NCBI RefSeq assembly: GCF_900188325.1
Contig: NZ_FZPD01000001.1
Coordinates: 124,001 to 188,000, forward strand
Reading direction: 5' to 3'
Length of the DNA: 64,000 bases
DNA from: Ekhidna lutea
GTDB taxonomy: Bacteria > Bacteroidota > Bacteroidia > Cytophagales > Cyclobacteriaceae
Each line of letters starts with the position of its first letter. Position 1 is the first letter of the stretch. The position numbers were made by a program, and so were the translations under genes. Of this stretch, positions 1 to 64,000 are shown one piece after another. The notes beneath the pieces are model-generated. The model did not search any database, was not told the origin of the DNA, and worked only from the letters and a program-made list of their open reading frames with translations.

Positions 1-12
1 ATCCAATCAGAA

Positions 13-717
13 ATGAAGAAGTTGTTTTCAACCTTAAAAGAAAAATGGGCCGAGTATTTCCTTGAAATACTGGTGATCACCGTGGGTATTCTGGGAGCAT
101 TTCTGCTCAATAACTGGAATCAGGACAGGGTTGCTAATAATGTTCATCGGCTTACAATTGAGCGATTGATAGAGGATGTAAAAAGTGATACTTCAAGATT
201 CGCCTACCTCGATTATCGGCTGGAAGAACGGGTGCAAAAGTGTGACTCAGTCCTTTCGCTGTTTAATGAACTGGAAACGAAGGAAAAGCGATTGTCTATG
301 ATTTCCGTTCACCTGATCAATTTCTTTCTGGTTGAATCAAATTTTACAACGTACGATGAGATGTTGAATACCGGGCGCTTATATTCAATGAATGATAAAA
401 AGCTAAGATCAGATATCATCAATTATTACCGTGATGTAAAAAAGTGGAGTACTTACATAGAGCGTGACAATCAGCAGCTTCGTACAATGATGGTATCTCC
501 GGCTTACAATGATTACTGGGTGGTCCAGCAAAAAATCTGGGCAAAGACGGAGATTGATGAATCGAAATACCCCTGGCTACAGCAATCTCATTCGAATGAA
601 GTTCGTGACGTTGAAGCGCTCATATTAGCTGCAAGGAATTTATTTGCCGGAAATCGAAGAACCATTGGATTTTTAAAGCGGCATGCTGAATCCCTTTTGA
701 GTAAACTGGAACCCTAA
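13..717 (+). CDS. DUF6090-like single-pass membrane protein
   Basis: The 234-residue protein has a short basic N-terminus, one transmembrane helix at about residues 13-33 ending in 'LLNNWNQ', and a long helical extracytoplasmic part. This layout (helix, then NNWN, then a charged helical region) is the hallmark of the Bacteroidota family DUF6090, whose function is unknown. The start lies 12 bases inside the window and the frame stays open upstream, but a lysine-rich start directly before the helix fits the family. It converges with the DUF2911 gene, with 8 bases between the stops. Family assignment is by recognition; no function is proposed. Confidence 0.75.
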
Positions 718-725
718 CACCACAT

Positions 726-1823
726 TCAATTTCGTTCGAACACTAGTTTGTTTTGCAAGTAAAGGTATCTAGCATAGTTTTCCCACCTACTTTTTTGCTC
801 AATAGTCATATCCAAAGCCTTCTTAAAATGTTCTGTCGCCTTCTGTTGATTCTTTTCTTTCAGGTAATACTCCCCAAAAGCAAAATGTGTTTGAAAATTG
901 TCAGGGTGGGTTTTAACACCTTGTTTTAGAATATCTAATGCCTCTTTTTTCTCTCCTTCAACCGCATACTTTCTCAAAGCATAATAGTAGATATTAAACC
1001 CACTTGCAGTTGTCCAGGCTTTCTCTTTGAGATCTTTCGCTTGATCTTTCTTGCCTTGAGATTCCAGTATCTCCGCTTTAAGTATTTGGTAGGCAAAGTT
1101 GTAATGTTGACGATAATATTCATTTGACATGGTGTCAAAAGCAAGTCGCGATTTTTCTAAATAATCCAATGCAAGTTCTTTTTGATTGGGATTGCCTTCT
1201 AATGTTCTAACTGCCAGCTCCTGATAATCATTGGCATCTTTTTGCTCTTTACTTTCAATGTCTGAAATGATGTTGCTGAAGGCATCTGTTTGAATATTAA
1301 ATGTAACAGCAGTTTCTTCCCACCTGAGTTGCACATCTACCGATTCTGTTTTTGGATTGATAAACTCATAGCTCAGCCACTCTTGAAAGGGCATGGTTTT
1401 AGTTTTAACTGGAACACGAATGATGTCATTTGCTTTGTCATAGTTGAACGCTCCCCAACTCTTTCCCGAGGAAAAAATCAAAGTCCAGTCCTTTTCCGAT
1501 ACCAAAACAAGAAACCCATACGAGCCAGAATCCAGCTTCTGACCTTCAACCTCTACGGGGTGACTAAATTCAATGGTGGTTCGTTGATTGGATCCTGCTC
1601 TCCACGGGTATTCCTTTCCATCAACCACAAAATCGAAGGGTACTATGCCACCAAATATCTTTCTCCCATTGACTGATGGGCTGTGATATTTGATGGTGAT
1701 ATCGCACTTGCCAATGTTTGCTGTGGTAGTTCTGGATTGACTGACTAAGGTTTTTCCGCCAACATCCTGAGAGAATCCAATAGCTGCTAATAAATAAAGA
1801 GATAAGAAGATTGAGCCTTTCAT
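726..1823 (-). CDS. Secreted DUF2911 protein with C-terminal TPR repeats
   Basis: The N-terminus is a signal peptide (hydrophobic residues 4-18). Residues about 25-170 match DUF2911, including the typical 'EYPWRAGSNQRT' stretch and a following 'WSYxF-like' region of beta structure. Residues about 205-350 are tandem helical repeats of TPR type, for example around 'DYLEKSRLAFD' and 'HFKKALDM'. The DUF2911 plus TPR fusion is common in Bacteroidota periplasmic proteins. The molecular role is unknown; the TPR part suggests protein binding. It is a single transcription unit, convergent with the DUF6090 gene and separated by about 95 bases from the next minus-strand gene upstream. Confidence 0.85.
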   Translation of the reverse strand: MKGSIFLSLYLLAAIGFSQDVGGKTLVSQSRTTTANIGKCDITIKYHSPSVNGRKIFGGIVPFDFVVDGKEYPWRAGSNQRTTIEFSHPVEVEGQKLDSGSYGFLVLVSEKDWTLIFSSGKSWGAFNYDKANDIIRVPVKTKTMPFQEWLSYEFINPKTESVDVQLRWEETAVTFNIQTDAFSNIISDIESKEQKDANDYQELAVRTLEGNPNQKELALDYLEKSRLAFDTMSNEYYRQHYNFAYQILKAEILESQGKKDQAKDLKEKAWTTASGFNIYYYALRKYAVEGEKKEALDILKQGVKTHPDNFQTHFAFGEYYLKEKNQQKATEHFKKALDMTIEQKSRWENYARYLYLQNKLVFERN

Positions 1824-1918
1824 AATCCTAATTTTTGCTCAATGGTACACAAGCGTTTAGACAAGTTAAAGGCTATCTGTAAAACAAGATCGTTCAATCT
1901 TGTTCATAAATTTTCTGA

Positions 1919-3142
1919 CTACTGTAACAGTACCAATTCACTGTTGTGATCCTTCAGTTTGAAATCTAATACTTCACCCAGGCCTTTGAATTTAATGCGC
2001 GTACCTACCAGTTTCCCCATGGATTCCTTGTATGCTTCCGTATAGACTATTTTTCCACCAATAAGGATGGATACTTGCTTTTTTTCTACCTGAATACTCA
2101 ATTCAACAGGGTCAGTAAAATCTGCACTAAGAGGAGACAGGTCGTGCTCCTTGCCACGCAGATAAGTGTCATTGAGCATCAGATTATTATCAGAACTACA
2201 CCCAATCTTTGAAAACGGGATAATCATGGCACCTGTGGATCCAATGAAATAGATACTCATGGCCTGGCATACTGCCCATCTATCATCAAATACATTTTTA
2301 ACCGTTGCAGAAAAGGAGAAGTTGTCCCCTGAAACACGACCCAGGTCATCGATAAAATGAAAGGAAGAGACAACCGGCTTTTCAAGCCCTATTACTTCCT
2401 TTTTGATCTCTTCCGGAAAAGAAAGTGCAGTGCCGTCAATTTCCGGCTCAAAATATTTTGGTGTTGGAGCGTATTCAATCAGTCCCAGCCAGCCTTCACT
2501 TTTCAGGAAAAGGTCATGTGCCTGGGCTTCCTTCCCATCCACCATAAGCTTCGCTCTGAAGTATCCAGGGAAATAGTATATCCCAGTCGCCTGGGTTTGA
2601 TCTTTTTGTACAGCAATGGTTTTGGTAGGATCCCAATATTGTTGAATATGCAAACTATCTGTCCTCAGGTCAGAGGGGATATTGAAATCAAATACCACGG
2701 AATTTGGATACTCCTTGCTCAAGACTTTACTTGAAAACGAAAACTCAGAGGCATTGATAACAACCTCTGGACGCTTATTGCCGACAAGGCTTATGGAGAT
2801 AATGGCCAGAATGAACCCAATGGTCACATAGATCGATTTTCTTGGGGTCTTTTCCTTTTTTCTTTTAATTGGGTCGGCCATTTTAAAAGCACGCCAGTTC
2901 TCCTTGCCCACAAACTGAGACAGTGCATCAAGCGTTGTGATGCTCGGAGCTCCATCGTGATTCACGACACCAAAAAAACGCTTTAGTGTCGCCACGCTGA
3001 GCATCACTCGTGTTGACTCAAAAACTTTCTCAGAAAGCTCATCAAACATTTTACTATGCCAGCCGCTCACAGCTCCCCAGTTGAGGATCTCCTCAACCTC
3101 ATGCCTTAATCGGGCGATATACTTTTCTGAGTTATCTGACAT
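1919..3142 (-). CDS. Membrane-anchored HTH-like protein with extracytoplasmic beta domains (paralogue of 53817-55091)
   Basis: A cytoplasmic domain of about 95 residues contains 'LSVATLKRFFG' followed by 'TTLDALSQFVGKENWRAF', which reads as a helix-turn-helix-like unit frequent in Bacteroidota. A basic stretch and one transmembrane helix (about residues 103-120) follow, then roughly 285 extracytoplasmic residues in two beta-rich domains, the second resembling a lectin/LamG sandwich ('SGDNFSFSATVK' to the end). The same order occurs in the minus-strand gene at 53817-55091, so they are paralogues. The inferred role is a transmembrane one-component regulator that senses an envelope ligand; DNA binding is not proven. 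The divergent neighbour starts 108 bases away and encodes a secreted lectin-fold protein that could be its target. Confidence 0.6.
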   Translation of the reverse strand: MSDNSEKYIARLRHEVEEILNWGAVSGWHSKMFDELSEKVFESTRVMLSVATLKRFFGVVNHDGAPSITTLDALSQFVGKENWRAFKMADPIKRKKEKTPRKSIYVTIGFILAIISISLVGNKRPEVVINASEFSFSSKVLSKEYPNSVVFDFNIPSDLRTDSLHIQQYWDPTKTIAVQKDQTQATGIYYFPGYFRAKLMVDGKEAQAHDLFLKSEGWLGLIEYAPTPKYFEPEIDGTALSFPEEIKKEVIGLEKPVVSSFHFIDDLGRVSGDNFSFSATVKNVFDDRWAVCQAMSIYFIGSTGAMIIPFSKIGCSSDNNLMLNDTYLRGKEHDLSPLSADFTDPVELSIQVEKKQVSILIGGKIVYTEAYKESMGKLVGTRIKFKGLGEVLDFKLKDHNSELVLLQ

Positions 3143-3250
3143 CTTCCAAAAGTGTTAAACATCCATGAGCTGAACAACCATGAATCACATTGAATCAACT
3201 TGTCTACAGATCCCATTACTTAACCTTTAAACCATTCGTAAGGTTGTGGT

Positions 3251-4357
3251 ATGAAAACACAATTAAAACTCACAATAGTACTTCTCCTTTTAAGTATAGG
3301 ATCAAAAGGACAAATTATTCCAATTGATACGAACAATTGGGAAATTCAAGCGCGTGCCTATGTTCTTGAAAAACATCTGGGATCAGATGCAATATATCTT
3401 CAAGCTGGCTCTATGACTCTTAAGGATAAAGCGTTTAAAAATGGCATCATTGAATTTGACATCCATCTGAAAGAAGAACAGGCCTTCCCCGGGGTATACT
3501 TCCGGGCTAATAACGAGACTGGAGATTCTGAGCAATTCTATGTTCGACCGCACCAATCCGGAAATCCGGATGCGAATCAGGCAGCACCGACAACCAAAAA
3601 CATTTCACCATGGCAACTGTATTTTGGCCCCCGATATTCGTTTGCTTACAAATACAATTATGAAACATGGACTCACATAAAGATTTTAGTGAATGAAGAT
3701 AAGGCCCAGGTATATCTGGATAATAGTGACAAACCAAACCTCTCCTGGGATCTATTTCATAAACCAGAATCCGGCAAGATCATCATAAGAGGGGGTAACT
3801 CGTCTGGCTTTCATATCGCTAACATCAAAGTCTCATTCGACGCTCCTGATCTTGTTGGTTTTAGACCAATTGAAAGGGAAGCTATTCCCAATTTGATCCA
3901 GGAGTGGGAAGTCTCAGACATGTTTGAGGAAAAGCTTCTTGAAAACCCAAACAATATCGAAGAGGCCCTGGCGAACAGGAAGTGGCAAGGGAAAATAAAA
4001 GCAGAAGAAGGGACTGCCGCTAATATTTCCAGAATCCAAAATTTATATAATGGCGAGCCTGGCAATACCGTTTTTGCAAAAATCTCCATTACCTCAGAAA
4101 AAGATCAAATGAAATTGTTTGAGTTTGGTTACAGCGACCGGGTTATAGCCATTCTAAACGGGAAACCCATCTATTGGGGAAACAATAAATGGCGAAGCAG
4201 AGACTACCGATACCTCGGGACCGTAGGGTTATTTGATGGGATCTATCTGGATCTAAAAAAAGGCAAAAATGAGCTTTTAATGGCTGTATCAGAAGATTTC
4301 GGGGGTTGGTTGATCACGGGAAGGTTTAAAGATAATAGTGGAGTGAGTGTAAAATAG
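3251..4357 (+). CDS. Secreted protein with lectin-like (DUF1080/LamG-type) N-terminal domain
   Basis: A clear signal peptide (about residues 1-20, ending SKGQ) precedes a beta-sandwich of the concanavalin A-like type over about residues 22-195. Features are 'GIIEFDIHL', 'PGVYFRANN', 'WTHIKILV' and 'AQVYLDN', the order typical of DUF1080 and LamG domains that bind or cleave glycans. Residues about 210-368 form a second beta-rich region of unknown family. No catalytic residues can be assigned. The gene is divergent from the membrane HTH-like gene, which may control it. It ends just before a hairpin shared with the convergent mnmD gene. Function unknown; carbohydrate binding is a family-based inference. 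Confidence 0.65.
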   Translation: MKTQLKLTIVLLLLSIGSKGQIIPIDTNNWEIQARAYVLEKHLGSDAIYLQAGSMTLKDKAFKNGIIEFDIHLKEEQAFPGVYFRANNETGDSEQFYVRPHQSGNPDANQAAPTTKNISPWQLYFGPRYSFAYKYNYETWTHIKILVNEDKAQVYLDNSDKPNLSWDLFHKPESGKIIIRGGNSSGFHIANIKVSFDAPDLVGFRPIEREAIPNLIQEWEVSDMFEEKLLENPNNIEEALANRKWQGKIKAEEGTAANISRIQNLYNGEPGNTVFAKISITSEKDQMKLFEFGYSDRVIAILNGKPIYWGNNKWRSRDYRYLGTVGLFDGIYLDLKKGKNELLMAVSEDFGGWLITGRFKDNSGVSVK

Positions 4358-4365
4358 GTTTCCTG

Positions 4366-4391
4366 GTAAGCCGGTCTTCTGATCGGCTTAC
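4366..4391. terminator. Bidirectional hairpin terminator
   Basis: An 8-bp stem (GTAAGCCG paired with CGGCTTAC) with a short loop is followed on the plus strand by TATTTTATT. It sits between the convergent secreted lectin-like gene and mnmD, and its last base is the first base of the mnmD stop codon. Confidence 0.7.
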
Positions 4392-5050
4392 TATTTTATT
4401 CCCCTCACCATCTCCTTCTTACCCATGGCACCATGAAGCGTTTCAACCTTAAATCCAGCTTCTACGAGGTTGCGTTTGAATTGTCCCTGAGCGCAGTAGG
4501 TGGTGAGTACTCCTCCTTTTTCAAGCAGTGAGTAACATTTCTTGAGATTTTCCAGTGACCAGACTTCCGGTTGTTTGCTGGGTGCAAATGCGTCGAAGTA
4601 AATGATGTGAAATGAGTTTGAAGTGATGAAGTCTTCGAGCTTTGATGTTGTTTTTTGTAGGATGAAATTGGAAGAAATCCTTGATTCTTTCTCCCAATCA
4701 GATTCGTGAATTTTCAAAAGCAATCCCCTTTCCTCTTCGGATTGGAAGAAATTAAGGTTTTGATAAATCTCTTTCTCAATTGGGAAGGGTTCCAAAGAAG
4801 TGAAATGAATCTTTTGGTTATGTTGATTTGCAAATTGAGTTGTTAGAAAGGCATTCAGTCCGGTTCCCAGTCCAATCTCCAGAATTTTGATTTCCTCGGC
4901 TTGATTTCCGGATAACCAATGCTCCAACCCTTCACGTATAAACACATGCATGGATTCTCCCCTAGCTCCTCTCGTTGAATGGTAGGTCTCGTTTAGCTCC
5001 TCATCAAACAGGCTGTGAGAACCATCTTCGGTAGTGATGATCTTGATCAT
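4391..5050 (-). CDS. mnmD: tRNA U34 5-methylaminomethyl-2-thiouridine methyltransferase MnmD
   Basis: This is a stand-alone MnmD (219 residues), equivalent to the N-terminal half of enterobacterial MnmC. It uses S-adenosylmethionine to methylate the aminomethyl group on wobble uridine 34 of certain tRNAs. The SAM-binding motif 'LEIGLGTGLNAFLT' is at about residues 61-74, 'YFDAFAPSKQPEVW' is the family motif near residue 150, and the C-terminus 'HGAMGKKEMVRGIK' is typical. The N-terminal 'TEDGSHSLFDEELNETYHS' segment is also characteristic. No FAD oxidase domain (MnmC1) is attached. It is monocistronic and divergent from a DinB gene with a 25-base gap. Confidence 0.93.
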   Translation of the reverse strand: MIKIITTEDGSHSLFDEELNETYHSTRGARGESMHVFIREGLEHWLSGNQAEEIKILEIGLGTGLNAFLTTQFANQHNQKIHFTSLEPFPIEKEIYQNLNFFQSEEERGLLLKIHESDWEKESRISSNFILQKTTSKLEDFITSNSFHIIYFDAFAPSKQPEVWSLENLKKCYSLLEKGGVLTTYCAQGQFKRNLVEAGFKVETLHGAMGKKEMVRGIK

Positions 5051-5075
5051 GTGCTATCTTAATACTTAAAATAAT

Positions 5076-5576
5076 GTGATGGAAATATACGATGGTCAAT
5101 CCTTTGTCAAATACCTGGACAAAGTAAAAGCAAGAACGGCAAGATTGTTTGACTTTATCCCTGAAGATAAAATTGAGTGGACCTATCAGGATGGAAAATT
5201 TACCATTGGTGACCAGATAAGGCATCTGGCAGCAATTGAACGCTTCATGTATGTAGAGAATGTACAATTGAAACCTTCAAAATACCAGGGATGTGGTATT
5301 GAATTGGCTGAGGGTAAAGAGGCCGTAGTACAATTCTATCTTCAAAAGCAAAAGAAATCAAAAGCGGTTTTTGAGCGTCTGACTCATGAAGACATGGAAA
5401 GGAAATGCGAAACACCAGGAGGCGTTGAAATCACCGTTTGGAAATGGTTGCGCGCATTAATTGAGCATGAAGTTCATCATCGGGGACAGCTTTATATGTA
5501 TTTAGCCATGTTAGGCATAAAAACGCCTCCACTCTATGGATTGACATCTGAGGAGGTTATTTCAAAGTCGGTGTAA
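5076..5576 (+). CDS. DinB-family putative metal-dependent protein
   Basis: The 166-residue protein has the four-helix DinB/YfiT layout, with conserved histidines in 'IGDQIRHLAAIERF' and in 'IEHEVHHRGQLYMYLAMLG', the usual metal-binding triad. The family includes bacillithiol and mycothiol S-transferases and many proteins of unknown substrate, so the reaction is left open. There is no signal peptide, so it is cytoplasmic. It is transcribed alone and is convergent with ispF. A second, secreted DinB protein lies at 19369-19989. Confidence 0.85.
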   Translation: MMEIYDGQSFVKYLDKVKARTARLFDFIPEDKIEWTYQDGKFTIGDQIRHLAAIERFMYVENVQLKPSKYQGCGIELAEGKEAVVQFYLQKQKKSKAVFERLTHEDMERKCETPGGVEITVWKWLRALIEHEVHHRGQLYMYLAMLGIKTPPLYGLTSEEVISKSV

Positions 5577-5595
5577 GTGGCAGATTAATACCTTA

Positions 5596-6117
5596 TTATA
5601 AGCCTTGATACGTTGGTGCGCCTTTCCCATCGGGTTCCTTATAAATCAATACAGTCGCATGTGCTGCTACGCCTTCTTCTTTTCCAACAAACCCGAGCTT
5701 TTCTGTCGTTGTGGCTTTAATGGAGATATCTTCCTCATCTATTCCCATAACTTCTGCCAGGACCTTCTTCATCTCCGGAATATGAGGATTGAGTTTCGGC
5801 ATTTCCAGGCATACGGTTGAATCAATGTTCCCTACTTTATAATCTTTCTCACCGATGATTTTGATGACATCCTTTAGCAAGATTTTGCTATCGATTCCTT
5901 TGTATTTGGGATCCTTATCTGAAAAATGAAAACCGATATCCCGCATGTTTGCCGCTCCCAACAAGGCATCACAAATCACGTGAATCAATACATCCGCATC
6001 TGAATGTCCATACGCTCCATGCGTATGGGGTACTTTGATCCCTCCGATCCAAAAATCCACGCCTTCTGCCAGGGCGTGTACATCGTATCCGTATCCGACG
6101 CGTATGTTGGGTTTCAT
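5596..6117 (-). CDS. ispF: 2-C-methyl-D-erythritol 2,4-cyclodiphosphate synthase
   Basis: IspF catalyses the fifth step of the MEP isoprenoid pathway, forming the cyclic diphosphate with loss of CMP. The start 'MKPNIRVGYGYDVHAL' at 6117 gives 173 residues, somewhat longer than the usual 155-160. Metal ligands Asp12, His14 and His46 are in place, 'GHSDADVLIHVICDALLGA' is the signature, and 'ATTTEKLGFVGKEEGVAA' near the C-terminus is also diagnostic. An upstream in-frame ATG at 6171 exists, but that extension translates the repeat at 6143-6172 and was rejected. The gene follows the DUF4349 lipoprotein gene on the minus strand and may be co-transcribed. Confidence 0.96.
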   Translation of the reverse strand: MKPNIRVGYGYDVHALAEGVDFWIGGIKVPHTHGAYGHSDADVLIHVICDALLGAANMRDIGFHFSDKDPKYKGIDSKILLKDVIKIIGEKDYKVGNIDSTVCLEMPKLNPHIPEMKKVLAEVMGIDEEDISIKATTTEKLGFVGKEEGVAAHATVLIYKEPDGKGAPTYQGL

Positions 6118-6142
6118 TGCATTTCTTTTTATGTAAAAATAA

Positions 6143-6172
6143 TCCCCCCTGTAGTCCCCCCAAGGGGACACA
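6143..6172. repeat. Short CCCC/GGGG intergenic repeat
   Basis: An imperfect palindrome of the form ATCCCCCCTGTAGTCCCC...AAGGGGACA lies between the DUF4349 stop codon and the ispF start. Related copies are at 47999-48028 and 51994-52020 (CCCCTRTAATCCCCTCAAGGGGAT). It is a short dispersed palindromic element; function unknown. Confidence 0.6.
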
Positions 6173-6175
6173 CAT

Positions 6176-7006
6176 TTATTTCTTACGAGCTCTAACCTTT
6201 TTCACCACCCAAACAACCCCGACAGCAAGTAAACCAAATGGCCAAAGAGCTAACACGTAAACCAGAAAAGTTAGAAATCCCTGCCAACCGGCGGTAATGG
6301 AATTAACCAAACGAGTGCCAAAACCGGGACGCTGCTCCTGATCCAGTTCGTATGGAATCAATTGGTAGAAGGACACATCAATGGTGCTGAAATTGATTTG
6401 ATGACTTAGCAACTTAAATTGTCCTTGAAGTGATTCGATCTCTGATCGCACCTGATTCAGGTTTCTTTCCACTTCCAGAATGTCGGTGATCTTATTCGCT
6501 TGTTTGAGTATCTCCAAATAACGCTCCTCTAATTTTTTCTTATTGTCAATTCGGGACTGAAGATCATAATACCTTTCTGTTACATCATCGGTATTCACCC
6601 ATCGGTTATCCAGCTTTTTATCCTTAGTAATATCAGCGATCATTGGATCAAAATTTTGCGGTGGTACCTTGATGCTCACATTGTAATTCACCCGATCGTA
6701 TCCTTTGTTTTCATTCTCCGAGCTGATATAAGCCTCATATTTTTCTAGCATATCATTCAGCCGATTGTATTCTTCTTTTGTACTTTCTACTCTGTAAGAA
6801 AGACCACCGGTTTTGATTACTTTCTTTTGAATTTCAGCTTCGTCTTGTTCTGTGTTAGCAACTTTTCTGTACGAAGCAGCGTCCGCTTCTTCAACTGCTG
6901 GCTGCATAGTCATTGGGACTTCCATTTCCGCCATGGTAGAGTTAGATCCTTCATTGCCACCACAGGCAGCCATAAGGAAGATGATGAGAATGGTGAGTGT
7001 CTTCAT
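6176..7006 (-). CDS. DUF4349-domain lipoprotein
   Basis: The start at 7006 gives 'MKTLTILIIFLMAACGG', a lipoprotein signal with Cys15 as the lipidated residue; an in-frame ATG 27 bases upstream would spoil this signal. After a low-complexity linker, residues about 60-270 form DUF4349: a beta-rich part ('YNVSIKVPPQNFDPMI'), a long coiled coil ('YYDLQSRIDNKKKLEERY' and 'ILEVERNLNQVRSEIE'), then a C-terminal transmembrane helix and a basic tail. The family is widespread and uncharacterised. A protein anchored by both a lipid and a C-terminal helix may span the periplasm, which is inference. Confidence 0.85.
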   Translation of the reverse strand: MKTLTILIIFLMAACGGNEGSNSTMAEMEVPMTMQPAVEEADAASYRKVANTEQDEAEIQKKVIKTGGLSYRVESTKEEYNRLNDMLEKYEAYISSENENKGYDRVNYNVSIKVPPQNFDPMIADITKDKKLDNRWVNTDDVTERYYDLQSRIDNKKKLEERYLEILKQANKITDILEVERNLNQVRSEIESLQGQFKLLSHQINFSTIDVSFYQLIPYELDQEQRPGFGTRLVNSITAGWQGFLTFLVYVLALWPFGLLAVGVVWVVKKVRARKK

Positions 7007-7040
7007 GATTATAAATTTAGAGTAACTAATCACAAGAATC

Positions 7041-7826
7041 TTACCAATATTTTTTTATTACATGAAGTAGTTGCGGGTGTACCACTCCTCCTGCAACAAT
7101 TTCTCTTCCAAAGATGAAATTGTTTCCTCCTTTGAAATCAGTGACTTTACCGCCAGCCTCCTGAACGAGAATAACTCCACCGGCTATATCGTATGAGTTG
7201 AGATTGTATTCAAAATAGCCTCCGTATCTCCCGCAAGCCACATACGCCATATCAGCAGCTGCACTACCCATCCTTCTCAGTCCTTGAGTGGACTCCATCA
7301 GTTGGTGTAATATGAGAAGGTATTCATCCAACCGTTCAAATTCATGATATGGAAAACCTGTGGCAAGCACCGTATCAGAAAATGATTTCGCCTTGGAGAC
7401 AGCAATCTGTTGCTTATTCAGGTATGCACCTCCATCTTTCCATGCATAAAAACATTCATCGTTGGCCACTTCATAGACAACTCCTGCAACAATCTTTTCT
7501 TCATGCATTAGGCCAATGCTGACACAGTAATTTGGAATGCCATGCACAAAGTTTGTAGTGCCATCCAGAGGGTCAATGATCCAGGTAAATTCTTTTTGCC
7601 CCTGTATGGTGGTCTCTTCCTCAGTAATAAAACCGGCTTCAGGAAGGATTTTTTCTAAACCGGAAATAATCTGTTTTTCGGATTCTGTATCTACATAGGA
7701 AACCAAATCGCTTTCTCCTTTAAACTCTACTTCATCATACGAAAACCGCTTTCGCTCCTGCCGGATAAATCCTCCGGTTTTCAATGCTACTGCTGCTACT
7801 TTTTCGGTGATGTTTTCCAGGTTCAT
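7041..7826 (-). CDS. Inositol monophosphatase family protein (SuhB-like)
   Basis: This is a Mg-dependent sugar-phosphate phosphatase of the IMPase/FBPase/CysQ fold. It carries the metal motif 'WIIDPLDGTTNFVHGIPNYC' at about residues 86-105, an upstream EEET acid cluster, and 'SYDIAGGVILVQEAGG' near residue 212. The last usually reads WDxAAG; here a tyrosine replaces the tryptophan. The 261-residue length is normal. Substrate (inositol phosphate, or another sugar phosphate) cannot be told from sequence. The start overlaps the rsmI stop by four bases (ATGA), indicating translational coupling in one operon. Confidence 0.92.
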   Translation of the reverse strand: MNLENITEKVAAVALKTGGFIRQERKRFSYDEVEFKGESDLVSYVDTESEKQIISGLEKILPEAGFITEEETTIQGQKEFTWIIDPLDGTTNFVHGIPNYCVSIGLMHEEKIVAGVVYEVANDECFYAWKDGGAYLNKQQIAVSKAKSFSDTVLATGFPYHEFERLDEYLLILHQLMESTQGLRRMGSAAADMAYVACGRYGGYFEYNLNSYDIAGGVILVQEAGGKVTDFKGGNNFIFGREIVAGGVVHPQLLHVIKKYW

Positions 7827-8503
7827 TTGGCTCCTTCTAATACAATGACAAATTCTCCTTTGATGCTTTTCGCGCTGAAATAGGTCAGCACATCATCTAT
7901 CGGGCCTGTCACCGTCTCTTCGAACTTCTTTGTTAACTCTCTGGAAACTGAAACGTTGCGCTCCCCCAAGATTTCTTTGAATTGTTGCAATGTTTTTAGG
8001 AGTCGATGCGGAGACTCGTAATAAACCACCGTACGTGTTTCCTCTTTTATGGATTCAATTCGAGTTTGTCGGCCTTTTTTGTGAGGCAAAAATCCTTCGA
8101 AGACAAAACGGTCGCATGGAAATCCGGACTTAACCAATGCTGGAATAAATGCCGTAGCTCCGGGCAATGAATCAACAGGGATCTCATTTGCGAGTGCTTC
8201 CCGTACCAACAAAAATCCCGGATCTGAAATCCCAGGTGTCCCGGCATCCGATATCTGAGCAATCGACTTGCCTTCTTTCAGCTTTGCGATAGCTTCCTCC
8301 ACTTTCTTATGTTCATTGTGGGCGTGGAAACTTTGCGCTGGTGTGCCTATCTCATAATGCTTGAGTAAAACTCCTGATGTTCTGGTATCTTCAGCCAGAA
8401 TGAGATCTACATTTTTCAATACCTCCACTGCTCGGTAGGTCATATCGGCAAGGTTGCCAATAGGAGTTGGGACGAGGTATAGTTTGCCGGGCTCAATGGT
8501 CAT
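7823..8503 (-). CDS. rsmI: 16S rRNA (cytidine1402-2'-O)-methyltransferase
   Basis: RsmI methylates the ribose of C1402 in the decoding centre of 16S rRNA. The protein has the tetrapyrrole-methylase fold with the diagnostic 'YLVPTPIGNLADMTYRA' start, 'AEDTRTSGVLLKHY' and 'ISDAGTPGISDPGFLLV', the SAM-binding segment. At 226 residues it is the short Bacteroidota form that lacks the C-terminal extra domain of proteobacterial RsmI. It is the first gene of a two-gene operon with the IMPase-family gene, overlapping it by four bases. Confidence 0.95.
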   Translation of the reverse strand: MTIEPGKLYLVPTPIGNLADMTYRAVEVLKNVDLILAEDTRTSGVLLKHYEIGTPAQSFHAHNEHKKVEEAIAKLKEGKSIAQISDAGTPGISDPGFLLVREALANEIPVDSLPGATAFIPALVKSGFPCDRFVFEGFLPHKKGRQTRIESIKEETRTVVYYESPHRLLKTLQQFKEILGERNVSVSRELTKKFEETVTGPIDDVLTYFSAKSIKGEFVIVLEGAK

Positions 8504-8574
8504 AGGGCTAAGTTAGATTTTTAACCACAAAGGACACAGAGATTGATCACAGACAGCATATTCAATTTTATTTT

Positions 8575-8655
8575 TCATTTCGAACGCAGTGAGAAATCTT
8601 TACCTCACACATTGACAATGAGATTTCTCGTCGTTGCACTTCCCTCGAAATGACA
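8575..8655. repeat. Palindromic intergenic repeat, TTTCGAA/GAGAAATCT family
   Basis: The outer arms CATTTCGA and TCGAAATG and the inner arms GAGAAATCT and AGATTTCTC make a nested palindrome of about 80 bases between rsmI and the pterin dehydratase gene. It shares GAGATTTCTC and TTCGAAATGAC blocks with the repeat at 43774-44000. A stretch reading AACCACAAAGGACACAGAG just upstream (8523-8541) may be part of another dispersed element. Confidence 0.7.
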
Positions 8656-8670
8656 TCAAATTATAATTGT

Positions 8671-8907
8671 TTAAGAAACCAACCCATCAATGGCCTCCGC
8701 CAGCTTATGATCCTTCTCAGTCACTACATCACCGGCATCATGGGTGTTTAATTCGAAGCTGACTGTGTTATATACATTGCTCCAATTGGGGTGGTGATTC
8801 ATCTTTTCAGCGATAATCGCCACGCTGCTCATGAAGCCAAATGCTTCCACAAAATTTTTGAATTCGAATGTCTTTTTAAGCTTGTTGTCTTCTTCTTTCC
8901 AACTCAT
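8671..8907 (-). CDS. 4a-hydroxytetrahydrobiopterin dehydratase (PCD/DCoH family)
   Basis: The protein recycles pterin cofactor by dehydrating 4a-hydroxytetrahydrobiopterin after aromatic amino-acid hydroxylation. The active-site signature '[16 protein letters not shown]' is present, with a downstream '[19 protein letters not shown]'. At 78 residues it is shorter at the N-terminus than the usual 95-110, which is common among Bacteroidota members. No aromatic amino-acid hydroxylase gene is in the window, so its physiological partner is unknown. It follows the DUF493 gene by 11 bases in the same direction, likely one transcript. Confidence 0.9.
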
Positions 8908-8918
8908 GGTTCTTGATT

Positions 8919-9179
8919 TTAAAGTGCAATGATTCCTTCAATCTTGTTGGCTTGCTTGTATACTTCCACTACTTCCTGACTTGAATTCATTTTCTGATTC
9001 AAAGTAATGCTCACGTATTTGTTGCCAGAGCTGGGCTTGAGTTTGATTTCTGCTCCGGGCAATAATGCTTCAACCTTAGGCTGATGTTCCGGCTTTACAA
9101 TAAACTTAAACGTGTAATTGTCAGGGAAGTCATGTGTTCCCTCAAGCTTTTCAACAAATGCTTTTTCGTCCCAGCTCAT
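8919..9179 (-). CDS. DUF493 (YbeD-like) small protein
   Basis: The 86-residue cytoplasmic protein matches DUF493, the YbeD family: an N-terminal '[13 protein letters not shown]' strand, a central '[18 protein letters not shown]' segment and a C-terminal helix '[18 protein letters not shown]'. The fold is ACT-like and resembles the regulatory domain of phosphoglycerate dehydrogenase; the role is unknown. It is the first gene of a probable two-gene unit with the pterin dehydratase gene. Confidence 0.85.
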
Positions 9180-9210
9180 ACATTCAATTTAATTGGAATC
9201 CAGTACTATA

Positions 9211-9248
9211 AAAAAAGCCATCCCGATAAAGTTCGGAATGGCTTTTAA
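9211..9248 (-). terminator. Rho-independent terminator of the PpiD-like gene
   Basis: On the minus strand a stem AAAGCCATTCCGAA / TCGGGATGGCTTT is followed by a run of seven T. It lies 17 bases past the stop codon of the PpiD-like gene and before the DUF493 gene. Confidence 0.85.
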
Positions 9249-9264
9249 AGATTCTTATTTCAGT

Positions 9265-11097
9265 TTAGAAGAACTTATATCTCATGTCTTCGATATCCGC
9301 GAATTCTTTCACTGCATCATCGATTTTTCTAGGAACGAATAATCGGAAGTATGAAAGCGGGAAATCCGCAACCATGGCATTTTGTCCCAATCGCTGACGA
9401 GATACCTGAAGGGCGTAGGCTGAATAATCATCTACATCAGCAGGAATATCTTTAGCTAATAGTTTTACAACGATCACACCATCCTGAACTGCAAAAGCCT
9501 GCGTCATTTCTTCTTCTTCCAGTGCGAATGCAAGACCAATTGCTTCCGGTGCATATCCAACTCCTGTAATGCTATTTGAAAACAACTGGAAATCAGCAGT
9601 GCCCGTCTTAGCTCCTTCACCGTATGCCGCAGACATTGACTCAAGATCAGTAGCATCAAGACCGCCAAGCTTACTTATAATCGTTTCCGCTTTTTTCTCG
9701 TTCTTCACCTTTCTTTCAACTTGATTTCTAACTTCCTCCAGATTGGCCACTCCTTCTTCTTGCTCTGCAGTCATTGCCGCAACAACATATTTCTCACCTA
9801 TTTCTTTTACTTCTGAAACAGCTCCAGTACTAGCATCATTGTATAACCACAGCACGAGACTTCTAGCCTCTATCATTTGACCTACACGTTGTGCGTTTTT
9901 GCTGATACGATTAGCTGTTCTTACATTCAACCCCTGCTCCTCAGCCAACTTTCGGAACTCCTCAAGGTTACCTGCTGAAGCCGCAAAAAGGTCAGCTTGT
10001 CTGTATACCTCATTGATGGTTTCATCAGAAACGAAAAATTCCTTCTTCATTTTTGCCACTCGATACAGTAAGCTATCTGCAGCCACTTCATCGATTCGTG
10101 ATAGCTTATAAAATTCATAAGCTCCATTCACGATTTGCGGCTCTGATACAAAGCCTACTTCCTGACCCTGCAGGGATGCCGGTAGGTTGTTTTCATTATA
10201 TGTAATGAAAGGGTATGGATCGTCAGAATTAATGCTGACGAAACTAGAATCATTAGAAGCGTTTGCCAATGATTGCTGAAAGTCCGCCACTTCATTTGCC
10301 ACCACAGATGAATCCAGGCTTGACGGGACAATATCAAACACCACATACTCCATGTTTCTCGTTTCATCTCTTTGAAATTCTGATTCATGATCATCCAGGT
10401 ATGACTGAAGCTCAGCGTCTGTAACTGAAACTTCTTCATCAGAAACACTTAGAAACGGAACGTACATGTAGTCAATAGTAGCATTCGCATTTTGACTTAC
10501 ATACTCATCCTTTGCCTCGTATTTGGTTACATAGTTGGTCTTTGTGAAAAGGTTTGCATACTTCTCTAATTTCCTGCTTGGAATAAGCGACTGCTCGAAT
10601 GCAATCCAAGAATTTCTTTGTTGTGGTTGTGCCTGACCAAGGCTTCCCAAAAAAGCCGTTACATTTTCTTTTTGAAACTGACCAGTTTGTGGATCAGCAA
10701 AAAACTGTCTGATCTGAGGGCTGATGTTGCTCCCCTGCACCATATCCACTAGCTCAGCGTTGGTGACCGTAATACCCAACTCTTCAAACTGCTTTTCATA
10801 AGCGTTTTGTAAAATCAAAGCATTCCATGCCTGATTCCTGATTTGGTCTGTCTCTTGCTGAAGCGGGTTTCTTCCGGTGTTGATCGCAAAATTGTAGGAC
10901 AGCTCATCAACTTTATTTTGAAACTGGGTATTGGAAATGCTTTCTCCGGCGATCTCTCCAATGTCTGGATTTTCTCCACCACCTAAAATAGATGAGTTTC
11001 CGATCAAATCTGTGCCAATGAATGCTACCATGGTGACCATGATTGCTCCCACCACGATCTTACCCATCTTGTTTCTCAGTATTCCTATTAGTGCCAT
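9265..11097 (-). CDS. PpiD/SurA-type periplasmic chaperone, apparently without a parvulin domain
   Basis: The N-terminus 'MALIGILRNKMGKIVVGAIM' with one transmembrane helix (about residues 12-31) and the following SurA_N-like helices ('IAGESISNTQFQNKVDEL', 'QIRNQAWNALILQNAYEK') are typical of Bacteroidota PpiD, an inner-membrane-anchored chaperone for emerging outer-membrane proteins. The length is 610 residues, against roughly 700 for relatives. The usual central parvulin (PPIC) block of about 90 residues, normally beginning with an 'A-RHIL' motif, cannot be found: 'YEFYKLSRIDEVAADS' runs straight into the post-parvulin 'FFVSDETINEVYRQADLFAA'. A holdase rather than an isomerase is inferred. 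It is monocistronic with its own terminator. Confidence 0.85.
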   Translation of the reverse strand: MALIGILRNKMGKIVVGAIMVTMVAFIGTDLIGNSSILGGGENPDIGEIAGESISNTQFQNKVDELSYNFAINTGRNPLQQETDQIRNQAWNALILQNAYEKQFEELGITVTNAELVDMVQGSNISPQIRQFFADPQTGQFQKENVTAFLGSLGQAQPQQRNSWIAFEQSLIPSRKLEKYANLFTKTNYVTKYEAKDEYVSQNANATIDYMYVPFLSVSDEEVSVTDAELQSYLDDHESEFQRDETRNMEYVVFDIVPSSLDSSVVANEVADFQQSLANASNDSSFVSINSDDPYPFITYNENNLPASLQGQEVGFVSEPQIVNGAYEFYKLSRIDEVAADSLLYRVAKMKKEFFVSDETINEVYRQADLFAASAGNLEEFRKLAEEQGLNVRTANRISKNAQRVGQMIEARSLVLWLYNDASTGAVSEVKEIGEKYVVAAMTAEQEEGVANLEEVRNQVERKVKNEKKAETIISKLGGLDATDLESMSAAYGEGAKTGTADFQLFSNSITGVGYAPEAIGLAFALEEEEMTQAFAVQDGVIVVKLLAKDIPADVDDYSAYALQVSRQRLGQNAMVADFPLSYFRLFVPRKIDDAVKEFADIEDMRYKFF

Positions 11098-11249
11098 ATT
11101 CTTCTAAATGCTCTTTTTGAGGTCGGCAAAAATAAGGAAATAATTTGCTATTGACCCACACAGTGGGTTTTAATAAATAAGCCACAATTATCAGGAGATC
11201 AAATGGTTAGTGCTCAGCTTTTTTCTATCAGCACTCTGAGAGTGAATTT

Positions 11250-12185
11250 TCAGACTTCCGTTTGAATATTTGATTCTGCTGATTGGTTTATGACCGGTCT
11301 GTTGTTCCAAATAGATGCAAGGCTCAAACCGGAAATGATGTGCCAAATGCCCCACCAAGCTGCAACGATTGCCATGCCTCCTAATCCATCGAAAAAGGAG
11401 AAAATAAGGATCAATCCAAGTCCCGAGTTTTGAATGCCTGTTTCTATGGCAATGGATCGTTTATCCTGCTCATCAAGTTTGAAAACCCTTCCCATCTGGT
11501 ATCCGGCTGTAATTGCAATGGCATTGTGAGCGAGTACAAGTAAAATCACCAGATGAATGTATTTCAGGAAAAGATCGAAATTGGCACTGAAAGCCATCAG
11601 AACAATGGCCACAAAAATTCCAATAGAGCTGTAATGCATAACGGGATGCAGACGATCCGCAACTCTTGGTTTCCATTTCCTTAACAGCATACCTAAAACA
11701 ATAGGGATGAGTAATAGCATGGTGATCGTCTTCAGAAGCTGCCAGAAATCAAGACTGACTTCTGTGAGGATACTTGCTGTGGGTGGATAGAGTCCTGCCC
11801 ATAAAGTAAGGTTAATAGGAGTGAGAATAATGGCCAGTGTACTTGATACCGCGGTTAAGCTTACTGAAAGCGCAGCATTTCCTCTGGCCATTGCAGACAT
11901 GAAGTTGGAGATGTTTCCTCCCGGACATGCCGCCACCAACATCATCCCTAGTGCAAAACTGGCACGAGGCTGGATTATCAAAATCAATAAGAACGTAAGA
12001 ATTGGAAGAACAATGAATTGAGACATGATACCTGCTAACGCTGCTTTCGGACTTTTCAACACCCGAATAAAATCTTCGACGCGGAGGTTGATAGCCACCC
12101 CAAACATGATGAAGCCAAGACTTAGATTGAGGTAAAATAAGTTGGCTTCACTGAAGTTGAGTGTGACCTGATCGATCGAATCCAT
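11250..12185 (-). CDS. Bile acid:sodium symporter (BASS) family transporter
   Basis: The 311-residue integral membrane protein has about nine or ten hydrophobic segments and the BASS motifs 'VAACPGGNISNFMSAMARGN' and 'AIETGIQNSGLGLILIF', which form the crossed sodium-binding helices. Bacterial members move organic anions, pantoate or bile-acid-like compounds with sodium, so the substrate is unknown. It stands alone: a 150-base gap separates it from the PpiD-like gene, and palindromic repeats occupy the interval toward the DUF4097 genes. Confidence 0.9.
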   Translation of the reverse strand: MDSIDQVTLNFSEANLFYLNLSLGFIMFGVAINLRVEDFIRVLKSPKAALAGIMSQFIVLPILTFLLILIIQPRASFALGMMLVAACPGGNISNFMSAMARGNAALSVSLTAVSSTLAIILTPINLTLWAGLYPPTASILTEVSLDFWQLLKTITMLLLIPIVLGMLLRKWKPRVADRLHPVMHYSSIGIFVAIVLMAFSANFDLFLKYIHLVILLVLAHNAIAITAGYQMGRVFKLDEQDKRSIAIETGIQNSGLGLILIFSFFDGLGGMAIVAAWWGIWHIISGLSLASIWNNRPVINQSAESNIQTEV

Positions 12186-12203
12186 CAGGGCAAGATAATA
12201 ACA

Positions 12204-12283
12204 AATCCCCTCCTGGGAGGGGTAGGGGTGGGTTCCACCATCACACTCTTCAAAGGGAGATCCCCTTCGAAGAGAATGACGGA
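12204..12283. repeat. Two adjacent short palindromic elements
   Basis: AATCCCCTCCTGGGAGGGGTAG (from 12204) is followed by an imperfect palindrome at 12237-12283: CCATCACACTCTTC...GATCCCC...GAAGAGAATGACGG. The second resembles the TTCGAA/ATGACGG family seen at 8575 and 43774. They fill the interval between the BASS gene start and the stop of the DUF4097 gene at 12288. Confidence 0.6.
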
Positions 12284-12287
12284 TGAT

Positions 12288-13106
12288 TTACTTCTTCCGG
12301 ATAATGATATCTCCGTGCATGTTTTTGAATGTGTACTCCGGACCACCACCGTTGATGGCACCAAATACCCACGAATTGATAGATACTTTGTATTTGCCAT
12401 CATCTGATTTCACTTCAGGTTTGGATCTGTCTACGGTCATATCGTAATCGGTGAATATTTCTCCCCGATCTGATCGCATCTTGGCAGTTGCCTTGATTCC
12501 TGGAGGAAAAGTCACGTCCACATTTCCGTGCAGGGTTACAAATGACATGGGCTCATTTGGAGTCACTTTTATGAAATTCACAATGATGTCTCCATGAACC
12601 GTATTTGATACAATAGATCCACTCATGTCTTTTAGTGTCAGCGGGCCATGCACGGCTGAAATCTCATGAGTTCCGCTTACTCCTGTGACATCTATCTGAC
12701 CATGGACTGTTGAAACCTCCAGGTCAAAATTAGCCGGCACCCTGATGGTAAGATTGATAGGTTTTTTCCATGAGTTTGTTTCAACCTTCACGCGATTATT
12801 GTTTTCAGAAGCACTGAGCTCGATTGGACTGGATGCGATCCTTTTCATTCCGGATGGAACTGACCGATCATCATCATCGTCGCAGCTTACACAATCGTGA
12901 TCTTTCGATTTAGTGCTTGCCTCAGCCTCAATGATTACTTCCTTCCCATTGTAGGCTTCCACCATTATGTCTCCTCGCACAAGGCCCACTTCCAGCTTGC
13001 CTTTGGTATTGGGAGAGCTTAAGGGTATCGCGATTCGCTCGTTGAAATCCTGTGCCCAAACACTCGCTGAGGCTACAAGAAATAATATGATTATTAACTT
13101 TTTCAT
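12288..13106 (-). CDS. Secreted DUF4097-type beta-solenoid protein (VHG repeats)
   Basis: A signal peptide (residues 1-19, ending VWAQ) leads into a DUF4097-like beta-solenoid. Turn motifs recur roughly every 18-20 residues: 'VSTVHGQIDV', 'ISAVHGPLTL', 'SNTVHGDIIV', 'FVTLHGNVDV' and the closing 'FKNMHGDIII'. Residues 72-80 form an unusual loop, CVSCDDDDD, that looks suited to metal binding. It is the last gene of a probable four-gene operon behind a sigma factor and a HEAT-repeat anti-sigma. The adjacent gene is a paralogue with N in place of H in the turns. Role unknown; an envelope-stress output or sensor is inferred from context. Confidence 0.8.
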   Translation of the reverse strand: MKKLIIILFLVASASVWAQDFNERIAIPLSSPNTKGKLEVGLVRGDIMVEAYNGKEVIIEAEASTKSKDHDCVSCDDDDDRSVPSGMKRIASSPIELSASENNNRVKVETNSWKKPINLTIRVPANFDLEVSTVHGQIDVTGVSGTHEISAVHGPLTLKDMSGSIVSNTVHGDIIVNFIKVTPNEPMSFVTLHGNVDVTFPPGIKATAKMRSDRGEIFTDYDMTVDRSKPEVKSDDGKYKVSINSWVFGAINGGGPEYTFKNMHGDIIIRKK

Positions 13107-13119
13107 TTTCTTATCTTAT

Positions 13120-13950
13120 TTATGATTTCTTCTTTTTCAAATAAACATTTCCATTGATGCTTTTGAACGAAAGTTCAGGACCACCAGACCCTATTTCTAC
13201 GCCGGTTTTGGTTCCAATTTTGAAGGTTCCATTACGTTCGCTTTTCTCTACTTTAGGACTCATCCGTTTGTAGTCAAATGCAGTATACAGATCCCCATTC
13301 ATGCTGTCGAAATATACCTGCGCATTGAAGTCATCAGGTAGCTCGAAAGTAAAGTCACCGTTTACGGTATGGAACTTTACCGGCATTTGAGGAGCTTTCA
13401 CAAACGTGATGTCTACATCCCCGTTGACCGTTGAAGCACGTCTTAGATCGTGGACGTTTTCAACCTCAATGTCGCCGTTTACATTGCTCACCATCACTTT
13501 CCCTTCCATGTTCCTTACCAGGACATCTCCATTGTTGACGGTTTTTGCATGGATGGCAATCTTTTTGGGCACCTTCAATTTGTACTGATATTTGAAAGAA
13601 TAGTCAGGGCCATCATTCATATTGTATCCCCAAAACTGCTGTCCTTCACACCTCCGTATAAATGGCGCCTTCATATACAAAACCAGTGAGTCATTTTTGA
13701 TGTATTCTCCAAGCTTTAAGTCCCTTTTTGCCTGGTCAATTAAATCATCGGAAGATGCTGAAATCTCAATGGTTAAATCCAGCGAAACCTGATTCCCTTC
13801 AGTGGCCTCTACTGTCACATCCCCATTCATGTTGTGGATCATAACCAGCATTTTCTCAGCATTTGAAATATCGTATGTTTTGTTGATCACGATCCTGTCC
13901 TCCTTGAGGTCCGGGTTGATCAGCGTCAATAGTATGAGTAATAATTTCAT
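13120..13950 (-). CDS. Secreted DUF4097-type beta-solenoid protein (VNG repeats)
   Basis: This is a paralogue of the next downstream gene, 276 residues, with a short hydrophobic N-terminus (residues 1-13) serving as a weak signal peptide. The solenoid turns read 'VNNGDVLV', 'VSNVNGDIEV', 'ASTVNGDVDI', 'FHTVNGDFTF', 'DSMNGDLYT' and 'FKSINGNVYL'. It ends in a basic KKKKS tail. The stop-to-start spacing to the next gene is 13 bases, and it lies 17 bases after the anti-sigma gene, so the four genes are probably one transcript. The start was chosen at 'MKLLLILL', the only start that provides an export signal. Confidence 0.8.
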   Translation of the reverse strand: MKLLLILLTLINPDLKEDRIVINKTYDISNAEKMLVMIHNMNGDVTVEATEGNQVSLDLTIEISASSDDLIDQAKRDLKLGEYIKNDSLVLYMKAPFIRRCEGQQFWGYNMNDGPDYSFKYQYKLKVPKKIAIHAKTVNNGDVLVRNMEGKVMVSNVNGDIEVENVHDLRRASTVNGDVDITFVKAPQMPVKFHTVNGDFTFELPDDFNAQVYFDSMNGDLYTAFDYKRMSPKVEKSERNGTFKIGTKTGVEIGSGGPELSFKSINGNVYLKKKKS

Positions 13951-13967
13951 TAGTCCTTATTTTGAGT

Positions 13968-14762
13968 TTATGTATTCTTGAGTGTTTCGATGCTTTCGTT
14001 AAGCTTTTCCTTTACGAATTCATCTTCTGTATTTTCTTTCAGCTTTTCCATGGCATCCACAGATGATTTTTCCTGAATTGCCACCAACACATCTGCTATG
14101 GCAACTAACATCAGCGGAGATTCCTGCATCTTTAATGCATCTACTAGCGCATGCCTAACATCAGGCTCATCGGCGTAGCGCAACAAAGATTCCAAAGAGG
14201 CTAATCGCACGTTGATATTATCATCGTGATTCAGCGTAGATATCAATGCATTAATCACTTTCTCATCTGCCTTTGGCATCTCGGCAGCCATATTTACAGC
14301 ACGAATACGTTCCTGTGCCTTCGGCTGCTCAATGAGGGTAAGCATCATCATTTCTTTCATGCTTTGAATTTCGCTGCTTAACTGAGCGATATCCTGCTTC
14401 TGATCTTGTGATGGCAACATCCACCAGCCGATGAACAGTCCCATCGCCAATGACGCCAGCCCAACTTGCCAGCTTTTGGTCATTTGTGCTACAATCCAGT
14501 CAAGCACATTCGGGCGAACTTCTTTTTGCTTCTCAACATAGGCAGCCATCATTCCTTCAAATCGGGCATTCATGGAATCACTGGGTTCAGGTCGTTCAAT
14601 CTCCTCAAACAAGTCCCAGGTCTGCTCCAGGTCTTTAAGCTCTTTAGCTTTCTCAGGATTGGATAGAAGAAACTCCTTCAATGCCTTTTCCTCATTCTCG
14701 CTGATGTTTCCTGCCAATTTATCCTGCCAGAGTTCCTCCGCTTTTTTATTTGTTATTTTCAT
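13968..14762 (-). CDS. Anti-sigma-like membrane protein with HEAT repeats
   Basis: The N-terminal domain (about residues 1-80, 'AEELWQDKLAGNISENEEKA') has the helical anti-sigma layout, with a single transmembrane helix at about residues 97-113. The periplasmic part holds a short helix and then HEAT-like repeats over about residues 155-262 ('VINALISTLNHDDNINVRLA', 'DVRHALVDALKMQESPLM'). No zinc-binding HxxxCxxC is present. Position directly after an ECF sigma gene supports the anti-sigma role: the cytoplasmic part would hold the sigma factor and the HEAT part would sense a periplasmic partner, possibly one of the DUF4097 proteins. The function is inferred from order and architecture. Confidence 0.8.
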   Translation of the reverse strand: MKITNKKAEELWQDKLAGNISENEEKALKEFLLSNPEKAKELKDLEQTWDLFEEIERPEPSDSMNARFEGMMAAYVEKQKEVRPNVLDWIVAQMTKSWQVGLASLAMGLFIGWWMLPSQDQKQDIAQLSSEIQSMKEMMMLTLIEQPKAQERIRAVNMAAEMPKADEKVINALISTLNHDDNINVRLASLESLLRYADEPDVRHALVDALKMQESPLMLVAIADVLVAIQEKSSVDAMEKLKENTEDEFVKEKLNESIETLKNT

Positions 14763-14796
14763 AGCTATCTCATTTTGAGATTAATGTTCTTCTTTA

Positions 14797-14846
14797 CATC
14801 CCCCTGCCATCTCACATCCTCCACACCCCCCTTCAAAGGGGGATTA
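14797..14846. repeat. Half copy of the CATCCCCCTGC element
   Basis: CATCCCCCTGC, a CA-rich spacer, then ACCCCCCTTCAAAGGGGGATTAG match the left half of the full element at 23518-23630. Its last bases form the stop codon of the sigma factor gene (TAA at 14844-14846 read on the minus strand). It lies between the sigma and anti-sigma genes. Confidence 0.7.
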
Positions 14847-15404
14847 GACATCCATTTTTATGTAGGACTCCCGTAATTCTTTTAATATTCGATGCACTCG
14901 AACTTTGATTGCGCTCTCAGTCACTCCAAGCATCTCCGCCACCTTGGCGTATTTCACTTTTTGAAACCGTACCAACTCAATCAGCTCCCGCTTTTCTTCT
15001 GATAAGTTGGCGAGTGCTTTTTGCAGGTAATTCAATTCGTCACTTTTTTCCATTTCTACCTCCTGATTTATATTCTCGCTCAATCGCTCTTCATAGGGAT
15101 TCATGTCCTCCTGAAAAGCATATCGTTTATTCTTTCGGTAGTGATCGTGATGAACGTTTCTCGCCATCTGGAAGGCCCACACTTCAAAGTCACCATTTTC
15201 TTTATAGGTGTGTTTGTACTTCAAAATCCGCATGAAGACGTTTTGCACCAGGTCTTCACTTGTCGCTCCATCATTGGTCATTCCATAGAAAAAGCCAAAG
15301 AATCGGCGACTGTACCGTTTGTAAAGCAGGTTGAGTTTTTCTACCTCTCCTTCTTTCACTTTCAACATCAAACTGTGGTCTTCCAGTAGGTTCATTTGGT
15401 GCAT
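14844..15404 (-). CDS. ECF-type RNA polymerase sigma factor
   Basis: The 186-residue protein has a sigma-70 region 2 (about residues 20-90, 'SRRFFGFFYGMTNDGATSED' followed by LVQNVFMRI, then WAFQMARNVHHDHYRK) and a region 4 helix-turn-helix (about residues 125-180, 'YAKVAEMLGVTESAIKVRVH'). It directs RNA polymerase to alternative promoters. A second in-frame ATG three codons in ('MNLLEDHS') is an equally good start. The anti-sigma gene follows 81 bases downstream, the interval being filled by a repeat element. The cognate promoter motif is not identifiable here. Confidence 0.92.
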   Translation of the reverse strand: MHQMNLLEDHSLMLKVKEGEVEKLNLLYKRYSRRFFGFFYGMTNDGATSEDLVQNVFMRILKYKHTYKENGDFEVWAFQMARNVHHDHYRKNKRYAFQEDMNPYEERLSENINQEVEMEKSDELNYLQKALANLSEEKRELIELVRFQKVKYAKVAEMLGVTESAIKVRVHRILKELRESYIKMDV

Positions 15405-15457
15405 TCTGTCGGGGAAACTCCCCTAATTTCGGAAGGTTACATCGGGATTGGAAATTA

Positions 15458-15522
15458 TTTAACTCTCCCCTGACCCCTCTCTTGAAAGAGAGGGGAAATT
15501 TCCGAAAGGAAATGGGGTGAGT
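15458..15522. repeat. Palindromic repeat with AACTC/GAGTT ends
   Basis: Terminal arms AACTCTCCCCT and GGGGTGAGTT enclose two inner hairpins: CCTCTCTT/AAGAGAGG and AATTTCC/GGAAAT. It occupies the divergent interval between the sigma factor and the FAD/Fe-S dehydrogenase gene and may form part of the 5' untranslated leader of either. Confidence 0.65.
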
Positions 15523-15538
15523 TGATTAGGTTTGACCT

Positions 15539-18403
15539 ATGAACTTCGGAGGTCTAAAAAAGGAACTTAAAGGCGAGCTGCATACCAGAGAAGCCATCCG
15601 CCGCATCTATGCTACGGATGCATCTGCCTATCGGGAAGTGCCTCAGGCTGTAGCGATCCCAAAGACTGAAGAAGACCTCAAAAACCTCATTCGATTTGCT
15701 GCTGAAAATAAAACCTCTCTGATTCCTCGTACAGCCGGAACATCCCTGGCCGGACAGGTAGTTGGTGGTGGAATTATAGTAGACGTTTCAAAACACTTCA
15801 CCAAAATTCTGGAAGTCAATCTTGAGGAAGAATATGTATGGGTGCAGCCAGGAATTGTACGAGATGAACTAAACCGGGAGCTTTCAAAGCATGGCTACTT
15901 CTTTGCTCCGGAAACCTCCACAGCCAATCGGGCGATGATTGGTGGGATGATTGGAAACAACAGCTGTGGTTCTAATTCAGTGGTCTATGGAAGCACAAGA
16001 GAGCATTTGCTTGAAGTAAAGGCACTATTGTCTGATGGTTCTGATGCTCATTTCAAAGCTTCTGAAGATTTACGAGGTAAATCAGAATTAGAAAATAAAC
16101 TCTACCAAAATATCTCAGATATTCTTTTAGATGAAGCGAATGTCCAGCGCATTAAAAAAGAGTTTCCCAAGCCAAATATTCCTCGAAGAAATACCGGGTA
16201 TGCCTTGGATATGCTGGCAGATATGCAGCCCTTTAATCCTGATGGAAAGCCTTTCAACTTCTGCTCCCTGATAGCCGGATCGGAAGGAACGTTAGCTTTT
16301 GTAACAGCCGCCAAACTGAAGATCACCAAAATACCAGAAGGTCATAAAAGGCTCGTTTGCATCCATACCAAAACGATTGATGATGCTTTGAAAGCAAACC
16401 TGATCGCACTCAACTATCAACCGTATGCCTGTGAGTTGATGGATCATTACATCCTTGAAGCCACTTCTCGAAATAAAGAACAAGCGGAAAACCGATTTTT
16501 TGTGGAGGGTGAACCGAAGGCCATACTAGTGGTCGAATTGATAGGTGAAACGGAAAAAGAGGTAGATATCCGTATCCTGAATTTTCTCACGGAAGTGGGT
16601 AAGCAACGATTAGGCTATGCATTTCCGATTATCAAAGGAGATGATATCACCAAGGTCTGGAACTTAAGAAAGGCAGGTTTAGGATTGCTTTCCAACATCC
16701 CCGGAGATACAAAACCTGCCCCTGTTATCGAAGACACGGCAGTAGACGTAAAAGATTTGCCTAATTACATCGGCGACTTCAATAAAATTCTTCATAAGCA
16801 TGGATTGTATAGCGTACATTATGCACATGCCGGATCCGGTGAATTGCACCTTCGTCCGTATCTGAATCTTAAAACAGAAAAGGGAGTAAAACTCTTCCGA
16901 ACCATAGCAGAAGAGATTGCCGACCTGGTTAAGGAATACAAAGGCTCACTCTCGGGGGAGCATGGCGATGGGCGTTTACGTGGAGAGTTTATTCCAAAGA
17001 TGATTGGTGAGGAAAACTACCAGTTACTTAAAAAAGTGAAGCAAGCGTGGGATCCCCACAACATCTTCAACCCAGGGAAGATTGTGGACACAGCTCCCAT
17101 GGATACCTCGCTTAGATATGAAAAGAATCAGCAGACGCCTGAGTTTGAGACCATGCTGGACTTCTCACAAGATGAGGGGATTGTACGATCAGCAGAACTA
17201 TGCAATGGATCCGGTGACTGCCGAAAATCAGAACTGACAAGAGGCACGATGTGCCCCAGCTATCAGGCCACCCGGGATGAAAAAGATACCACCAGAGCCA
17301 GAGCGAATATTCTTCGAGAGATGCTCACTCGATCTAAAGAAGCTAATCCATTCGCACAGCCTGAAATCAAAGAGGTGATGGACCTCTGTTTGTCTTGCAA
17401 AGGCTGCAAACGAGAGTGCCCATCCAATGTGGATATGGGGAAGCTGAAAGCAGAGTGGCAATATCAATCAATGAAGGAAAAAGGTGTGCCTTTCCGAACC
17501 AAGATGATCGCCAACTATGCGAAAAGCATGGAGCGGTTTGAGAAAGCTCCCTGGGCATTTAACCTGACCAGAAACCTTTCCAAGCCCATGCTGGGATTTG
17601 CATCCAAGCGATCCATCCCGAAGATGGCGAATCAAACCTTACGCTCATGGTTTGATAAGAAGTTTCATTCGCTACAGCGAAAGCCAAAGAAGACCGTCTA
17701 CTTCTTTTTTGATGAATTTACCAATTACCTGGATGTGGAAATCGGCAAAAAGGCAATCATGCTCCTGGACCGGATGGGGTATGAAGTGAGAGCTGCCAAT
17801 CATGCCATCAGTGGGCGAGCTTACTTATCTAAAGGCATGCTGGAGGAAGCGAAAGAATTTGCTGAGCAAAACGTTTCACTCTTTCATTCACTTCTTAAGA
17901 TAGATTCTTGCCTGGTAGGTATTGAACCATCGGCGATTCTGACGTTCCGTGATGAGTATCCGGATTTGCTTCGCGGAAAAGAAAAGGAACAGGCACTGAA
18001 AGTAGCCGAGAAAACCTTTACAATCGAAGAGTTTTTAGCTAAGGAGTTAGAAGAAGGAAGGCTGAAGTCAGAAGACTTTTCACATGATAAAAAGAAGGTT
18101 TTAGTCCACGGACATTGCCACCAGAAGGCACTTTCTTCCATGACCCCCACAATGAAAATTCTAAAAGCCTCTGAAGGCTTTGACGTGCAAATTATCCCAA
18201 GTGGATGCTGTGGAATGGCCGGCTCATTCGGCTATGAAAAAGAGCATTTTGAGGTATCCATGAAAATTGGAGAACTGGTGCTTTTCCCCAAAGTACGCGA
18301 AGCAGAAAAAGACACCATCATCCTGGCATCCGGTACTTCCTGTCGACATCAGATTTGGGATGGAACGGGTAAGGTCGCGAGGCATATTGTAGAGATTTTA
18401 TAA
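15539..18403 (+). CDS. FAD-linked oxidase / Fe-S (D-lactate or glycolate dehydrogenase-like) fusion
   Basis: This 954-residue fusion joins a GlcD-like and a GlpC/LldE-like half. Residues about 35-260 form FAD_binding_4 ('LIPRTAGTSLAGQVVGGG', 'GGMIGNNSCGSNSVVYGST'). Residues about 270-520 form the FAD-oxidase C-terminal domain ('HYAHAGSGELHLRPYLNL', 'SGEHGDGRLRGEFIPKM'). A ferredoxin-like pair of 4Fe-4S sites follows ('CNGSGDCRKSELTRGTMCP', 'CLSCKGCKRECPSNVDMGK'), then CCG-type cysteine motifs ('HGHCHQKALSS', 'SGCCGMAGSFGYEKEH'). Such proteins oxidise a 2-hydroxy acid, usually D-lactate, and pass electrons to the quinone pool. The substrate is not settled by sequence. Confidence 0.92.
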   Translation: MNFGGLKKELKGELHTREAIRRIYATDASAYREVPQAVAIPKTEEDLKNLIRFAAENKTSLIPRTAGTSLAGQVVGGGIIVDVSKHFTKILEVNLEEEYVWVQPGIVRDELNRELSKHGYFFAPETSTANRAMIGGMIGNNSCGSNSVVYGSTREHLLEVKALLSDGSDAHFKASEDLRGKSELENKLYQNISDILLDEANVQRIKKEFPKPNIPRRNTGYALDMLADMQPFNPDGKPFNFCSLIAGSEGTLAFVTAAKLKITKIPEGHKRLVCIHTKTIDDALKANLIALNYQPYACELMDHYILEATSRNKEQAENRFFVEGEPKAILVVELIGETEKEVDIRILNFLTEVGKQRLGYAFPIIKGDDITKVWNLRKAGLGLLSNIPGDTKPAPVIEDTAVDVKDLPNYIGDFNKILHKHGLYSVHYAHAGSGELHLRPYLNLKTEKGVKLFRTIAEEIADLVKEYKGSLSGEHGDGRLRGEFIPKMIGEENYQLLKKVKQAWDPHNIFNPGKIVDTAPMDTSLRYEKNQQTPEFETMLDFSQDEGIVRSAELCNGSGDCRKSELTRGTMCPSYQATRDEKDTTRARANILREMLTRSKEANPFAQPEIKEVMDLCLSCKGCKRECPSNVDMGKLKAEWQYQSMKEKGVPFRTKMIANYAKSMERFEKAPWAFNLTRNLSKPMLGFASKRSIPKMANQTLRSWFDKKFHSLQRKPKKTVYFFFDEFTNYLDVEIGKKAIMLLDRMGYEVRAANHAISGRAYLSKGMLEEAKEFAEQNVSLFHSLLKIDSCLVGIEPSAILTFRDEYPDLLRGKEKEQALKVAEKTFTIEEFLAKELEEGRLKSEDFSHDKKKVLVHGHCHQKALSSMTPTMKILKASEGFDVQIIPSGCCGMAGSFGYEKEHFEVSMKIGELVLFPKVREAEKDTIILASGTSCRHQIWDGTGKVARHIVEIL

Positions 18404-18458
18404 TCCACTCATGTAAAAACAATAGACATTGAGTTGCATTTCTGGTTAAATTCATATC

Positions 18459-19277
18459 ATGACCATAGCACTTCCACATCAGAAAATCAAACTCAGTGAC
18501 AACACGGTACGTCGTTCATTGATGGTGCTGCTATCTTTTGTGATGACGCATCTGATCACCTATCAGAAGCTGCCATTTTCACCGGATTATCAATTCCCGT
18601 TTATCCCTTTTACAATCTTCCTGATTTACGGATTGTTTATCTGTGAAACCAACACCTGGAATTATCGACGGCTTTCAGGCAAGTCTAAACTTGGCTTTGA
18701 TACGAAATCCGTTTGGTTGATCATTCGCACCAACCTTGTATTCTGCTCGGTCATCTTTGCGATTCTGACTATCCTGCAAATGATCATTTTCCAGTATGTC
18801 ATGAACCCTTTTCGGTTTGTAGGATTATTAGGAGTGTGCCTTATGATTTCATTGATCGAAACTGGAGTTTTTGTTATTCGAGCATATGCCAAAAGCAATG
18901 GGACACTAACCCTCAACAAGCTGGCAGCTAAAAGTCAGACGGTCTCCATTGTGCGAAACAATGAGCTTCGTACCATCACGGAAGAAGAGATTTCCTGCTT
19001 TGTTCATCAGGATGGTTGTGTATTCCTGATTGATAAAGAAGGATCTAAACTAGTAACTCAATACGAGTCTTTAAATGAGGTTGAAGAAAAACTCTCCAAC
19101 CGATTCTTCAGAGCGAACCGACAAACGATTATTTCCAGAGGTGCAATCAGTTCGCTCCAAAAAGATGTCAATAATAAATTAAAAGTGCATTTGGAACAGC
19201 TTTCAACGTGCATCACCGTCAGCCGATATAAAAGCCGGGAATTGAAAACCTGGTTTCAATCGGACCATTCAGCCTGA
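18459..19277 (+). CDS. Membrane-embedded LytTR DNA-binding regulator
   Basis: Four hydrophobic segments (about residues 20-140) precede a C-terminal LytTR domain (about residues 165-270), recognised by 'FVHQDGCVFLIDKEGSKLV', 'FFRANRQTIISRGAISSL' and the final 'VSRYKSRELKTWF'. There is no receiver domain and no histidine kinase next to it, so it is a one-component membrane regulator rather than a phosphorelay output. The signal is presumably sensed in the membrane part. It lies 55 bases after the dehydrogenase gene and 91 bases before the secreted DinB gene, so its targets may be local; that is speculation. Confidence 0.9.
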   Translation: MTIALPHQKIKLSDNTVRRSLMVLLSFVMTHLITYQKLPFSPDYQFPFIPFTIFLIYGLFICETNTWNYRRLSGKSKLGFDTKSVWLIIRTNLVFCSVIFAILTILQMIIFQYVMNPFRFVGLLGVCLMISLIETGVFVIRAYAKSNGTLTLNKLAAKSQTVSIVRNNELRTITEEEISCFVHQDGCVFLIDKEGSKLVTQYESLNEVEEKLSNRFFRANRQTIISRGAISSLQKDVNNKLKVHLEQLSTCITVSRYKSRELKTWFQSDHSA

Positions 19278-19368
19278 AAACAGCTACCACTCAGCTTCTA
19301 CATTCCCTTTTTCATGATCTGGCTATCCTCCTCCTCGTTAGGATTGGCTAAAAATTAACTGAATACAC

Positions 19369-19989
19369 ATGAAAAAGTATGTAAGCACAATTACCCTTAT
19401 GTTGGTCTGGATTATTGGGTCGTCATTCAACACACTAAAAGAAGGTGATCTCACCAAGGAAGACCGAAAGTATGTGATCAGCTATCTGAAGCAATCGCAG
19501 AAGGAGCTCTTTAGCAGGATCAAAGATTTGAGCGAAGAACAATGGACATTTAAAGCCACAGATACCACCTGGTCTCCGGCCGAAATCTGTGAGCATATTT
19601 TTAAAGCAGAGAGTAGCCTCATTAGCAGAGCTGATGCGATGGACACCACCAACTGGAGCCCTCGAGGAGAAGATTATGTACAAGAGAAAGTTCAATTCGT
19701 TATAGACTTTCTCCAAAACCGTGAGCGTAAATTCAACGCTCCTGAACGACTTCAGCCGGAAAGCCAATTCAGTACCCCTAAAGCTTTCCTTAGCGAATTC
19801 AAACAGAAGCGTGGTGAGACCATTTCTTATGTCAATGATGTGGAAAAGCCGCTGAAAGGGTATTACAAAGATTTTGGTCCCTTGGGTGAAATCAGTGGTT
19901 ATCACTGGCTGGTGTTCATCAGTGCACATACCCAGCGACACATTAAACAACTGGATGAAGTACTAGAAAATCCTGATTTTCCAATTTGA
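19369..19989 (+). CDS. Secreted DinB-family protein
   Basis: Residues 1-22 look like a signal peptide ('STITLMLVWIIGSSFN'). The rest is a DinB_2 four-helix domain with 'WSPAEICEHIFKAE' and 'VFISAHTQRHIKQLDEVL' carrying the expected metal-ligand histidines. Export of a DinB protein is common in Bacteroidota. The substrate is unknown. It is followed by a rho-independent terminator and a palindromic repeat. It has the same fold family as the cytoplasmic protein at 5076-5576 but little direct similarity. Confidence 0.85.
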   Translation: MKKYVSTITLMLVWIIGSSFNTLKEGDLTKEDRKYVISYLKQSQKELFSRIKDLSEEQWTFKATDTTWSPAEICEHIFKAESSLISRADAMDTTNWSPRGEDYVQEKVQFVIDFLQNRERKFNAPERLQPESQFSTPKAFLSEFKQKRGETISYVNDVEKPLKGYYKDFGPLGEISGYHWLVFISAHTQRHIKQLDEVLENPDFPI

Positions 19990-20041
19990 GTTTTTTGTTA
20001 GAGTAGTTGATAAGAGGCTCATTTATTCTGAGCCACTCGAA

Positions 20042-20070
20042 CCTGCCTTTCAAGAGGCAGGTTTATTTTA
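20042..20070 (+). terminator. Rho-independent terminator after the secreted DinB gene
   Basis: A 7-bp stem (CCTGCCT/AGGCAGG) with a 6-base loop is followed by a T-rich tail TTTATTTTATTT. Confidence 0.8.
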
Positions 20071-20096
20071 TTTGCCAGCAAAAATTTAATATAGAC

Positions 20097-20232
20097 CTTA
20101 TTCCCCTGCCTTTGCCGGCAGGCAGGCTTGGGAGGATAGCTCTTGCTATCCGAGTCATGGGAATCTATTATCAGTTCTATGGATTGAGATTCCCAAGTCT
20201 CGTTCGTCCCTCACTTGCAAGGGAATAGGGAT
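20097..20232. repeat. Palindromic element (copy 1) with a nested CCTGCC hairpin
   Basis: Outer arms TATTCCC and GGGAATA, a GATAGC/GCTATC hairpin, and an inner GGGAATC/GATTCCC pair match the element at 24767-24873. Relative to that copy, 22 bases (20106-20127, CTGCCTTTGCCGGC...GGC) are inserted in the left arm. The insert is itself a small palindrome related to one at 26787-26817. The element fills the convergent interval up to the PhzF-family gene. Confidence 0.8.
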
Positions 20233-20243
20233 TGAATCTAATT

Positions 20244-21032
20244 TTAAACCTCAATCTCCCCTTTCATGTATGTTACTGCATTGCCGGCAATAAGCACCCG
20301 CTCGCCTAAAGCTGTACAATTAAGGTAGCCTTTGCGCTCTGAGAGTTGGTAGGCGATCATTTCATTTTTTGCAAGTTTTTCAGACCAATAGGGGATTAGT
20401 GAACAATGAGAGGAACCTGTCACAGGATCTTCGAATAGTGCGCCCCCAGGGAAGAAGAATCGTGAAACAAAATCTACCCCGTCTCCTTTGGCTGTGCAGA
20501 CAATGCCCCCTTTTTCAAATTGTGCCGGACTCAACAGGCTTTCGTTCACCTTAAGTGCCCGTACTTCCGCTTCACTATCGTAGACCAGCACCCAATCACG
20601 AGATTTCAACACCTCTTTGGGCGCGTGTGAAAATGCTTTCAACAATGTTTCATTCATCTCAGCTGGTTCTGGTTTTCGAGATGGAAAATCCAACTGCAGC
20701 AAATGGTCTTTTCGTTTCACAACCAGTGGACCGCTCATCGTCTCAAAGTCGATCTTGTCTTTTTTATATCCCATGTGATTGAAAATGACATGCGCCGAAG
20801 CAAGTGTCGCATGACCGCACAGGTCAATCTCAAACTCCGGTGTAAACCATCGGAGATCAAAGAAATCTCCCTGATCCTGGAAAAACGCGGTTTCCGACAG
20901 GTTATTCTCAATGGCGATCTTTTGCAACACATCATCGATGGGCCACTCATCCCCGATCGGGACTACTGCGGCAGGGTTCCCTGCAAAGAGGTGATCGGTA
21001 AACGCATCGACTTGGTAAATAGGTAGCTTCAT
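20244..21032 (-). CDS. PhzF-family isomerase/epimerase-like protein
   Basis: The 262-residue protein shows the PhzF fold with the typical start 'YQVDAFTDHLFAGNPAAVVP', the catalytic-region 'ENNLSETAFF' (Glu after the NLSE motif), 'TPEFEIDLCGHATLASAHV' and 'FEDPVTGSSHCSLIPYW'. Family members are diaminopimelate-epimerase-like enzymes named after phenazine biosynthesis. No other phenazine genes are nearby, so the true substrate is unknown. It is single-gene and convergent with the DinB gene. Confidence 0.92.
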   Translation of the reverse strand: MKLPIYQVDAFTDHLFAGNPAAVVPIGDEWPIDDVLQKIAIENNLSETAFFQDQGDFFDLRWFTPEFEIDLCGHATLASAHVIFNHMGYKKDKIDFETMSGPLVVKRKDHLLQLDFPSRKPEPAEMNETLLKAFSHAPKEVLKSRDWVLVYDSEAEVRALKVNESLLSPAQFEKGGIVCTAKGDGVDFVSRFFFPGGALFEDPVTGSSHCSLIPYWSEKLAKNEMIAYQLSERKGYLNCTALGERVLIAGNAVTYMKGEIEV

Positions 21033-21439
21033 ACCTAAAGATAAAAATCACTGGTCAGGAATTAGAAAGATGCTGAAATAAATTCAGCATGACACTCTTT
21101 AAAAAATAGATTGCCCTGAGGCTAGCCGCCCGCACTGTTTCCTTCAGTTCGATATAAAAACCAATAAAAAACCTAGCCAAACGTCACTCAGAGCCTTTTC
21201 GGTTGGAGGTGTGAGGGAAAAAGGCGTGGAGTCTTTCTAATTCGAAGAGAGATTCCACGGCTTCCATCCCACCATCTGCCCAGAGAGCCTCTGAATGACG
21301 GTTTTTTATTGGTTTTTAAATGCTTACGTCGAATTAAGGTTATTTCTGGGTCTATCGTTCAAAAAAGAACGGTTTTAGGTGCTAACTGTACGCTTATGAT
21401 ACAGATAACCGCCTCATTCAACCGACCGTATAACTCTTC
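21033..21439. other. Intergenic region of about 400 bases with repeats
   Basis: No gene is seen. It holds a small palindrome (ATGCTGAA..TTCAGCAT at 21070-21090) and a large palindromic element at 21156-21317, then about 120 bases of ordinary sequence that must contain the promoter of the small membrane protein gene at 21440. The PhzF gene promoter lies at the left edge. Confidence 0.6.
21156..21317. repeat. 162-bp imperfect palindrome with AT-rich ends
   Basis: The ends AAAAACCAATAAAAAAC and GTTTTTTATTGGTTTTT are exact inverted repeats of 17 bases. Inside, CGTCACTCAGAGCC faces GCCTCTGAATGACG, and CGTGGA (21225) pairs with TCCACG (21254). The left arm carries a 9-base insertion (CTAGCCAAA) relative to the right. 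It looks like a MITE or REP-type element with no coding capacity. Confidence 0.8.
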
Positions 21440-21622
21440 ATGAAACTACTACTCTGGTTTATCCTCCTTGTCATCTGCTGGCCTCTGGCATTGGCCATTT
21501 TGTTCTTTTATCCGGTTATCTGGTTGATTTTGCTGCCATTCAGACTTTTGGGCTTTGCCGTTGAGGGAGTGTTTGCCTTTATCCGCGCGCTGTTTATGCT
21601 GCCGGCGAGGATACTCAGTTAA
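21440..21622 (+). CDS. Small hydrophobic membrane protein (60 aa)
   Basis: The 60-residue protein is almost entirely hydrophobic: one or two transmembrane segments with 'CWPLALAILFFYP' and 'LILLPFRLLGFAVEGVFAF', ending 'LPARILS'. Similar small proteins with the WPLAL...LLPFRL pattern are familiar in Bacteroidota but uncharacterised. The start lies 15 bases after a purine-poor leader, and the sulfatase-modifying-like gene begins 15 bases after its stop, so the two are probably co-transcribed. Confidence 0.7.
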   Translation: MKLLLWFILLVICWPLALAILFFYPVIWLILLPFRLLGFAVEGVFAFIRALFMLPARILS

Positions 21623-21637
21623 AAACCCAAACGACCT

Positions 21638-23053
21638 ATGAAACACCTAACCACAATCCTCCTCCTCATTTGTACGTCCACTTTCGCCACCGACCTGAAA
21701 GTGGAAAACACTATTTACTACTATGAAAATGGCCGATCCTATGTCTCCATGGATATTAGCTGGCAAAATGCTTTCCGGCTGGAACAAAATGGAGTCAAAT
21801 TTCATGATGCGGCATGGGTGTTTTTCAAATGGGTGAACAATGAACGAAACGGCTATATCACTATTCATGTGAAGCAGGGTGGTCACAAAGCAGTTGCAAA
21901 TGGGCAGGAGCAGGTCCCGTTAACGTTCACTCCGAGCAAAGACGGCATGGGGGTTTTCATTTCGCTGGCAAATCCCGGAGAAAGTGACGTATCTGCCAGA
22001 GTGGTGATCGAGCTTGAACCTACCGATTTTGACGGAATCAATGCGAGGCAACAGCAGCTGATCCCGTATGCGATCGAGATGGTCTATATCCCGGAAGGGC
22101 CTGTTACGTTGGGCGCTCCCAACACCACCGAACATGGTGCGCTCTACCTTTCTGATAAGGACGGAGCAATAAAGGGACTTTATGAAATCAAAAAACAAGA
22201 CCAATCCATAGACATTGGGCCGGAAAACAACAAGCTGTATTATCAAGCTCAGAGCGGATATGAAGGGGATCAGCAAGGCACTATCGGAGCTGAGTTTCCT
22301 AGGGGAGTAGCCGGCTTTTACATCATGAAGTATGAACCCACACAAGGCCATTATGTAGATTTTCTAAACAGTCTCTCGCCCGAACAACAAGCGGCCAACA
22401 ACCTGTCTGAAGTAGAAGGTTACTCTCAAAACCGAGGGACCATCTATCAGGAAAATGGAATGTTCATCGCCGGAAAACCCGATCAGCCCTGCAACTATAT
22501 CAGCTGGGATGAGGGGATCGCGTATGCGGACTGGGCTGGTTTAAGACCAATCACTGAATTTGAATACACCAAAGCGTGTCGTGGTTCCAAAAGTCCCATT
22601 GAAATGGAGTTTCCATGGAATACCGCTGAAAAGACACAGGTTCGCAGGCAATTAAACAGTACCGGGGATTTGGTTTACCTGGATCTGGATGAGGGAGACA
22701 TCACCAATGAAAATCGGGATTTGTATGGCGTGTCGCTATTCAGAGTGCACGATCTGGCCGGTAGTCTTTGGGAGAAGGTCATAAGCATCGGGCATGAGAA
22801 AGGGCGCAACTTTCAGGGAACACATGGAGATGGTGATCTCACTGAAAATGGAAGTGCAACGAATATCGATTGGCCCAAAGGAAATCAGGACTCGGGCGGG
22901 TTTGGTTTTCGCGGAGGTGGCTTTTATGGCTATGGACGGGAGTACCACGACTTCAACCCTTACAGCCCCATCGCGTTCCGCCCGTATGGCGGCTGGGCCG
23001 GTGGCAACAGTCATCCGGCCTATGGGATTCGGTTGGGGAGGAGTGGGGAGTGA
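21638..23053 (+). CDS. Secreted formylglycine-generating-enzyme-like (SUMF1 fold) protein
   Basis: A signal peptide (residues 1-17) is followed by a beta-rich N-terminal domain of about 130 residues and then an FGE-sulfatase (SUMF1) domain. The latter shows 'YIPEGPVTLGAPN', 'GFYIMKYEPTQGHYVDFLN', 'YISWDEGIAYADWAGLRPI', 'EFEYTKACRG' and a closing 'FRPYGGWAGGNSHPAYGIRL'. The C-terminal cysteine pair that true formylglycine-generating enzymes need for copper binding and catalysis is not visible. A structural or binding role is therefore more likely than sulfatase activation. No sulfatase gene is in the window. Confidence 0.85.
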   Translation: MKHLTTILLLICTSTFATDLKVENTIYYYENGRSYVSMDISWQNAFRLEQNGVKFHDAAWVFFKWVNNERNGYITIHVKQGGHKAVANGQEQVPLTFTPSKDGMGVFISLANPGESDVSARVVIELEPTDFDGINARQQQLIPYAIEMVYIPEGPVTLGAPNTTEHGALYLSDKDGAIKGLYEIKKQDQSIDIGPENNKLYYQAQSGYEGDQQGTIGAEFPRGVAGFYIMKYEPTQGHYVDFLNSLSPEQQAANNLSEVEGYSQNRGTIYQENGMFIAGKPDQPCNYISWDEGIAYADWAGLRPITEFEYTKACRGSKSPIEMEFPWNTAEKTQVRRQLNSTGDLVYLDLDEGDITNENRDLYGVSLFRVHDLAGSLWEKVISIGHEKGRNFQGTHGDGDLTENGSATNIDWPKGNQDSGGFGFRGGGFYGYGREYHDFNPYSPIAFRPYGGWAGGNSHPAYGIRLGRSGE

Positions 23054-23058
23054 TAGAG

Positions 23059-23475
23059 TTATAAAAACACGGAAATTGTAACAGAGATTGTTGAGACAGC
23101 AAGAGATATAATAGCAATTATGGTGGCCATTTGATACTTTCTACGTTCATATTGCATCCCAGCTAAGATTGACGTCATGTAGGGGAAATTTATTTCATGT
23201 CCTTTTTCATCCTTCCCATAATCTCCTCTGTTTATAAATAATTTAACATGTGAATTACCTGCGTTTTGGTAGTTGAATTTATGATTAAGATGATAGTAAA
23301 GTCTCCCAAATACAATGTCTTTATCAACTTTTAATTCTTGAGCAATTTTTAGTAAGTCAACTCTTACAAAAATTTTATTATCACGAATCGAATTATCATT
23401 CTCATATTGCTCAAAATCATTTTTGTGTGCTTTATAAATCTTTTCCAAGATTTGAATATCTGTTGGTAGTTTCAT
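23059..23475 (-). CDS. Hypothetical protein with C-terminal membrane anchor
   Basis: I do not recognise the family. The 138-residue protein has an N-terminal helical part ('KIYKAHKNDFEQYENDNSI', then 'LLKIAQELKVDKDIVFGRLY') that resembles a winged-helix or HTH unit, a basic middle, and one transmembrane helix at about residues 117-137 that ends the chain. This is a tail-anchored layout with the helical part in the cytoplasm. The gene is AT-richer than its neighbours and lies between the SUMF1-like gene and a palindromic repeat, which hints at horizontal acquisition. Confidence 0.6.
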   Translation of the reverse strand: MKLPTDIQILEKIYKAHKNDFEQYENDNSIRDNKIFVRVDLLKIAQELKVDKDIVFGRLYYHLNHKFNYQNAGNSHVKLFINRGDYGKDEKGHEINFPYMTSILAGMQYERRKYQMATIIAIISLAVSTISVTISVFL

Positions 23476-23517
23476 ACCTAAATATAATTAACCCTCCCGT
23501 TTTTTGGAATAGATGAA

Positions 23518-23630
23518 CATCCCCCTGCTCTCACACCTTCTCTCACACCCCCCTTCTTAAGGGGGATTAAGTTCTGAAGAATTCCCCCTTAGCAAAGGGG
23601 GGTGCGTATGCCAGAGGGCTGCAGGGGGAT
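23518..23630. repeat. Full CATCCCCCTGC...GCAGGGGGAT element (copy A)
   Basis: Terminal inverted repeats ATCCCCCTGC and GCAGGGGGAT and subterminal ACCCCCCTT and AAGGGGGGT bracket a core AGGGGGATTAAGTTC...CCCCCTT. The same core occurs at 24596-24688 in the opposite orientation (31 bases identical as reverse complement) while the right outer ends keep the same sense. No coding potential. Confidence 0.8.
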
Positions 23631-23748
23631 ATAAATACTCAAAATCCTATCCCAACCACCAAAGCGTCGAACGCCTGTGTTAAGGAAGGAATTGATTCGC
23701 AGTTTAAGTTGTTGCTGTTTTAGGCTCGAGATCAACTAACTTTAATAC

Positions 23749-24018
23749 ATGACGCAGAATCAAAAACTCAACGCGATCCTGAGGCACCTGAATTATATTT
23801 CTAATCATAGAAATAAAAGCATCCTGACTGCCTCAGACGTTTCAAGGTACTTTTTTAAGGAATTTGAAGTAGAGATCCCGGTTGGAGAAGCCAAACGTCT
23901 GTGTCAGCTATTGATCGATAACAACGTAGTAGCGGATGTAGATACCACCGATGAGCTATGTATCGGTTATAGCAATTCCACCTCAAAGGCATTGCAAAAT
24001 TCAAAATACATGGATTAA
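23749..24018 (+). CDS. Small hypothetical protein (89 aa)
   Basis: I do not recognise it. The sequence is soluble, basic at the N-terminus ('QNQKLNAILRHLNYISNHRN') and contains 'LTASDVSRYFFKEFEVEI' and 'VGEAKRLCQLLIDNNVV', compatible with a small winged-helix fold. It lies between two copies of the same palindromic repeat (23518-23630 and 24596-24688). Codon use and composition look ordinary for the genome, so it is probably a real gene. Confidence 0.5.
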   Translation: MTQNQKLNAILRHLNYISNHRNKSILTASDVSRYFFKEFEVEIPVGEAKRLCQLLIDNNVVADVDTTDELCIGYSNSTSKALQNSKYMD

Positions 24019-24046
24019 GAAAGTCATCTAGAACATCTTGCTGTTA

Positions 24047-24093
24047 AATCCTCCCCCTAACCCCCGAAACGTCGGACCGCCTCCAGAGGGGAC
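24047..24093. repeat. Degenerate CCCCCTAACCCCC element
   Basis: ATCCTCCCCCTAACCCCC and CCTCCAGAGGGGACA resemble the CCCC/GGGG elements elsewhere in the window, separated by a 14-base block (GAAACGTCGGACCG). It sits in the leader of the YHS gene. Confidence 0.4.
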
Positions 24094-24155
24094 AACTAGC
24101 CGACAAACGAACTTCTCACCTGATCTTTCAACCCTTCATTCCCGTACCATAAGAT

Positions 24156-24590
24156 ATGAGAACAGCAACATCTATTTTACTTATCGCTTTTTGTTTCATT
24201 GCCTCAGCTCAGAAAAGTCCTGTCTACACTACCAATGATGGTGCCATCAAAGGGTATGACCCGGTTGCGTACTTCAAAAATGGAGAGCCGGTAAAAGGAA
24301 GTGAATCTTTTTCTTTTGAATGGACAGGTGTCGAATGGCGTTTTAGTTCACAGGAAAATCTGGAGGCATTTAAAGCTGAGCCGGAACAGTACGCGCCTCA
24401 ATTTGGTGGGTATTGTGCATATGCCGTTGGCAATGGCTATACATATGAGTCCAGTCCCATGGCCTGGCGTATTGTGGACGGAAAGCTCTACCTGAATTAC
24501 AGCAAGGGCATCCAGAAAAAATGGGAAGCAGATCGGGATGCTTTAATTAAAAAGGCAGAAGAGAATTGGCCGGGGGTTGTGGAAGAGTGA
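24156..24590 (+). CDS. Exported YHS-domain protein
   Basis: The 144-residue protein starts with a signal peptide (residues 1-18, ending ASAQ) and carries a YHS-type domain at about residues 28-120: 'IKGYDPVAYFKNGEPVKG', 'FEWTGVEWRFSSQENLEAF' and 'PQFGGYCAYAVGNGYTYES'. In this family the region is thought to bind metal or small ligands and is common in periplasmic proteins that follow stress genes. The single cysteine in the GGYCA motif is typical. The stop codon is 5 bases before a palindromic repeat. Confidence 0.9.
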   Translation: MRTATSILLIAFCFIASAQKSPVYTTNDGAIKGYDPVAYFKNGEPVKGSESFSFEWTGVEWRFSSQENLEAFKAEPEQYAPQFGGYCAYAVGNGYTYESSPMAWRIVDGKLYLNYSKGIQKKWEADRDALIKKAEENWPGVVEE

Positions 24591-24595
24591 TTTGA

Positions 24596-24688
24596 ATCCC
24601 CCTAGCCCCCTTTACTAAAGGGGGAATTCTTCAGAACTTAATCCCCCTTTGAAGGGGGGTGCGAAGGCTATGACGGCTGCAGGGGGAT
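24596..24688. repeat. CATCCCCC-type element (copy B, inverted core)
   Basis: ATCCCCCTAGCCCCCTTT at the left and AAGGGGGGTGCG...GCAGGGGGAT at the right are the outer arms. The core reads GGGGGAATTCTTCAGAACTT, the reverse complement of the core in copy A (23518-23630). The two copies bracket the 89-residue gene and the YHS gene. Confidence 0.8.
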
Positions 24689-24766
24689 GTTTTTATCTTC
24701 ACCCTAACATCACACAATCTGCAGAGGCAGACAGTTTCCATTAAGGCATCATTTGTAAATGAACCG

Positions 24767-24873
24767 TATTCCCTTGGGAGGATAGCAACAGCTATCCGAG
24801 TCATGGGAATCTCCTAGTTAAAGGTGTAGAGATTCCCAAGTCTCATTCGTGCCTCACTCGCAAGGGAATAGGG
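24767..24873. repeat. Palindromic element (copy 2, intact)
   Basis: TATTCCCTTGGGAGGATAGC is followed by a GATAGC/GCTATC hairpin, then GAGTCATGGGAATC, a short spacer, GAGATTCCCAAGTCTC and finally CGCAAGGGAATAGGG. Copy 1 is at 20097-20232; the two agree closely except for the 22-base insertion in copy 1 and the variable spacer. Confidence 0.8.
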
Positions 24874-24945
24874 TTTGTGAATGATCCTCATTTCTAACTT
24901 CTTCGTCGTTCGCAAGCCTGCAGTAGGCAAGGGAAAGGGAATGGC

Positions 24946-25659
24946 TTAGGCCTCCTCCATCGTCTTCTCCACCTGCGCTTTCATTTGCTCAAAGGTGGCA
25001 TAGCCATGCGCGATCATGAAAAGCTGGTCTTTGTGTAGTAAAACCATCGTCGGGTAGCCTTGCACGCCCCACTGACGGTTGAGAGAGAACTCTGCATTGG
25101 TTTCATAGCGAATCTCTTCGCTTTCGAATCGATCAGAGAATTTCTTAAAATCAACATCAAACTTCTCACAAATGCTTTGGTAGAATTCCAGTTGTCCCGG
25201 ATCCTCAGACTCCACATAAAACTTTCGCTGAATCTCCTCGAAGAATTCCATTTCTTTTTCCTGAACTAATGGTCTGGCTGCAACGACTGCCCTACATGCG
25301 GGCTCTGTATCGTAATTGAAATCATCGCGATCCATGAGTCTGTAGCCAAACGGCTGCCCGCTCATTTCAGTCACATGGCCCCAGTGTTCTTTCAGAAAAT
25401 CCTTCATTTTGTCATCCCACGCATCTCCGCCTCCCGGTCGCAGGCCACCAACCACTATTCTATATCCGACCTCCTTGTCGCGGTAATAATCTCTCAGTTT
25501 GATCAAATCCGGAGAAATACCCCAGCACCACGAGCACATGGGATCACCAATGTAGATGATCTCGGTTTTGTCTGTCAGTTTATCCTGACCGATGGATTGT
25601 AGGTCTTCGAAAGTAGAGGGTGTACAAATGCCGGTTTCCGGGTCACAGTATGGGTTCAT
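24946..25659 (-). CDS. DsbA-family thiol oxidoreductase (FrnE-like subgroup)
   Basis: The 237-residue thioredoxin-fold protein has the active-site motif 'MCSWCWGI' (Cys42 and Cys45), an inserted helical domain, and the cis-proline segment 'GVQGYPTMVLLHKDQ'. The FrnE-like subgroup has this CxxC followed by tryptophan-glycine. The N-terminus 'NPYCDPETGICTP' contributes two extra cysteines (5 and 12) seen in Bacteroidota homologues. There is no signal peptide, so the protein appears cytoplasmic; roles in thiol redox homeostasis or oxidative stress are the likely context. Monocistronic, divergent from the ECF sigma gene. Confidence 0.9.
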   Translation of the reverse strand: MNPYCDPETGICTPSTFEDLQSIGQDKLTDKTEIIYIGDPMCSWCWGISPDLIKLRDYYRDKEVGYRIVVGGLRPGGGDAWDDKMKDFLKEHWGHVTEMSGQPFGYRLMDRDDFNYDTEPACRAVVAARPLVQEKEMEFFEEIQRKFYVESEDPGQLEFYQSICEKFDVDFKKFSDRFESEEIRYETNAEFSLNRQWGVQGYPTMVLLHKDQLFMIAHGYATFEQMKAQVEKTMEEA

Positions 25660-25793
25660 GTGCTAATATTTGGTTTGTCAACAGCATCAGGGGCTATTGA
25701 GTTTCTTCAAATCACCTCATTTTAGCTGCTTATCAGTAGATTGATAAAAATTCATTGAACCTTTTTCGACTTCCACCGACTAAGGGTTAGCAA

Positions 25794-26360
25794 ATGAAAA
25801 CTTCGGATCAAATAATAGAGGAATGGTTGGTGATCAATTGCCAGGCCGGAGATCGCAAAGCATTTGAATTGTTGGTGAAACGCTGGAATCCAAAAATGCT
25901 GGCCCGGGTTTACTACACAACGAAAGATGCCTCCGCCTCCAAGGACATTGTTCAGGATGCCTGGATTACGATCATCAAAAAAATCAAGACTCTAAAAGAT
26001 CCCGCTGCTTTTCAAGGCTGGTCTTTACGAATTGCTACCCACATGGCCATCAACTGGATTAGATCCAATCAGGTCAACAGAAAAAGGGAAGACATTCGAA
26101 AGACCACACAAGCCGAGTTTGCTGAACATAGTCTACGCCCGGATGAAGGAACGCTGGACGCTCTCAAACGAGCAATTGACGAATTGCCCGATGAGCAAAA
26201 GACGGTGATCCAATTGTTCTACCAGGAAAACTTGTCCATAAACACTATCAGTGGCTTACTGGGTATTCCTGCCGGAACAACGAAATCACGACTCTTTCGC
26301 GGACGAGAATATTTAAAAGTAATGTTGGAAAATAAAATGTACCAGGATGAAAAAGAATGA
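25794..26360 (+). CDS. ECF-type RNA polymerase sigma factor
   Basis: The 188-residue protein has region 2 ('YYTTKDASASKDIVQDAWIT', 'WSLRIATHMAINWIRS') and region 4 ('LPDEQKTVIQLFYQENLS', 'ISGLLGIPAGTTKSRLFRG'). It recruits RNA polymerase to an alternative promoter set. Its stop overlaps the start of the next gene by 14 bases, so the two are translationally linked; the partner is membrane-bound, which suggests an anti-sigma-like control. It is distinct in sequence from the sigma factor at 14844-15404. Confidence 0.92.
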   Translation: MKTSDQIIEEWLVINCQAGDRKAFELLVKRWNPKMLARVYYTTKDASASKDIVQDAWITIIKKIKTLKDPAAFQGWSLRIATHMAINWIRSNQVNRKREDIRKTTQAEFAEHSLRPDEGTLDALKRAIDELPDEQKTVIQLFYQENLSINTISGLLGIPAGTTKSRLFRGREYLKVMLENKMYQDEKE

Positions 26361-26733
26361 TGAAATAGATCAGATGATCAAAGAAGCATTGTCTGAAGAT
26401 GAAAAAGAGTTGTTTAACACCTACGATGAACAAAGCATGTTTCAAATGCTGGGAGGACTATTTCAGGGGAAAATGAAATGGCTCAATGCCGGGATTCTGA
26501 TTGTTCAATTTGTGTTCTTCGGTCTGGCCGTTTACTGTGGTTACCGATTGTTAAGCACTTCAGACGTTTCGGAGATGATACCGTATGGAGTTGGGGTTAT
26601 GTTTCTACTCATGGCCATCGGCATGCTAAAACTTTTCCAATTCATGGAAATGCATAAGAATGCCACCATTCGCGAGATCAAGCGACTGGAACTTCAGGTT
26701 TCGGTGCTGGCCAAGTCTTTGAAGAAAGATTAA
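26347..26733 (+). CDS. Small membrane protein, DUF6768-like, partner of the ECF sigma factor
   Basis: The 128-residue protein has an N-terminal charged helix ('DEIDQMIKEALSEDEKELF'), two transmembrane helices (about residues 46-66 and 76-96) and a C-terminal coiled-coil stretch ('IREIKRLELQVSVLAKSL'). This order matches the Bacteroidota family I recall as DUF6768. The overlap with the sigma gene makes an anti-sigma role plausible. No zinc-finger anti-sigma domain is present, so the inference rests on gene order. Confidence 0.6.
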   Translation: MKKNDEIDQMIKEALSEDEKELFNTYDEQSMFQMLGGLFQGKMKWLNAGILIVQFVFFGLAVYCGYRLLSTSDVSEMIPYGVGVMFLLMAIGMLKLFQFMEMHKNATIREIKRLELQVSVLAKSLKKD

Positions 26734-26786
26734 AGCTACGAGAAAAGATTTTTGAGCAGGGGAAAGCACTAAATAACCCTTTTATT

Positions 26787-26852
26787 CCTGCCTTTGCCGG
26801 AGCTTCGTGCAGGCAGGCCCTAAAGGGATGTTCTTAGCTGCTCCCTTTAGGG
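26787..26852. repeat. Two adjoining small palindromes
   Basis: CCTGCCTTTGCCGG...GGCAGG (26787-26817) is a variant of the 22-base block inserted in the element at 20097. It abuts CCCTAAAGGGA...TCCCTTTAGGG (26818-26852). Either could end transcription from the sigma/DUF6768 unit on the plus strand or from the convergent gene. Confidence 0.55.
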
Positions 26853-26898
26853 TGGGGGGTAGTTTCGACTTTAAGAAAAATTTTTCTCGGAGTTTAGA

Positions 26899-27888
26899 TC
26901 AACGCTTCCGGGCAAAAGAGGTCACGATCCCGAATTTGATTCCGGAGATATTCGAGCCGTCAGCCTTATAAAACGGAATGGACACATTGGTGAACATTCT
27001 GAGGTTGACGGTTGAATTTCGGTTGATCAGGTAGCCTCCTCCAACATATGCCCCAATCCCTGTTTCAGTAACCGAATAATCTGTGTCGTACAAACGATCA
27101 CTGACATTGGTGTAGCCATATTCCATTCCTCCCTGAACATAAAATGTCATGCGCTTTCTCGTCAGAGGATACAAAACGCCCAGATTGATATTCCCTGTTT
27201 GCATGCGTCGATCCGGCGAATGATGGTTGATCGAAAGGTGCGAAGAAGGATACAGCTCAAAATCGAAATTGAAAAGTACGGTGGCTGCATCATAAGTGTA
27301 GGTAAGCCCAAAACCCGATAGTGTGCTTTCATTGGGAATGTGCTTGCCCCCTAACATCACTCCCACAAAATGATTGACTTTGATTTGCGCCAGCTCAACC
27401 CCTTGCTGGTCGTATTCAGTCACTTCATCAATTTCAATGTCCGTCTTCGCCGTTTTATTGGTGAAAAATGATCTCCCCAGCCTTGACAGCAGTAGATCCA
27501 GATCCTGCTCCACAGATCCCTTTGCCATGTCGTGCCACACCTGCATATGGTTGGCCGATTCATAGACGCCAAGCGAGATGATATAAACCCCTTGAAGAAA
27601 GTGAATCTCTCCCTTCATAACATATCGTGAGCCTTTGGTGACAGCAACCCTGGCCGATTCCGCCAGCGGTTCTCGCGCACTGTAGTTTTGATTGCCAATT
27701 TGTTCATTGAGCAGAATGGTGTAATCGTGGTTGTCTTCGATGTACGACTTAATCAGCTTGGAGGTAGAATACTGCAGACCTGCAGCAGAATCCATATTGA
27801 TCAATTCAAAGCCGGTAAAATAAACGACATTCTGAGCAGTTGCTAGTTTGAGCGTGAGCGAACCGAGTAGAAATAGAAAGGCCTTCAT
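26899..27888 (-). CDS. Hypothetical secreted protein with C-terminal beta-barrel-like region
   Basis: A signal peptide (residues 1-18, ending ATAQ) is followed by about 130 residues with the feel of a TolB-N or CsgG-type fold ('GSRYVMKGEIHFLQGVYII', 'VWHDMAKGSVEQDLDLLLS'). Residues about 170-329 alternate polar and hydrophobic residues ('NFDFELYPSSHLSINH', 'GAYVGGGYLINRNSTV', 'GIKFGIVTSFARKR') as in outer-membrane beta-barrels. The C-terminal end does not close with an aromatic residue. I do not recognise the family; a surface or outer-membrane role is inferred. Monocistronic. Confidence 0.5.
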   Translation of the reverse strand: MKAFLFLLGSLTLKLATAQNVVYFTGFELINMDSAAGLQYSTSKLIKSYIEDNHDYTILLNEQIGNQNYSAREPLAESARVAVTKGSRYVMKGEIHFLQGVYIISLGVYESANHMQVWHDMAKGSVEQDLDLLLSRLGRSFFTNKTAKTDIEIDEVTEYDQQGVELAQIKVNHFVGVMLGGKHIPNESTLSGFGLTYTYDAATVLFNFDFELYPSSHLSINHHSPDRRMQTGNINLGVLYPLTRKRMTFYVQGGMEYGYTNVSDRLYDTDYSVTETGIGAYVGGGYLINRNSTVNLRMFTNVSIPFYKADGSNISGIKFGIVTSFARKR

Positions 27889-28043
27889 TGGGTTGTGGTT
27901 TAGTTGTCTGGACTAAGTATTCTACAACCCGATATCCCCCTAAGCCTTTCAGCTAAATGTTGAAATAAAGTCCTGATCGTTAGGGGCTAAAGCAAATTTT
28001 ACTGACTAAGCGGATTTTTTTGGCGGATTGCTGATTTCCGTGT

Positions 28044-28916
28044 TTAGTCTAATCTTACTTCTACGGAGTAGATATCGGCGGGGATTCCATCTGATCCGAA
28101 TTTTGCGCGAGTGAAATACAATCTTCCTCCAGGTCCCGGTTTGGCACTGTATTCATACAGTTCGGTACTGAGTTCTTTCCCCAGACAGACGGGTGCTTGC
28201 CAGTCTCCATCCTCAAAGTAGCTGATATAAACATCTCCGGCACCCATTCCACCTTCACGGTCTGTAGGCGTAAATATCAAAAAGCGCTCATCAGGATCAA
28301 TGTAACAGTGTGAATCTGGCCCATCGGTATTTATATTGTCATTGAGCTTGTACGGTTGTTGATAGTCCTCATTCTCCCATTTACTCACATATATGTCTGT
28401 CTCAACCCCACGTTTGTACCTGACAAAATACAGACTACCACTTTTAGCCACATAAGGATGTCCTTCATTGAACTCATCAGAGTTGATTAAATCAGGCATT
28501 CGTTTGGCCTCACTCCATCCGTCCTCCGCTTTTGATGAATACCAGATGTCGCTATCATAATCAAACCCTCTATCACCAGGCCTATTCGAACCAAAGTAGA
28601 TCCTGTTTCCATCTGGAGAGAAGGAAGATCCTCTATCAAAAAAATCACCGGAGAAAGGGGCTAAAATAGGTTCTGACCATTTTTCATCTACCTTGTATGA
28701 AAAGTAGATTCTCCGATCAAAATGTGGCAAATCAGATCCGGAACGAGTGAACGTCAAAAGATTACCGTCCGGAGAAAAGGAAAGATATTCATCCCAGGTA
28801 GTTTCTAAAGAAACGATCCCAGGAAGGAAAATCTCAGCATTTCCCACTACCTCCTGACCTGGCGCTTTTAGTATAAAAGCCAGTAATATGAAGAATAGCT
28901 TAGATCGATTACTCAT
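28044..28916 (-). CDS. Exported PD40 (TolB-like) beta-propeller protein
   Basis: The start at 28916 ('MSNRSKLFFILLAFILKAPG') supplies a signal peptide and follows the upstream stop by one base; an in-frame ATG 30 bases earlier lies inside the upstream gene. The remaining 270 residues contain repeated PD40 blades, e.g. 'YLSFSPDGNLLTFTRSG', 'SSFSPDGNRIYFGSNRPG', 'HPYVAKSGSLYFVRYKRG', 'CYIDPDERFLIFTPTDREGG', about six in all. These propellers bind protein partners; no enzymatic residues are visible. It is coupled to the alpha/beta hydrolase gene upstream. Confidence 0.8.
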   Translation of the reverse strand: MSNRSKLFFILLAFILKAPGQEVVGNAEIFLPGIVSLETTWDEYLSFSPDGNLLTFTRSGSDLPHFDRRIYFSYKVDEKWSEPILAPFSGDFFDRGSSFSPDGNRIYFGSNRPGDRGFDYDSDIWYSSKAEDGWSEAKRMPDLINSDEFNEGHPYVAKSGSLYFVRYKRGVETDIYVSKWENEDYQQPYKLNDNINTDGPDSHCYIDPDERFLIFTPTDREGGMGAGDVYISYFEDGDWQAPVCLGKELSTELYEYSAKPGPGGRLYFTRAKFGSDGIPADIYSVEVRLD

Positions 28917-28917
28917 A

Positions 28918-30084
28918 TTATCGGTATTTAAATTCAGCAAGTTCATTTAATCTTTCTGTGTCAGTACCTTCTCCTTTGATGAAAGAATGGCCATTCTCAT
29001 CTTCGAAAAAGTAATAGTCAAAAAAGCTTTTAGTCAAGCCTATTGTACCTAATACAATGTCTTTTCCTTCTTCGGAACTCCTCCGTCTAACCACTCGCGA
29101 ATCATCAACTCCCATTACGTGAGCAAAAAGACCAAAATTTTGAAAATCAAAATGAGACGCGCTATGAAAGCCAACCTCATAAACGGGTGTTTCAAGTGAT
29201 TCGACTATAGTGAGGTCTTTGTCATGAGCTTTGGTGTATAAGTTTAATAAGGGTACTTTAAGTGTATTAGCGTTGATATTGAGAGAATCAATAAATTTTT
29301 GAGCACGTGGGTTATTTATGGTGCCATCCAGTGAGGCTACTGCTTTAACATCTGAATTTCTGCACGCCAGTAATGCTGCAACACCTCCTCCAAAACTGTG
29401 GCCAATAGCTCCTATCCGCTCTTTGTCAACATACTCCTTCTTTCTGTAAGTGTTTAATGCAAATAATGCATCCAAATACAAGCCTTCAAGTCCTTTGCTA
29501 TTGTAGTGCACAAATTTATTTTCAAGGCTATTTCCCAGGCATGGAATCACAACCACGATGTAACCATGGCTAGCGAGGTACTCCCAAAGCACTGAATTTT
29601 CCATCTGATGATCGTCTAATCCCAGATTATAAATCAGCAAAGGGAACGACCCTTCCATTATTGGGATTTCAGAATATGCCATAGTCTCCATTCTAAATAA
29701 TACTCGCATTAGAGAGTCGGAGCGGGGGCCGAACTGTCCCTGAAGATTTATGTCTCTCAATCCAAGTACTTCATTGTAAGTTGCGAATTGAGGATTAGAA
29801 GGATATAGACGTATTTGATCTTCGAAACTCATTCGTAAGCTTGAGGTTTGCTTCGTTCCCGGATAATACACTTTGACCCTGATGGGTCTTCCTTTCAATG
29901 CATGCGGTAATGAATCTGATGATGGGAACATTCGGGTTGTGTCAACCAAAAATTCTGCTTTGAACCCAACATCGTATTTACCAGGTATTAAATCCAACCA
30001 AAGAGGTGAGGTTGATTTTTGAGCACTTGACATTTGTGCAAATAGCATCCCCAGGATGCAAGTGAGTTTTATTAATTGTTTCAT
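28918..30084 (-). CDS. Exported alpha/beta hydrolase, PAF-acetylhydrolase-like
   Basis: A signal peptide (residues 1-21) precedes an alpha/beta hydrolase domain. The nucleophile elbow 'GAIGHSFGGGVAALLAC' carries the catalytic serine near residue 230, preceded by 'LLIYNLGLDDHQMENSVLWE' for the oxyanion region. The Asp and His of the triad are expected in the ASLDGT stretch and late in the chain ('HSASHFDFQNFGLFAH'). The arrangement resembles platelet-activating-factor acetylhydrolase. It may cleave esters or lipids in the periplasm. Overlaps nothing upstream; the PD40 gene starts one base after its stop. Confidence 0.75.
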   Translation of the reverse strand: MKQLIKLTCILGMLFAQMSSAQKSTSPLWLDLIPGKYDVGFKAEFLVDTTRMFPSSDSLPHALKGRPIRVKVYYPGTKQTSSLRMSFEDQIRLYPSNPQFATYNEVLGLRDINLQGQFGPRSDSLMRVLFRMETMAYSEIPIMEGSFPLLIYNLGLDDHQMENSVLWEYLASHGYIVVVIPCLGNSLENKFVHYNSKGLEGLYLDALFALNTYRKKEYVDKERIGAIGHSFGGGVAALLACRNSDVKAVASLDGTINNPRAQKFIDSLNINANTLKVPLLNLYTKAHDKDLTIVESLETPVYEVGFHSASHFDFQNFGLFAHVMGVDDSRVVRRRSSEEGKDIVLGTIGLTKSFFDYYFFEDENGHSFIKGEGTDTERLNELAEFKYR

Positions 30085-30205
30085 TAGTCTTACCAGCCAT
30101 TATTTAATCAGGCTTAATTTAGTCCTGGATAAAACTACCGCCGGGAAACACGGATTTAGTCACTCAAAAGCACACACAAGTCTCATTTTTAATTTTTGAG
30201 ACAAA

Positions 30206-31294
30206 TCAGGACTTATGGATATTGCTTCTATGATACTGATTAGGCGTGACACCTTCCAGCTGTTTAAAGACCCTGAAAAATGAAGCTTTGGAATTGAATC
30301 CCGCTTCCCGGGCTAAACTAAAAAGATCGTACTTCTGATTCTCCGCTTGAGAGACCATCCGTTTGAATGCATTCACACGAAAGGTGTTGATCATTTCATT
30401 AAAATTGGAATACCCATTCTCTGAAAGAAAGGCTTTGAGTGTGGCTCTTGGAATGTTGCTATCCTTGAGAAACATTTCCACATTCAAATTGGGATTGGTG
30501 TAAAAATCGGATGAATTTAAAAGGCGATGAATCTCTAAGAATTCTACATCATTATCCATTCGTTTTTCCTCAATAGCTGCTGAAATAAACAAACGCTTCA
30601 TCCATGAAACCTCAGTCAAAGAGTAAAAGATGAAGAACATGCAGGGAATCATGAATAGATACCTGAATGAAAACAAATAAGCTGGGAAGACATAGTTATA
30701 GTTTAAATCAGTAAGTGCTGGGAGCTGATAATGATAATTAAATGAAAGAGGAAGAAGAAATAATGTGCTGACTATTAAGTAGAGATACATTGAATAGTAA
30801 AAGCGTTTAAATCGCCCAACCAAACGTGATTTCAATTGTCTGTTCAAATCATATTTTATAATCTTTCCGCACTTCAAGTGATAAAAAATCATGATCGCAA
30901 TGAGGATCAATTCATGGTAAATAACCTCACTAAATGAATCGGATGGCCAGCCTAGAACAGCTATTCTTATCGGTCGAATTATAAGGTATGCGACTATTGG
31001 AACGAATAAGTGAATCAATAATTCCGTGTTCCTTTCTTTCGATAAGGAACGAAGGTAGACGTAAAGCATTGGCGGAAATAAGAACAAATGAGGCCCGCCA
31101 AAAATCATGGAGAACGTGGTTCCTTGTATAGGTTCCCAATAGGCAATCTTCACAATTGAGATGGCAAACAAAAAACAAATGATCCCAAGTATGCGATTTT
31201 GTAGCTTCTTCTGGTAAACGTTGATCAAACCCATTAAGCATACCTGAATCAATATGCAGAGATAGATTCCCGTATATAATTGTCCCGGATTCAT
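30206..31294 (-). CDS. Membrane-anchored AraC-family transcriptional regulator
   Basis: Seven or so hydrophobic segments over residues 5-240 ('YLCILIQVCLMGLINVYQ', 'AISIVKIAYWEPIQG', 'LFVPIVAYLIIRPIRI') are followed by an AraC/XylS helix-turn-helix domain at about residues 265-355 ('NMEMFLKD'-type first helix, 'YDLFSLAREAGFNSKASFFR' as the recognition part, and 'GVTPNQYHRSN'). It is a one-component regulator with its sensor in the membrane, a Bacteroidota-frequent design. It is divergent from a PadR gene across a 200-base AT-rich interval that carries both promoters. Confidence 0.88.
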   Translation of the reverse strand: MNPGQLYTGIYLCILIQVCLMGLINVYQKKLQNRILGIICFLFAISIVKIAYWEPIQGTTFSMIFGGPHLFLFPPMLYVYLRSLSKERNTELLIHLFVPIVAYLIIRPIRIAVLGWPSDSFSEVIYHELILIAIMIFYHLKCGKIIKYDLNRQLKSRLVGRFKRFYYSMYLYLIVSTLFLLPLSFNYHYQLPALTDLNYNYVFPAYLFSFRYLFMIPCMFFIFYSLTEVSWMKRLFISAAIEEKRMDNDVEFLEIHRLLNSSDFYTNPNLNVEMFLKDSNIPRATLKAFLSENGYSNFNEMINTFRVNAFKRMVSQAENQKYDLFSLAREAGFNSKASFFRVFKQLEGVTPNQYHRSNIHKS

Positions 31295-31494
31295 ATTCAG
31301 GTGCTTAAAATAAATTCTCTTTTGTTAACAATCTGCAATACAAATAACATTAAACCATGCTAAGCCTGACAAACAAATCCTTTTACAGTGGTGCAGTTAC
31401 CTACGTAATCTTACAATTAAATTTTTTCTGCATTTAAGAAACAAATAAGTTATAATTACGTCTTCATTTAAGAATCATATTAAATCAATCAAAT

Positions 31495-31815
31495 ATGAAA
31501 GGGACTAACCTTGGCGAATTTCAGGAAATCGTAATGCTTAGTATTCTCATTTTAGATGAGAACGCTTATGGAGTAACCATACAGGAGGAAATAGATCGAC
31601 GCATGGGGCGAAGCATCAGTAGAGGAGCCCTGCATACCGCCTTGACCCGACTGGAAGAAAAAGGCTTCATCTCATCAGACTATGGGGAGCCTACTTCTGA
31701 ACGTGGTGGACGTAGAAAGCGCTACTATGAAGTGACCAATAAAGGATTGGCCACTTTGCAGGAGGCCAAGGAACTGAGGGAAGGAATGTGGGATCTGATC
31801 CCAAAACTCACCTAA
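31495..31815 (+). CDS. PadR-family transcriptional regulator
   Basis: The 106-residue winged-helix protein shows the PadR hallmark order: 'LGEFQEIVMLSILILDENAY', 'EIDRRMGRSISRGALHTALT', 'LEEKGFISSDYGEP' and 'RGGRRKRYYEVTNKGLATLQ'. It is the usual partner of ADOP-type ABC permeases and likely represses the next gene. The 24-base gap to the permease gene makes them one operon. The promoter presumably lies in the AT-rich region before 31490. Confidence 0.93.
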   Translation: MKGTNLGEFQEIVMLSILILDENAYGVTIQEEIDRRMGRSISRGALHTALTRLEEKGFISSDYGEPTSERGGRRKRYYEVTNKGLATLQEAKELREGMWDLIPKLT

Positions 31816-31839
31816 TCAATCACTCAAAAAAGGACTACT

Positions 31840-34452
31840 ATGAAACATCCGGACATCCCATCATTTGCCTATAAGCTGTTCAAATGGTTTTGTAAGGATC
31901 ATCTTTATGAAGAGCTGGAAGGAGATTTGGAAGAATCCTTTCTGGCTAACAAAGAAAAATACGGACTCAAAAAGGCTCGTCGTATTTACACCCGTGAGGT
32001 ATTGAAAATGATCAGGCCGACGGTACTAAATAAACCCAAATCAGGACCGGGCTATCAGGCAGCTTTGATCAGCAGCTATGTCACCATTTCCTTACGCAAT
32101 CTTCGACGACAAAAGCTCTTTTCTTTCATCAATATTTTCAGTCTGTCGGTTGCAATGTCCAGCGGGTTATTGGTTATTGGTATGATTTCCGACCTTCTCA
32201 AGTTTGACGAGTTTCATGAGCATAAGCACGAGATATACCGTGTCATTTCTTCTGCGACCTATCAATCGAGGCAACTCGAAACGCAGGCCTCTTCTCCACT
32301 CGGTTTGGGTCCGGAAATCAAGCAACAGGTTCCTAATATTCAAGTCGCTCAACTGGGCAGAAGACTGCAGGGAACAGCCACTGCCAACGACAAGAAAATA
32401 TTTGTCAAAGGCATCTATGCTGATGAGCATTTCTTTGATTTCTTCACTTTTGATCTGATAAAAGGAAGTAAACAAAATGGGCTGAAAGACCCGTTTTCAG
32501 TGCTGTTATCGGAAAGTTTTGTCAACAAGACCTTCGAAGACAGTAATCCTGTTGGTGAGACCATCGACATTGAAGGATTGGGAACTTTAAAAGTCACCGG
32601 TATCGTGGCAGACCCTCCACAGTTTTCCCATTTACAATTTGAAGCCATCGTATCGTTGAGTACCACTTCAATCCTTGCCCGACAAGGAATCATTGATAAG
32701 TCTCACGACCAATGGGAAAACCTGGATCGATATTATAACTATATCTACATCCCTGAAAACCAGGAAAAAACCAGTGTGATTGCCTGGTTGAACAACAATG
32801 CACCAACCTACTACAAAGACCCGGATAATTTCAAGGCATCTTTTGAGCTGCAGCGTATCAATGAAATTGTACCCGGCCCAAATATCAGTGACTCCATAGG
32901 GCCCAAAATGATTTATCTCCCGATTATCATACTATCAGTTATTGCCGCTGCGATCTTACTGTCCGCGATTTTTAATTACACCAACTTATCGATGGCACGC
33001 TCTCTAAGACGGGCTAGAGAAGTCGGCGTAAGAAAGTTGAATGGTGCCAGTCGTGCATCAATCTTCGGCCAGTTTACGGTTGAGGCTATCATCCTCTCCC
33101 TTTTATCACTTGGTTTAGGAATCCTTCTATTTCGAGTACTTCGAAACGGATTCATAGAAATACTTCCAAGAGCGGAAGAGATGGTTAGTCTGGAGCTTAC
33201 CCCTCAGCTGATCGGGTGGTTTGTACTATTCGCTATAGCAACTGGTTTGATTGCCGGATTGAGCCCTTCGATATTCTTTTCACGCCTGAGTTCTTTGCGT
33301 GCCCTGCGTTCCGGAAAAATGCTTAAAGCATTGTCAGGAATCAGTTTCCGTAAAAGTCTGATTGTGGCTCAGTTTACCCTAAGTATCATATTCGTGATGG
33401 CTGTGGTCATTACTCACAAGCAGTATTCTTATTCGCTCAATAATGACATGGGTTTCAACAAGGATAATATTCTGAATCTCAGGGTTCAGGGAAATGATCC
33501 CCAAATACTCAAATCAGAACTCATGAAACTGCCTGAAGTATCGAATGTGTCGTTTTCTTCCTACATCCCAGGTGTTGGCAATTGGAACAATCTACAACTG
33601 GTGGATGCCAGAAATCAGGATTCGGTTTGGGTGCATCACATCAAAGTAGATGATGCCTTTTTGGAAAACATGCAAATCGAATTAGTAGCAGGAAGAAATT
33701 TTGTACCCGGTGAAAATGATGTGCGTGAATCCACCATTTTAGTCAATGAGACCTTCGTGAAAAACTTTGGTCTCGGCTCACCTTCGGAAGCATTGGGGAC
33801 GGTCTTTAATGTTGAGGGTGAATCCGTTGAAATCGTAGGTGTTATTAAAGACATCATTTATGCCAACCTGGAAGAACATATCAACAGCTTCGTGATAAGA
33901 AATACGGGCGAATATCAATATGCTAACCTAAAAATAGCCAGCTCAGATATATTGGGAACACTGGGCAGTGTTGAGCAAGTATGGGACGAGGTTGATGCGA
34001 ATCACCGGATGGATGCCGCATTCATGGATCAGCAAATTGAAGACTACTATGAGTTTTTAGTGGACTTCATGAAAATTTTTGGATTCATCGGATTCCTGGC
34101 GGTCTCCATCAGTACACTTGGTTTATTGGGAATGGCGATCTATTCGACTCAAACCCGCATGAAAGAGATAGGAATTCGTAAGACGTTCGGTGCTTCAGAA
34201 GGCAAACTCATTTATCTGCTGTCGAGGGGGTTCTTTAAAATGGTCCTTTGGGCCATCCTGATTGGAACTCCAATTTGCTATTTACTTTTTGACAAAGTCA
34301 TTCTAGCTCAGAATGTGTATCGAACACAGATTACCATTGTGGAAATTGGAGGAAGCATCATTGTACTGCTTCTATTGTGCATGGTCACTATCATCACCCA
34401 AACGTGGAGAGCGGCCAGAACAAATCCTGCGACGGTATTGCGGGATGAGTGA
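31840..34452 (+). CDS. ABC transporter permease with permease-prefix domain (MacB/FtsX type)
   Basis: This 870-residue permease has an N-terminal soluble prefix of about 70 residues ('YKLFKWFCKDHLYEELEGDL', 'KKARRIYTREVLKMI') followed by eight transmembrane helices arranged as two MacB-periplasmic-core plus FtsX pairs. The FtsX helix after the first core reads 'LSAIFNYTNLSMARSLRRAR' and the second ends with 'IYSTQTRMKEIGIRKTFGAS'. No ATPase gene is adjacent, so it needs an ATP-binding subunit encoded elsewhere or acts as an orphan. It converges with the DUF350 gene with no bases in between. Substrate unknown. Confidence 0.9.
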   Translation: MKHPDIPSFAYKLFKWFCKDHLYEELEGDLEESFLANKEKYGLKKARRIYTREVLKMIRPTVLNKPKSGPGYQAALISSYVTISLRNLRRQKLFSFINIFSLSVAMSSGLLVIGMISDLLKFDEFHEHKHEIYRVISSATYQSRQLETQASSPLGLGPEIKQQVPNIQVAQLGRRLQGTATANDKKIFVKGIYADEHFFDFFTFDLIKGSKQNGLKDPFSVLLSESFVNKTFEDSNPVGETIDIEGLGTLKVTGIVADPPQFSHLQFEAIVSLSTTSILARQGIIDKSHDQWENLDRYYNYIYIPENQEKTSVIAWLNNNAPTYYKDPDNFKASFELQRINEIVPGPNISDSIGPKMIYLPIIILSVIAAAILLSAIFNYTNLSMARSLRRAREVGVRKLNGASRASIFGQFTVEAIILSLLSLGLGILLFRVLRNGFIEILPRAEEMVSLELTPQLIGWFVLFAIATGLIAGLSPSIFFSRLSSLRALRSGKMLKALSGISFRKSLIVAQFTLSIIFVMAVVITHKQYSYSLNNDMGFNKDNILNLRVQGNDPQILKSELMKLPEVSNVSFSSYIPGVGNWNNLQLVDARNQDSVWVHHIKVDDAFLENMQIELVAGRNFVPGENDVRESTILVNETFVKNFGLGSPSEALGTVFNVEGESVEIVGVIKDIIYANLEEHINSFVIRNTGEYQYANLKIASSDILGTLGSVEQVWDEVDANHRMDAAFMDQQIEDYYEFLVDFMKIFGFIGFLAVSISTLGLLGMAIYSTQTRMKEIGIRKTFGASEGKLIYLLSRGFFKMVLWAILIGTPICYLLFDKVILAQNVYRTQITIVEIGGSIIVLLLLCMVTIITQTWRAARTNPATVLRDE

Positions 34453-34965
34453 TTAAATCGGGGGTAATTCGGGGTAAGGAACAATCGCCTCAATGAGAAG
34501 CATGACGCCATCTTTTGTAAGCAGGGTGAGTGTGATTAAAATGCTACTGATGATCAGCGAGACACCTACATTATTTTTCCTGATCTCTTCAAACTCATCA
34601 ATAGGTGTCAGTTTGCTATACAGGAATGTGCTGATCAATCCGATAAGGATGGTCGCTGTGTAAGCAATCGCGATGTAAATGGCTCCCGTAGCGATGTATT
34701 CGAAAGCCAAAGTGAAGCTATCGGCGCTTTTATTGAGCAATCGAAATGAGGATATCAATGGTTGCACAATCCCGCTGATCATGATGCCAACCGACAAAAT
34801 GATGGCAGAAACAAAGATGCTGTAGGACAGATTGTAATCCTGAATCTTGTAATACTTTCTGCCTACCCACTGCACGATCTTGTAGGTCAGGGCTAAAATG
34901 AAAATGCCAATGGTGATGGCTGAAATGATCTCGATCAGTGCGAGTATGGCGATGTTAGGATTCAT
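34453..34965 (-). CDS. DUF350-like integral membrane protein
   Basis: The 170-residue protein has four transmembrane helices (about residues 8-30, 47-70, 88-110, 133-152) and the conserved 'YSKLTPIDEFEEIRKNNVG' loop that marks DUF350 (UPF0719). In enterobacteria a DUF350 protein (YjfL) is part of the yjf cluster; the function is not settled. The transglutaminase-like gene lies upstream on the same strand, 168 bases away, so the two may work together. Its stop abuts the stop of the permease gene. Confidence 0.75.
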   Translation of the reverse strand: MNPNIAILALIEIISAITIGIFILALTYKIVQWVGRKYYKIQDYNLSYSIFVSAIILSVGIMISGIVQPLISSFRLLNKSADSFTLAFEYIATGAIYIAIAYTATILIGLISTFLYSKLTPIDEFEEIRKNNVGVSLIISSILITLTLLTKDGVMLLIEAIVPYPELPPI

Positions 34966-35133
34966 ATTTTAACTTGCTATTCCAATTTTGATTATTAAAA
35001 TACTATTAACCTGTCTTTTCGACGATAGGAGAAATATTTAAAAATGGCATGCAGAATTAGCATTAAAGACTCTTCAATCAAATACTAAAGATATCTCATT
35101 GCATTCGATATGACAGGTTTTGAAGAACCAAAC

Positions 35134-35934
35134 TCATATTTCATTAACTAAAGCGACTTTCCAGTACTTGACATTATTGGAATTAGGTGGCAGCATTCCC
35201 AGCGGCCACCCCTTCCCGGTTGTCTCCCAAAAATAATAGTTCTTGCCCCGATAAGTCAGGTGGTCTCCAGCGGTTGGCATGTTCAGCGCCAGCATGGCAT
35301 GCGCATACTCATTGCTCACCACGATCATCGGATCAAAAGCCAACTCTTCCAGAATGGTATAGATCAAAACTGCCCGGGTGTCGCAATCGCCATATAACGA
35401 ATGCAAAAATTCATAGGGTGAAAGAAGTCCAAGTGCTATTTTCCCTATGCAGGGTTTTCCCTTGTTGTCAGTTTCCGAGCAATCTTCCACACGAACATAG
35501 CTATATGGAATGTCTTGAACAAAGGTGACGACCAGTTCGGCCAATTCCTCTCTCGATAGCTGCTGCTGCAGGGAGATATCCTGAAGTGAATCAACCAGAA
35601 AATCGATGTGGCGTTTGCTGTCAAGCACTAGCTCCCGATAGATCTTTCCCCATACATTTTCATAGCTGTCCAACTCGTAGATGATGTCATTTCTTTTCTT
35701 TCCGGCCTCCAGGCTTACTTTCTCTACGGATTCATAAGATGCACAAAAGGACTTGGAGTAGTTGACAGACTCCCATTCTCGTTGATGTCTGCGATCGTTT
35801 TCAGTATTGATCACCGTAAAACCATCTCTACAGTATTCCTTATCAACCTCTCCAGTCTTTAGCAGACTGATTACACTTGTAAGCAGCGTGTAAACCACCA
35901 CGATAAAGAAAAGGAAGCGAATGATGCCCTTCAT
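35134..35934 (-). CDS. Membrane-anchored transglutaminase-like cysteine protein
   Basis: An N-terminal transmembrane helix (residues 4-24) anchors a periplasmic domain with a transglutaminase-like triad: Cys184 in 'LYGDCDTRAVLIYTI', His212 in 'EYAHAMLALNM' and Glu237 in 'YYFWETTGKG'. Glu replaces the usual third-position Asp. Such domains may cross-link, hydrolyse or amidate peptides; here the substrate is unknown. The helical segment 'SLQQQLSREELAELVVTFVQ' precedes the catalytic domain. It is the first gene of a probable unit with DUF350. Confidence 0.7.
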   Translation of the reverse strand: MKGIIRFLFFIVVVYTLLTSVISLLKTGEVDKEYCRDGFTVINTENDRRHQREWESVNYSKSFCASYESVEKVSLEAGKKRNDIIYELDSYENVWGKIYRELVLDSKRHIDFLVDSLQDISLQQQLSREELAELVVTFVQDIPYSYVRVEDCSETDNKGKPCIGKIALGLLSPYEFLHSLYGDCDTRAVLIYTILEELAFDPMIVVSNEYAHAMLALNMPTAGDHLTYRGKNYYFWETTGKGWPLGMLPPNSNNVKYWKVALVNEI

Positions 35935-36021
35935 AAAGCTAAAGATCTAAAAAGAGAATGATTTTCAAAGGCTTAATTCCCTTCAATTTTTTGGCTAAAT
36001 TCCAGTACCTGACCAATTTTC

Positions 36022-36462
36022 ATGATTTATTATATCATTTACACAAGCAAGCCCACGGGCGAAATCACCCCCGAAACACTTAAGGATATAACTTCTGTAT
36101 CCGAAAAAAACAATCCGGGCAAAAAAATTACAGGAATGTTGTTGGGGGTAGAAAACAAATACCTTCAGTATTTAGAGGGGCCGGAAGAAAATGTAAATGA
36201 GCTCTTTCAGAAGATTTGGAAAGACCCGAGGCACCAAAATGTAACTCAATGGATCAAAGGGTATTCCAAAGAACGTGTCTTTGGAAGGTGGTCCATGGGG
36301 TCCTGGATGCTAAGCTATTCGGCGCTTAAAAAAATGCCCGCTTTAGCTGACTTAAAGAAGTTTCTGGATGATCCATTAAATAATGATCTGCAGTCAAAAA
36401 AATTTATGTCCATGATGCACGATTTGCTTAAAATGTGGATAGAAGAAGAGGCTGAGCACTAA
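36022..36462 (+). CDS. BLUF-domain blue-light photoreceptor
   Basis: The 146-residue protein is a short-type BLUF sensor that binds FAD and reports blue light through a hydrogen-bond switch. The key positions match AppA by spacing: Tyr7 (AppA Tyr21), Asn31 (Asn45), Gln49 (Gln63) in 'YLQYLEG', Trp90 and Met92 in 'GRWSMGSW'. A C-terminal extension (residues about 97-146) forms the cap helices. There is no effector domain, so it must act on another protein. No such partner is evident nearby. Monocistronic, with the DUF6265 gene 59 bases downstream. Confidence 0.95.
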   Translation: MIYYIIYTSKPTGEITPETLKDITSVSEKNNPGKKITGMLLGVENKYLQYLEGPEENVNELFQKIWKDPRHQNVTQWIKGYSKERVFGRWSMGSWMLSYSALKKMPALADLKKFLDDPLNNDLQSKKFMSMMHDLLKMWIEEEAEH

Positions 36463-36521
36463 TAAAACCCGAGAGGTTTGTCGGATTGATCCTGGTTTAA
36501 TCGTCAATAAAATAAAAAGAC

Positions 36522-36974
36522 ATGAAAGTATTTAACATTCTTACGGCTATCCTGATCTTTTCTATCACCTCACTTCACGGTCAGAATACGGATGTTCCCT
36601 ACGCCTGGCTGGCCGGAAGCTGGACCGGTGATGGGTTTGGCGGAACTTCAGAAGAGGTCTGGTCTTTGCCATCAGCAGATGGCACGATGATGGGAACCTA
36701 CCGTCACCACAAAGGCGATGGAAGTCTCAATTTCTACGAGTTTATGGTGATGGACTCTACAGGTCTTCGGCTCAAACACTTCAACCCGGATATGACCGGA
36801 TGGGAAACGAAAGAAGATTTCGTTCACTTCAAAGCCATTGAGTTTACGGAAGACATGATTGTGCTGAAAGGGCTGGTTTTTGAGCGGAAGTCTGATGATG
36901 AAATCGAAATCCGGTTAGATCTGAAAAATGGAGATAAGGCCTGGACGGAGGTTTTTAAGATGAAGCGGAAGTAG
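36522..36974 (+). CDS. Secreted DUF6265 protein
   Basis: A signal peptide (residues 1-20, ending LHGQ) is followed by a compact beta-rich domain that begins 'YAWLAGSWTGDGFGGTSEEV' and continues 'LPSADGTMMGTYRHHKGD', 'FYEFMVMDSTGLRLKHFN'. This start (WLAGSW...EEVW) is the signature of DUF6265, a lipocalin-like family of unknown ligand. The last 20 bases overlap the 3' end of the convergent MFS gene. Confidence 0.85.
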   Translation: MKVFNILTAILIFSITSLHGQNTDVPYAWLAGSWTGDGFGGTSEEVWSLPSADGTMMGTYRHHKGDGSLNFYEFMVMDSTGLRLKHFNPDMTGWETKEDFVHFKAIEFTEDMIVLKGLVFERKSDDEIEIRLDLKNGDKAWTEVFKMKRK

Positions 36975-38124
36975 ATTTTATCAAATTGATAACGCCGATC
37001 ATTGGCCCAACCGCCAAAATCAGGTAGAGATTCTCGAAAGGAACGAATTCCACCAATACGCTTAAGAGCTGAATACTCACAATAGTGATAGCAAAACCTA
37101 TGCAGGTCACAAGAGTAAGTGCTGTGCCTTTCAATTCAGGATTGGCATTTTGAGCAACGAGAGTTGAAAACAGCGGGGAATCTGCGATCACCACCAAACC
37201 CCAAAAAATCAGAAATGCGATAAAAAAAGGAAGTGAAACCTCAAACATGAGTGGAGATAACAGACAACAAATTCCGGAAAGACCTAAAGCCCAGGTAGCC
37301 ACTTTTTTTGGTCCCCAATGATCGGATATATAACCACCAAAAACGCAAGCCAATCCTCCCAGACCAATGACAAAGAATGAAAGAAGTGGGATGTTGACTG
37401 TATCTAAATGATATGCTCTATACTGAGCCAAAATGATCGGAACAAACGCCCAAAACGCATACAATTCCCACATGTGGCCAAAGTATCCAAAAGATGCAGC
37501 CCGAAACTCCTTATTTTTGAACACCTGACCGATGATACTAAACTTCGGTATCTGAAGCTTGCTTCGATATGGACCTTCACCAACAAAAAGTCTTATCAGC
37601 AATCCCCCCAGCACACCGAGTGCAGAGGTGAGAATCAAAACCAATCGCCAGTCATAAGAAACCTCCATGCTTGCGATCAAATGAGGTAAAGCTGTTCCGA
37701 CCACCAGTGCCCCCACCAAAAAGCTCAGTGCTTTTCCAAGTCCTTTCTCGTAATAGTCAGAGGCAATCTTCATTCCCACCGGATAGATTCCGGCAAGGAA
37801 AAACCCAGTTAGAAATCGAAAAATCAGGATTTGACTAAATGAAACATCCAACACGATCAACAGGTTTGCTGTGGCACCTAAGAAGGCACTAGTAAAAAAC
37901 ACATTGGATGGGTGAAAACGATCAGCGATGGTAAAGACCGCATACACCAGTGTGCCAATGATAAACCCGAATTGCACGGATGAAGTCATGTATCCCAGAT
38001 CCGCTGATTGGAGGTCAAGCTTAACAATCAGGTCCGGCATTATAGCATTGCCGGCAAACCAGAGTGAAGTGCACATGAATTGTGCTAGAACAATGATGGG
38101 TAATATGAACTTTCGGGTCGCCAT
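36955..38124 (-). CDS. Major facilitator superfamily transporter
   Basis: The start at 38124 ('MATRKFILPIIVLAQFMC') gives 389 residues and twelve predicted transmembrane helices; a longer ORF start at 38166 lies within the upstream glycosyltransferase gene. Motifs are 'MTSSVQFGFIIGTLVYAVFT' and 'FLAGIYPVGMKIASDYYEKG' in the first half, 'VFGGYISDHWGPKKVATWAL' in the second, a typical MFS loop. The substrate is unknown. The start shares one base with the upstream stop (TGATG), marking it as the last gene of the minus-strand operon. Confidence 0.88.
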   Translation of the reverse strand: MATRKFILPIIVLAQFMCTSLWFAGNAIMPDLIVKLDLQSADLGYMTSSVQFGFIIGTLVYAVFTIADRFHPSNVFFTSAFLGATANLLIVLDVSFSQILIFRFLTGFFLAGIYPVGMKIASDYYEKGLGKALSFLVGALVVGTALPHLIASMEVSYDWRLVLILTSALGVLGGLLIRLFVGEGPYRSKLQIPKFSIIGQVFKNKEFRAASFGYFGHMWELYAFWAFVPIILAQYRAYHLDTVNIPLLSFFVIGLGGLACVFGGYISDHWGPKKVATWALGLSGICCLLSPLMFEVSLPFFIAFLIFWGLVVIADSPLFSTLVAQNANPELKGTALTLVTCIGFAITIVSIQLLSVLVEFVPFENLYLILAVGPMIGVINLIKSTSASS

Positions 38125-39134
38125 CAGGCAAAAAACCAATAATCTTTCACCGGCTTTTTCCCCCAACCCTCTAGCATTTTTCTAATCTCCACTTTCTCAT
38201 CAGGGGATGTCACCACAATCACGATTTGTGGATTTTTAAATGTGGGAACAGCATCCTGATGTTCGATCGTAATTCCATAGACATCCTTTCCCACCTTTCG
38301 CTTATTGTCACATACCCAGTGAAAACTATTTTCCTCCTCAAAAAGGAGCTTCGCCAGGTCTTTCCCGTTTCTTCCTGCCCCCCAAAGTACCAGCGGTCGC
38401 CCCCGATCCCTGTCGATTTGGTAGAAGTACCGAAGCTTCATCTCGAAATAGCGGTTGTCTTTGTACTCTTCCCACGTTCGGGAAATCCGATCCGATCGAT
38501 CTCTCCAATAATGCAGCACTTTGTCGATTCCATGAACTTTCAGCCCTTCTTTATAGAAACGAAAACACAGGTCGTAATCTTCCGGGTATACTTCCGGATT
38601 AAACCCGTTTACTTTATCAAAATCCTCTTTGTGAATGATCCAGCAGTGTGATGGAATTACACACTCCTGATAAATCTCCTGATAGTGGGTTTCATTCCTT
38701 GCTACTTCATTGAGCCAGATTTCATATCGGCGAAAGCCATCACCCACTTCTCCTTTTTCCACAAAATGTTCCGTACCCCCGGCAATGATGTGTCCCTTGC
38801 CATACTTCATCCATTCCTTTACCAACACTTCCAGTTTGTCTCGTGGCATTTTATCATCCGAATCCATCCGGTTGATGAGCTCTCCCTTGACCGTGGCATA
38901 TCCTTCTTTCAACGCTGGAATCAGCTTATGGCGTTTGCTGTGAACCACCTTGATTCGATCATCTTTTTCTGCATACCAATTCAATATCTCCGGCGTACGA
39001 TCCTTTGAGTGATCATTGATCGCAATCAGCTCCCAGTTTTTATAGGTTTGGCCAATGATGGAGTTAATACATCCGGGCAAATACGGCGCTGTGTCTTTGG
39101 CCGCCATGATAATGGAAACAAGGGGTTGAGTCAT
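38124..39134 (-). CDS. Family 2 glycosyltransferase with C-terminal Rossmann-like domain
   Basis: Residues about 1-235 form a GT-A glycosyltransferase of family 2: 'VSIIMAAKDTAPYLPGCINS', 'ELIAINDHSKDRTPEILN' and the DxD-like 'NRMDSDDKMPRDK', plus the acceptor-site 'FNPEVYPEDYDLCFRFYKEG'. After about residue 245 comes 'PLVLWGAGRNGKDLAKLL', a glycine-rich Rossmann motif of a small C-terminal domain. It transfers a sugar from a nucleotide-sugar donor, probably for a cell-surface glycan or glycolipid. Adjacent to the TIGR04283-type glycosyltransferase with no spacing, suggesting coupled translation. Confidence 0.92.
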   Translation of the reverse strand: MTQPLVSIIMAAKDTAPYLPGCINSIIGQTYKNWELIAINDHSKDRTPEILNWYAEKDDRIKVVHSKRHKLIPALKEGYATVKGELINRMDSDDKMPRDKLEVLVKEWMKYGKGHIIAGGTEHFVEKGEVGDGFRRYEIWLNEVARNETHYQEIYQECVIPSHCWIIHKEDFDKVNGFNPEVYPEDYDLCFRFYKEGLKVHGIDKVLHYWRDRSDRISRTWEEYKDNRYFEMKLRYFYQIDRDRGRPLVLWGAGRNGKDLAKLLFEEENSFHWVCDNKRKVGKDVYGITIEHQDAVPTFKNPQIVIVVTSPDEKVEIRKMLEGWGKKPVKDYWFFA

Positions 39135-39839
39135 TTATGTTTTTAGGTTTTTGCTCCAATACTTTTCAGCATATGGGGAGACAGGAAAGCCTAAATTAAA
39201 ACGAATGAACATATTGAGGTCAAACCAAGCGATTTTAAAAAACCCATGCTCGTTAAATCTTCGTGGAGAAGTCTTAATGGATGATTTTATTAGTGAAAGT
39301 TTTCCTGCCCTTCTTAACCGTTTGCATAAGTAGGCTGTCTCCATCAGTGGGTTTTCTGGAACTCCTCCAATCTCTTCCAATGCCGACCTGCGTAAAAAAA
39401 CTGCCTGATCTCCATAGTAGACCCTTCCAAAACGATATCGAATGCGATTAATAAAAGTGATAATCGAAAGCTTCCAATCTGGCTTCAGAAAAGAAAACTC
39501 AAAAGCTCCGCCGTAGACTTTTTGATTCTGTAGCACTTTTCTAATTTTTTGATCAAATCCCTCAGGCAAAAACGTATCTGCATCCAGAAACAATATTACC
39601 TCACCGGATGATTGCTGAGCACCAAAATTCATGCTCAGGAATTTTTTGAAAATAAACTCAGGCAAAGAGAAGGTCTTTACCCGCATTGCTTCAATACTTT
39701 CTAGCGTAGAATCTGTACTCCCCGCGTCTATTACAATTATTTCAAGCTCTTCCTTTTTCTCGGCACAACTCAGCGTATGCTCAATGGTCTTCCTGAGATA
39801 TTCTTCCTCATTGAGTGTCGGGATGACGATGGATATCAT
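39135..39839 (-). CDS. TIGR04283-like family 2 glycosyltransferase
   Basis: The 234-residue GT-A protein fits the TIGR04283 subgroup: 'VIPTLNEEEYLRKTIEHTL', 'IIVIDAGSTDSTLESIEA', 'FLDADTFLPEGF' with the DAD metal motif, and 'VYYGDQAVFLRRSALEEIGG' followed by 'PLMETAYLCKRLRRAG'. The sugar and acceptor are unknown. Its start overlaps the VOC gene stop by four bases, and its stop directly precedes the next glycosyltransferase. It belongs to the seven-gene minus-strand operon 42395-36955. Confidence 0.88.
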   Translation of the reverse strand: MISIVIPTLNEEEYLRKTIEHTLSCAEKKEELEIIVIDAGSTDSTLESIEAMRVKTFSLPEFIFKKFLSMNFGAQQSSGEVILFLDADTFLPEGFDQKIRKVLQNQKVYGGAFEFSFLKPDWKLSIITFINRIRYRFGRVYYGDQAVFLRRSALEEIGGVPENPLMETAYLCKRLRRAGKLSLIKSSIKTSPRRFNEHGFFKIAWFDLNMFIRFNLGFPVSPYAEKYWSKNLKT

Positions 39840-40240
39840 ACCTGGCTGATCTCAAATAAATGGCCATCCGGATCCGTGAAAAATGCCCGAATCTCGGCAC
39901 CCCAATCAACGGGTGGAGTTAAGAAATTGGCTCCTCTCTCCTTCAGTGTTTCGTAGCAACCCATGCAATCCTTTACCCGAATGGTAAATGAATGACTGAC
40001 ATCATTTGGATTTTTGGGCGGCATAAATTGTATTTCCGGTTTGTCCTTAGTTGGCCCGCCGGAGGTGACAAGCAAAATCCAGTTTCCTAAAAACTGTAAA
40101 ACGCAAGAGTCTCCACCATACTCCCGGTAGATCTCTGCACCAAGTACATTTTGGTAAAAGTCTTTGGATTTGGCCATGTCTGAAACCACCAAAATGGTGG
40201 TCAGGGCCATGTCTTCTGAAGGGAATGGTGCTTTAGCCAT
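39836..40240 (-). CDS. VOC (glyoxalase-like) family protein
   Basis: The 134-residue protein has the paired beta-alpha-beta-beta-beta units of the VOC fold: 'LTTILVVSDMAKSKDFYQNV' at the start and 'HSFTIRVKDCMGCYETLKER' in the second half, ending 'FFTDPDGHLFEISQV', the usual metal-ligand strand. It may be a glyoxalase, dioxygenase or resistance-type binding protein; the reaction is not predictable. Two bases separate it from DUF4260 upstream and it overlaps the next glycosyltransferase by four bases. Confidence 0.88.
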   Translation of the reverse strand: MAKAPFPSEDMALTTILVVSDMAKSKDFYQNVLGAEIYREYGGDSCVLQFLGNWILLVTSGGPTKDKPEIQFMPPKNPNDVSHSFTIRVKDCMGCYETLKERGANFLTPPVDWGAEIRAFFTDPDGHLFEISQV

Positions 40241-40242
40241 AA

Positions 40243-40587
40243 CTATAGGTTTCCAAGGTGTGTATGCTTAAAGTTATCACTAAACTTTAATCCATACCCG
40301 AAAATACGATCCATACTGGCATGTCCAAAGAGGATGATACCTGCCAGCTGAAGTTCAGGAATCATCCACCAAAAGCCTGCAAATCCTATCAAAATTGCAA
40401 TGCCTTTATGGTGGAAGAAGTTATAACTTGTTGCTCCAATTTTGGTGTTAATCAGGTACCCAAGCATCCCAATATCCGGAGTTAAGATCAACAGCAGGTA
40501 AATCCACCATGCATAATCGAGGAAGCTGAACAGGTAGATGGATAGGAGAAACATCATGAGTTCCTCCAGTTTGAGTAGGTTTTTCAT
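40243..40587 (-). CDS. DUF4260 membrane protein
   Basis: The 114-residue protein has three or four hydrophobic segments and the signature 'YNFFHHKGIAILIGFAGFWW' with 'FGHASMDRIFGYGLKFSDNF' and 'HTHLG' at the C-terminus, which marks DUF4260. The histidines on one side suggest a metal site, but the function is unknown. It is in the middle of the seven-gene operon, 12 bases after the aminotransferase gene and 2 bases before the VOC gene. Confidence 0.88.
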   Translation of the reverse strand: MKNLLKLEELMMFLLSIYLFSFLDYAWWIYLLLILTPDIGMLGYLINTKIGATSYNFFHHKGIAILIGFAGFWWMIPELQLAGIILFGHASMDRIFGYGLKFSDNFKHTHLGNL

Positions 40588-40599
40588 TTGATTGCTTTT

Positions 40600-41871
40600 T
40601 TAAGAAGCGGCTATTTTGGTAATACCCTCCATCAGCACATCCAGTTCTTCAGTTAGGTTATACAGATTCGGTGTGACTCTCACCACCTCTTGGTCCGGTA
40701 AATATCGAATCACTGTGAACACCTTCGTTTTTTCATAAAGTTCGTCAATCACCTTTTTGGTCTCTTTTCCTTCGACTTTGAAGCTGGCAATCGCACAGCT
40801 TCGCGCTGATTCTGATGGAGTAGTAACCATTACATTTGGAATCTCCCTTGCCTTTGCTGTCCAATAGGTTTGGAGATATCGCAAACGTTTTTCTTTTGTC
40901 GATACGGTAATGGTTTCATTGAATGACTGGGCCTCTGGAATAGTCAGTATAGTTGGAACGGAAAGTGTTCCAAAATGTCCCAACTTCATTATGTCATCCT
41001 CTTCTGAACCGCTATCTCCATAAAGTGGCTTTAGGTCTTTGATGCGATCTTTATTGACATATAGAAGGCCTGCACCTAGTGGGTTGCCAAACCATTTGTG
41101 AAGGTTGACACCTACAAAATCAGCACCTAAATCTTTCAGTTTATAATCGACCTGAGCGAAACTATGGGCAGCATCTACAATGACTTCAATTCCCTGAGGT
41201 TTAAATTGATCTGATATTTTCTTAATGGGCATAATCTGTCCGGTCAGATGAATGATATGCGTGCATAAAATACATCTGGTCTTTGGGGTTACCGCCGCAG
41301 TATATTTATCAAGTATTTCCTCATCACTTTTTGGAAGCAGTGGAAGGTTGATTCTTTTTATTGCAATTCCTTTTTGCTTTTCCAGCATTTCAAATGTCTC
41401 AATCATGCTGAAATAGTCCTTTCCGGAAAGGATGACTTCATCACCAGTTTTCCAATCCAGTCCTTGGATCACAATATTGAGAGCTTCCGTCGCATTTCTG
41501 GTAATCAATGCTTCTTCCGGGTCAATCCCGGCAAAGTTTGATAAGCTGCTAACAATAGATTGGTAATCTGCTCCGTAGTTGGTTCTTAGGTATCTGGAGG
41601 AGTTAACATTTACCTGCTTAATATTTTTTAAATATGCCTTTTGTACCGGAAGTGGTTGTACTCCAAAATACCCATTCTCGAGGTTGATAAAGTCTTTTGG
41701 CACATCATAAAAATCCTTTCGGAATTTTTTCCAGAATTTTTCATCAGTAGTCTGATCTGATTGGAAGAAACCTGAATAATCTGCAATGGTGGGGCGATTA
41801 GCTTTAGCCTGAATAAATGGAAGCCCTGCTATCCCGGCGGCCATTCCTTTAATTACTTTTCGACGGTCCAT
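40600..41871 (-). CDS. PLP-dependent aminotransferase class V, exported form
   Basis: The N-terminus 'MDRRKVIKGMAAGIAGLPFI' is a twin-arginine (Tat)-like signal, so the enzyme may be exported folded with its cofactor. The PLP site reads 'VDAAHSFAQVDYKLKDLGAD' (Asp233, His236) and the Schiff-base lysine is Lys259 in 'VGVNLHKWFGNPLGAGLLYV'. The fold resembles isopenicillin N epimerase and cysteine desulfurase-like proteins; the substrate is open. It lies 38 bases after the SRPBCC gene in the operon. Confidence 0.88.
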   Translation of the reverse strand: MDRRKVIKGMAAGIAGLPFIQAKANRPTIADYSGFFQSDQTTDEKFWKKFRKDFYDVPKDFINLENGYFGVQPLPVQKAYLKNIKQVNVNSSRYLRTNYGADYQSIVSSLSNFAGIDPEEALITRNATEALNIVIQGLDWKTGDEVILSGKDYFSMIETFEMLEKQKGIAIKRINLPLLPKSDEEILDKYTAAVTPKTRCILCTHIIHLTGQIMPIKKISDQFKPQGIEVIVDAAHSFAQVDYKLKDLGADFVGVNLHKWFGNPLGAGLLYVNKDRIKDLKPLYGDSGSEEDDIMKLGHFGTLSVPTILTIPEAQSFNETITVSTKEKRLRYLQTYWTAKAREIPNVMVTTPSESARSCAIASFKVEGKETKKVIDELYEKTKVFTVIRYLPDQEVVRVTPNLYNLTEELDVLMEGITKIAAS

Positions 41872-41909
41872 ATCTTCATGTTTGGTGAGGTCATCACCAA
41901 TAAAGATAG

Positions 41910-42395
41910 CTACTTCCCAAACTTCTCCTCCAGCACCTTCACCCGATATTCAAAAATTCCTTTGAGCTGTTTCTTTACCAAAAGTACTTGAGCAAGATGT
42001 CCCAGGAATCCAAATGGCATTTTGTATGAGACCTTATCTGTCATCATTACACCTTGTTCATTTTCTTCAAAATGATGTTCATGGTGCCACATTCGATAAG
42101 GGCCAAATCGTTGTTCGTCCACAAAGAATTTTCCATGCTTTACCTGCGTGATCTCCGTCACCCAGCTGGTTTTAATTCCTGGTAAAGGCGATACCTTATA
42201 ACTAATTATTTGACCTGGATACATTTTGCCAGGCTCTCCGGAGGTAATCTTAAAACCCATCTGTTGAGGTGTGATCTTCTCCAGATTTTTTGGTGATGAA
42301 AAAAATTCCCAGGCCTCAGACAACCCAATTGGAAGTTGCTGCATTACTGTTAATGTATAGATACCGGAATGCTTTTTGATTTCAATCATTACCAA
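41910..42395 (-). CDS. SRPBCC-family (START-like) ligand-binding protein
   Basis: The 161-residue protein has a coenzyme Q-binding/START-like fold: 'LPIGLSEAWEFFSSPKNLEK' and 'YKMPFGFLGHLAQVLLVKKQ' are typical of bacterial SRPBCC proteins. The cavity would bind a hydrophobic ligand. It is the first gene of the operon that runs to the MFS gene at 36955, 77 bases from the divergent gene at 42472. Confidence 0.85.
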   Translation of the reverse strand: MVMIEIKKHSGIYTLTVMQQLPIGLSEAWEFFSSPKNLEKITPQQMGFKITSGEPGKMYPGQIISYKVSPLPGIKTSWVTEITQVKHGKFFVDEQRFGPYRMWHHEHHFEENEQGVMMTDKVSYKMPFGFLGHLAQVLLVKKQLKGIFEYRVKVLEEKFGK

Positions 42396-42471
42396 TTAAC
42401 CTGCTTTTGCATAAAATGTTAAATAATCCTAAATCAAAAATTCGCATTTATTAATCAATGATATTTGATTC

Positions 42472-43251
42472 TTGAAATTTCTGATGACCATATCGCTGAT
42501 CCTCATTGGGGTTGCTGTGCAGGCGCAGCGTACATACGTCTATGGAGTGGTTCGTGATAGTTTGAGTGGTGACGAAATGATTGGTGTGCACGTAAGAAAC
42601 ATAGATGCCGGCAGCTTGACATCCACCAATGAGGAAGGAAAGTTTAGGATTCCCTCACAAATAGGTGATACACTGGTCTTCTCAAGTGTAGGTCATACCA
42701 CGCTTGCCTGGATTGCAGATTCCACCTGGTTTAAGGAGGAAGAAATCGAATTCTTACTTCCGGTTAATACAATCTACCTGGATGAAGTGGTCGTAGGGGA
42801 ATTTCCTGAATATGAGCGGTTCAAAGAATTGATCATTCAAGAGCAACCGAAAGACACCACATTCAAAATATTTGGTGTACCCGAAGTGGTGATGGATCCT
42901 TATCCTGTCCTTGAAAAAAACGAATACCTACACCCGGCTTTTGTGTTTTTTCATCCGGTCTCAGCTCTTCACCATTCTTTTAGCAAAAAGGAAAAAGAGA
43001 AACGAAAGATGCAGCAGATCATGAAACGCCAGCATATTACTACAAAAGCTAATCTCAAATTTACACGTGATTGGGTGGCAGAAAACACGAAACTGGAAGG
43101 TGACAAACTCACCAGCTTCATTGAATATTGTGATTTCTCAATAGACTATCTCGCCAGTGCCACTGTCTTCGATATTCATCAGCGGATGATGGCATTGCTA
43201 CCTGACTTTTTGGAGGAGTATAAGGAGAAGGAGAGGTTTCGGGAGGGGTAA
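42472..43251 (+). CDS. Secreted protein with carboxypeptidase-like regulatory domain
   Basis: Residues 20-100 form a carboxypeptidase D regulatory-like domain ('VYGVVRDSLSGDEMIGVHV', 'TSTNEEGKFRIPSQIGDTLV'), followed by a helical C-terminal part of about 150 residues ('HHSFSKKEKEKRKMQQIMKR'). The start is a TTG at 42472 giving a lysine-containing signal peptide 'MKFLMTISLILIGV'; the internal ATG at 42484 gives a weaker one. In Bacteroidota this domain often sits at the N-terminus of TonB-dependent receptors; here no receptor follows. Function unknown. Confidence 0.8.
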   Translation: MKFLMTISLILIGVAVQAQRTYVYGVVRDSLSGDEMIGVHVRNIDAGSLTSTNEEGKFRIPSQIGDTLVFSSVGHTTLAWIADSTWFKEEEIEFLLPVNTIYLDEVVVGEFPEYERFKELIIQEQPKDTTFKIFGVPEVVMDPYPVLEKNEYLHPAFVFFHPVSALHHSFSKKEKEKRKMQQIMKRQHITTKANLKFTRDWVAENTKLEGDKLTSFIEYCDFSIDYLASATVFDIHQRMMALLPDFLEEYKEKERFREG

Positions 43252-43265
43252 TCAAAATTATTTTT

Positions 43266-43445
43266 AAGAGGGGCTACTCAGCCTAATGGAAGTGACGGTG
43301 CTCTGTACTAGCGTCACCTCGAAGAAGGCACGACTGAGGGGTCTCCTTGATTTGGAGCAATAAATGGGGAGATTTCTCCCTCCTCAATATTCATCCCAAA
43401 ATTTATCAGGACTTCTCCCTCGTACCTCGGTTCGAAGTGACGGTT
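43266..43445. repeat. Long flanking repeat, left copy
   Basis: The block AGTGACGGTGCTCTG...GCGTCACCTCGAAG, then CTCCTTGATTTGGAGCAATA and GGGGAGATTTCTCCCTCC, ending TTCGAAGTGACGGT, recurs at 43774-44000 in the same orientation. It includes the inner pair GTGACG/CGTCAC. The right copy has about 40 extra bases. Confidence 0.85.
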
Positions 43446-43463
43446 CTAATTATATTTAGCTTG

Positions 43464-43756
43464 ATGGAAAAAGGAGGTGCTGTTTATATTATGACAAACC
43501 AACATCATACTGTTTTCTACACTGGTGTTACTTCCGAATTGATTCCTCGTGTATATGAGCACAAAACCAAACTCTACCCCAAAGCTTCACTGCAAAATAC
43601 AACATTGATAAGTTGGTCTATTTTGAGGGATTCCATTCTATAGAAGAAGCTATTGATCGTGAGAAACAGGTTAAAAAGTATCGAAGAGAAAAGAAGATTA
43701 ATCTCATTGAGAGTATAAATCCTGAATGGAAAGATTTGTATGATGACCTTGAATAG
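43464..43756 (+). pseudogene. Frameshifted GIY-YIG nuclease-like gene
   Basis: The reading starts 'MEKGGAVYIMTN' and continues 'VFYTGVTSELIPRVYEHK', the GIY-YIG first and second motif region of small URI-type nucleases. Near 43583 the frame breaks: after 'YPKAS' the expected FTAKYN continues one frame over as 'KYNIDKLVYFEGFHSIEEAI', then 'REKQVKKYRREKKINLI' and 'NPEWKDLYDDLE' before a TAG. The span of 293 bases is not a multiple of three, consistent with loss of one base in a homologous gene of about 97 codons. Two long direct repeats flank it. The loss could also be a sequencing error. Confidence 0.8.
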
Positions 43757-43773
43757 CTATTGGTAAATCATAG

Positions 43774-44000
43774 AAGAGGGGACTTCTCACCTTAATGGAT
43801 TCGAAGTGACGGTGCTCTGGTACTAACGTCACCTCGAAGAAGGCACGACTGAGAGGTCTCCTTGATTTGGAGCAATAAATGGGGAGATTTCTCCCTCCTT
43901 CGTCGGTTCGAAATGACGAACGAAAAAAGAAGTCTCATCAATATTCAGCCCAATCTATCAGAAGGGGACTTCTCCTTCGTACCTCAGTTCGAAGTGACGG
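43774..44000. repeat. Long flanking repeat, right copy
   Basis: This copy matches 43266-43445 over most of its length, with an extra TTCGTCGGTTCGAAATGACG block. The end GAAGTGACGG sits directly before the stop codon of the DUF3089 gene (44001-44003 read on the minus strand), so the element abuts a gene end. Confidence 0.85.
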
Positions 44001-45074
44001 TCAATCCAAATATTCTTTCTCTCTCAAATACGTCTCCACACGCTCTGCTACATTTTCCCGGATATTCATATAAAAGAGGTTGTAATCCACAATGTGATAG
44101 CGTTTCCAGTTGATCAGGAAGTTTCCAAAAAACTTGGGCTTATTGATCCAGAGCATGCCATCCTTGTTTTGAGCGTCAGAAAGCCCCGTTCTTATCTTTT
44201 TGAAATTCTTCAAAATCCCTCCCTGGTTTGCTCCCCAGGAAACATAGGCAGTGTCTGTCGTCCAACTCAAAGGATTCACATTTAGTGCATCTGCATACCA
44301 AAAGTCATGGTTAGGCGGGTAGTAGTCACGTGCATATGTATTCCATGTCAACCAACAACCTATTTCAGTAGGATTATCGCATATTGGAATGTTGCTAAAA
44401 GTTCCTTTATCCATAGGCATACCTACAATGTAAGCGGCTACCAATTGCTCCATTAAAGGCTTGTTTTCAAAGAATTCACTCAGCAGCTTTGTCGCATGGT
44501 TAGTTCCCTGACTATGTGATGCAATTATAATCGGCCTGCCTTGATTCCAGTTATCAAGGTAATATTCAAATGCCCTTTTCACATCTGTATAAGCAAACTC
44601 TAACGCTTCAACCTTTAAAGGCAGGTTACCCATACTGTAAATGCCAATGTGTGCCTGCCGATAAAGTGGTGAATAAACTTTTGCTGAACCATTGAACACG
44701 CTCGCTTGATATTTGATTGTTGAGTTTGCTATTTCCTTGTTCAGCTTCTCATCATTTACATCAGCAAACCAAGGGTGCTCTTTGTCCTGTTTTTTGGAAT
44801 AGATGGTAGGATAAATGAAGAAAACATCTACAGCAGCATTTGCCTGATATTCTTTAAGCTCACCTTTTCCTGGTACTTCATCGGCCATATCCTTAACTTC
44901 CGGATGGGCAATCCAGTATTTCATCTCTGAATAGTCGGGTACTGGTGGGACAAGCGATAAATCCTCTATTGTGTATTTGGTTTTAAATGTATTCTTAGAC
45001 TGAGAATAGCCTCTTTGCGACAAAAACATGCAAAAGCAAACAAGAAATCCTTTATAGATTATTCTTATAGCCAT
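44001..45074 (-). CDS. Exported DUF3089 alpha/beta-hydrolase-like protein
   Basis: A signal peptide (residues 1-25, ending RGYSQ) is followed by the DUF3089 domain: 'DVFFIYPTIYSKKQ', 'YQASVFNGSAKVYSPLYRQA' and the nucleophile-like 'PIIIASHSQGTNHATKLLSE'. The S-x-x-x-G motif around HSQG gives a plausible catalytic serine. The C-terminal 'DYNLFYMNIRENVAERVET' is a typical terminal helix. Likely a periplasmic esterase or peptidase-like enzyme of unknown substrate. It is divergent from katG across 65 bases. Confidence 0.9.
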   Translation of the reverse strand: MAIRIIYKGFLVCFCMFLSQRGYSQSKNTFKTKYTIEDLSLVPPVPDYSEMKYWIAHPEVKDMADEVPGKGELKEYQANAAVDVFFIYPTIYSKKQDKEHPWFADVNDEKLNKEIANSTIKYQASVFNGSAKVYSPLYRQAHIGIYSMGNLPLKVEALEFAYTDVKRAFEYYLDNWNQGRPIIIASHSQGTNHATKLLSEFFENKPLMEQLVAAYIVGMPMDKGTFSNIPICDNPTEIGCWLTWNTYARDYYPPNHDFWYADALNVNPLSWTTDTAYVSWGANQGGILKNFKKIRTGLSDAQNKDGMLWINKPKFFGNFLINWKRYHIVDYNLFYMNIRENVAERVETYLREKEYLD

Positions 45075-45118
45075 ATAAAATTTATAAATTATGATAATAA
45101 TAGATTTACTCTAGTTAA

Positions 45119-47314
<2,196 letters not shown>

Positions 47315-47326
47315 GAACCAGCTAGG

Positions 47327-47356
47327 GAGCCCGATTGTATCGGGCTCTTTTTTTTA
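47327..47356 (+). terminator. Rho-independent terminator of katG
   Basis: A 9-bp stem (GAGCCCGAT/ATCGGGCTC) with a TGT loop is followed by a run of nine T. Confidence 0.95.
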
Positions 47357-47393
47357 TCCAAATTGAGCGTATATTAATGGAAGCTATAGCGAT

Positions 47394-47909
47394 ATGCTAC
47401 ACTACATTCACATACAGGGAAAAGAAGCTCCGCCTTTCTATTTCAGAGATAAGACAGCTCAAAATTTTAAGTCTGTCGTCCAGTCATTGGGTGATGGTTC
47501 TTCGCTCGTGATTTCCTCCTTGTATCGTACCGATGTGCTATACACCTCAACTAAGGACCTCTCCGAAATCATCCTAAAACTATGGTCACTTCAGGAAGAT
47601 AACTTTGAGCCATCCAGACTAACTTTTGTCAGCGGACGAGATAATGCGCTAGAGTTGTTCTTCACCTCCCTTGTTTCTTTTAGCAGTGCTTCCAAATGGT
47701 ATGAAATTTATTTGGAGGAGTTCAGGCATGCCTGTTCCCTTGACAGAAACAATCCTATCCTAAAAGATTTGAAGCTGTGCGAGCAGTATCTTCAGGCCTC
47801 TCATCAGACCATCCCCAGACCCATTGCCGGGAATGACACTCAAGATTTACTCCCAAGAAGGGAAGTCTTCGATGACCTGGTCAAACACATCAACGATTTT
47901 CTGAATTGA
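47394..47909 (+). CDS. Hypothetical cytoplasmic protein (171 aa)
   Basis: I do not recognise the family. The soluble protein has an N-terminal beta-rich stretch ('LHYIHIQGKEAPPFYFRDKT') and a C-terminal helical half ('KWYEIYLEEFRHACSLDRNN', 'VFDDLVKHINDFLN'). No signal peptide, no membrane helix and no motif of a known enzyme is seen. It is isolated between the katG terminator and the TonB gene. Codon use looks normal. Confidence 0.5.
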   Translation: MLHYIHIQGKEAPPFYFRDKTAQNFKSVVQSLGDGSSLVISSLYRTDVLYTSTKDLSEIILKLWSLQEDNFEPSRLTFVSGRDNALELFFTSLVSFSSASKWYEIYLEEFRHACSLDRNNPILKDLKLCEQYLQASHQTIPRPIAGNDTQDLLPRREVFDDLVKHINDFLN

Positions 47910-47998
47910 CATTGAGCAAAAAATAAAACAGTTCATTATTCAATTCCTCCCTTGAGGCCGATCCGAGGCATTGTAGAATGGGTAGGTGTTAACATGTA

Positions 47999-48028
47999 AT
48001 ACACCCCTGTAATCCCCTCAAGGGGATA
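47999..48028. repeat. Short CCCCTGTAATCCCCTCAAGGGG repeat
   Basis: ACACCCCTGTAATCCCC followed by TCAAGGGGAT is nearly identical to the first part of the element at 51994-52050 and related to 6143-6172. It lies between the hypothetical gene and the TonB gene. Confidence 0.65.
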
Positions 48029-48113
48029 ATCCATTTTAACTAAGTCGGCATTCAGGCACGATTCATGCTTTTATTTCGATCTAATGATTGAAAACCTTAT
48101 AAATCCTTGAATC

Positions 48114-48803
48114 ATGGAACTGAAGAAAAACAAAAAGTATGAGCTAGAGTCAAAAAGACCTATGTTCTTTGGTATTGGAATGATTGTTTCGCTATCTCTT
48201 ACGCTAGTGGCCTTTGAATGGAGGTCTCCTATTGACCCTGTGGTAGAAACGACACCTGTCATTGAAGAACCCTGGTATGTGTTGGAGGAGCCAAAGGTTA
48301 CCAAACAAGAGATTCCAGAACTTCCAAAGCCAAAAGTTAAAAAGCAGGTAATTTCAGCCGCTGTTGAAATCAAAGAGGTTGAAAAACTAACGAAAGCAAT
48401 TGAGCAAGATAAACTTGAAATAGATGTTCAGCGTGCAATTGATGATGCTGTCAGTAGCGAACCGTTAAAAATTGAAGTGATCGACGATACACCTTTTGAT
48501 GTAGTTGAGGAAATGCCTGAGTTTCCTGGTGGAGATGCGGCACTTTTAGGCTTCATCGCAAAAAACATCAAATACCCCAAAGCTGCCCAGCGCATTGGTG
48601 TTGAGGGGAGGGTGACTTTAGCATTCGTAATAGATGAAAGCGGAGCAATCACCAACATTGAAGTAATAAGGGGCATTGGTGCCGGATGTGATGAAGAAGC
48701 TATCAGGGTTTTAAAGCTATTACCAAACTATAGTCCCGGTAAGCAAAGAGGAGTCCCGGTTAAGGTAAGAATGCGGCTTCCGGTAAACTTTCAGCTCCAG
48801 TAA
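48114..48803 (+). CDS. Energy transducer TonB
   Basis: The 229-residue protein has a short cytoplasmic N-terminus, a transmembrane helix at about residues 17-36, a proline/lysine-rich linker ('PELPKPKVKKQVISAAVEI'), and the TonB C-terminal domain over residues 135-229 ('FPGGDAALLGFIAKNIKYPK', 'VEGRVTLAFVIDESGAIT', 'LKLLPNYSPGKQRGVPVKVR'). It links inner-membrane proton-motive force to outer-membrane receptors. ExbB and ExbD are not adjacent. Its stop is followed directly by the LemA stop. Confidence 0.93.
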   Translation: MELKKNKKYELESKRPMFFGIGMIVSLSLTLVAFEWRSPIDPVVETTPVIEEPWYVLEEPKVTKQEIPELPKPKVKKQVISAAVEIKEVEKLTKAIEQDKLEIDVQRAIDDAVSSEPLKIEVIDDTPFDVVEEMPEFPGGDAALLGFIAKNIKYPKAAQRIGVEGRVTLAFVIDESGAITNIEVIRGIGAGCDEEAIRVLKLLPNYSPGKQRGVPVKVRMRLPVNFQLQ

Positions 48804-49394
48804 TCAAAACGCTACCGTTGGGGCGTTCTCCGCTCCTTCGGTTGCCTCATAGAGTGGCTTTCTTTCAAAACCAAACATGCCAGCAAGCATGGTGTTTGGA
48901 AACTTCCTAATGTAGGTGTTATAAGCTTTAGTTTTCTCATTGAATCGCGTTCTGGCCACAGAAATCCGATTCTCGGTTCCTTCTAGCTGGGCTTGAAGCT
49001 CAAGAAAATTCTGATTGGATTTTAAATCAGGATATCGCTCAACAGTAACAAGCAACCTGGAAAGCGCGGAGTTTAACTGTCCCTGTGCATTGGCAAAATT
49101 TTGAAGTGCTTCCTGATTGAGATTCGAAGGGTCGATTTGAATGCTCGATGCTTTTGCTCTGGCCTCTGTCACTTGAGTCAGCACTTCTCTTTCTTGTTCT
49201 GCAAAACCCTTTACAGTATTCACAAGGTTGGGAATAAGGTCGTATCTCCGCTGATACTGAGTTTCAACATTGGCCCATTCGGTATTAACTTCTTCATCCA
49301 TAGTCACCATGCTGTTATACTTCCCGGCGAAAAAATTGTATCCAAGAAAAACAACGACTACAATAATCAGTATGGTAATTACTCGCTTGCTCAT
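48804..49394 (-). CDS. LemA family protein
   Basis: The 196-residue protein begins with an N-terminal membrane helix (residues 5-23) and then the characteristic helical region: 'YNSMVTMDEEVNTEWANVET', 'QYQRRYDLIPNLVNTVKGFA', 'ERYPDLKSNQNFLELQAQLE' and 'RFNEKTKAYNTYIRKFPNTM'. LemA proteins are inner-membrane coiled-coil-like proteins of unknown role that often occur with TPM-domain proteins, as here with the divergently placed genes at 49464 and 50367. Confidence 0.96.
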   Translation of the reverse strand: MSKRVITILIIVVVVFLGYNFFAGKYNSMVTMDEEVNTEWANVETQYQRRYDLIPNLVNTVKGFAEQEREVLTQVTEARAKASSIQIDPSNLNQEALQNFANAQGQLNSALSRLLVTVERYPDLKSNQNFLELQAQLEGTENRISVARTRFNEKTKAYNTYIRKFPNTMLAGMFGFERKPLYEATEGAENAPTVAF

Positions 49395-49463
49395 AGGTTT
49401 TATTTAATATTCAAAGCTCAAGGCTCTCGTAGAATTTATATTTTCCTTATTTTCATCGAAGAT

Positions 49464-50363
49464 ATGAAATCATACCTAAAATCAATAGTCATTCTGCTTG
49501 TCGCAATAGTAGCCATTAGCCATTTGAAAGCGCAAGACCAGCAGGAAGTTCCAACACTTACTGAACGAGTTACAGATCAGGCAAACATATTGTCACCAAA
49601 CGAAGTGGCATATCTGACCAATCAACTGAAAGATTTGGAGGAAAGGAAGGGCAGTCAGCTAGCCATCCTGACTGTATCTAGCACTAAACCGGAGACGATA
49701 GAACAATATTCTATTCGGGTGGTGGACCAGTGGAAACTTGGGCGTGAAGATGTTGATGATGGAGTGTTGTTAATCATTGCAAAAAATGACCGGAAGCTGC
49801 GAATTGAGGTGGGGTATGGACTGGAAGGTGCGATCCCGGATGCTTACGCAAAGCGTATCATCTCAAATATTATTGTTCCGCATTTCAGAGATGGTGATTA
49901 CTACCTTGGAATTGAAGAAGGAGTTGAAGCTATCATTGGATTAATTGATGGTGAGGAATTACCACAAGTGACATCATCAGGTAGCAAGAGAAGTAGCAAT
50001 GATGATCAATACTCTTTCTTTCTTTTCATAGGAATTGTAGCATGCATTTTTGTTGTGTTTATTATCAAAGGTTTACTTGGTAAAAAAGTAGGTAATCTGA
50101 AGAGCAATCTCATCATGGTTTCGATTGTATTTATCGTGATGTGGATTCTAGTAAGTTTTGGTGCTGCTATTTTTTCATCCTTTTTAGCACTTGTATTTCT
50201 AAACGGGGTTGGTTCCGGTGGAGGTGGCAGACGTGGAGGCGGATATTATGGGGGTTATGTAGGTGGTTCTTCCGGCTGGGGCGGAGGAGGAGGTTTCAGT
50301 GGTGGCGGGTTCTCCGGTGGAGGCGGAGGATTTGGTGGCGGTGGCGCATCCGGAGGCTGGTAA
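49464..50363 (+). CDS. TPM-domain protein with Gly-rich tail (YgcG-like)
   Basis: The start at 49464 ('MKSYLKSIVILLVAIVAI') has a signal peptide and follows a 69-base gap from the divergent LemA gene; an in-frame ORF extension to 49101 runs antisense through LemA and was rejected. The TPM domain (about residues 35-170) shows 'TERVTDQANILSPNEVAYLT', 'GSQLAILTVSSTKPETIEQY', 'DDGVLLIIAKNDRKLRIEVG'. Two transmembrane helices follow, then a glycine-rich tail (about residues 255-299). The family protects or assembles envelope proteins; the glycine tail may be a surface or binding segment. Confidence 0.9.
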   Translation: MKSYLKSIVILLVAIVAISHLKAQDQQEVPTLTERVTDQANILSPNEVAYLTNQLKDLEERKGSQLAILTVSSTKPETIEQYSIRVVDQWKLGREDVDDGVLLIIAKNDRKLRIEVGYGLEGAIPDAYAKRIISNIIVPHFRDGDYYLGIEEGVEAIIGLIDGEELPQVTSSGSKRSSNDDQYSFFLFIGIVACIFVVFIIKGLLGKKVGNLKSNLIMVSIVFIVMWILVSFGAAIFSSFLALVFLNGVGSGGGGRRGGGYYGGYVGGSSGWGGGGGFSGGGFSGGGGGFGGGGASGGW

Positions 50364-50366
50364 AAT

Positions 50367-51023
50367 TTGAAGCATATGAAAAAATATATTTTCACAGAAG
50401 AAGAAAAGCATCAAGTCAAGGAGGCTGTTAAAGCACTCGAAAAAGAGTCTTGCGGTGAGATTGTCCCTTTTTTCACGAGAAAAAGTGATGATTATGCTGA
50501 AGTATCCTGGCATCTCTCAGCAATCCTTGGAATTTCGGGATTTGGGATTATTGCGCTGCTCTCCTATACATGGATGCTTCCTGCTTTATCCTTTCTTGAG
50601 GTATTTATCGTAATTCTTGGATTAATGGCTATTGGATATTTTCTCCCGATTCTATTTCCAATCCTTAAAAGAATTCTTGTTTCTGAGGAAAGAGCCATGG
50701 AGATGATATCTCTCCGTGCGAAAGAAGCATTCATCAATGAAAAAGTGTATGATACCAAAGAACGAGTTGGTATTTTGATTTATATAAGCAGGCTCGAGCA
50801 TGTGGTCTTGGTCATGGGGGATGAAGGAATCAATGCCAAGGTTGACAAAGAAGACTGGGAGAAAGTAGTCACTCTTATTACCGATGGTTTAAGACAAAAT
50901 AAAATAGGAGATGGGCTGGTGAGTGGAATCAACCACTGCAAGGACTTGCTCTTGAACAATGGTTTTATTCGAAAAGACTCTGATACCAACGAGCTGTCTG
51001 ACGAACTAAGAATCAAAGATTAA
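50367..51023 (+). CDS. TPM-domain membrane protein
   Basis: The 218-residue protein has a TPM-like N-terminal part ('FTEEEKHQVKEAVKALEKES', 'CGEIVPFFTRKSDDYAEVSW'), two transmembrane helices (about residues 50-69 and 72-92) and a C-terminal soluble domain ('RLEHVVLVMGDEGINAKVDK'). It is three bases after the preceding TPM gene, so both belong to the same operon and pair with LemA. The start may be the ATG at 50367 or the one at 50376; both are plausible. Confidence 0.88.
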   Translation: MKHMKKYIFTEEEKHQVKEAVKALEKESCGEIVPFFTRKSDDYAEVSWHLSAILGISGFGIIALLSYTWMLPALSFLEVFIVILGLMAIGYFLPILFPILKRILVSEERAMEMISLRAKEAFINEKVYDTKERVGILIYISRLEHVVLVMGDEGINAKVDKEDWEKVVTLITDGLRQNKIGDGLVSGINHCKDLLLNNGFIRKDSDTNELSDELRIKD

Positions 51024-51105
51024 GGCATCAGCAAGTTTGTTTTACCGGAACAGTCTGTAGCTGATTCCTGTTTACCTTTATACAAACTTAAAAACCTAAA
51101 GAACG

Positions 51106-51948
51106 ATGAAATTCAAACTGTTTTATGGATTAGTGCTTGGAGCATTCTTGTTTGCTTGCACCAGCACAGAAAAAGAATCAGAGAGTGATACGCCGGAAGA
51201 AGTACCGGTGAAGGTGATCGGAAAAGTCACTTCGTACGCCACTGATTCTACAACCATGGTAGGTTATCTGGCCATGGACGTCAACGACTCATCCAAACGT
51301 CCGGGTATTTTGGTGGTTCATGAATGGTGGGGACACAATGAATATTCCAGAGAAAGAGCCGAGATGCTGGCTGACCTGGGTTATGTAGCTCTCGCTGTAG
51401 ATATGTACGGAGATGGCAAGCAGGCGGCTCATCCGGATGAGGCTGGCGAATTTGCCGGTATGGTCATGGGCAACTTCGACGAGGCTAAGGCACGATTTGA
51501 TGCGGCATTGGAAACATTAAAGAATCATCCAAATGTTGATAATGAAAAAATTGGAGCGATAGGCTATTGCTTTGGTGGGTCTGTTGTGCTAAGTATGGCA
51601 AATGCAGGTTATGATCTGGATGCGGTTGGTGCTTTCCATGCAGGTCTACGGCTTCCGGTAATGCCTGATTCAGGAGCTGTGAAAGGTAAAGTTTTGATTG
51701 CCAATGGAGGCTCAGATCCAATGATCACAGAACAACATGTTCAAGATTTCAAAACTGTGATGGATGCTGCTGGTGTTGATTACAAGTACATTTCTTATGA
51801 TGGAGTGGTGCATGCTTTTACAAATAAAGATGCCGATTCACTTGCAGCAAAATTTGAAAATTTAAGAGGAGCACTTGCCTACGATGCAAAAGCTGACAGT
51901 GCAAGTTGGGCAGAGATGAAAGTGCTTTTTGCAGAGGCTTTCAAATAG
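51106..51948 (+). CDS. Dienelactone hydrolase family lipoprotein
   Basis: The signal 'MKFKLFYGLVLGAFLFACTS' places Cys18 as the lipidated residue. The alpha/beta-hydrolase domain (about residues 60-280) has the dienelactone-hydrolase nucleophile cysteine in 'IGAIGYCFGGSVVLSMANAG', the acid in 'LIANGGSDPMITEQ' and the catalytic histidine in 'ISYDGVVHAFTNKDAD'. It probably hydrolyses small esters or lactones at the cell surface or in the periplasm. Monocistronic; repeats follow its stop. Confidence 0.93.
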   Translation: MKFKLFYGLVLGAFLFACTSTEKESESDTPEEVPVKVIGKVTSYATDSTTMVGYLAMDVNDSSKRPGILVVHEWWGHNEYSRERAEMLADLGYVALAVDMYGDGKQAAHPDEAGEFAGMVMGNFDEAKARFDAALETLKNHPNVDNEKIGAIGYCFGGSVVLSMANAGYDLDAVGAFHAGLRLPVMPDSGAVKGKVLIANGGSDPMITEQHVQDFKTVMDAAGVDYKYISYDGVVHAFTNKDADSLAAKFENLRGALAYDAKADSASWAEMKVLFAEAFK

Positions 51949-51993
51949 TTGAAGAATAAAGATAAGTATTGAGCTAAAAACTATTTATTTATA

Positions 51994-52050
51994 ACACCCC
52001 TATAATCCCCTCAAGGGGATATTCCCCCTTAGAAGGGGGTGAGGGGGATG
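51994..52050. repeat. Composite CCCC/GGGG element
   Basis: ACACCCCTATAATCCCC then TCAAGGGGAT is followed by ATTCCCCCTTAGAAGGGGGTGAGGGGGATG. The first half matches 47999-48028 and the second half resembles the core and end of the elements at 23518 and 24596. Confidence 0.65.
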
Positions 52051-52120
52051 TTTTAATGCCTTATTTTGGGAGAAGTTTACACCAACACACTTGAAATATT
52101 TCAGGACAGCCTCCTCCTTT

Positions 52121-53338
52121 TTATTTCCAAACATGGATATTCCCATCGGTATCTACCAAAATTTTCTTGTACTCCACAGGCACCACCACTTCAAAGTCGG
52201 TATTGATCACACCTAGGTTCCATGATTTTTTGCTTTTGATTAGTGCATATTCCCCTACAAAATCACTTACCCAAAATTTCTTAACGGGCCCTATTCGTCC
52301 CAGATGAGAACCTCTTGATCCAAAGTGATCGCTAAGTTCATGAAAGCTGCTGCTTAAGTCTGTCATAACAACCGGCACCACTTCTTTTCCACTCTTATCC
52401 AGAAAGCCAAACTTGCCATCCCTTTCAACTAACGACCAGTTGGAGTTTTCTTTGTCAAAGTAGCTAATACGCTCATAAGTTGGTGGCACGACCTCTTTAC
52501 CCGCCTTGTCAATAAAGCCGTAAAGACCGGCCTTTCTGACTAAAGCTAGTTGAGGTGCGCCCTTGGTTCCGAAATCATAAATGCGTTCATACTTCGGTGC
52601 GATAACCTCTTTTCCGGCTCTATCAATAACTCCGTAGAGACCATTCACTTCCACCCGAGCCCATTGATTGGTGATGGTACCAAAAGATGAAATAGAAGTG
52701 TATTTTGTTGGAACAATTTCTTTGCCTGAACGATCAATGAATCCAAAGAGTCCGTTTTTTTCTACTTTAGACCAATCCACCCCTCCTGATCCAAAGCTTC
52801 CAATTCGTTGGTAGGAAGGTGCTACCACTTCTTTACCACTTCGGTCAATAAAACCATATAAGCCGTCTCGCTCAACTCGTGCCCATGAAACACCATAGCT
52901 GCCAAAGGAATTGATTTCGTTGTAAACAAATGGTACGGCTATTTCACCAGACCGATCAATAAACCCGTATAGCCCATCTTTCATTGCCAATGCCCAGTTT
53001 ACATTTTTGCTTCCAAAAGAATAAATGCGGTCAAAGACTGGAGCTAATACTATACTTCCAGATCGATCAATAAACCCGTAGCGTCCATCTTTCTGGATTT
53101 TGGCCCAGTTGGAGGTTGACTCACCGAAAGAGTATATTTTCTCGTACTCTGTGGGGAGAACTTCTTTACCCTGACGGTCAATCATCCCATAATGATTGTT
53201 TTTTCTTACGACCGCCAGACTGCTATTGCCGTGCTGACCATAGCTGGCGATGTAATCGTATTTTTCATCTTGCGCTGGTGATGAAAATGGAAGGCATATA
53301 AGCCATAATAGTGTTGCCCGGATAACTTTAGATATCAT
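52121..53338 (-). CDS. Secreted WG-repeat protein
   Basis: After a signal peptide (residues 1-22) the protein carries about nine WG-type repeats of roughly 46 residues. Eight are clear, for example 'GLYGFIDRSGKEVVAPSYQR' and 'GKFGFLDKSGKEVVP', each preceded by a 'SFGSxxxxW' element; the last ('LGVINTDFEVVVPVEY') is degenerate. WG repeats form beta structures and usually mediate binding of an unknown ligand. The strong regularity suggests recent internal duplication. Function unknown. Confidence 0.95.
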   Translation of the reverse strand: MISKVIRATLLWLICLPFSSPAQDEKYDYIASYGQHGNSSLAVVRKNNHYGMIDRQGKEVLPTEYEKIYSFGESTSNWAKIQKDGRYGFIDRSGSIVLAPVFDRIYSFGSKNVNWALAMKDGLYGFIDRSGEIAVPFVYNEINSFGSYGVSWARVERDGLYGFIDRSGKEVVAPSYQRIGSFGSGGVDWSKVEKNGLFGFIDRSGKEIVPTKYTSISSFGTITNQWARVEVNGLYGVIDRAGKEVIAPKYERIYDFGTKGAPQLALVRKAGLYGFIDKAGKEVVPPTYERISYFDKENSNWSLVERDGKFGFLDKSGKEVVPVVMTDLSSSFHELSDHFGSRGSHLGRIGPVKKFWVSDFVGEYALIKSKKSWNLGVINTDFEVVVPVEYKKILVDTDGNIHVWK

Positions 53339-53405
53339 GTGAAATGTCTTTTTGCACTATAAAAGACAGGCTAAAATCTAAATAGCTTCCGTGAAGAGAT
53401 TTAGA

Positions 53406-53483
53406 TTAAGCACACGTGCTGATGAAGAGTGCAATGGAAAGAAATGCAACAGTAGCGCGAAATATGTAATAATACTTATGCAT
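53406..53483 (-). CDS. Possible 25-residue membrane microprotein
   Basis: The minus strand reads 'MHKYYYIFRATVAFLSIALF' and then ISTCA before a TAA. This is a basic/aromatic N-terminus followed by one hydrophobic helix with a cysteine near the end, resembling a very short anchored peptide. It is too short to be sure; the only support is a plausible start, a full transmembrane-length helix and the location in an otherwise empty 200-base gap between the WG-repeat and small protein genes. Confidence 0.25.
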   Translation of the reverse strand: MHKYYYIFRATVAFLSIALFISTCA

Positions 53484-53546
53484 GGCTAAGATTCGTTATC
53501 CTAACTATATATACGTATTCGGGAAGGTCTGAAAATTTATATTCGA

Positions 53547-53714
53547 TCAACTGCCACATCCAACACACTCAATCTCTGAGTTCATCGGACGAGTTCCGTT
53601 TGCTTTCATCTTCAAATTGTGGATTTTGTCTTTGATTTCCATGTCATTAAACATGTCACCTGTCAGCTTAGATTCTAATTCAGTGATTTGTGATTGGATT
53701 TCTTCTGTAGTCAT
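53547..53714 (-). CDS. Small hypothetical protein (55 aa)
   Basis: The start at 53714 ('MTTEEIQSQITELESKLTGD') gives a soluble 55-residue protein with a coiled-coil-like N-terminal helix and a C-terminal tail ending 'SEIECVGCGS', a cysteine pair (CVGC) that could bind metal. The longer in-frame ORF to 53789 adds an unlikely N-terminus and was not used. I do not recognise the family. It lies between the WG-repeat gene and the second HTH-like membrane gene. Confidence 0.5.
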   Translation of the reverse strand: MTTEEIQSQITELESKLTGDMFNDMEIKDKIHNLKMKANGTRPMNSEIECVGCGS

Positions 53715-53816
53715 GACGCAGTTGTTACGGGTAATTGTTAGAATAAATTTAATGCGATTTGACGAAATCTGGTTCCAGTAAACCAACAATTTTTAGAATT
53801 CGGGCGGATGTTTTTT

Positions 53817-55091
53817 TTAAAATGGGCGTAATGCTGAGGATGAAAGTGGCTGCTCGTTTTCATTTCTTAGCTCAAAAGACAATAGCTCGGCAGAGCCCTG
53901 GAAAATGAATTTGATCACCTTTAGCGTGCCAATGGAATTTTCATATTGGATCATCAGTGGATCATTATCAGCCACATATATTGTTAGCTGTTTGCTATGA
54001 TTACGGAATGCAATTTCGTGAGGAATGCTTAGGTCTGTTGATAGGGCAGAAAGGTCATTCAGCTTTCCTGACAAGACTTTTTCCGCGCACTTTAAAACTC
54101 CCAACCCATAACACCCGGTCTTACTGATCGGTACACGAATGCTCCCGTGTGTACCCTTTATTAGCACCTCATAAATCAGGCACGTCTGATCGTTTTCAAA
54201 AGCCTCACTTTTTAACTGTGCTACCATTGAAAAGTCATCTCCCGAAAGACGTGAAAGGTCTGCATGAGAAAGCGTAAATACCGGATAGGCTTGATCTGAT
54301 TTAAACTCAATTCGCTGAAGCGTTTGCTTTGTGATTGCCAGTTTATCTTCAAGCAGGTATTCAGCTTCATCCAGCACAACCGGGTTGGCATCATAACCTT
54401 CATCCATTATCAAACCGTGCCATTGTACAGTAGTCACATGAACAGGCTTTTGAATCAACACCTGCTCGCCATAAAGAAGCTTTGCTTTATGATAATCGGG
54501 ATAGTAATAGGTTCCGCTGTAAAAGTTACCCTCCATATCTAATCGGGTACGCTCATACGGGTTCCATGATAGCTCAATGTCAATATTGGGGCTTTTCACC
54601 TGATAATGAAAACCTATAGTCGCCGGAACACCTTCATGCACATCCACTTCCGGCTCCAGTATCACATCACCTATTACCTCGTCTGTTGAGGTCAATAAAA
54701 TGATGGAAGAAACAACCAGCAGCAATCCCATAATATAAAGGATGGTTCGGTTCCTTTGCCTGTACCAACTCCTGTCAGTTTTGGAAAGTGATGCTTTAAA
54801 AGCATGCCACCCTGAGTGATCTAAGAATTGAGCTAAGGCCTCCAAAGTTTTAGCCTGAGGGATCGATTGGTGTTTATCTGACCAGATTCTTCGAAGCGTA
54901 GAGGTGCTAAGGTCTGTACGGGTCTTTTCAAGAATTACCTCGTGCAGATATTCAAAGTCCCGTTCCATCGGTTCGGAGCTTAGATTTAGCTTTTGCTCAA
55001 TCTGCTTTTTGCACTGCGCTATGTAATCTCTTTCTTTCAAAATTCCTTCAAGAATATACTGCAAAGGTTTCGCCAAGGTTTTGAAAACCAT
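53817..55091 (-). CDS. Membrane-anchored HTH-like protein with extracytoplasmic beta domains (paralogue of 1919-3142)
   Basis: The cytoplasmic part contains 'LSTSTLRRIWSDKHQSIPQA' and 'KTLEALAQFLDHSGWHAFKA', equivalent to the motifs of the first paralogue. A transmembrane helix spans about residues 138-157, followed by about 265 extracytoplasmic residues in two beta domains ('GNFYSGTYYYPDYHKAKLLY' in the first, 'LSGDDFSMVAQLKSEAFEND' opening the second). Both paralogues share 'W-P...G-YY-P-Y--AKL' and 'SGD-FS' anchor points. This one is divergent from a secreted PQQ-type propeller (55152), with 60 bases between starts. The role is inferred as a transmembrane sensor-regulator. Confidence 0.6.
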   Translation of the reverse strand: MVFKTLAKPLQYILEGILKERDYIAQCKKQIEQKLNLSSEPMERDFEYLHEVILEKTRTDLSTSTLRRIWSDKHQSIPQAKTLEALAQFLDHSGWHAFKASLSKTDRSWYRQRNRTILYIMGLLLVVSSIILLTSTDEVIGDVILEPEVDVHEGVPATIGFHYQVKSPNIDIELSWNPYERTRLDMEGNFYSGTYYYPDYHKAKLLYGEQVLIQKPVHVTTVQWHGLIMDEGYDANPVVLDEAEYLLEDKLAITKQTLQRIEFKSDQAYPVFTLSHADLSRLSGDDFSMVAQLKSEAFENDQTCLIYEVLIKGTHGSIRVPISKTGCYGLGVLKCAEKVLSGKLNDLSALSTDLSIPHEIAFRNHSKQLTIYVADNDPLMIQYENSIGTLKVIKFIFQGSAELLSFELRNENEQPLSSSALRPF

Positions 55092-55151
55092 GATGGTCGA
55101 TCAAAAATCTGACTTTCGCTATGTTGGTGCTCAAAATAAAATGGACTAATT

Positions 55152-56291
55152 ATGAAACGACTAATGACATTTGTCCTCGGACTAACCTACATCACATGCA
55201 GCTTTGCCCAGGCGCTCAGTTTAGACTGGAGTTTTCAAACCTCAGACAGAATACTGGCGGCATCATTGATTCAGGATGAAACAATATTTGTGGGCAATGA
55301 AGGAGGTGACTTCTATGCACTTGATCTACAGGGTAATGAAAAATGGAAGATAGAAACTGGTGGCAACATTCAGGCGAAAGCAACCTGGGTGGACGGGAAT
55401 GTATTCTTTGAATCTGCCAATGTGTTTTACTTGGTCAATGCCAAAAATGGGAAGCAAATCTGGAAATTTAACACAGGTATGGAGCCATTCATCTTCAAGT
55501 ATGAAGAGAGGGAATGGCCATACAAGATTGACCCCTTCGATGATAAACGATCGATAGCTACATACCATAGTGGAATCATCTATGTAGGGAGTGGAGATGG
55601 AAATGTATATGGCCTTAATGCTTCAAATGGACTGGTTGTGAAAACATATCCTGCAGATGAAAATGCCCCTGTGAGATCTTCTCCTTTTGTTAAGGACGAT
55701 AGATTATATTTTGGTGACTGGGAGGGTATGGTATATTGTTATTCGCTGGATAGTGACAAGCTCATATGGAAAAAGAAAACGTACCGTGGCGAGAAGCCTT
55801 ATGGCACTTTTGGTGGTGTTGTGTCCGAATTTCTGGCATATGATGGACTTCTGTTTTTTGGAGCTCGAAACTATATGCTCAATGTACTTGATATTGAAAC
55901 CGGAGAAAAAGAATGGACCTACACAGACGCCAAAAAAGGATGGGTTATCGGAGATCCGGTGATATACAAAGACACGCTATACATTGGTGGATCAGATAAC
56001 TATTCCATGCTCGCATTTGATCCCATCATTGGGCGGCCAATCTGGTCGCAGAATGGGGGGAAGAATATCTACACTAAGCCGATTGTGACTGAGGAGTGGG
56101 TAATTTACACTGCAGGGAATGGTTATAACCCAAAAGATTCAGGAGCGATTTTTTTACTGAACCGAAAGTCGGGAGAGGAGATAGCCAGATTTGATGTACC
56201 TGAGGGTACGTTCTCTTCCCCATCCATGTTCAAGAATTTAGTAGTTTTTGGGTGTTACGACGGAAAAATTTATTCTCTCAAAGTAGAATAA
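55152..56291 (+). CDS. Secreted PQQ-like beta-propeller protein
   Basis: A signal peptide (residues 1-19, ending SFAQ) is followed by a propeller of about seven PQQ-type blades, for example 'DFYALDLQGNEKWKIETGGN', 'VFYLVNAKNGKQIWKFNTGM', 'NVYGLNASNGLVVKTYP', 'MLNVLDIETGEKEWTYTDAK' and 'SMLAFDPIIGRPIWSQNGGK'. There are no methanol-dehydrogenase catalytic or calcium-site features, so it is a binding propeller (BamB/outer-membrane-like or ligand-binding) rather than a quinoprotein enzyme. Divergent from the membrane HTH-like gene, which may regulate it. Confidence 0.9.
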   Translation: MKRLMTFVLGLTYITCSFAQALSLDWSFQTSDRILAASLIQDETIFVGNEGGDFYALDLQGNEKWKIETGGNIQAKATWVDGNVFFESANVFYLVNAKNGKQIWKFNTGMEPFIFKYEEREWPYKIDPFDDKRSIATYHSGIIYVGSGDGNVYGLNASNGLVVKTYPADENAPVRSSPFVKDDRLYFGDWEGMVYCYSLDSDKLIWKKKTYRGEKPYGTFGGVVSEFLAYDGLLFFGARNYMLNVLDIETGEKEWTYTDAKKGWVIGDPVIYKDTLYIGGSDNYSMLAFDPIIGRPIWSQNGGKNIYTKPIVTEEWVIYTAGNGYNPKDSGAIFLLNRKSGEEIARFDVPEGTFSSPSMFKNLVVFGCYDGKIYSLKVE

Positions 56292-56299
56292 TTCCTTTT

Positions 56300-56335
56300 T
56301 TAAAATAAAAAGAGATCGGTCTAGTACCGATCTCT
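56300..56335. terminator. Bidirectional hairpin terminator
   Basis: AGAGATCGGT/ACCGATCTCT is a 10-bp stem with a five-base loop. Read on the minus strand it is followed by TTTTTATTTTAAAAAA, so it ends the clpB transcript; it also lies directly after the PQQ propeller stop on the plus strand. The end of the stem overlaps the stop codon of the 48-residue gene. Confidence 0.85.
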
Positions 56336-56480
56336 AATCTTCTTCATCTTCCTCAATGATCTCCTGCCTAACATCATCCAGAGACTTAAACTCTTGAGTG
56401 TAAGTATTGTGAAAAGCGATCATCGTTCCGATGATCGCCACCCAAAACATGCGTTTGATAAGCTTCCAGACCTTATTCAA
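56334..56480 (-). CDS. Small membrane protein (48 aa) at the 3' end of clpB
   Basis: On the minus strand a TTG start at 56480 overlaps the last codons and TAA of clpB and gives a 48-residue protein beginning '[20 protein letters not shown]' (the first residue would be translated as Met). It has one transmembrane helix and an acidic C-terminus '[14 protein letters not shown]'. The stop overlaps the terminator hairpin. The overlap with clpB and the tight fit between the clpB stop and the terminator argue for a real gene translated by reinitiation. No family is known to me. Confidence 0.6.
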
Positions 56481-59088
56481 TTTCTACTTTGTCAAGGTTC
56501 AAAAACTCCACTTCTCCACTATCCGAAAGTGTGACTCCTATCACCGAATCCTTTGCTATGTTGCCAGCCAGAATCTCTTTTGAAAGCTCATTAAGAATCT
56601 CTCGTTGAAGCACCCGCTTCAATGGTCTGGCTCCAAATTGTGGATCAAACCCAATCTTGCCAAGATGAGCCAACACCTTATTATCTGCTTCTATCTTAAT
56701 TCCGTTTTCCTCTAGTCGTTTCTGGATGAGTTTGAACTGGATGCCAACAATCTTTTGCAGGTCTTCCTTACTCAGCGGACGGAACATGATCGTTTCATCC
56801 ACCCGGTTAAGGAATTCCGGTCGAACTGATTTTTTCAATAGCTCGAATACCTGATTCTTAGTTTCCTCAATAACCGGTTCCGGATTTTTCTCATCCATTT
56901 TCTCAAAACTGTCTTGTATCAATCCTGAACCAATGTTGGTGGTCATGATAATGATCGTATTCTTGAAATTCGCTACACGGCCTTTATTGTCTGTTAGTCG
57001 TCCTTCATCCAATACCTGAAGCAGAATGTTGAATACATCAGGGTGTGCCTTTTCAATCTCGTCAAGCAAGATCACACTGTAAGGCTTCCTTCTTACCGCT
57101 TCTGTTAACTGACCCCCTTCATCATATCCGACATAGCCTGGAGGAGCCCCGATCAATCGGCTGACTGCATGTCGCTCCTGGTATTCCGACATATCAATTC
57201 GGACCATCGAGTTCTCATCATTGAATAGGTATTCCGCCAATGCCTTTGCCAGTTCTGTTTTACCTACACCTGTGGTGCCGAGGAAAATAAATGAACCTAT
57301 TGGCCGCTTAGGATCATGCAATCCGGCACGGCTTCTTCTCACAGCATCAGAAACAGCTTGAATCGCCTCGGATTGTCCGGCTACTCTTCTGCCTAGCTCA
57401 TCTTCCAGATGAATCAATTTATCGCGATCACTCTGGAGCATTTTTGAAACCGGAATGCCTGTCCATTTGGCAACTATCTCGGCAATGTCTTCAGCATCTA
57501 CCTCCTCTTTTAGCAGACTCTTTTCTCCCTGCATTTCATGGAGCTGTTCCTGATATTCCGTTAGTTTTTGCTCGGCCTCCACAATTTTTCCGTAACGAAT
57601 CTCAGCTACCTTATCATACTCACCTGCTCTTTCTGCTCGCTCAGCTTCCAGCTTATAATTTTCAATGTTTTCTTTCGCCTCACGCAAGCCCTGGATCACA
57701 GACTTCTCGTTATCCCATTTAGCCTTCAGCTCTTTACGGTCACCCTCAAGATCAGCAATCTCTTTGTTGAGTTGCTTTTCTTTCTCTTTGTTTTTTTCCC
57801 GACGGATCGCCTCTCGTTCAATCTCCAACTGCATGATTCTTCGATTCAATTCGTCCAGTTCTTCCGGAAGTGAGTCGATTTCAATACGTAACTTGGAAGC
57901 CGCTTCATCCATGAGGTCAATGGCCTTATCCGGTAAAAACCGATCAGCGATATATCTGTTAGAAAGCTCAACTGCCGCAATTACCGCATCATCTTTCACA
58001 CGCACACCGTGGTGTACTTCATATTTATCTTTAATTCCTCGAAGGATGGAGATAGCATCTGTAACGTTTGGCTCATCAACAGTAATCGCTTGAAACCTAC
58101 GCTCCAGCGCTTTGTCCTTCTCAATGTATTTCTGATATTCCTGAAGTGTGGTCGCTCCAATCGCATGCAGCTCTCCCCTGGCTAATGCAGGCTTCAGCAG
58201 GTTAGCCGCATCCATGGCTCCTTCGCCACCACCTCCGGCACCAATTAGCGTATGAATCTCATCTATGAAAAGGATGATCTCCCCATCACTGTCGGTCACT
58301 TCTTTGATTACTGCTTTTAGTCGCTCCTCAAACTCTCCTTTGTATTTGGCCCCTGCAACCAGCAAGCCCATATCCAGGGAGATTATGGTTTTTGATTTTA
58401 GGTTCTCAGGCACATCTCCATCAACGATTCGCTGTGCCATTCCTTCTACAATAGCGGTCTTACCTACACCGGGCTCACCGAGTAAGATCGGGTTGTTTTT
58501 TGTCCTTCGTGCCAAAATTTGAAGCACTCTCCTGATCTCTTCATCACGCCCAATGACCGGATCTATCTTCCCTTTTTTGGCGAGCTCATTTAGATTTTTG
58601 GAGTATCGTTCCAGCGATCTATACTTGGACTCAGCATTTTGATCGGTCACTTTCTCTCCTCCTCGTAATTCCTTGATTGCAGAAATTAATTGCTTCTCCT
58701 GAAATCCAGCATCTTTTAGAATCTGGGCTGGTTTGTCAGTTCCCGATAATACACCAAGAATAATGTGCTCTACAGCGACGTACTCATCACCAAAATCCTT
58801 GAGATACTTTTCCGCTTTTTGGAAAGCTTTGGCAGCATCATTGGAAAGGTATGGTTGTCCACCTGAAACCTTTGGGTACGCGCTTATTACCTCCTCCAAG
58901 GGGGCCTGAATCATCTGCTTACTGGCTCCCAATTTCTTTAATAAGAACGAAATCAGGTTTTCATCCGACACCAATATTGCTTTTAGCAAGTGTCCCGTTT
59001 CAATTACTTGCTGACCACTACCGGAAGCGATTTCGGTAGCTTTTTGCAATGCTTCCTGTGCTTTGATTGTATAATTATTAAAATTCAT
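56473..59088 (-). CDS. clpB: ATP-dependent disaggregase ClpB
   Basis: ClpB extracts proteins from aggregates with the DnaK system. The start at 59088 ('[17 protein letters not shown]') gives 871 residues; an ORF extension to 59130 adds 14 residues that look untranslated. It has the Clp N-domain, AAA-1 with '[13 protein letters not shown]' (Walker A at residues 204-211) and '[12 protein letters not shown]', a middle coiled-coil domain (about residues 410-520), and AAA-2 with '[17 protein letters not shown]' and '[14 protein letters not shown]'. A small membrane protein follows at the 3' end, then a terminator. A heat-shock promoter is expected upstream but not identified. Confidence 0.98.
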
Positions 59089-59286
59089 TAGTCTCTTATT
59101 GTTGTACGATCGGAAGAAAACAAAAGCCATTCCAATGATTTAATTGTATTATTTAAAGACAATTTGGCAGAAAACCTCTATCGTGCTTTTGGAAATTAAG
59201 ACAACTAGTCAGGCAGAAATTTTTAATAATGAATTTGTAAATGATAAACTTTTGTTTGGGATATTTTTACTAAATCGCTGCTTTCG

Positions 59287-59317
59287 TTTGTTTATGAGGG
59301 ATATACTCCTAATTTTA
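59287..59317 (+). promoter_or_regulatory. Candidate Bacteroidota-type promoter of the small lipoprotein gene
   Basis: TTTG at 59287-59290, a 19-base spacer, and TAATTTTA at 59310-59317 fit the Bacteroidota primary-sigma consensus (TTTG, then TAnnTTTG) with one mismatch at the final base. It lies 28 bases before the start codon at 59345. By eye only. Confidence 0.35.
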
Positions 59318-59344
59318 AGGGTAGAATTTAAAACCTGACCAAAA

Positions 59345-59584
59345 ATGAAAAAAGTACTATTACTATTAGCTATGGTTGCATTCCTAGGAGCTTGCACCTC
59401 ATCTTCATCATCATCCGAGTCTGAAGCAGAAGATGCAGTAGAAGAAGCTGGCGAAGCTGCTGAAGAAGCAATGAATGATATGGAAGAAGCAGCGGATGAC
59501 GCTATGGATTCATTGGATGTTGCAGTAGATTCACTTACAGCAGAAGTTGAAGAAGCAACAGAAGAAACAACAGAAGAAGAATAA
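59345..59584 (+). CDS. Small acidic lipoprotein
   Basis: 'MKKVLLLLAMVAFLGACTS' is a lipoprotein signal with Cys17 lipidated. The mature 62 residues are almost all alanine, glutamate, aspartate and serine ('SEAEDAVEEAGEAAEEAMND'), forming one long acidic helix. This type is common in Bacteroidota and is probably surface- or membrane-bound. A terminator with AAAGGGAGC arms follows its stop. The function is unknown. Confidence 0.75.
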   Translation: MKKVLLLLAMVAFLGACTSSSSSSESEAEDAVEEAGEAAEEAMNDMEEAADDAMDSLDVAVDSLTAEVEEATEETTEEE

Positions 59585-59611
59585 TTAAAAGTTATTCTTT
59601 AGGAAAAATAT

Positions 59612-59637
59612 AAAGGGAGCGCTGCTCCCTTTTTTTA
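59612..59637 (+). terminator. Rho-independent terminator of the small lipoprotein gene
   Basis: AAAGGGAGC and GCTCCCTTT form a 9-bp stem with a GCT loop and a T-run. The same stem arms recur at 63253-63280. Confidence 0.9.
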
Positions 59638-59695
59638 TTTCATTCACACTGATTAACAATACTCTTCTATTTTTGCTAATTCGTAAAAAGCTAAT

Positions 59696-60076
59696 ATGAA
59701 CAAGTTTATTCTGATCTGCATACTTTGTTTTTTCTCATGTTCTGTGCAGAAAAATTCAACAGATCCCTTTGATAAAACCCTGCAAGAGGAATTGGGTGAG
59801 AACTTCAGCCGTATCCCGCAGGGGGAATATGTTCTGTGCCGATCAGATGGTAAGCTTAGTCAGCACAAAACCTTTCTTGTTTACAAGAAGTCATCAGAAG
59901 AGATTATTTATGGGCCCATTAAGTTGAATGGAGATATAAACTGGGCATCAAGTACAGAACTGCTCATTAAAGAGTACCCTGAGGTTATTGAAAACAAACA
60001 GGGTAGCTCAACATACACTTATTATTATAACCTGCTTACTGGCAAAAAATATGAGAAGAACAACGATCGTTTTTAG
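59696..60076 (+). CDS. Hypothetical lipoprotein (126 aa)
   Basis: The start 'MNKFILICILCFFSCSVQKN' is a lipoprotein signal with Cys15. The mature part is about 110 residues, polar, with 'YVLCRSDGKLSQHKTFLVY' and 'ELLIKEYPEVIENKQGSSTY'. I do not recognise the family. Its final 26 bases overlap the start of the large propeller gene in another frame, which makes co-transcription and coupled translation likely. The role may be linked to the secreted partner. Confidence 0.6.
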   Translation: MNKFILICILCFFSCSVQKNSTDPFDKTLQEELGENFSRIPQGEYVLCRSDGKLSQHKTFLVYKKSSEEIIYGPIKLNGDINWASSTELLIKEYPEVIENKQGSSTYTYYYNLLTGKKYEKNNDRF

Positions 60077-63000
60077 TGGAATTGTTGCAATTGGCGTTTT
60101 AGCAACGATTGCAATTTCAATTTTAGATGACCCCTCATCAGCATATCAAAATTATCTAGCTCAAAAAATTGAAGAGAAAAAAGAGGGAAAGGTAAAATCA
60201 AAAGCACCGGATATTCATGCCCTCATTCAGCGTGAGTTGAGAACTAGAATTGGAGAAGATTCGCCGGAATATGGCCCGAATCAGGTGATGGAAGAATTCT
60301 TAAAAGCAAAAACTCAACCTTCACAATTAAGAAGTACTACAGACCTGGAGTTTATAGAAAGAGGCCCTGGAAACGTAGCTGGCAGGACACGATCCATTTT
60401 AGTAGACCCTGATGACACTTCCGGATCCACCTGGTTTGCCGGCTCTGCATCCGGAGGAATTTGGAAAACAACCGATGCTGGGACAAGCTGGACATTTATA
60501 TCTGAAGATATTCCCAACCTCGGGACAAACACGCTCGCAATGTCAGAAGCTAATCCAAACGTGATCTATGCTGGAACCGGTGAGCATTTTACAAACGATA
60601 TTGATGGAGCAGGTTTATTTAAATCTACAGATAAGGGAGATAGCTGGACCCAAATTGCCAGTCCTTCAGATTTTCCTGATTTCAAAAATGTTTCAAGAAT
60701 AGTCGTCAATCCAATGGATGAGAATGAGGTGGTCGTAACCTCAAGAAACAGCGTGTGGACAGGTGAGCTCAATGCCGCTATCTATAAATCAACGGATGGT
60801 GGTGAAACCTGGACGCAAGTACGTTCATCTACCAATGAACGGTATGACGATATCGCTTTTGACGCTTCAAACTTTAATGTACTATACGTTGCTATACGAG
60901 GAATAGGCGTGATCAAATCAACGGATGGTGGTGAAACCTGGACAGATGCAAGTAATGGAATGTCTCCAGGAGGACGTGTAGAGATTGGTATTTCTGATGT
61001 CAATCCAAATAGACTTTGGGCTTCTGTAGAAGGTGGTTTAAGCGGATCCGGGTCTGACTTGTATGTGTCTAGTGATGGTGGAAGCAATTGGCATTTGGTG
61101 GTTAATGCAACAGGCACAAATGAAAACTTTCTTGGCGGTCAGGGCTGGTATGATAATTACGTAACCACACACCCATTTGACGAAGATATTGTCTACGTTG
61201 GAGGTGTAAATAATTGGAAATTTGAGCTTGAACCCTCAGACACACTAGATGTAAAAAGTATTGATGTTGAAGACGGCACACAATCCTTTATCACCTATAT
61301 CAACTTCGGAGGAAAATTTTATGGTGGAACCATAGATCAGGGTAATGTAGCTACAGAAGACCTTAAGTCTGTGGAGGTTCGTTTTGGCCAGGGGACTCAA
61401 AAGGCACACCGGTTCACAGTTGATGGGCAGGGTTCAGGCGTTCCTTCAAGCGGATACCTATATCAGGATTATGTTGACGTTCCATTTCAAGTTTGGGATA
61501 CTGAAAACAACGTACAGCTTATGGCCTCATTTCGAGATCAGCAGGAAGATGGAAAATGGAACCTGGCGATTGCGAAAACTGACGGACAGCCGATTTCACA
61601 TTCTAGAGAATACGTTTACATTCATGATATCGAATATCAGGATTTTGAGAATTCCTCCATTGCAATGAATGGCGGAATCGATGCTGGTCAGATGTATTTT
61701 TTCTGGCCTACTCTTTCTCAAGAGGCTGCTGGTTTCGATGAAAATAACTTACCTCTTTCCAATTTAGGCATTCTTGTAACTTCAATGGATGGGCTGGCTC
61801 GTGTTACAACAAGTGTATCTGACGCTTATGGACAGTTTGGTGGGCCTAACGCCTTTCCTCAATCGAGTAGAGCTGTTGGTATCCACCCCGATCAACACAA
61901 CTCAATAGTTACTGACGTTGATGAGGCTAATCAAAGATTTGGTTTTCTAATTACGAATGATGGGGGTGTATATAAATCTGAAGTTGGTACAGATCCGGGC
62001 CCGAATCAAGGTGATTTTGAATATGTTAGTCATGGGTACAACACCACCCAATTTTATGGTGCTGATAAAGCTCCGGATTCTGACCGATACATTGGTGGAA
62101 TGCAGGATAATGGCACCTGGTATCATAGTGAAGGCGTAGAGGGAAGCGCTACGGCACAATCAACTTTTGCCATCGGGGGAGATGGTTTTGAAGTGCTTTG
62201 GCATAGTGAAGATAAAAATAAGATCATCGGTGGCTCACAGTTTAATGGTTTCGGTCGTACCCTGAATGGTGGTGCTACCTGGATACAGGCAACAACAGAC
62301 TATGAGGACACAAGTCCGTTTATTACCAGGCTTGCACATAGTAAGTCTAACCCCGATAGAATTTTTACCGTCGGAGCTTCGGGTGTATGGAGAAGTCAGG
62401 ATTTTGGAGGAAGCTGGGACCTTACTTCACTTGTGAATCCGGATATGTGGTCGTTCACCAACAGTGCTGATGTAGAAGTTTCTTACAGCAACCCTGATAT
62501 TGTTTGGGCTGGTGGTAGATTATATGAAGAAGAGCGACTGTATGTTTCTACCAATGGCGGTACCATATTCAATCCTGTTAATAATTACGAGGTATTCGAA
62601 ATGGGGTCCGTTTCAGGTATCGCTACGCACCCTTCCGAAGACAATACGGCTTATGCTTTGTTTTCATTTGCTGGCTATCCTAAAGTTTTAAAAACTACAG
62701 ACCTGGGACAGACCTGGGAAGATATTTCAGGGTTTGATGGAACCGGAGATCGAGGATTCCCGGATGTGGCTGTAAATACGTTGTTCGTTTTCCCTGATGA
62801 TAATAATAGAATTTGGGTTGGATCAGAAATTGGGATTATCGAATCTACAGATGGCGGTGAGACATGGGGGCTGCTTGAGAGTGACTTTCCTGCAGTTAAT
62901 ACATATGATTTTAAACTATCCGGCAACACTCTGGTGATTGCAACTTATGGAAGAGGCATCTGGTCTGTTGAAATCCCAAATGCTCCGTTAAGTGCTGATT

Positions 63001-63248
63001 CAAATGATAAATTGGCGTCTAAACTTGAGATCTATCCCAATCCAATTAAAGAAAGCGCATCTATTAGGTTCGATAATGAGATACCTTCTACAATTGATGT
63101 CATTGATTTAAATGGTAGAAAGGTTCATCAAATCCTACCGACTTCAAAAGAGACCACCTGGAAGCCAAACCTACAGGCAGGAATATATGTATTAAGGTAT
63201 GAGCAGAATCACCGACTCTATAGCCAGAAAGTAATTGTTGGAAAATAA
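60051..63248 (+). CDS. Large T9SS-secreted protein with Asp-box (BNR) propeller repeats
   Basis: The start 'MRRTTIVFSGIVAIGVLATI' at 60051 gives a signal peptide and 1065 residues; the ORF extension to 59988 lies inside the preceding gene. About ten Asp-box motifs of the S-x-D-x-G-x-T-W type occur ('STDGGETWTQV', 'TTDAGTSWTFI', 'STDGGETWTDA', 'TTDLGQTWEDI', 'STDGGETWGLL'), the arrangement of VPS10/sialidase-like propellers. A non-propeller insertion of about 200 residues interrupts them at about residues 385-590. The C-terminal 75 residues ('LEIYPNPIKESASIRFDNEI' onward) are a type A T9SS sorting domain. No sialidase catalytic residues are clear, so binding or peptidase accessory roles remain open. 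Confidence 0.9.
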   Translation: MRRTTIVFSGIVAIGVLATIAISILDDPSSAYQNYLAQKIEEKKEGKVKSKAPDIHALIQRELRTRIGEDSPEYGPNQVMEEFLKAKTQPSQLRSTTDLEFIERGPGNVAGRTRSILVDPDDTSGSTWFAGSASGGIWKTTDAGTSWTFISEDIPNLGTNTLAMSEANPNVIYAGTGEHFTNDIDGAGLFKSTDKGDSWTQIASPSDFPDFKNVSRIVVNPMDENEVVVTSRNSVWTGELNAAIYKSTDGGETWTQVRSSTNERYDDIAFDASNFNVLYVAIRGIGVIKSTDGGETWTDASNGMSPGGRVEIGISDVNPNRLWASVEGGLSGSGSDLYVSSDGGSNWHLVVNATGTNENFLGGQGWYDNYVTTHPFDEDIVYVGGVNNWKFELEPSDTLDVKSIDVEDGTQSFITYINFGGKFYGGTIDQGNVATEDLKSVEVRFGQGTQKAHRFTVDGQGSGVPSSGYLYQDYVDVPFQVWDTENNVQLMASFRDQQEDGKWNLAIAKTDGQPISHSREYVYIHDIEYQDFENSSIAMNGGIDAGQMYFFWPTLSQEAAGFDENNLPLSNLGILVTSMDGLARVTTSVSDAYGQFGGPNAFPQSSRAVGIHPDQHNSIVTDVDEANQRFGFLITNDGGVYKSEVGTDPGPNQGDFEYVSHGYNTTQFYGADKAPDSDRYIGGMQDNGTWYHSEGVEGSATAQSTFAIGGDGFEVLWHSEDKNKIIGGSQFNGFGRTLNGGATWIQATTDYEDTSPFITRLAHSKSNPDRIFTVGASGVWRSQDFGGSWDLTSLVNPDMWSFTNSADVEVSYSNPDIVWAGGRLYEEERLYVSTNGGTIFNPVNNYEVFEMGSVSGIATHPSEDNTAYALFSFAGYPKVLKTTDLGQTWEDISGFDGTGDRGFPDVAVNTLFVFPDDNNRIWVGSEIGIIESTDGGETWGLLESDFPAVNTYDFKLSGNTLVIATYGRGIWSVEIPNAPLSADSNDKLASKLEIYPNPIKESASIRFDNEIPSTIDVIDLNGRKVHQILPTSKETTWKPNLQAGIYVLRYEQNHRLYSQKVIVGK

Positions 63249-63252
63249 CATC

Positions 63253-63280
63253 AAAGGGAGCTTAGCGGCTCCCTTTTTTA
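63253..63280. terminator. Bidirectional hairpin terminator before lgt
   Basis: AGGGAGC and GCTCCCT form the stem of a hairpin followed by TTTTTTA. It separates the propeller gene and the convergent lgt gene, whose stop codon (63278-63280) lies in the T-run. Confidence 0.9.
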
Positions 63281-64000
63281 TTTAAAGTCAGACATTTTTC
63301 GATCTTGCTGAAAGACCCAAACCATTAAGATAATTCCAGCGATCGTTAAAGGAATACTCAGTATCTGACCCATATTCAAAGCCAGGTTTTCTTCAAATGC
63401 TTCCTGGTTCATTTTGAAGTATTCATCAACAAACCGTAGAGACCATAGTACAATCATGAAAAGAGCAAAATTGAATCCCTGAGGGAGCACTTCACGTCTT
63501 TTGCTCCAAAGCAAGTACAGCACGATCATTAAAACAACACAGTACAACGCTTCATAAAGCTGAGCGGCATGTCGAACTTTTCCTAAAGCTGATATTTCTA
63601 CAATCTCTTTTCCATCCCTTTCGTAGTTTTTGTAAATAAGTGGGCCTTCTCCAAAATCAACGTGTTCATTCACTTCTCCATATCGATCAAGTGTGCTTTT
63701 CAATTGATTCTCAACGAACAGTTTGTCTTTCATTTCAAAATCATAACCTCGACGATACTCAATAAATGCAGTCATAGGAACAACTCCAGCCTGGTCACTT
63801 TGCAAATCTCCACCCTGCTCAAACCAAACATCATCAACATCTTCTGAATAATTGAGCACATCGTAAGTAGCTCGTGCATAAACAACTCCCGTATTTGAGT
63901 TGGTGAGTGTGCCTTCCATCTCCGAATTGAAAAGGTTTCCGGTCCGAATCATTGCACCTGTAAGAGCTACTACAATTACCAACCTATCCAGCACCCATAG
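63278..64000 (-). CDS. lgt: Prolipoprotein diacylglyceryl transferase (5'-truncated by the window edge)
   Basis: The frame is open to base 64000, so the N-terminal part of the protein lies outside the window. Lgt transfers a diacylglyceryl group from phosphatidylglycerol to the lipobox cysteine of prolipoproteins in the inner membrane. The visible part includes 'MIRTGNLFNSEMEG' (the GRIGNFxNSE region, with Thr in place of Ile), a long extracytoplasmic insertion (about residues 30-135 of the visible part), 'KVRHAAQLYEALYCVVLM' and 'LNMGQILSIPLTIAGIILMV', the late membrane segments. An insertion of this kind occurs in Bacteroidota Lgt proteins. Confidence 0.85.
   Translation of the reverse strand, partial: LWVLDRLVIVVALTGAMIRTGNLFNSEMEGTLTNSNTGVVYARATYDVLNYSEDVDDVWFEQGGDLQSDQAGVVPMTAFIEYRRGYDFEMKDKLFVENQLKSTLDRYGEVNEHVDFGEGPLIYKNYERDGKEIVEISALGKVRHAAQLYEALYCVVLMIVLYLLWSKRREVLPQGFNFALFMIVLWSLRFVDEYFKMNQEAFEENLALNMGQILSIPLTIAGIILMVWVFQQDRKMSDFK

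Follow-up and report, generated by a model that had tools for sequence, protein, structure and literature searches.

A frameshifted GIY-YIG nuclease gene bracketed by clusters of CGTC-tagged hairpin repeats in Ekhidna lutea

We have found in Ekhidna lutea a small unit that is probably the decayed form of a URI-type GIY-YIG nuclease gene with clusters of CGTC-tagged hairpin repeats, the nuclease's own target, on either side. The unit lies in the window, the 64,000-nucleotide stretch that was analyzed (contig NZ_FZPD01000001.1, positions 124,001 to 188,000), between two convergent genes that directly abut each other in related genomes. There is good support for a GIY-YIG-linked, REP-like system in the sense of an association between nuclease and repeat, and we infer that the nuclease itself may drive the spread of the unit.

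CGTC-tagged REPs are widespread hairpin repeats of Bacteroidetes, Neisseria and other bacteria, in which a CGTC or TGTC tag accompanies a palindromic stem, often in paired opposite copies; they have been reported without a dedicated transposase (Di Nocera et al. 2013, PMC3733652). According to that paper, stems measure 8-9 bp and loops 4-5 nt in the repeat families, and the Neisseria CGTC-1 repeats are dRS3; by word search, GIY-YIG is absent from its main text. Nothing linking GIY-YIG to REPs or to partial tRNA copies was found in a literature search whose coverage left most subscription papers outside. RAYT/REPtron systems consist of a Y1 HUH transposase flanked by GTAG REPs. The unit resembles these systems and their REPINs in having a nuclease gene flanked by palindromic repeats, and in that a sister repeat, found beside a second nuclease of the same genome (L005), has inverted doublets and solo copies elsewhere; it differs in having no HUH/Y1 protein, in its tag (CGTC, not GTAG) and in its GIY-YIG enzyme. 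Free-standing GIY-YIG homing endonucleases are likewise small GIY-YIG genes present or absent at a site, but the unit described here differs in carrying its repeat on both sides of the gene and in leaving no repeat at the empty site.

The sequence-only reading of the window had described a frameshifted GIY-YIG gene enclosed by long direct repeats, the right one ending at a neighboring stop codon, and this arrangement was confirmed by coordinates and alignment (Table 1). The stop codons of the flanking genes are separated by 749 bases. In direct orientation the two repeat copies are 90% identical over 126 nt and 83% identical over a 66-nt 3' part (E about 1e-44 in a comparison within the window), and about 39 nt of the right copy are missing from the left. 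The end of the right copy (44000-44001) falls at the stop codon of the DUF3089 gene (44001-44003, minus strand). The 180-227 bp stretch had been taken for one repeat; it is instead a composite of hairpin elements of about 32 nt each. In its own genome this repeat is not a dispersed REP family and forms only two local clusters. A search of that genome (4.23 Mb in 16 contigs, 99% complete) gave no further copy above noise, the next best match having E = 0.019, so that, judged by the assembly, the repeat occurs at this locus only. The 12-mer TTCGAAGTGACG, with at most one mismatch, occurred 14 times genome-wide vs 17 times for the reversed control.

Table 1. Features of the inserted unit and its neighbors, in window coordinates
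Feature	Position	Strand	Remarks
Left neighbor gene, CarboxypepD_reg-like domain	42472..43251	+	outside unit; used for empty-site comparison
Whole inserted unit (repeat cluster, nuclease, repeat cluster)	43252..44000	+	missing from orthologous junction in 6/6 genus relatives
Left repeat copy, partly decayed	43266..43444	+	aligned to right copy
Hairpin element GTCA-CTTC...GAAG-TC	43410..43441	-	pattern match
URI-type GIY-YIG nuclease pseudogene	43464..43756	+	PF01541; frame broken between 43587 and 43598
Right repeat copy	43774..44001	+	ends at stop codon of DUF3089 gene
Hairpin element GTCA-CTTC...GAAG-TC	43781..43810	-	long imperfect stem with next element, z -2.0
Hairpin element GTCA-CCTC...GAGG-TC	43828..43858	+	pattern match
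Hairpin element GTCA-TTTC...GAAA-TC	43886..43917	-	pattern match; this part deleted from left copy
Hairpin element GTCA-CTTC...GAAG-TC	43967..43998	-	pattern match
Right neighbor gene, DUF3089	44001..45074	-	outside unit; used for empty-site comparison

The nuclease gene runs from an ATG at 43464 to a stop at 43754-43756, with its two halves in different frames. The N-terminal half matches PF01541 at 26 bits, above the cut-off of 22.6, and the C-terminal half at 18.1 bits, below it; the PF01541 domain and the conserved Y, YxG, R, H and E positions identify the product as URI-type GIY-YIG. Outside the broken stretch both halves keep, as judged by eye, the invariant positions of an alignment of window-type nucleases (A1), except for a single L in whose place F stands. 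Searches with defence-system and NCBIfam profiles yielded nothing beyond weak, partial hits, and the solved structures a single weak one, to the UPF0213 protein BH0048. Identity to the closest relatives is 68-83% per half. Against two close relatives pS was 0.83 and 0.95, with silent sites saturated, and pN 0.18 and 0.16; because the differences are mostly silent, the gene must have been under selection for most of that time. The frameshift could instead be an assembly error.

In order to compare the insertion site between relatives, ten genomes of the genus were examined. The DUF3089 gene was found in seven, including that of the window, and had no match in three. In all six other genomes with both neighbor genes, the CarboxypepD_reg-like gene directly abuts the DUF3089 gene, and no repeat or nuclease match was present at any of the six junctions, which bears out the empty sites that the sequence-only reading had proposed to look for. 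The orthologous site is therefore occupied in one genome and empty in six, with three genomes lacking a DUF3089 match. In three of the six relatives the overlap of the two stop codons amounts to 4 bases; for the remaining three an overlap of the gene ends by 13 or 16 bases was computed, but here the protein alignment may extend beyond an earlier stop. These relatives show only 67-74% identity in DUF3089, and only one window-type unit has an empty-site comparison of this sort. As all six junctions are empty, the block of repeat, nuclease and repeat was most likely gained here as one piece; judged from the junctions, one gain seems likelier than precise loss in six lineages. Evidence from a single site thus supports the arrival of the unit in one block. 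The tetramer AATC is present at either end of the unit and is too short to be called a target-site duplication; no reliable duplication of this type was seen, nor any excision or insertion intermediate.

Each hairpin element has the form GTCA-N4-(3 to 30 nt)-N4'-TC, in which N4' is the reverse complement of N4, and is about 32 nt long. The five elements of the window's unit use the stems CTTC (three elements), CCTC and TTTC, all of them paired. The pattern occurs 181 times in the genus and family samples described below and 212 times in a sample of named organisms (best 80 of at least 569 relatives), and these totals dropped to 4-15 and 5-22, respectively, when the second arm was swapped for its reverse, its complement or the same letters. 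There are 34 different stems across all elements, and two or more different stems occur within 53 of 139 units, from which it follows that pairing was kept while the sequence changed. The base before GTCA is C or T in 347 of 393 elements. The inner part measures 9-24 nt (5-95% range) and only a 5-base outer stem is required. Upstream of the nuclease the nearest elements follow no orientation rule (51 with the gene, 49 against), and the nearest downstream ones are skewed (31 with, 56 against). DNA folding of the window's repeats gave z = -2.0 for the best stretch and -0.9, -0.8 and +0.6 for the other three; being only modestly better than for shuffled sequences, folding is weak as proof of repeat structure. 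Like the published CGTC-tagged REPs (PMC3733652), the elements of all these units carry the tag beside a palindromic stem; unlike them, they need only the 5-base outer stem around the inner part of 9-24 nt, and the window's repeat is confined to two local clusters rather than dispersed in high copy number.

The sequence-only reading had also predicted that nucleases of this type would be associated with flanking repeats in other genomes. A direct repeat spanning the gene, with 500 nt considered on each side, was termed a bridging repeat and scored against a threshold of 31 bits, the maximum among 119 background positions in the window. The ten genomes of the genus hold 51 GIY-YIG matches, split by eye into 31 small URI-type genes and 20 others. 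A bridging repeat above 31 bits was present in 26 of the 31 small genes, both nuclease classes (see below) taken together, and in none of the 11 other GIY-YIG genes with both flanks, one of which (L073) is a stop-ridden copy and not another type; the remaining nine, all UvrC, had no full downstream flank and were uninformative. The flanks of L048 are approximate owing to a wrong reading frame, and the tandem copies L053/L058 and L042/L048 were counted singly. The family sample covers 78 genomes of 76 genera among the matches listed, which favors high-scoring ones, and consists of the loci listed plus 80 further regions, with three at contig starts and the last of the list left out. Its 112 units were reduced to 102 by removal of seven at contig ends and three with long proteins. 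Among these (matches listed, both classes), bridging repeats of at least 31 bits occurred in 62 of 102 units vs 1 of 66 control genes, and repeats of at least 50 bits in 52 of 102 vs 0 of 66 controls from the same regions. A wider scan with alignment A1 took the best 80 of at least 569 relatives in named organisms, of which four had no flanks and 76 were used; bridging repeats were found in 32 of 50 loci from Bacteroidota and 14 of 26 from elsewhere, i.e. 46 of 76 vs 8 of 168 control genes.

Counts of the hairpin element itself agree with the bridging repeats. For the genus and family, 63 window-type loci were used, namely the 86 without a nearby tRNA minus 23 that lie in the tRNA part of the nuclease tree and were removed by hand. 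At least two elements within 500 nt were present in 40 of 63 of these loci (matches listed) and in 54 of 76 named loci of many phyla (best 80 of at least 569), compared with 5 of 187 control stretches of 1 kb and 1 of 69 tRNA-class nucleases; with the 23 units put back, the first figure becomes 40 of 86. At least one element was present in 47 of 63 (matches listed) and 64 of 76 (best 80 of at least 569) vs 19 of 187 controls and 6 of 69 tRNA-class nucleases, so that 16 and 12 window-type loci, L184 (below) among them, have none under the strict pattern. By phylum, two or more elements occur in 33 of 50 loci of Bacteroidota, 6 of 7 of Pseudomonadota, 5 of 5 of Bacillota, 2 of 3 of Fibrobacterota and 8 of 11 further loci that are each alone in their phylum or without one (best 80 of at least 569). 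Two or more repeated GTCAY 10-mers within 400 nt were found at 48 of 63 and 62 of 76 loci (the latter from the best 80 of at least 569) vs 12 of 342 control windows. The predicted association thus stood in the genus, the family and the named sample of many phyla, far above controls.

The kind of repeat also tracks the nuclease tree: 107 labelled units required 43 changes, compared with a mean of 57.1 and a minimum of 54 in 1000 shuffles. Species relatedness contributes to this agreement, yet several nuclease lineages are present in the window's own genome, and a different repeat goes with each. Nuclease and flank similarity are correlated positively, although weakly, among the 86 units without tRNA (Spearman 0.145; maximum of 999 permutations, 0.074).

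Among the matches listed, the closest nucleases are those of Fulvivirga lutimaris (L225), a Flammeovirgaceae bacterium (L226) and the family member L184. The window's repeat type is found at L225 and L226, each with six copies of GTCACTTCGA, and L184 has two of GTCATTTCGA, yet zero elements under the strict pattern. The window's neighbor genes are absent from all three within the stretches examined. The repeat beside L005, which is related to the window's, has only few solo copies and inverted doublets. Its pattern occurs in G000, G001, G006 and G009, the four genomes in which that branch of nucleases is represented (by L005, L066, L052 and L070), once in G004 and in none of the other five genomes; 8 of 12 distinct sites in the four genomes lie within 1 kb of the nuclease, but only 1 of 4 in the window's own genome. 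One solo copy lies in the window at 8575-8655. A separate locus of the genome (G000:C6:754620-756693; L003, L004, L031) has two closely similar nuclease genes 1.8 kb apart in a cluster of some ten full or partial copies of a different palindromic repeat; beside L003 no GTCA-form element was found. Within 5 kb, the window also holds other long repeats together with a 54-nt inverted pair that has GGGG/CCCC palindromes (20127-20234 and 24773-24877; 23549-24659).

A sister class of the nucleases is linked to tRNA genes. An intact tRNA gene lies within 400 nt of 69 of 155 small units (65 loci), compared with 0 of 528 control positions, and is on the strand of the nuclease in all 69. These include L002 (G000:C10:583145), L037, L054, L042, L047, L055, L059, L060 and 61 further units. 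On the opposite side of the nuclease, 59 of 69 units have a partial copy of that tRNA at 20 bits or more vs 3 of 60 control stretches farther off; at 30 bits the figures are 45 of 69 vs 1 of 60. The tRNA kind tracks the nuclease tree (13 kinds, 19 changes; mean 50 and minimum 44 in 1000 shuffles). The window-type and tRNA classes occupy largely different parts of the tree, with 19 class changes over 153 rows, much of this number coming from tandem second copies without a tRNA of their own. In 19 of 69 units, e.g. L037, L103, L137 and L166, an insert of 16-86 bases splits the partial copy, often at D or T loop positions; most of these inserts fold well alone (paired fraction 0.47-0.84, without a shuffled control), an example being CCTGCCTGCCGCAGGCAGG. 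At a tRNA-Gly/tRNA-Leu site, the best 30 loci from 77 matching genomes included five with a nuclease, four between the tRNAs and one after the second, and 25 in which none was found. The gap between the two tRNAs is 423 and 504 nt in L198 and L211, which have no nuclease; judging by its letters, it may encode a four-helix-bundle-like protein. The tRNA-linked units look like a family targeting tRNA genes. No description of such a group was found in the literature, which is weak evidence given the limited coverage.

Small GIY-YIG proteins with cognate repeats are also found in Neisseria. Chenal et al., writing in Nat Commun in 2025, reportedly showed that Ssn GIY-YIG nucleases cut NTS repeats as single strands and affect natural transformation in Neisseria; that work reportedly did not deal with whether an entire block of nuclease and repeats is present or absent at a given site. 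The Neisseria gonorrhoeae homolog examined here, which we take to be ssn, is 44% identical to the intact relative L184 and is densely surrounded by CGTCATTCCCGCG-type repeats, which are elements of the kind described here, with the stem TTCC eleven times. (Two 2.17-Mb N. gonorrhoeae records filed as plasmids, NZ_CP119140.1 and NZ_CP119142.1, look like chromosomes by their size.) The window nuclease, which we assume to be of the Ssn kind, is likewise a small GIY-YIG protein surrounded by cognate CGTCATTCCC-type repeats, but the gene is broken and its repeat has other stems. In view of the reported Ssn/NTS work, the pairing of nuclease and repeat as such is probably known already. What the present analysis adds, as far as checked, are the counts in many phyla, the rule for the stem, an empty site and a connection with CGTC REPs.

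It is hypothesized that the nuclease would recognize its repeat as a single-stranded hairpin, through the GTC tag and a short stem that differs between nuclease lineages, and would nick it. Cutting of single-stranded or replicating DNA at the hairpins might let the nuclease and its flanking hairpins copy or recombine elsewhere, and might also multiply hairpins around the nuclease gene. The unit would then have entered the junction of the two convergent genes, where the frameshift and the deletion in the left cluster would have ended its function. The sequence-only reading had proposed a REP-like system driven by GIY-YIG; the association of nuclease and repeat, and the tendency of the repeat kind to follow the nuclease lineage, agree with that proposal, whereas the lack of dispersal of the repeat in this genome does not.

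The most serious rival, plausible if short of probable, supposes a sedentary nuclease gene of the host that puts the repeats to some other use; the repeats would collect near it because sites there are protected or preferred, and the block would have come by ordinary horizontal transfer and recombination. This would fit the purely local occurrence of the window's repeat and the few solo copies of the related L005 repeat, the other neighborhoods in which the nearest nuclease relatives lie, and the reported role of Ssn in DNA uptake and not in transposition. It fits less well with the compact empty junction of six out of six relatives, which holds no repeat to guide recombination, and with the many tandem nuclease copies of other genomes (among the matches listed). 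That RAYTs drive the repeats, with the nuclease as a passenger, is very unlikely, even though the genome has four Y1_Tnp (RAYT-like) genes; at L328 (G000:C9:212662), a gene for a RAYT-like Y1 transposase is flanked by 163-nt direct repeats that are 96% identical. Of 14 Y1_Tnp matches in the genus, ten loci were examined; at none of these ten does an identical GTCAY 10-mer occur twice or more within 400 nt, and the best repeats on their flanks have a different sequence, which disfavors RAYT as the driver; in PMC3733652, too, no CGTC repeat is reported next to tyrosine transposases. The single-copy, broken state of the unit would suit a dying gene whose intergenic surroundings were duplicated by chance, with nuclease and repeat unlinked, but we give this almost no credence because the association counts from other genomes and phyla contradict it, and the nearest nucleases have the repeat type in common.

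We therefore favor the reading of a decayed unit of nuclease and target hairpins. A wider version of it, which is doubtful, holds that URI-type GIY-YIG nucleases are the missing mobilizing partner of CGTC-tagged REPs, recognizing single-stranded hairpins by the GTC tag and a lineage-specific stem and moving nuclease and repeat as a unit across bacteria, as a counterpart of RAYT and REP; the sister branch would target and land at tRNA genes, whose single strands form hairpins too, and the window would hold a dead insertion whose empty site survives in relatives. The counts presented here tie repeats of the CGTC-REP form to one nuclease family in many phyla, and supply a simple rule for the repeat, a tag and a stem that varies but stays paired, together with an occupied and empty site pair for a nuclease-plus-repeat unit. 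The sister nucleases, with their link to particular tRNA genes, may represent an additional type of element.
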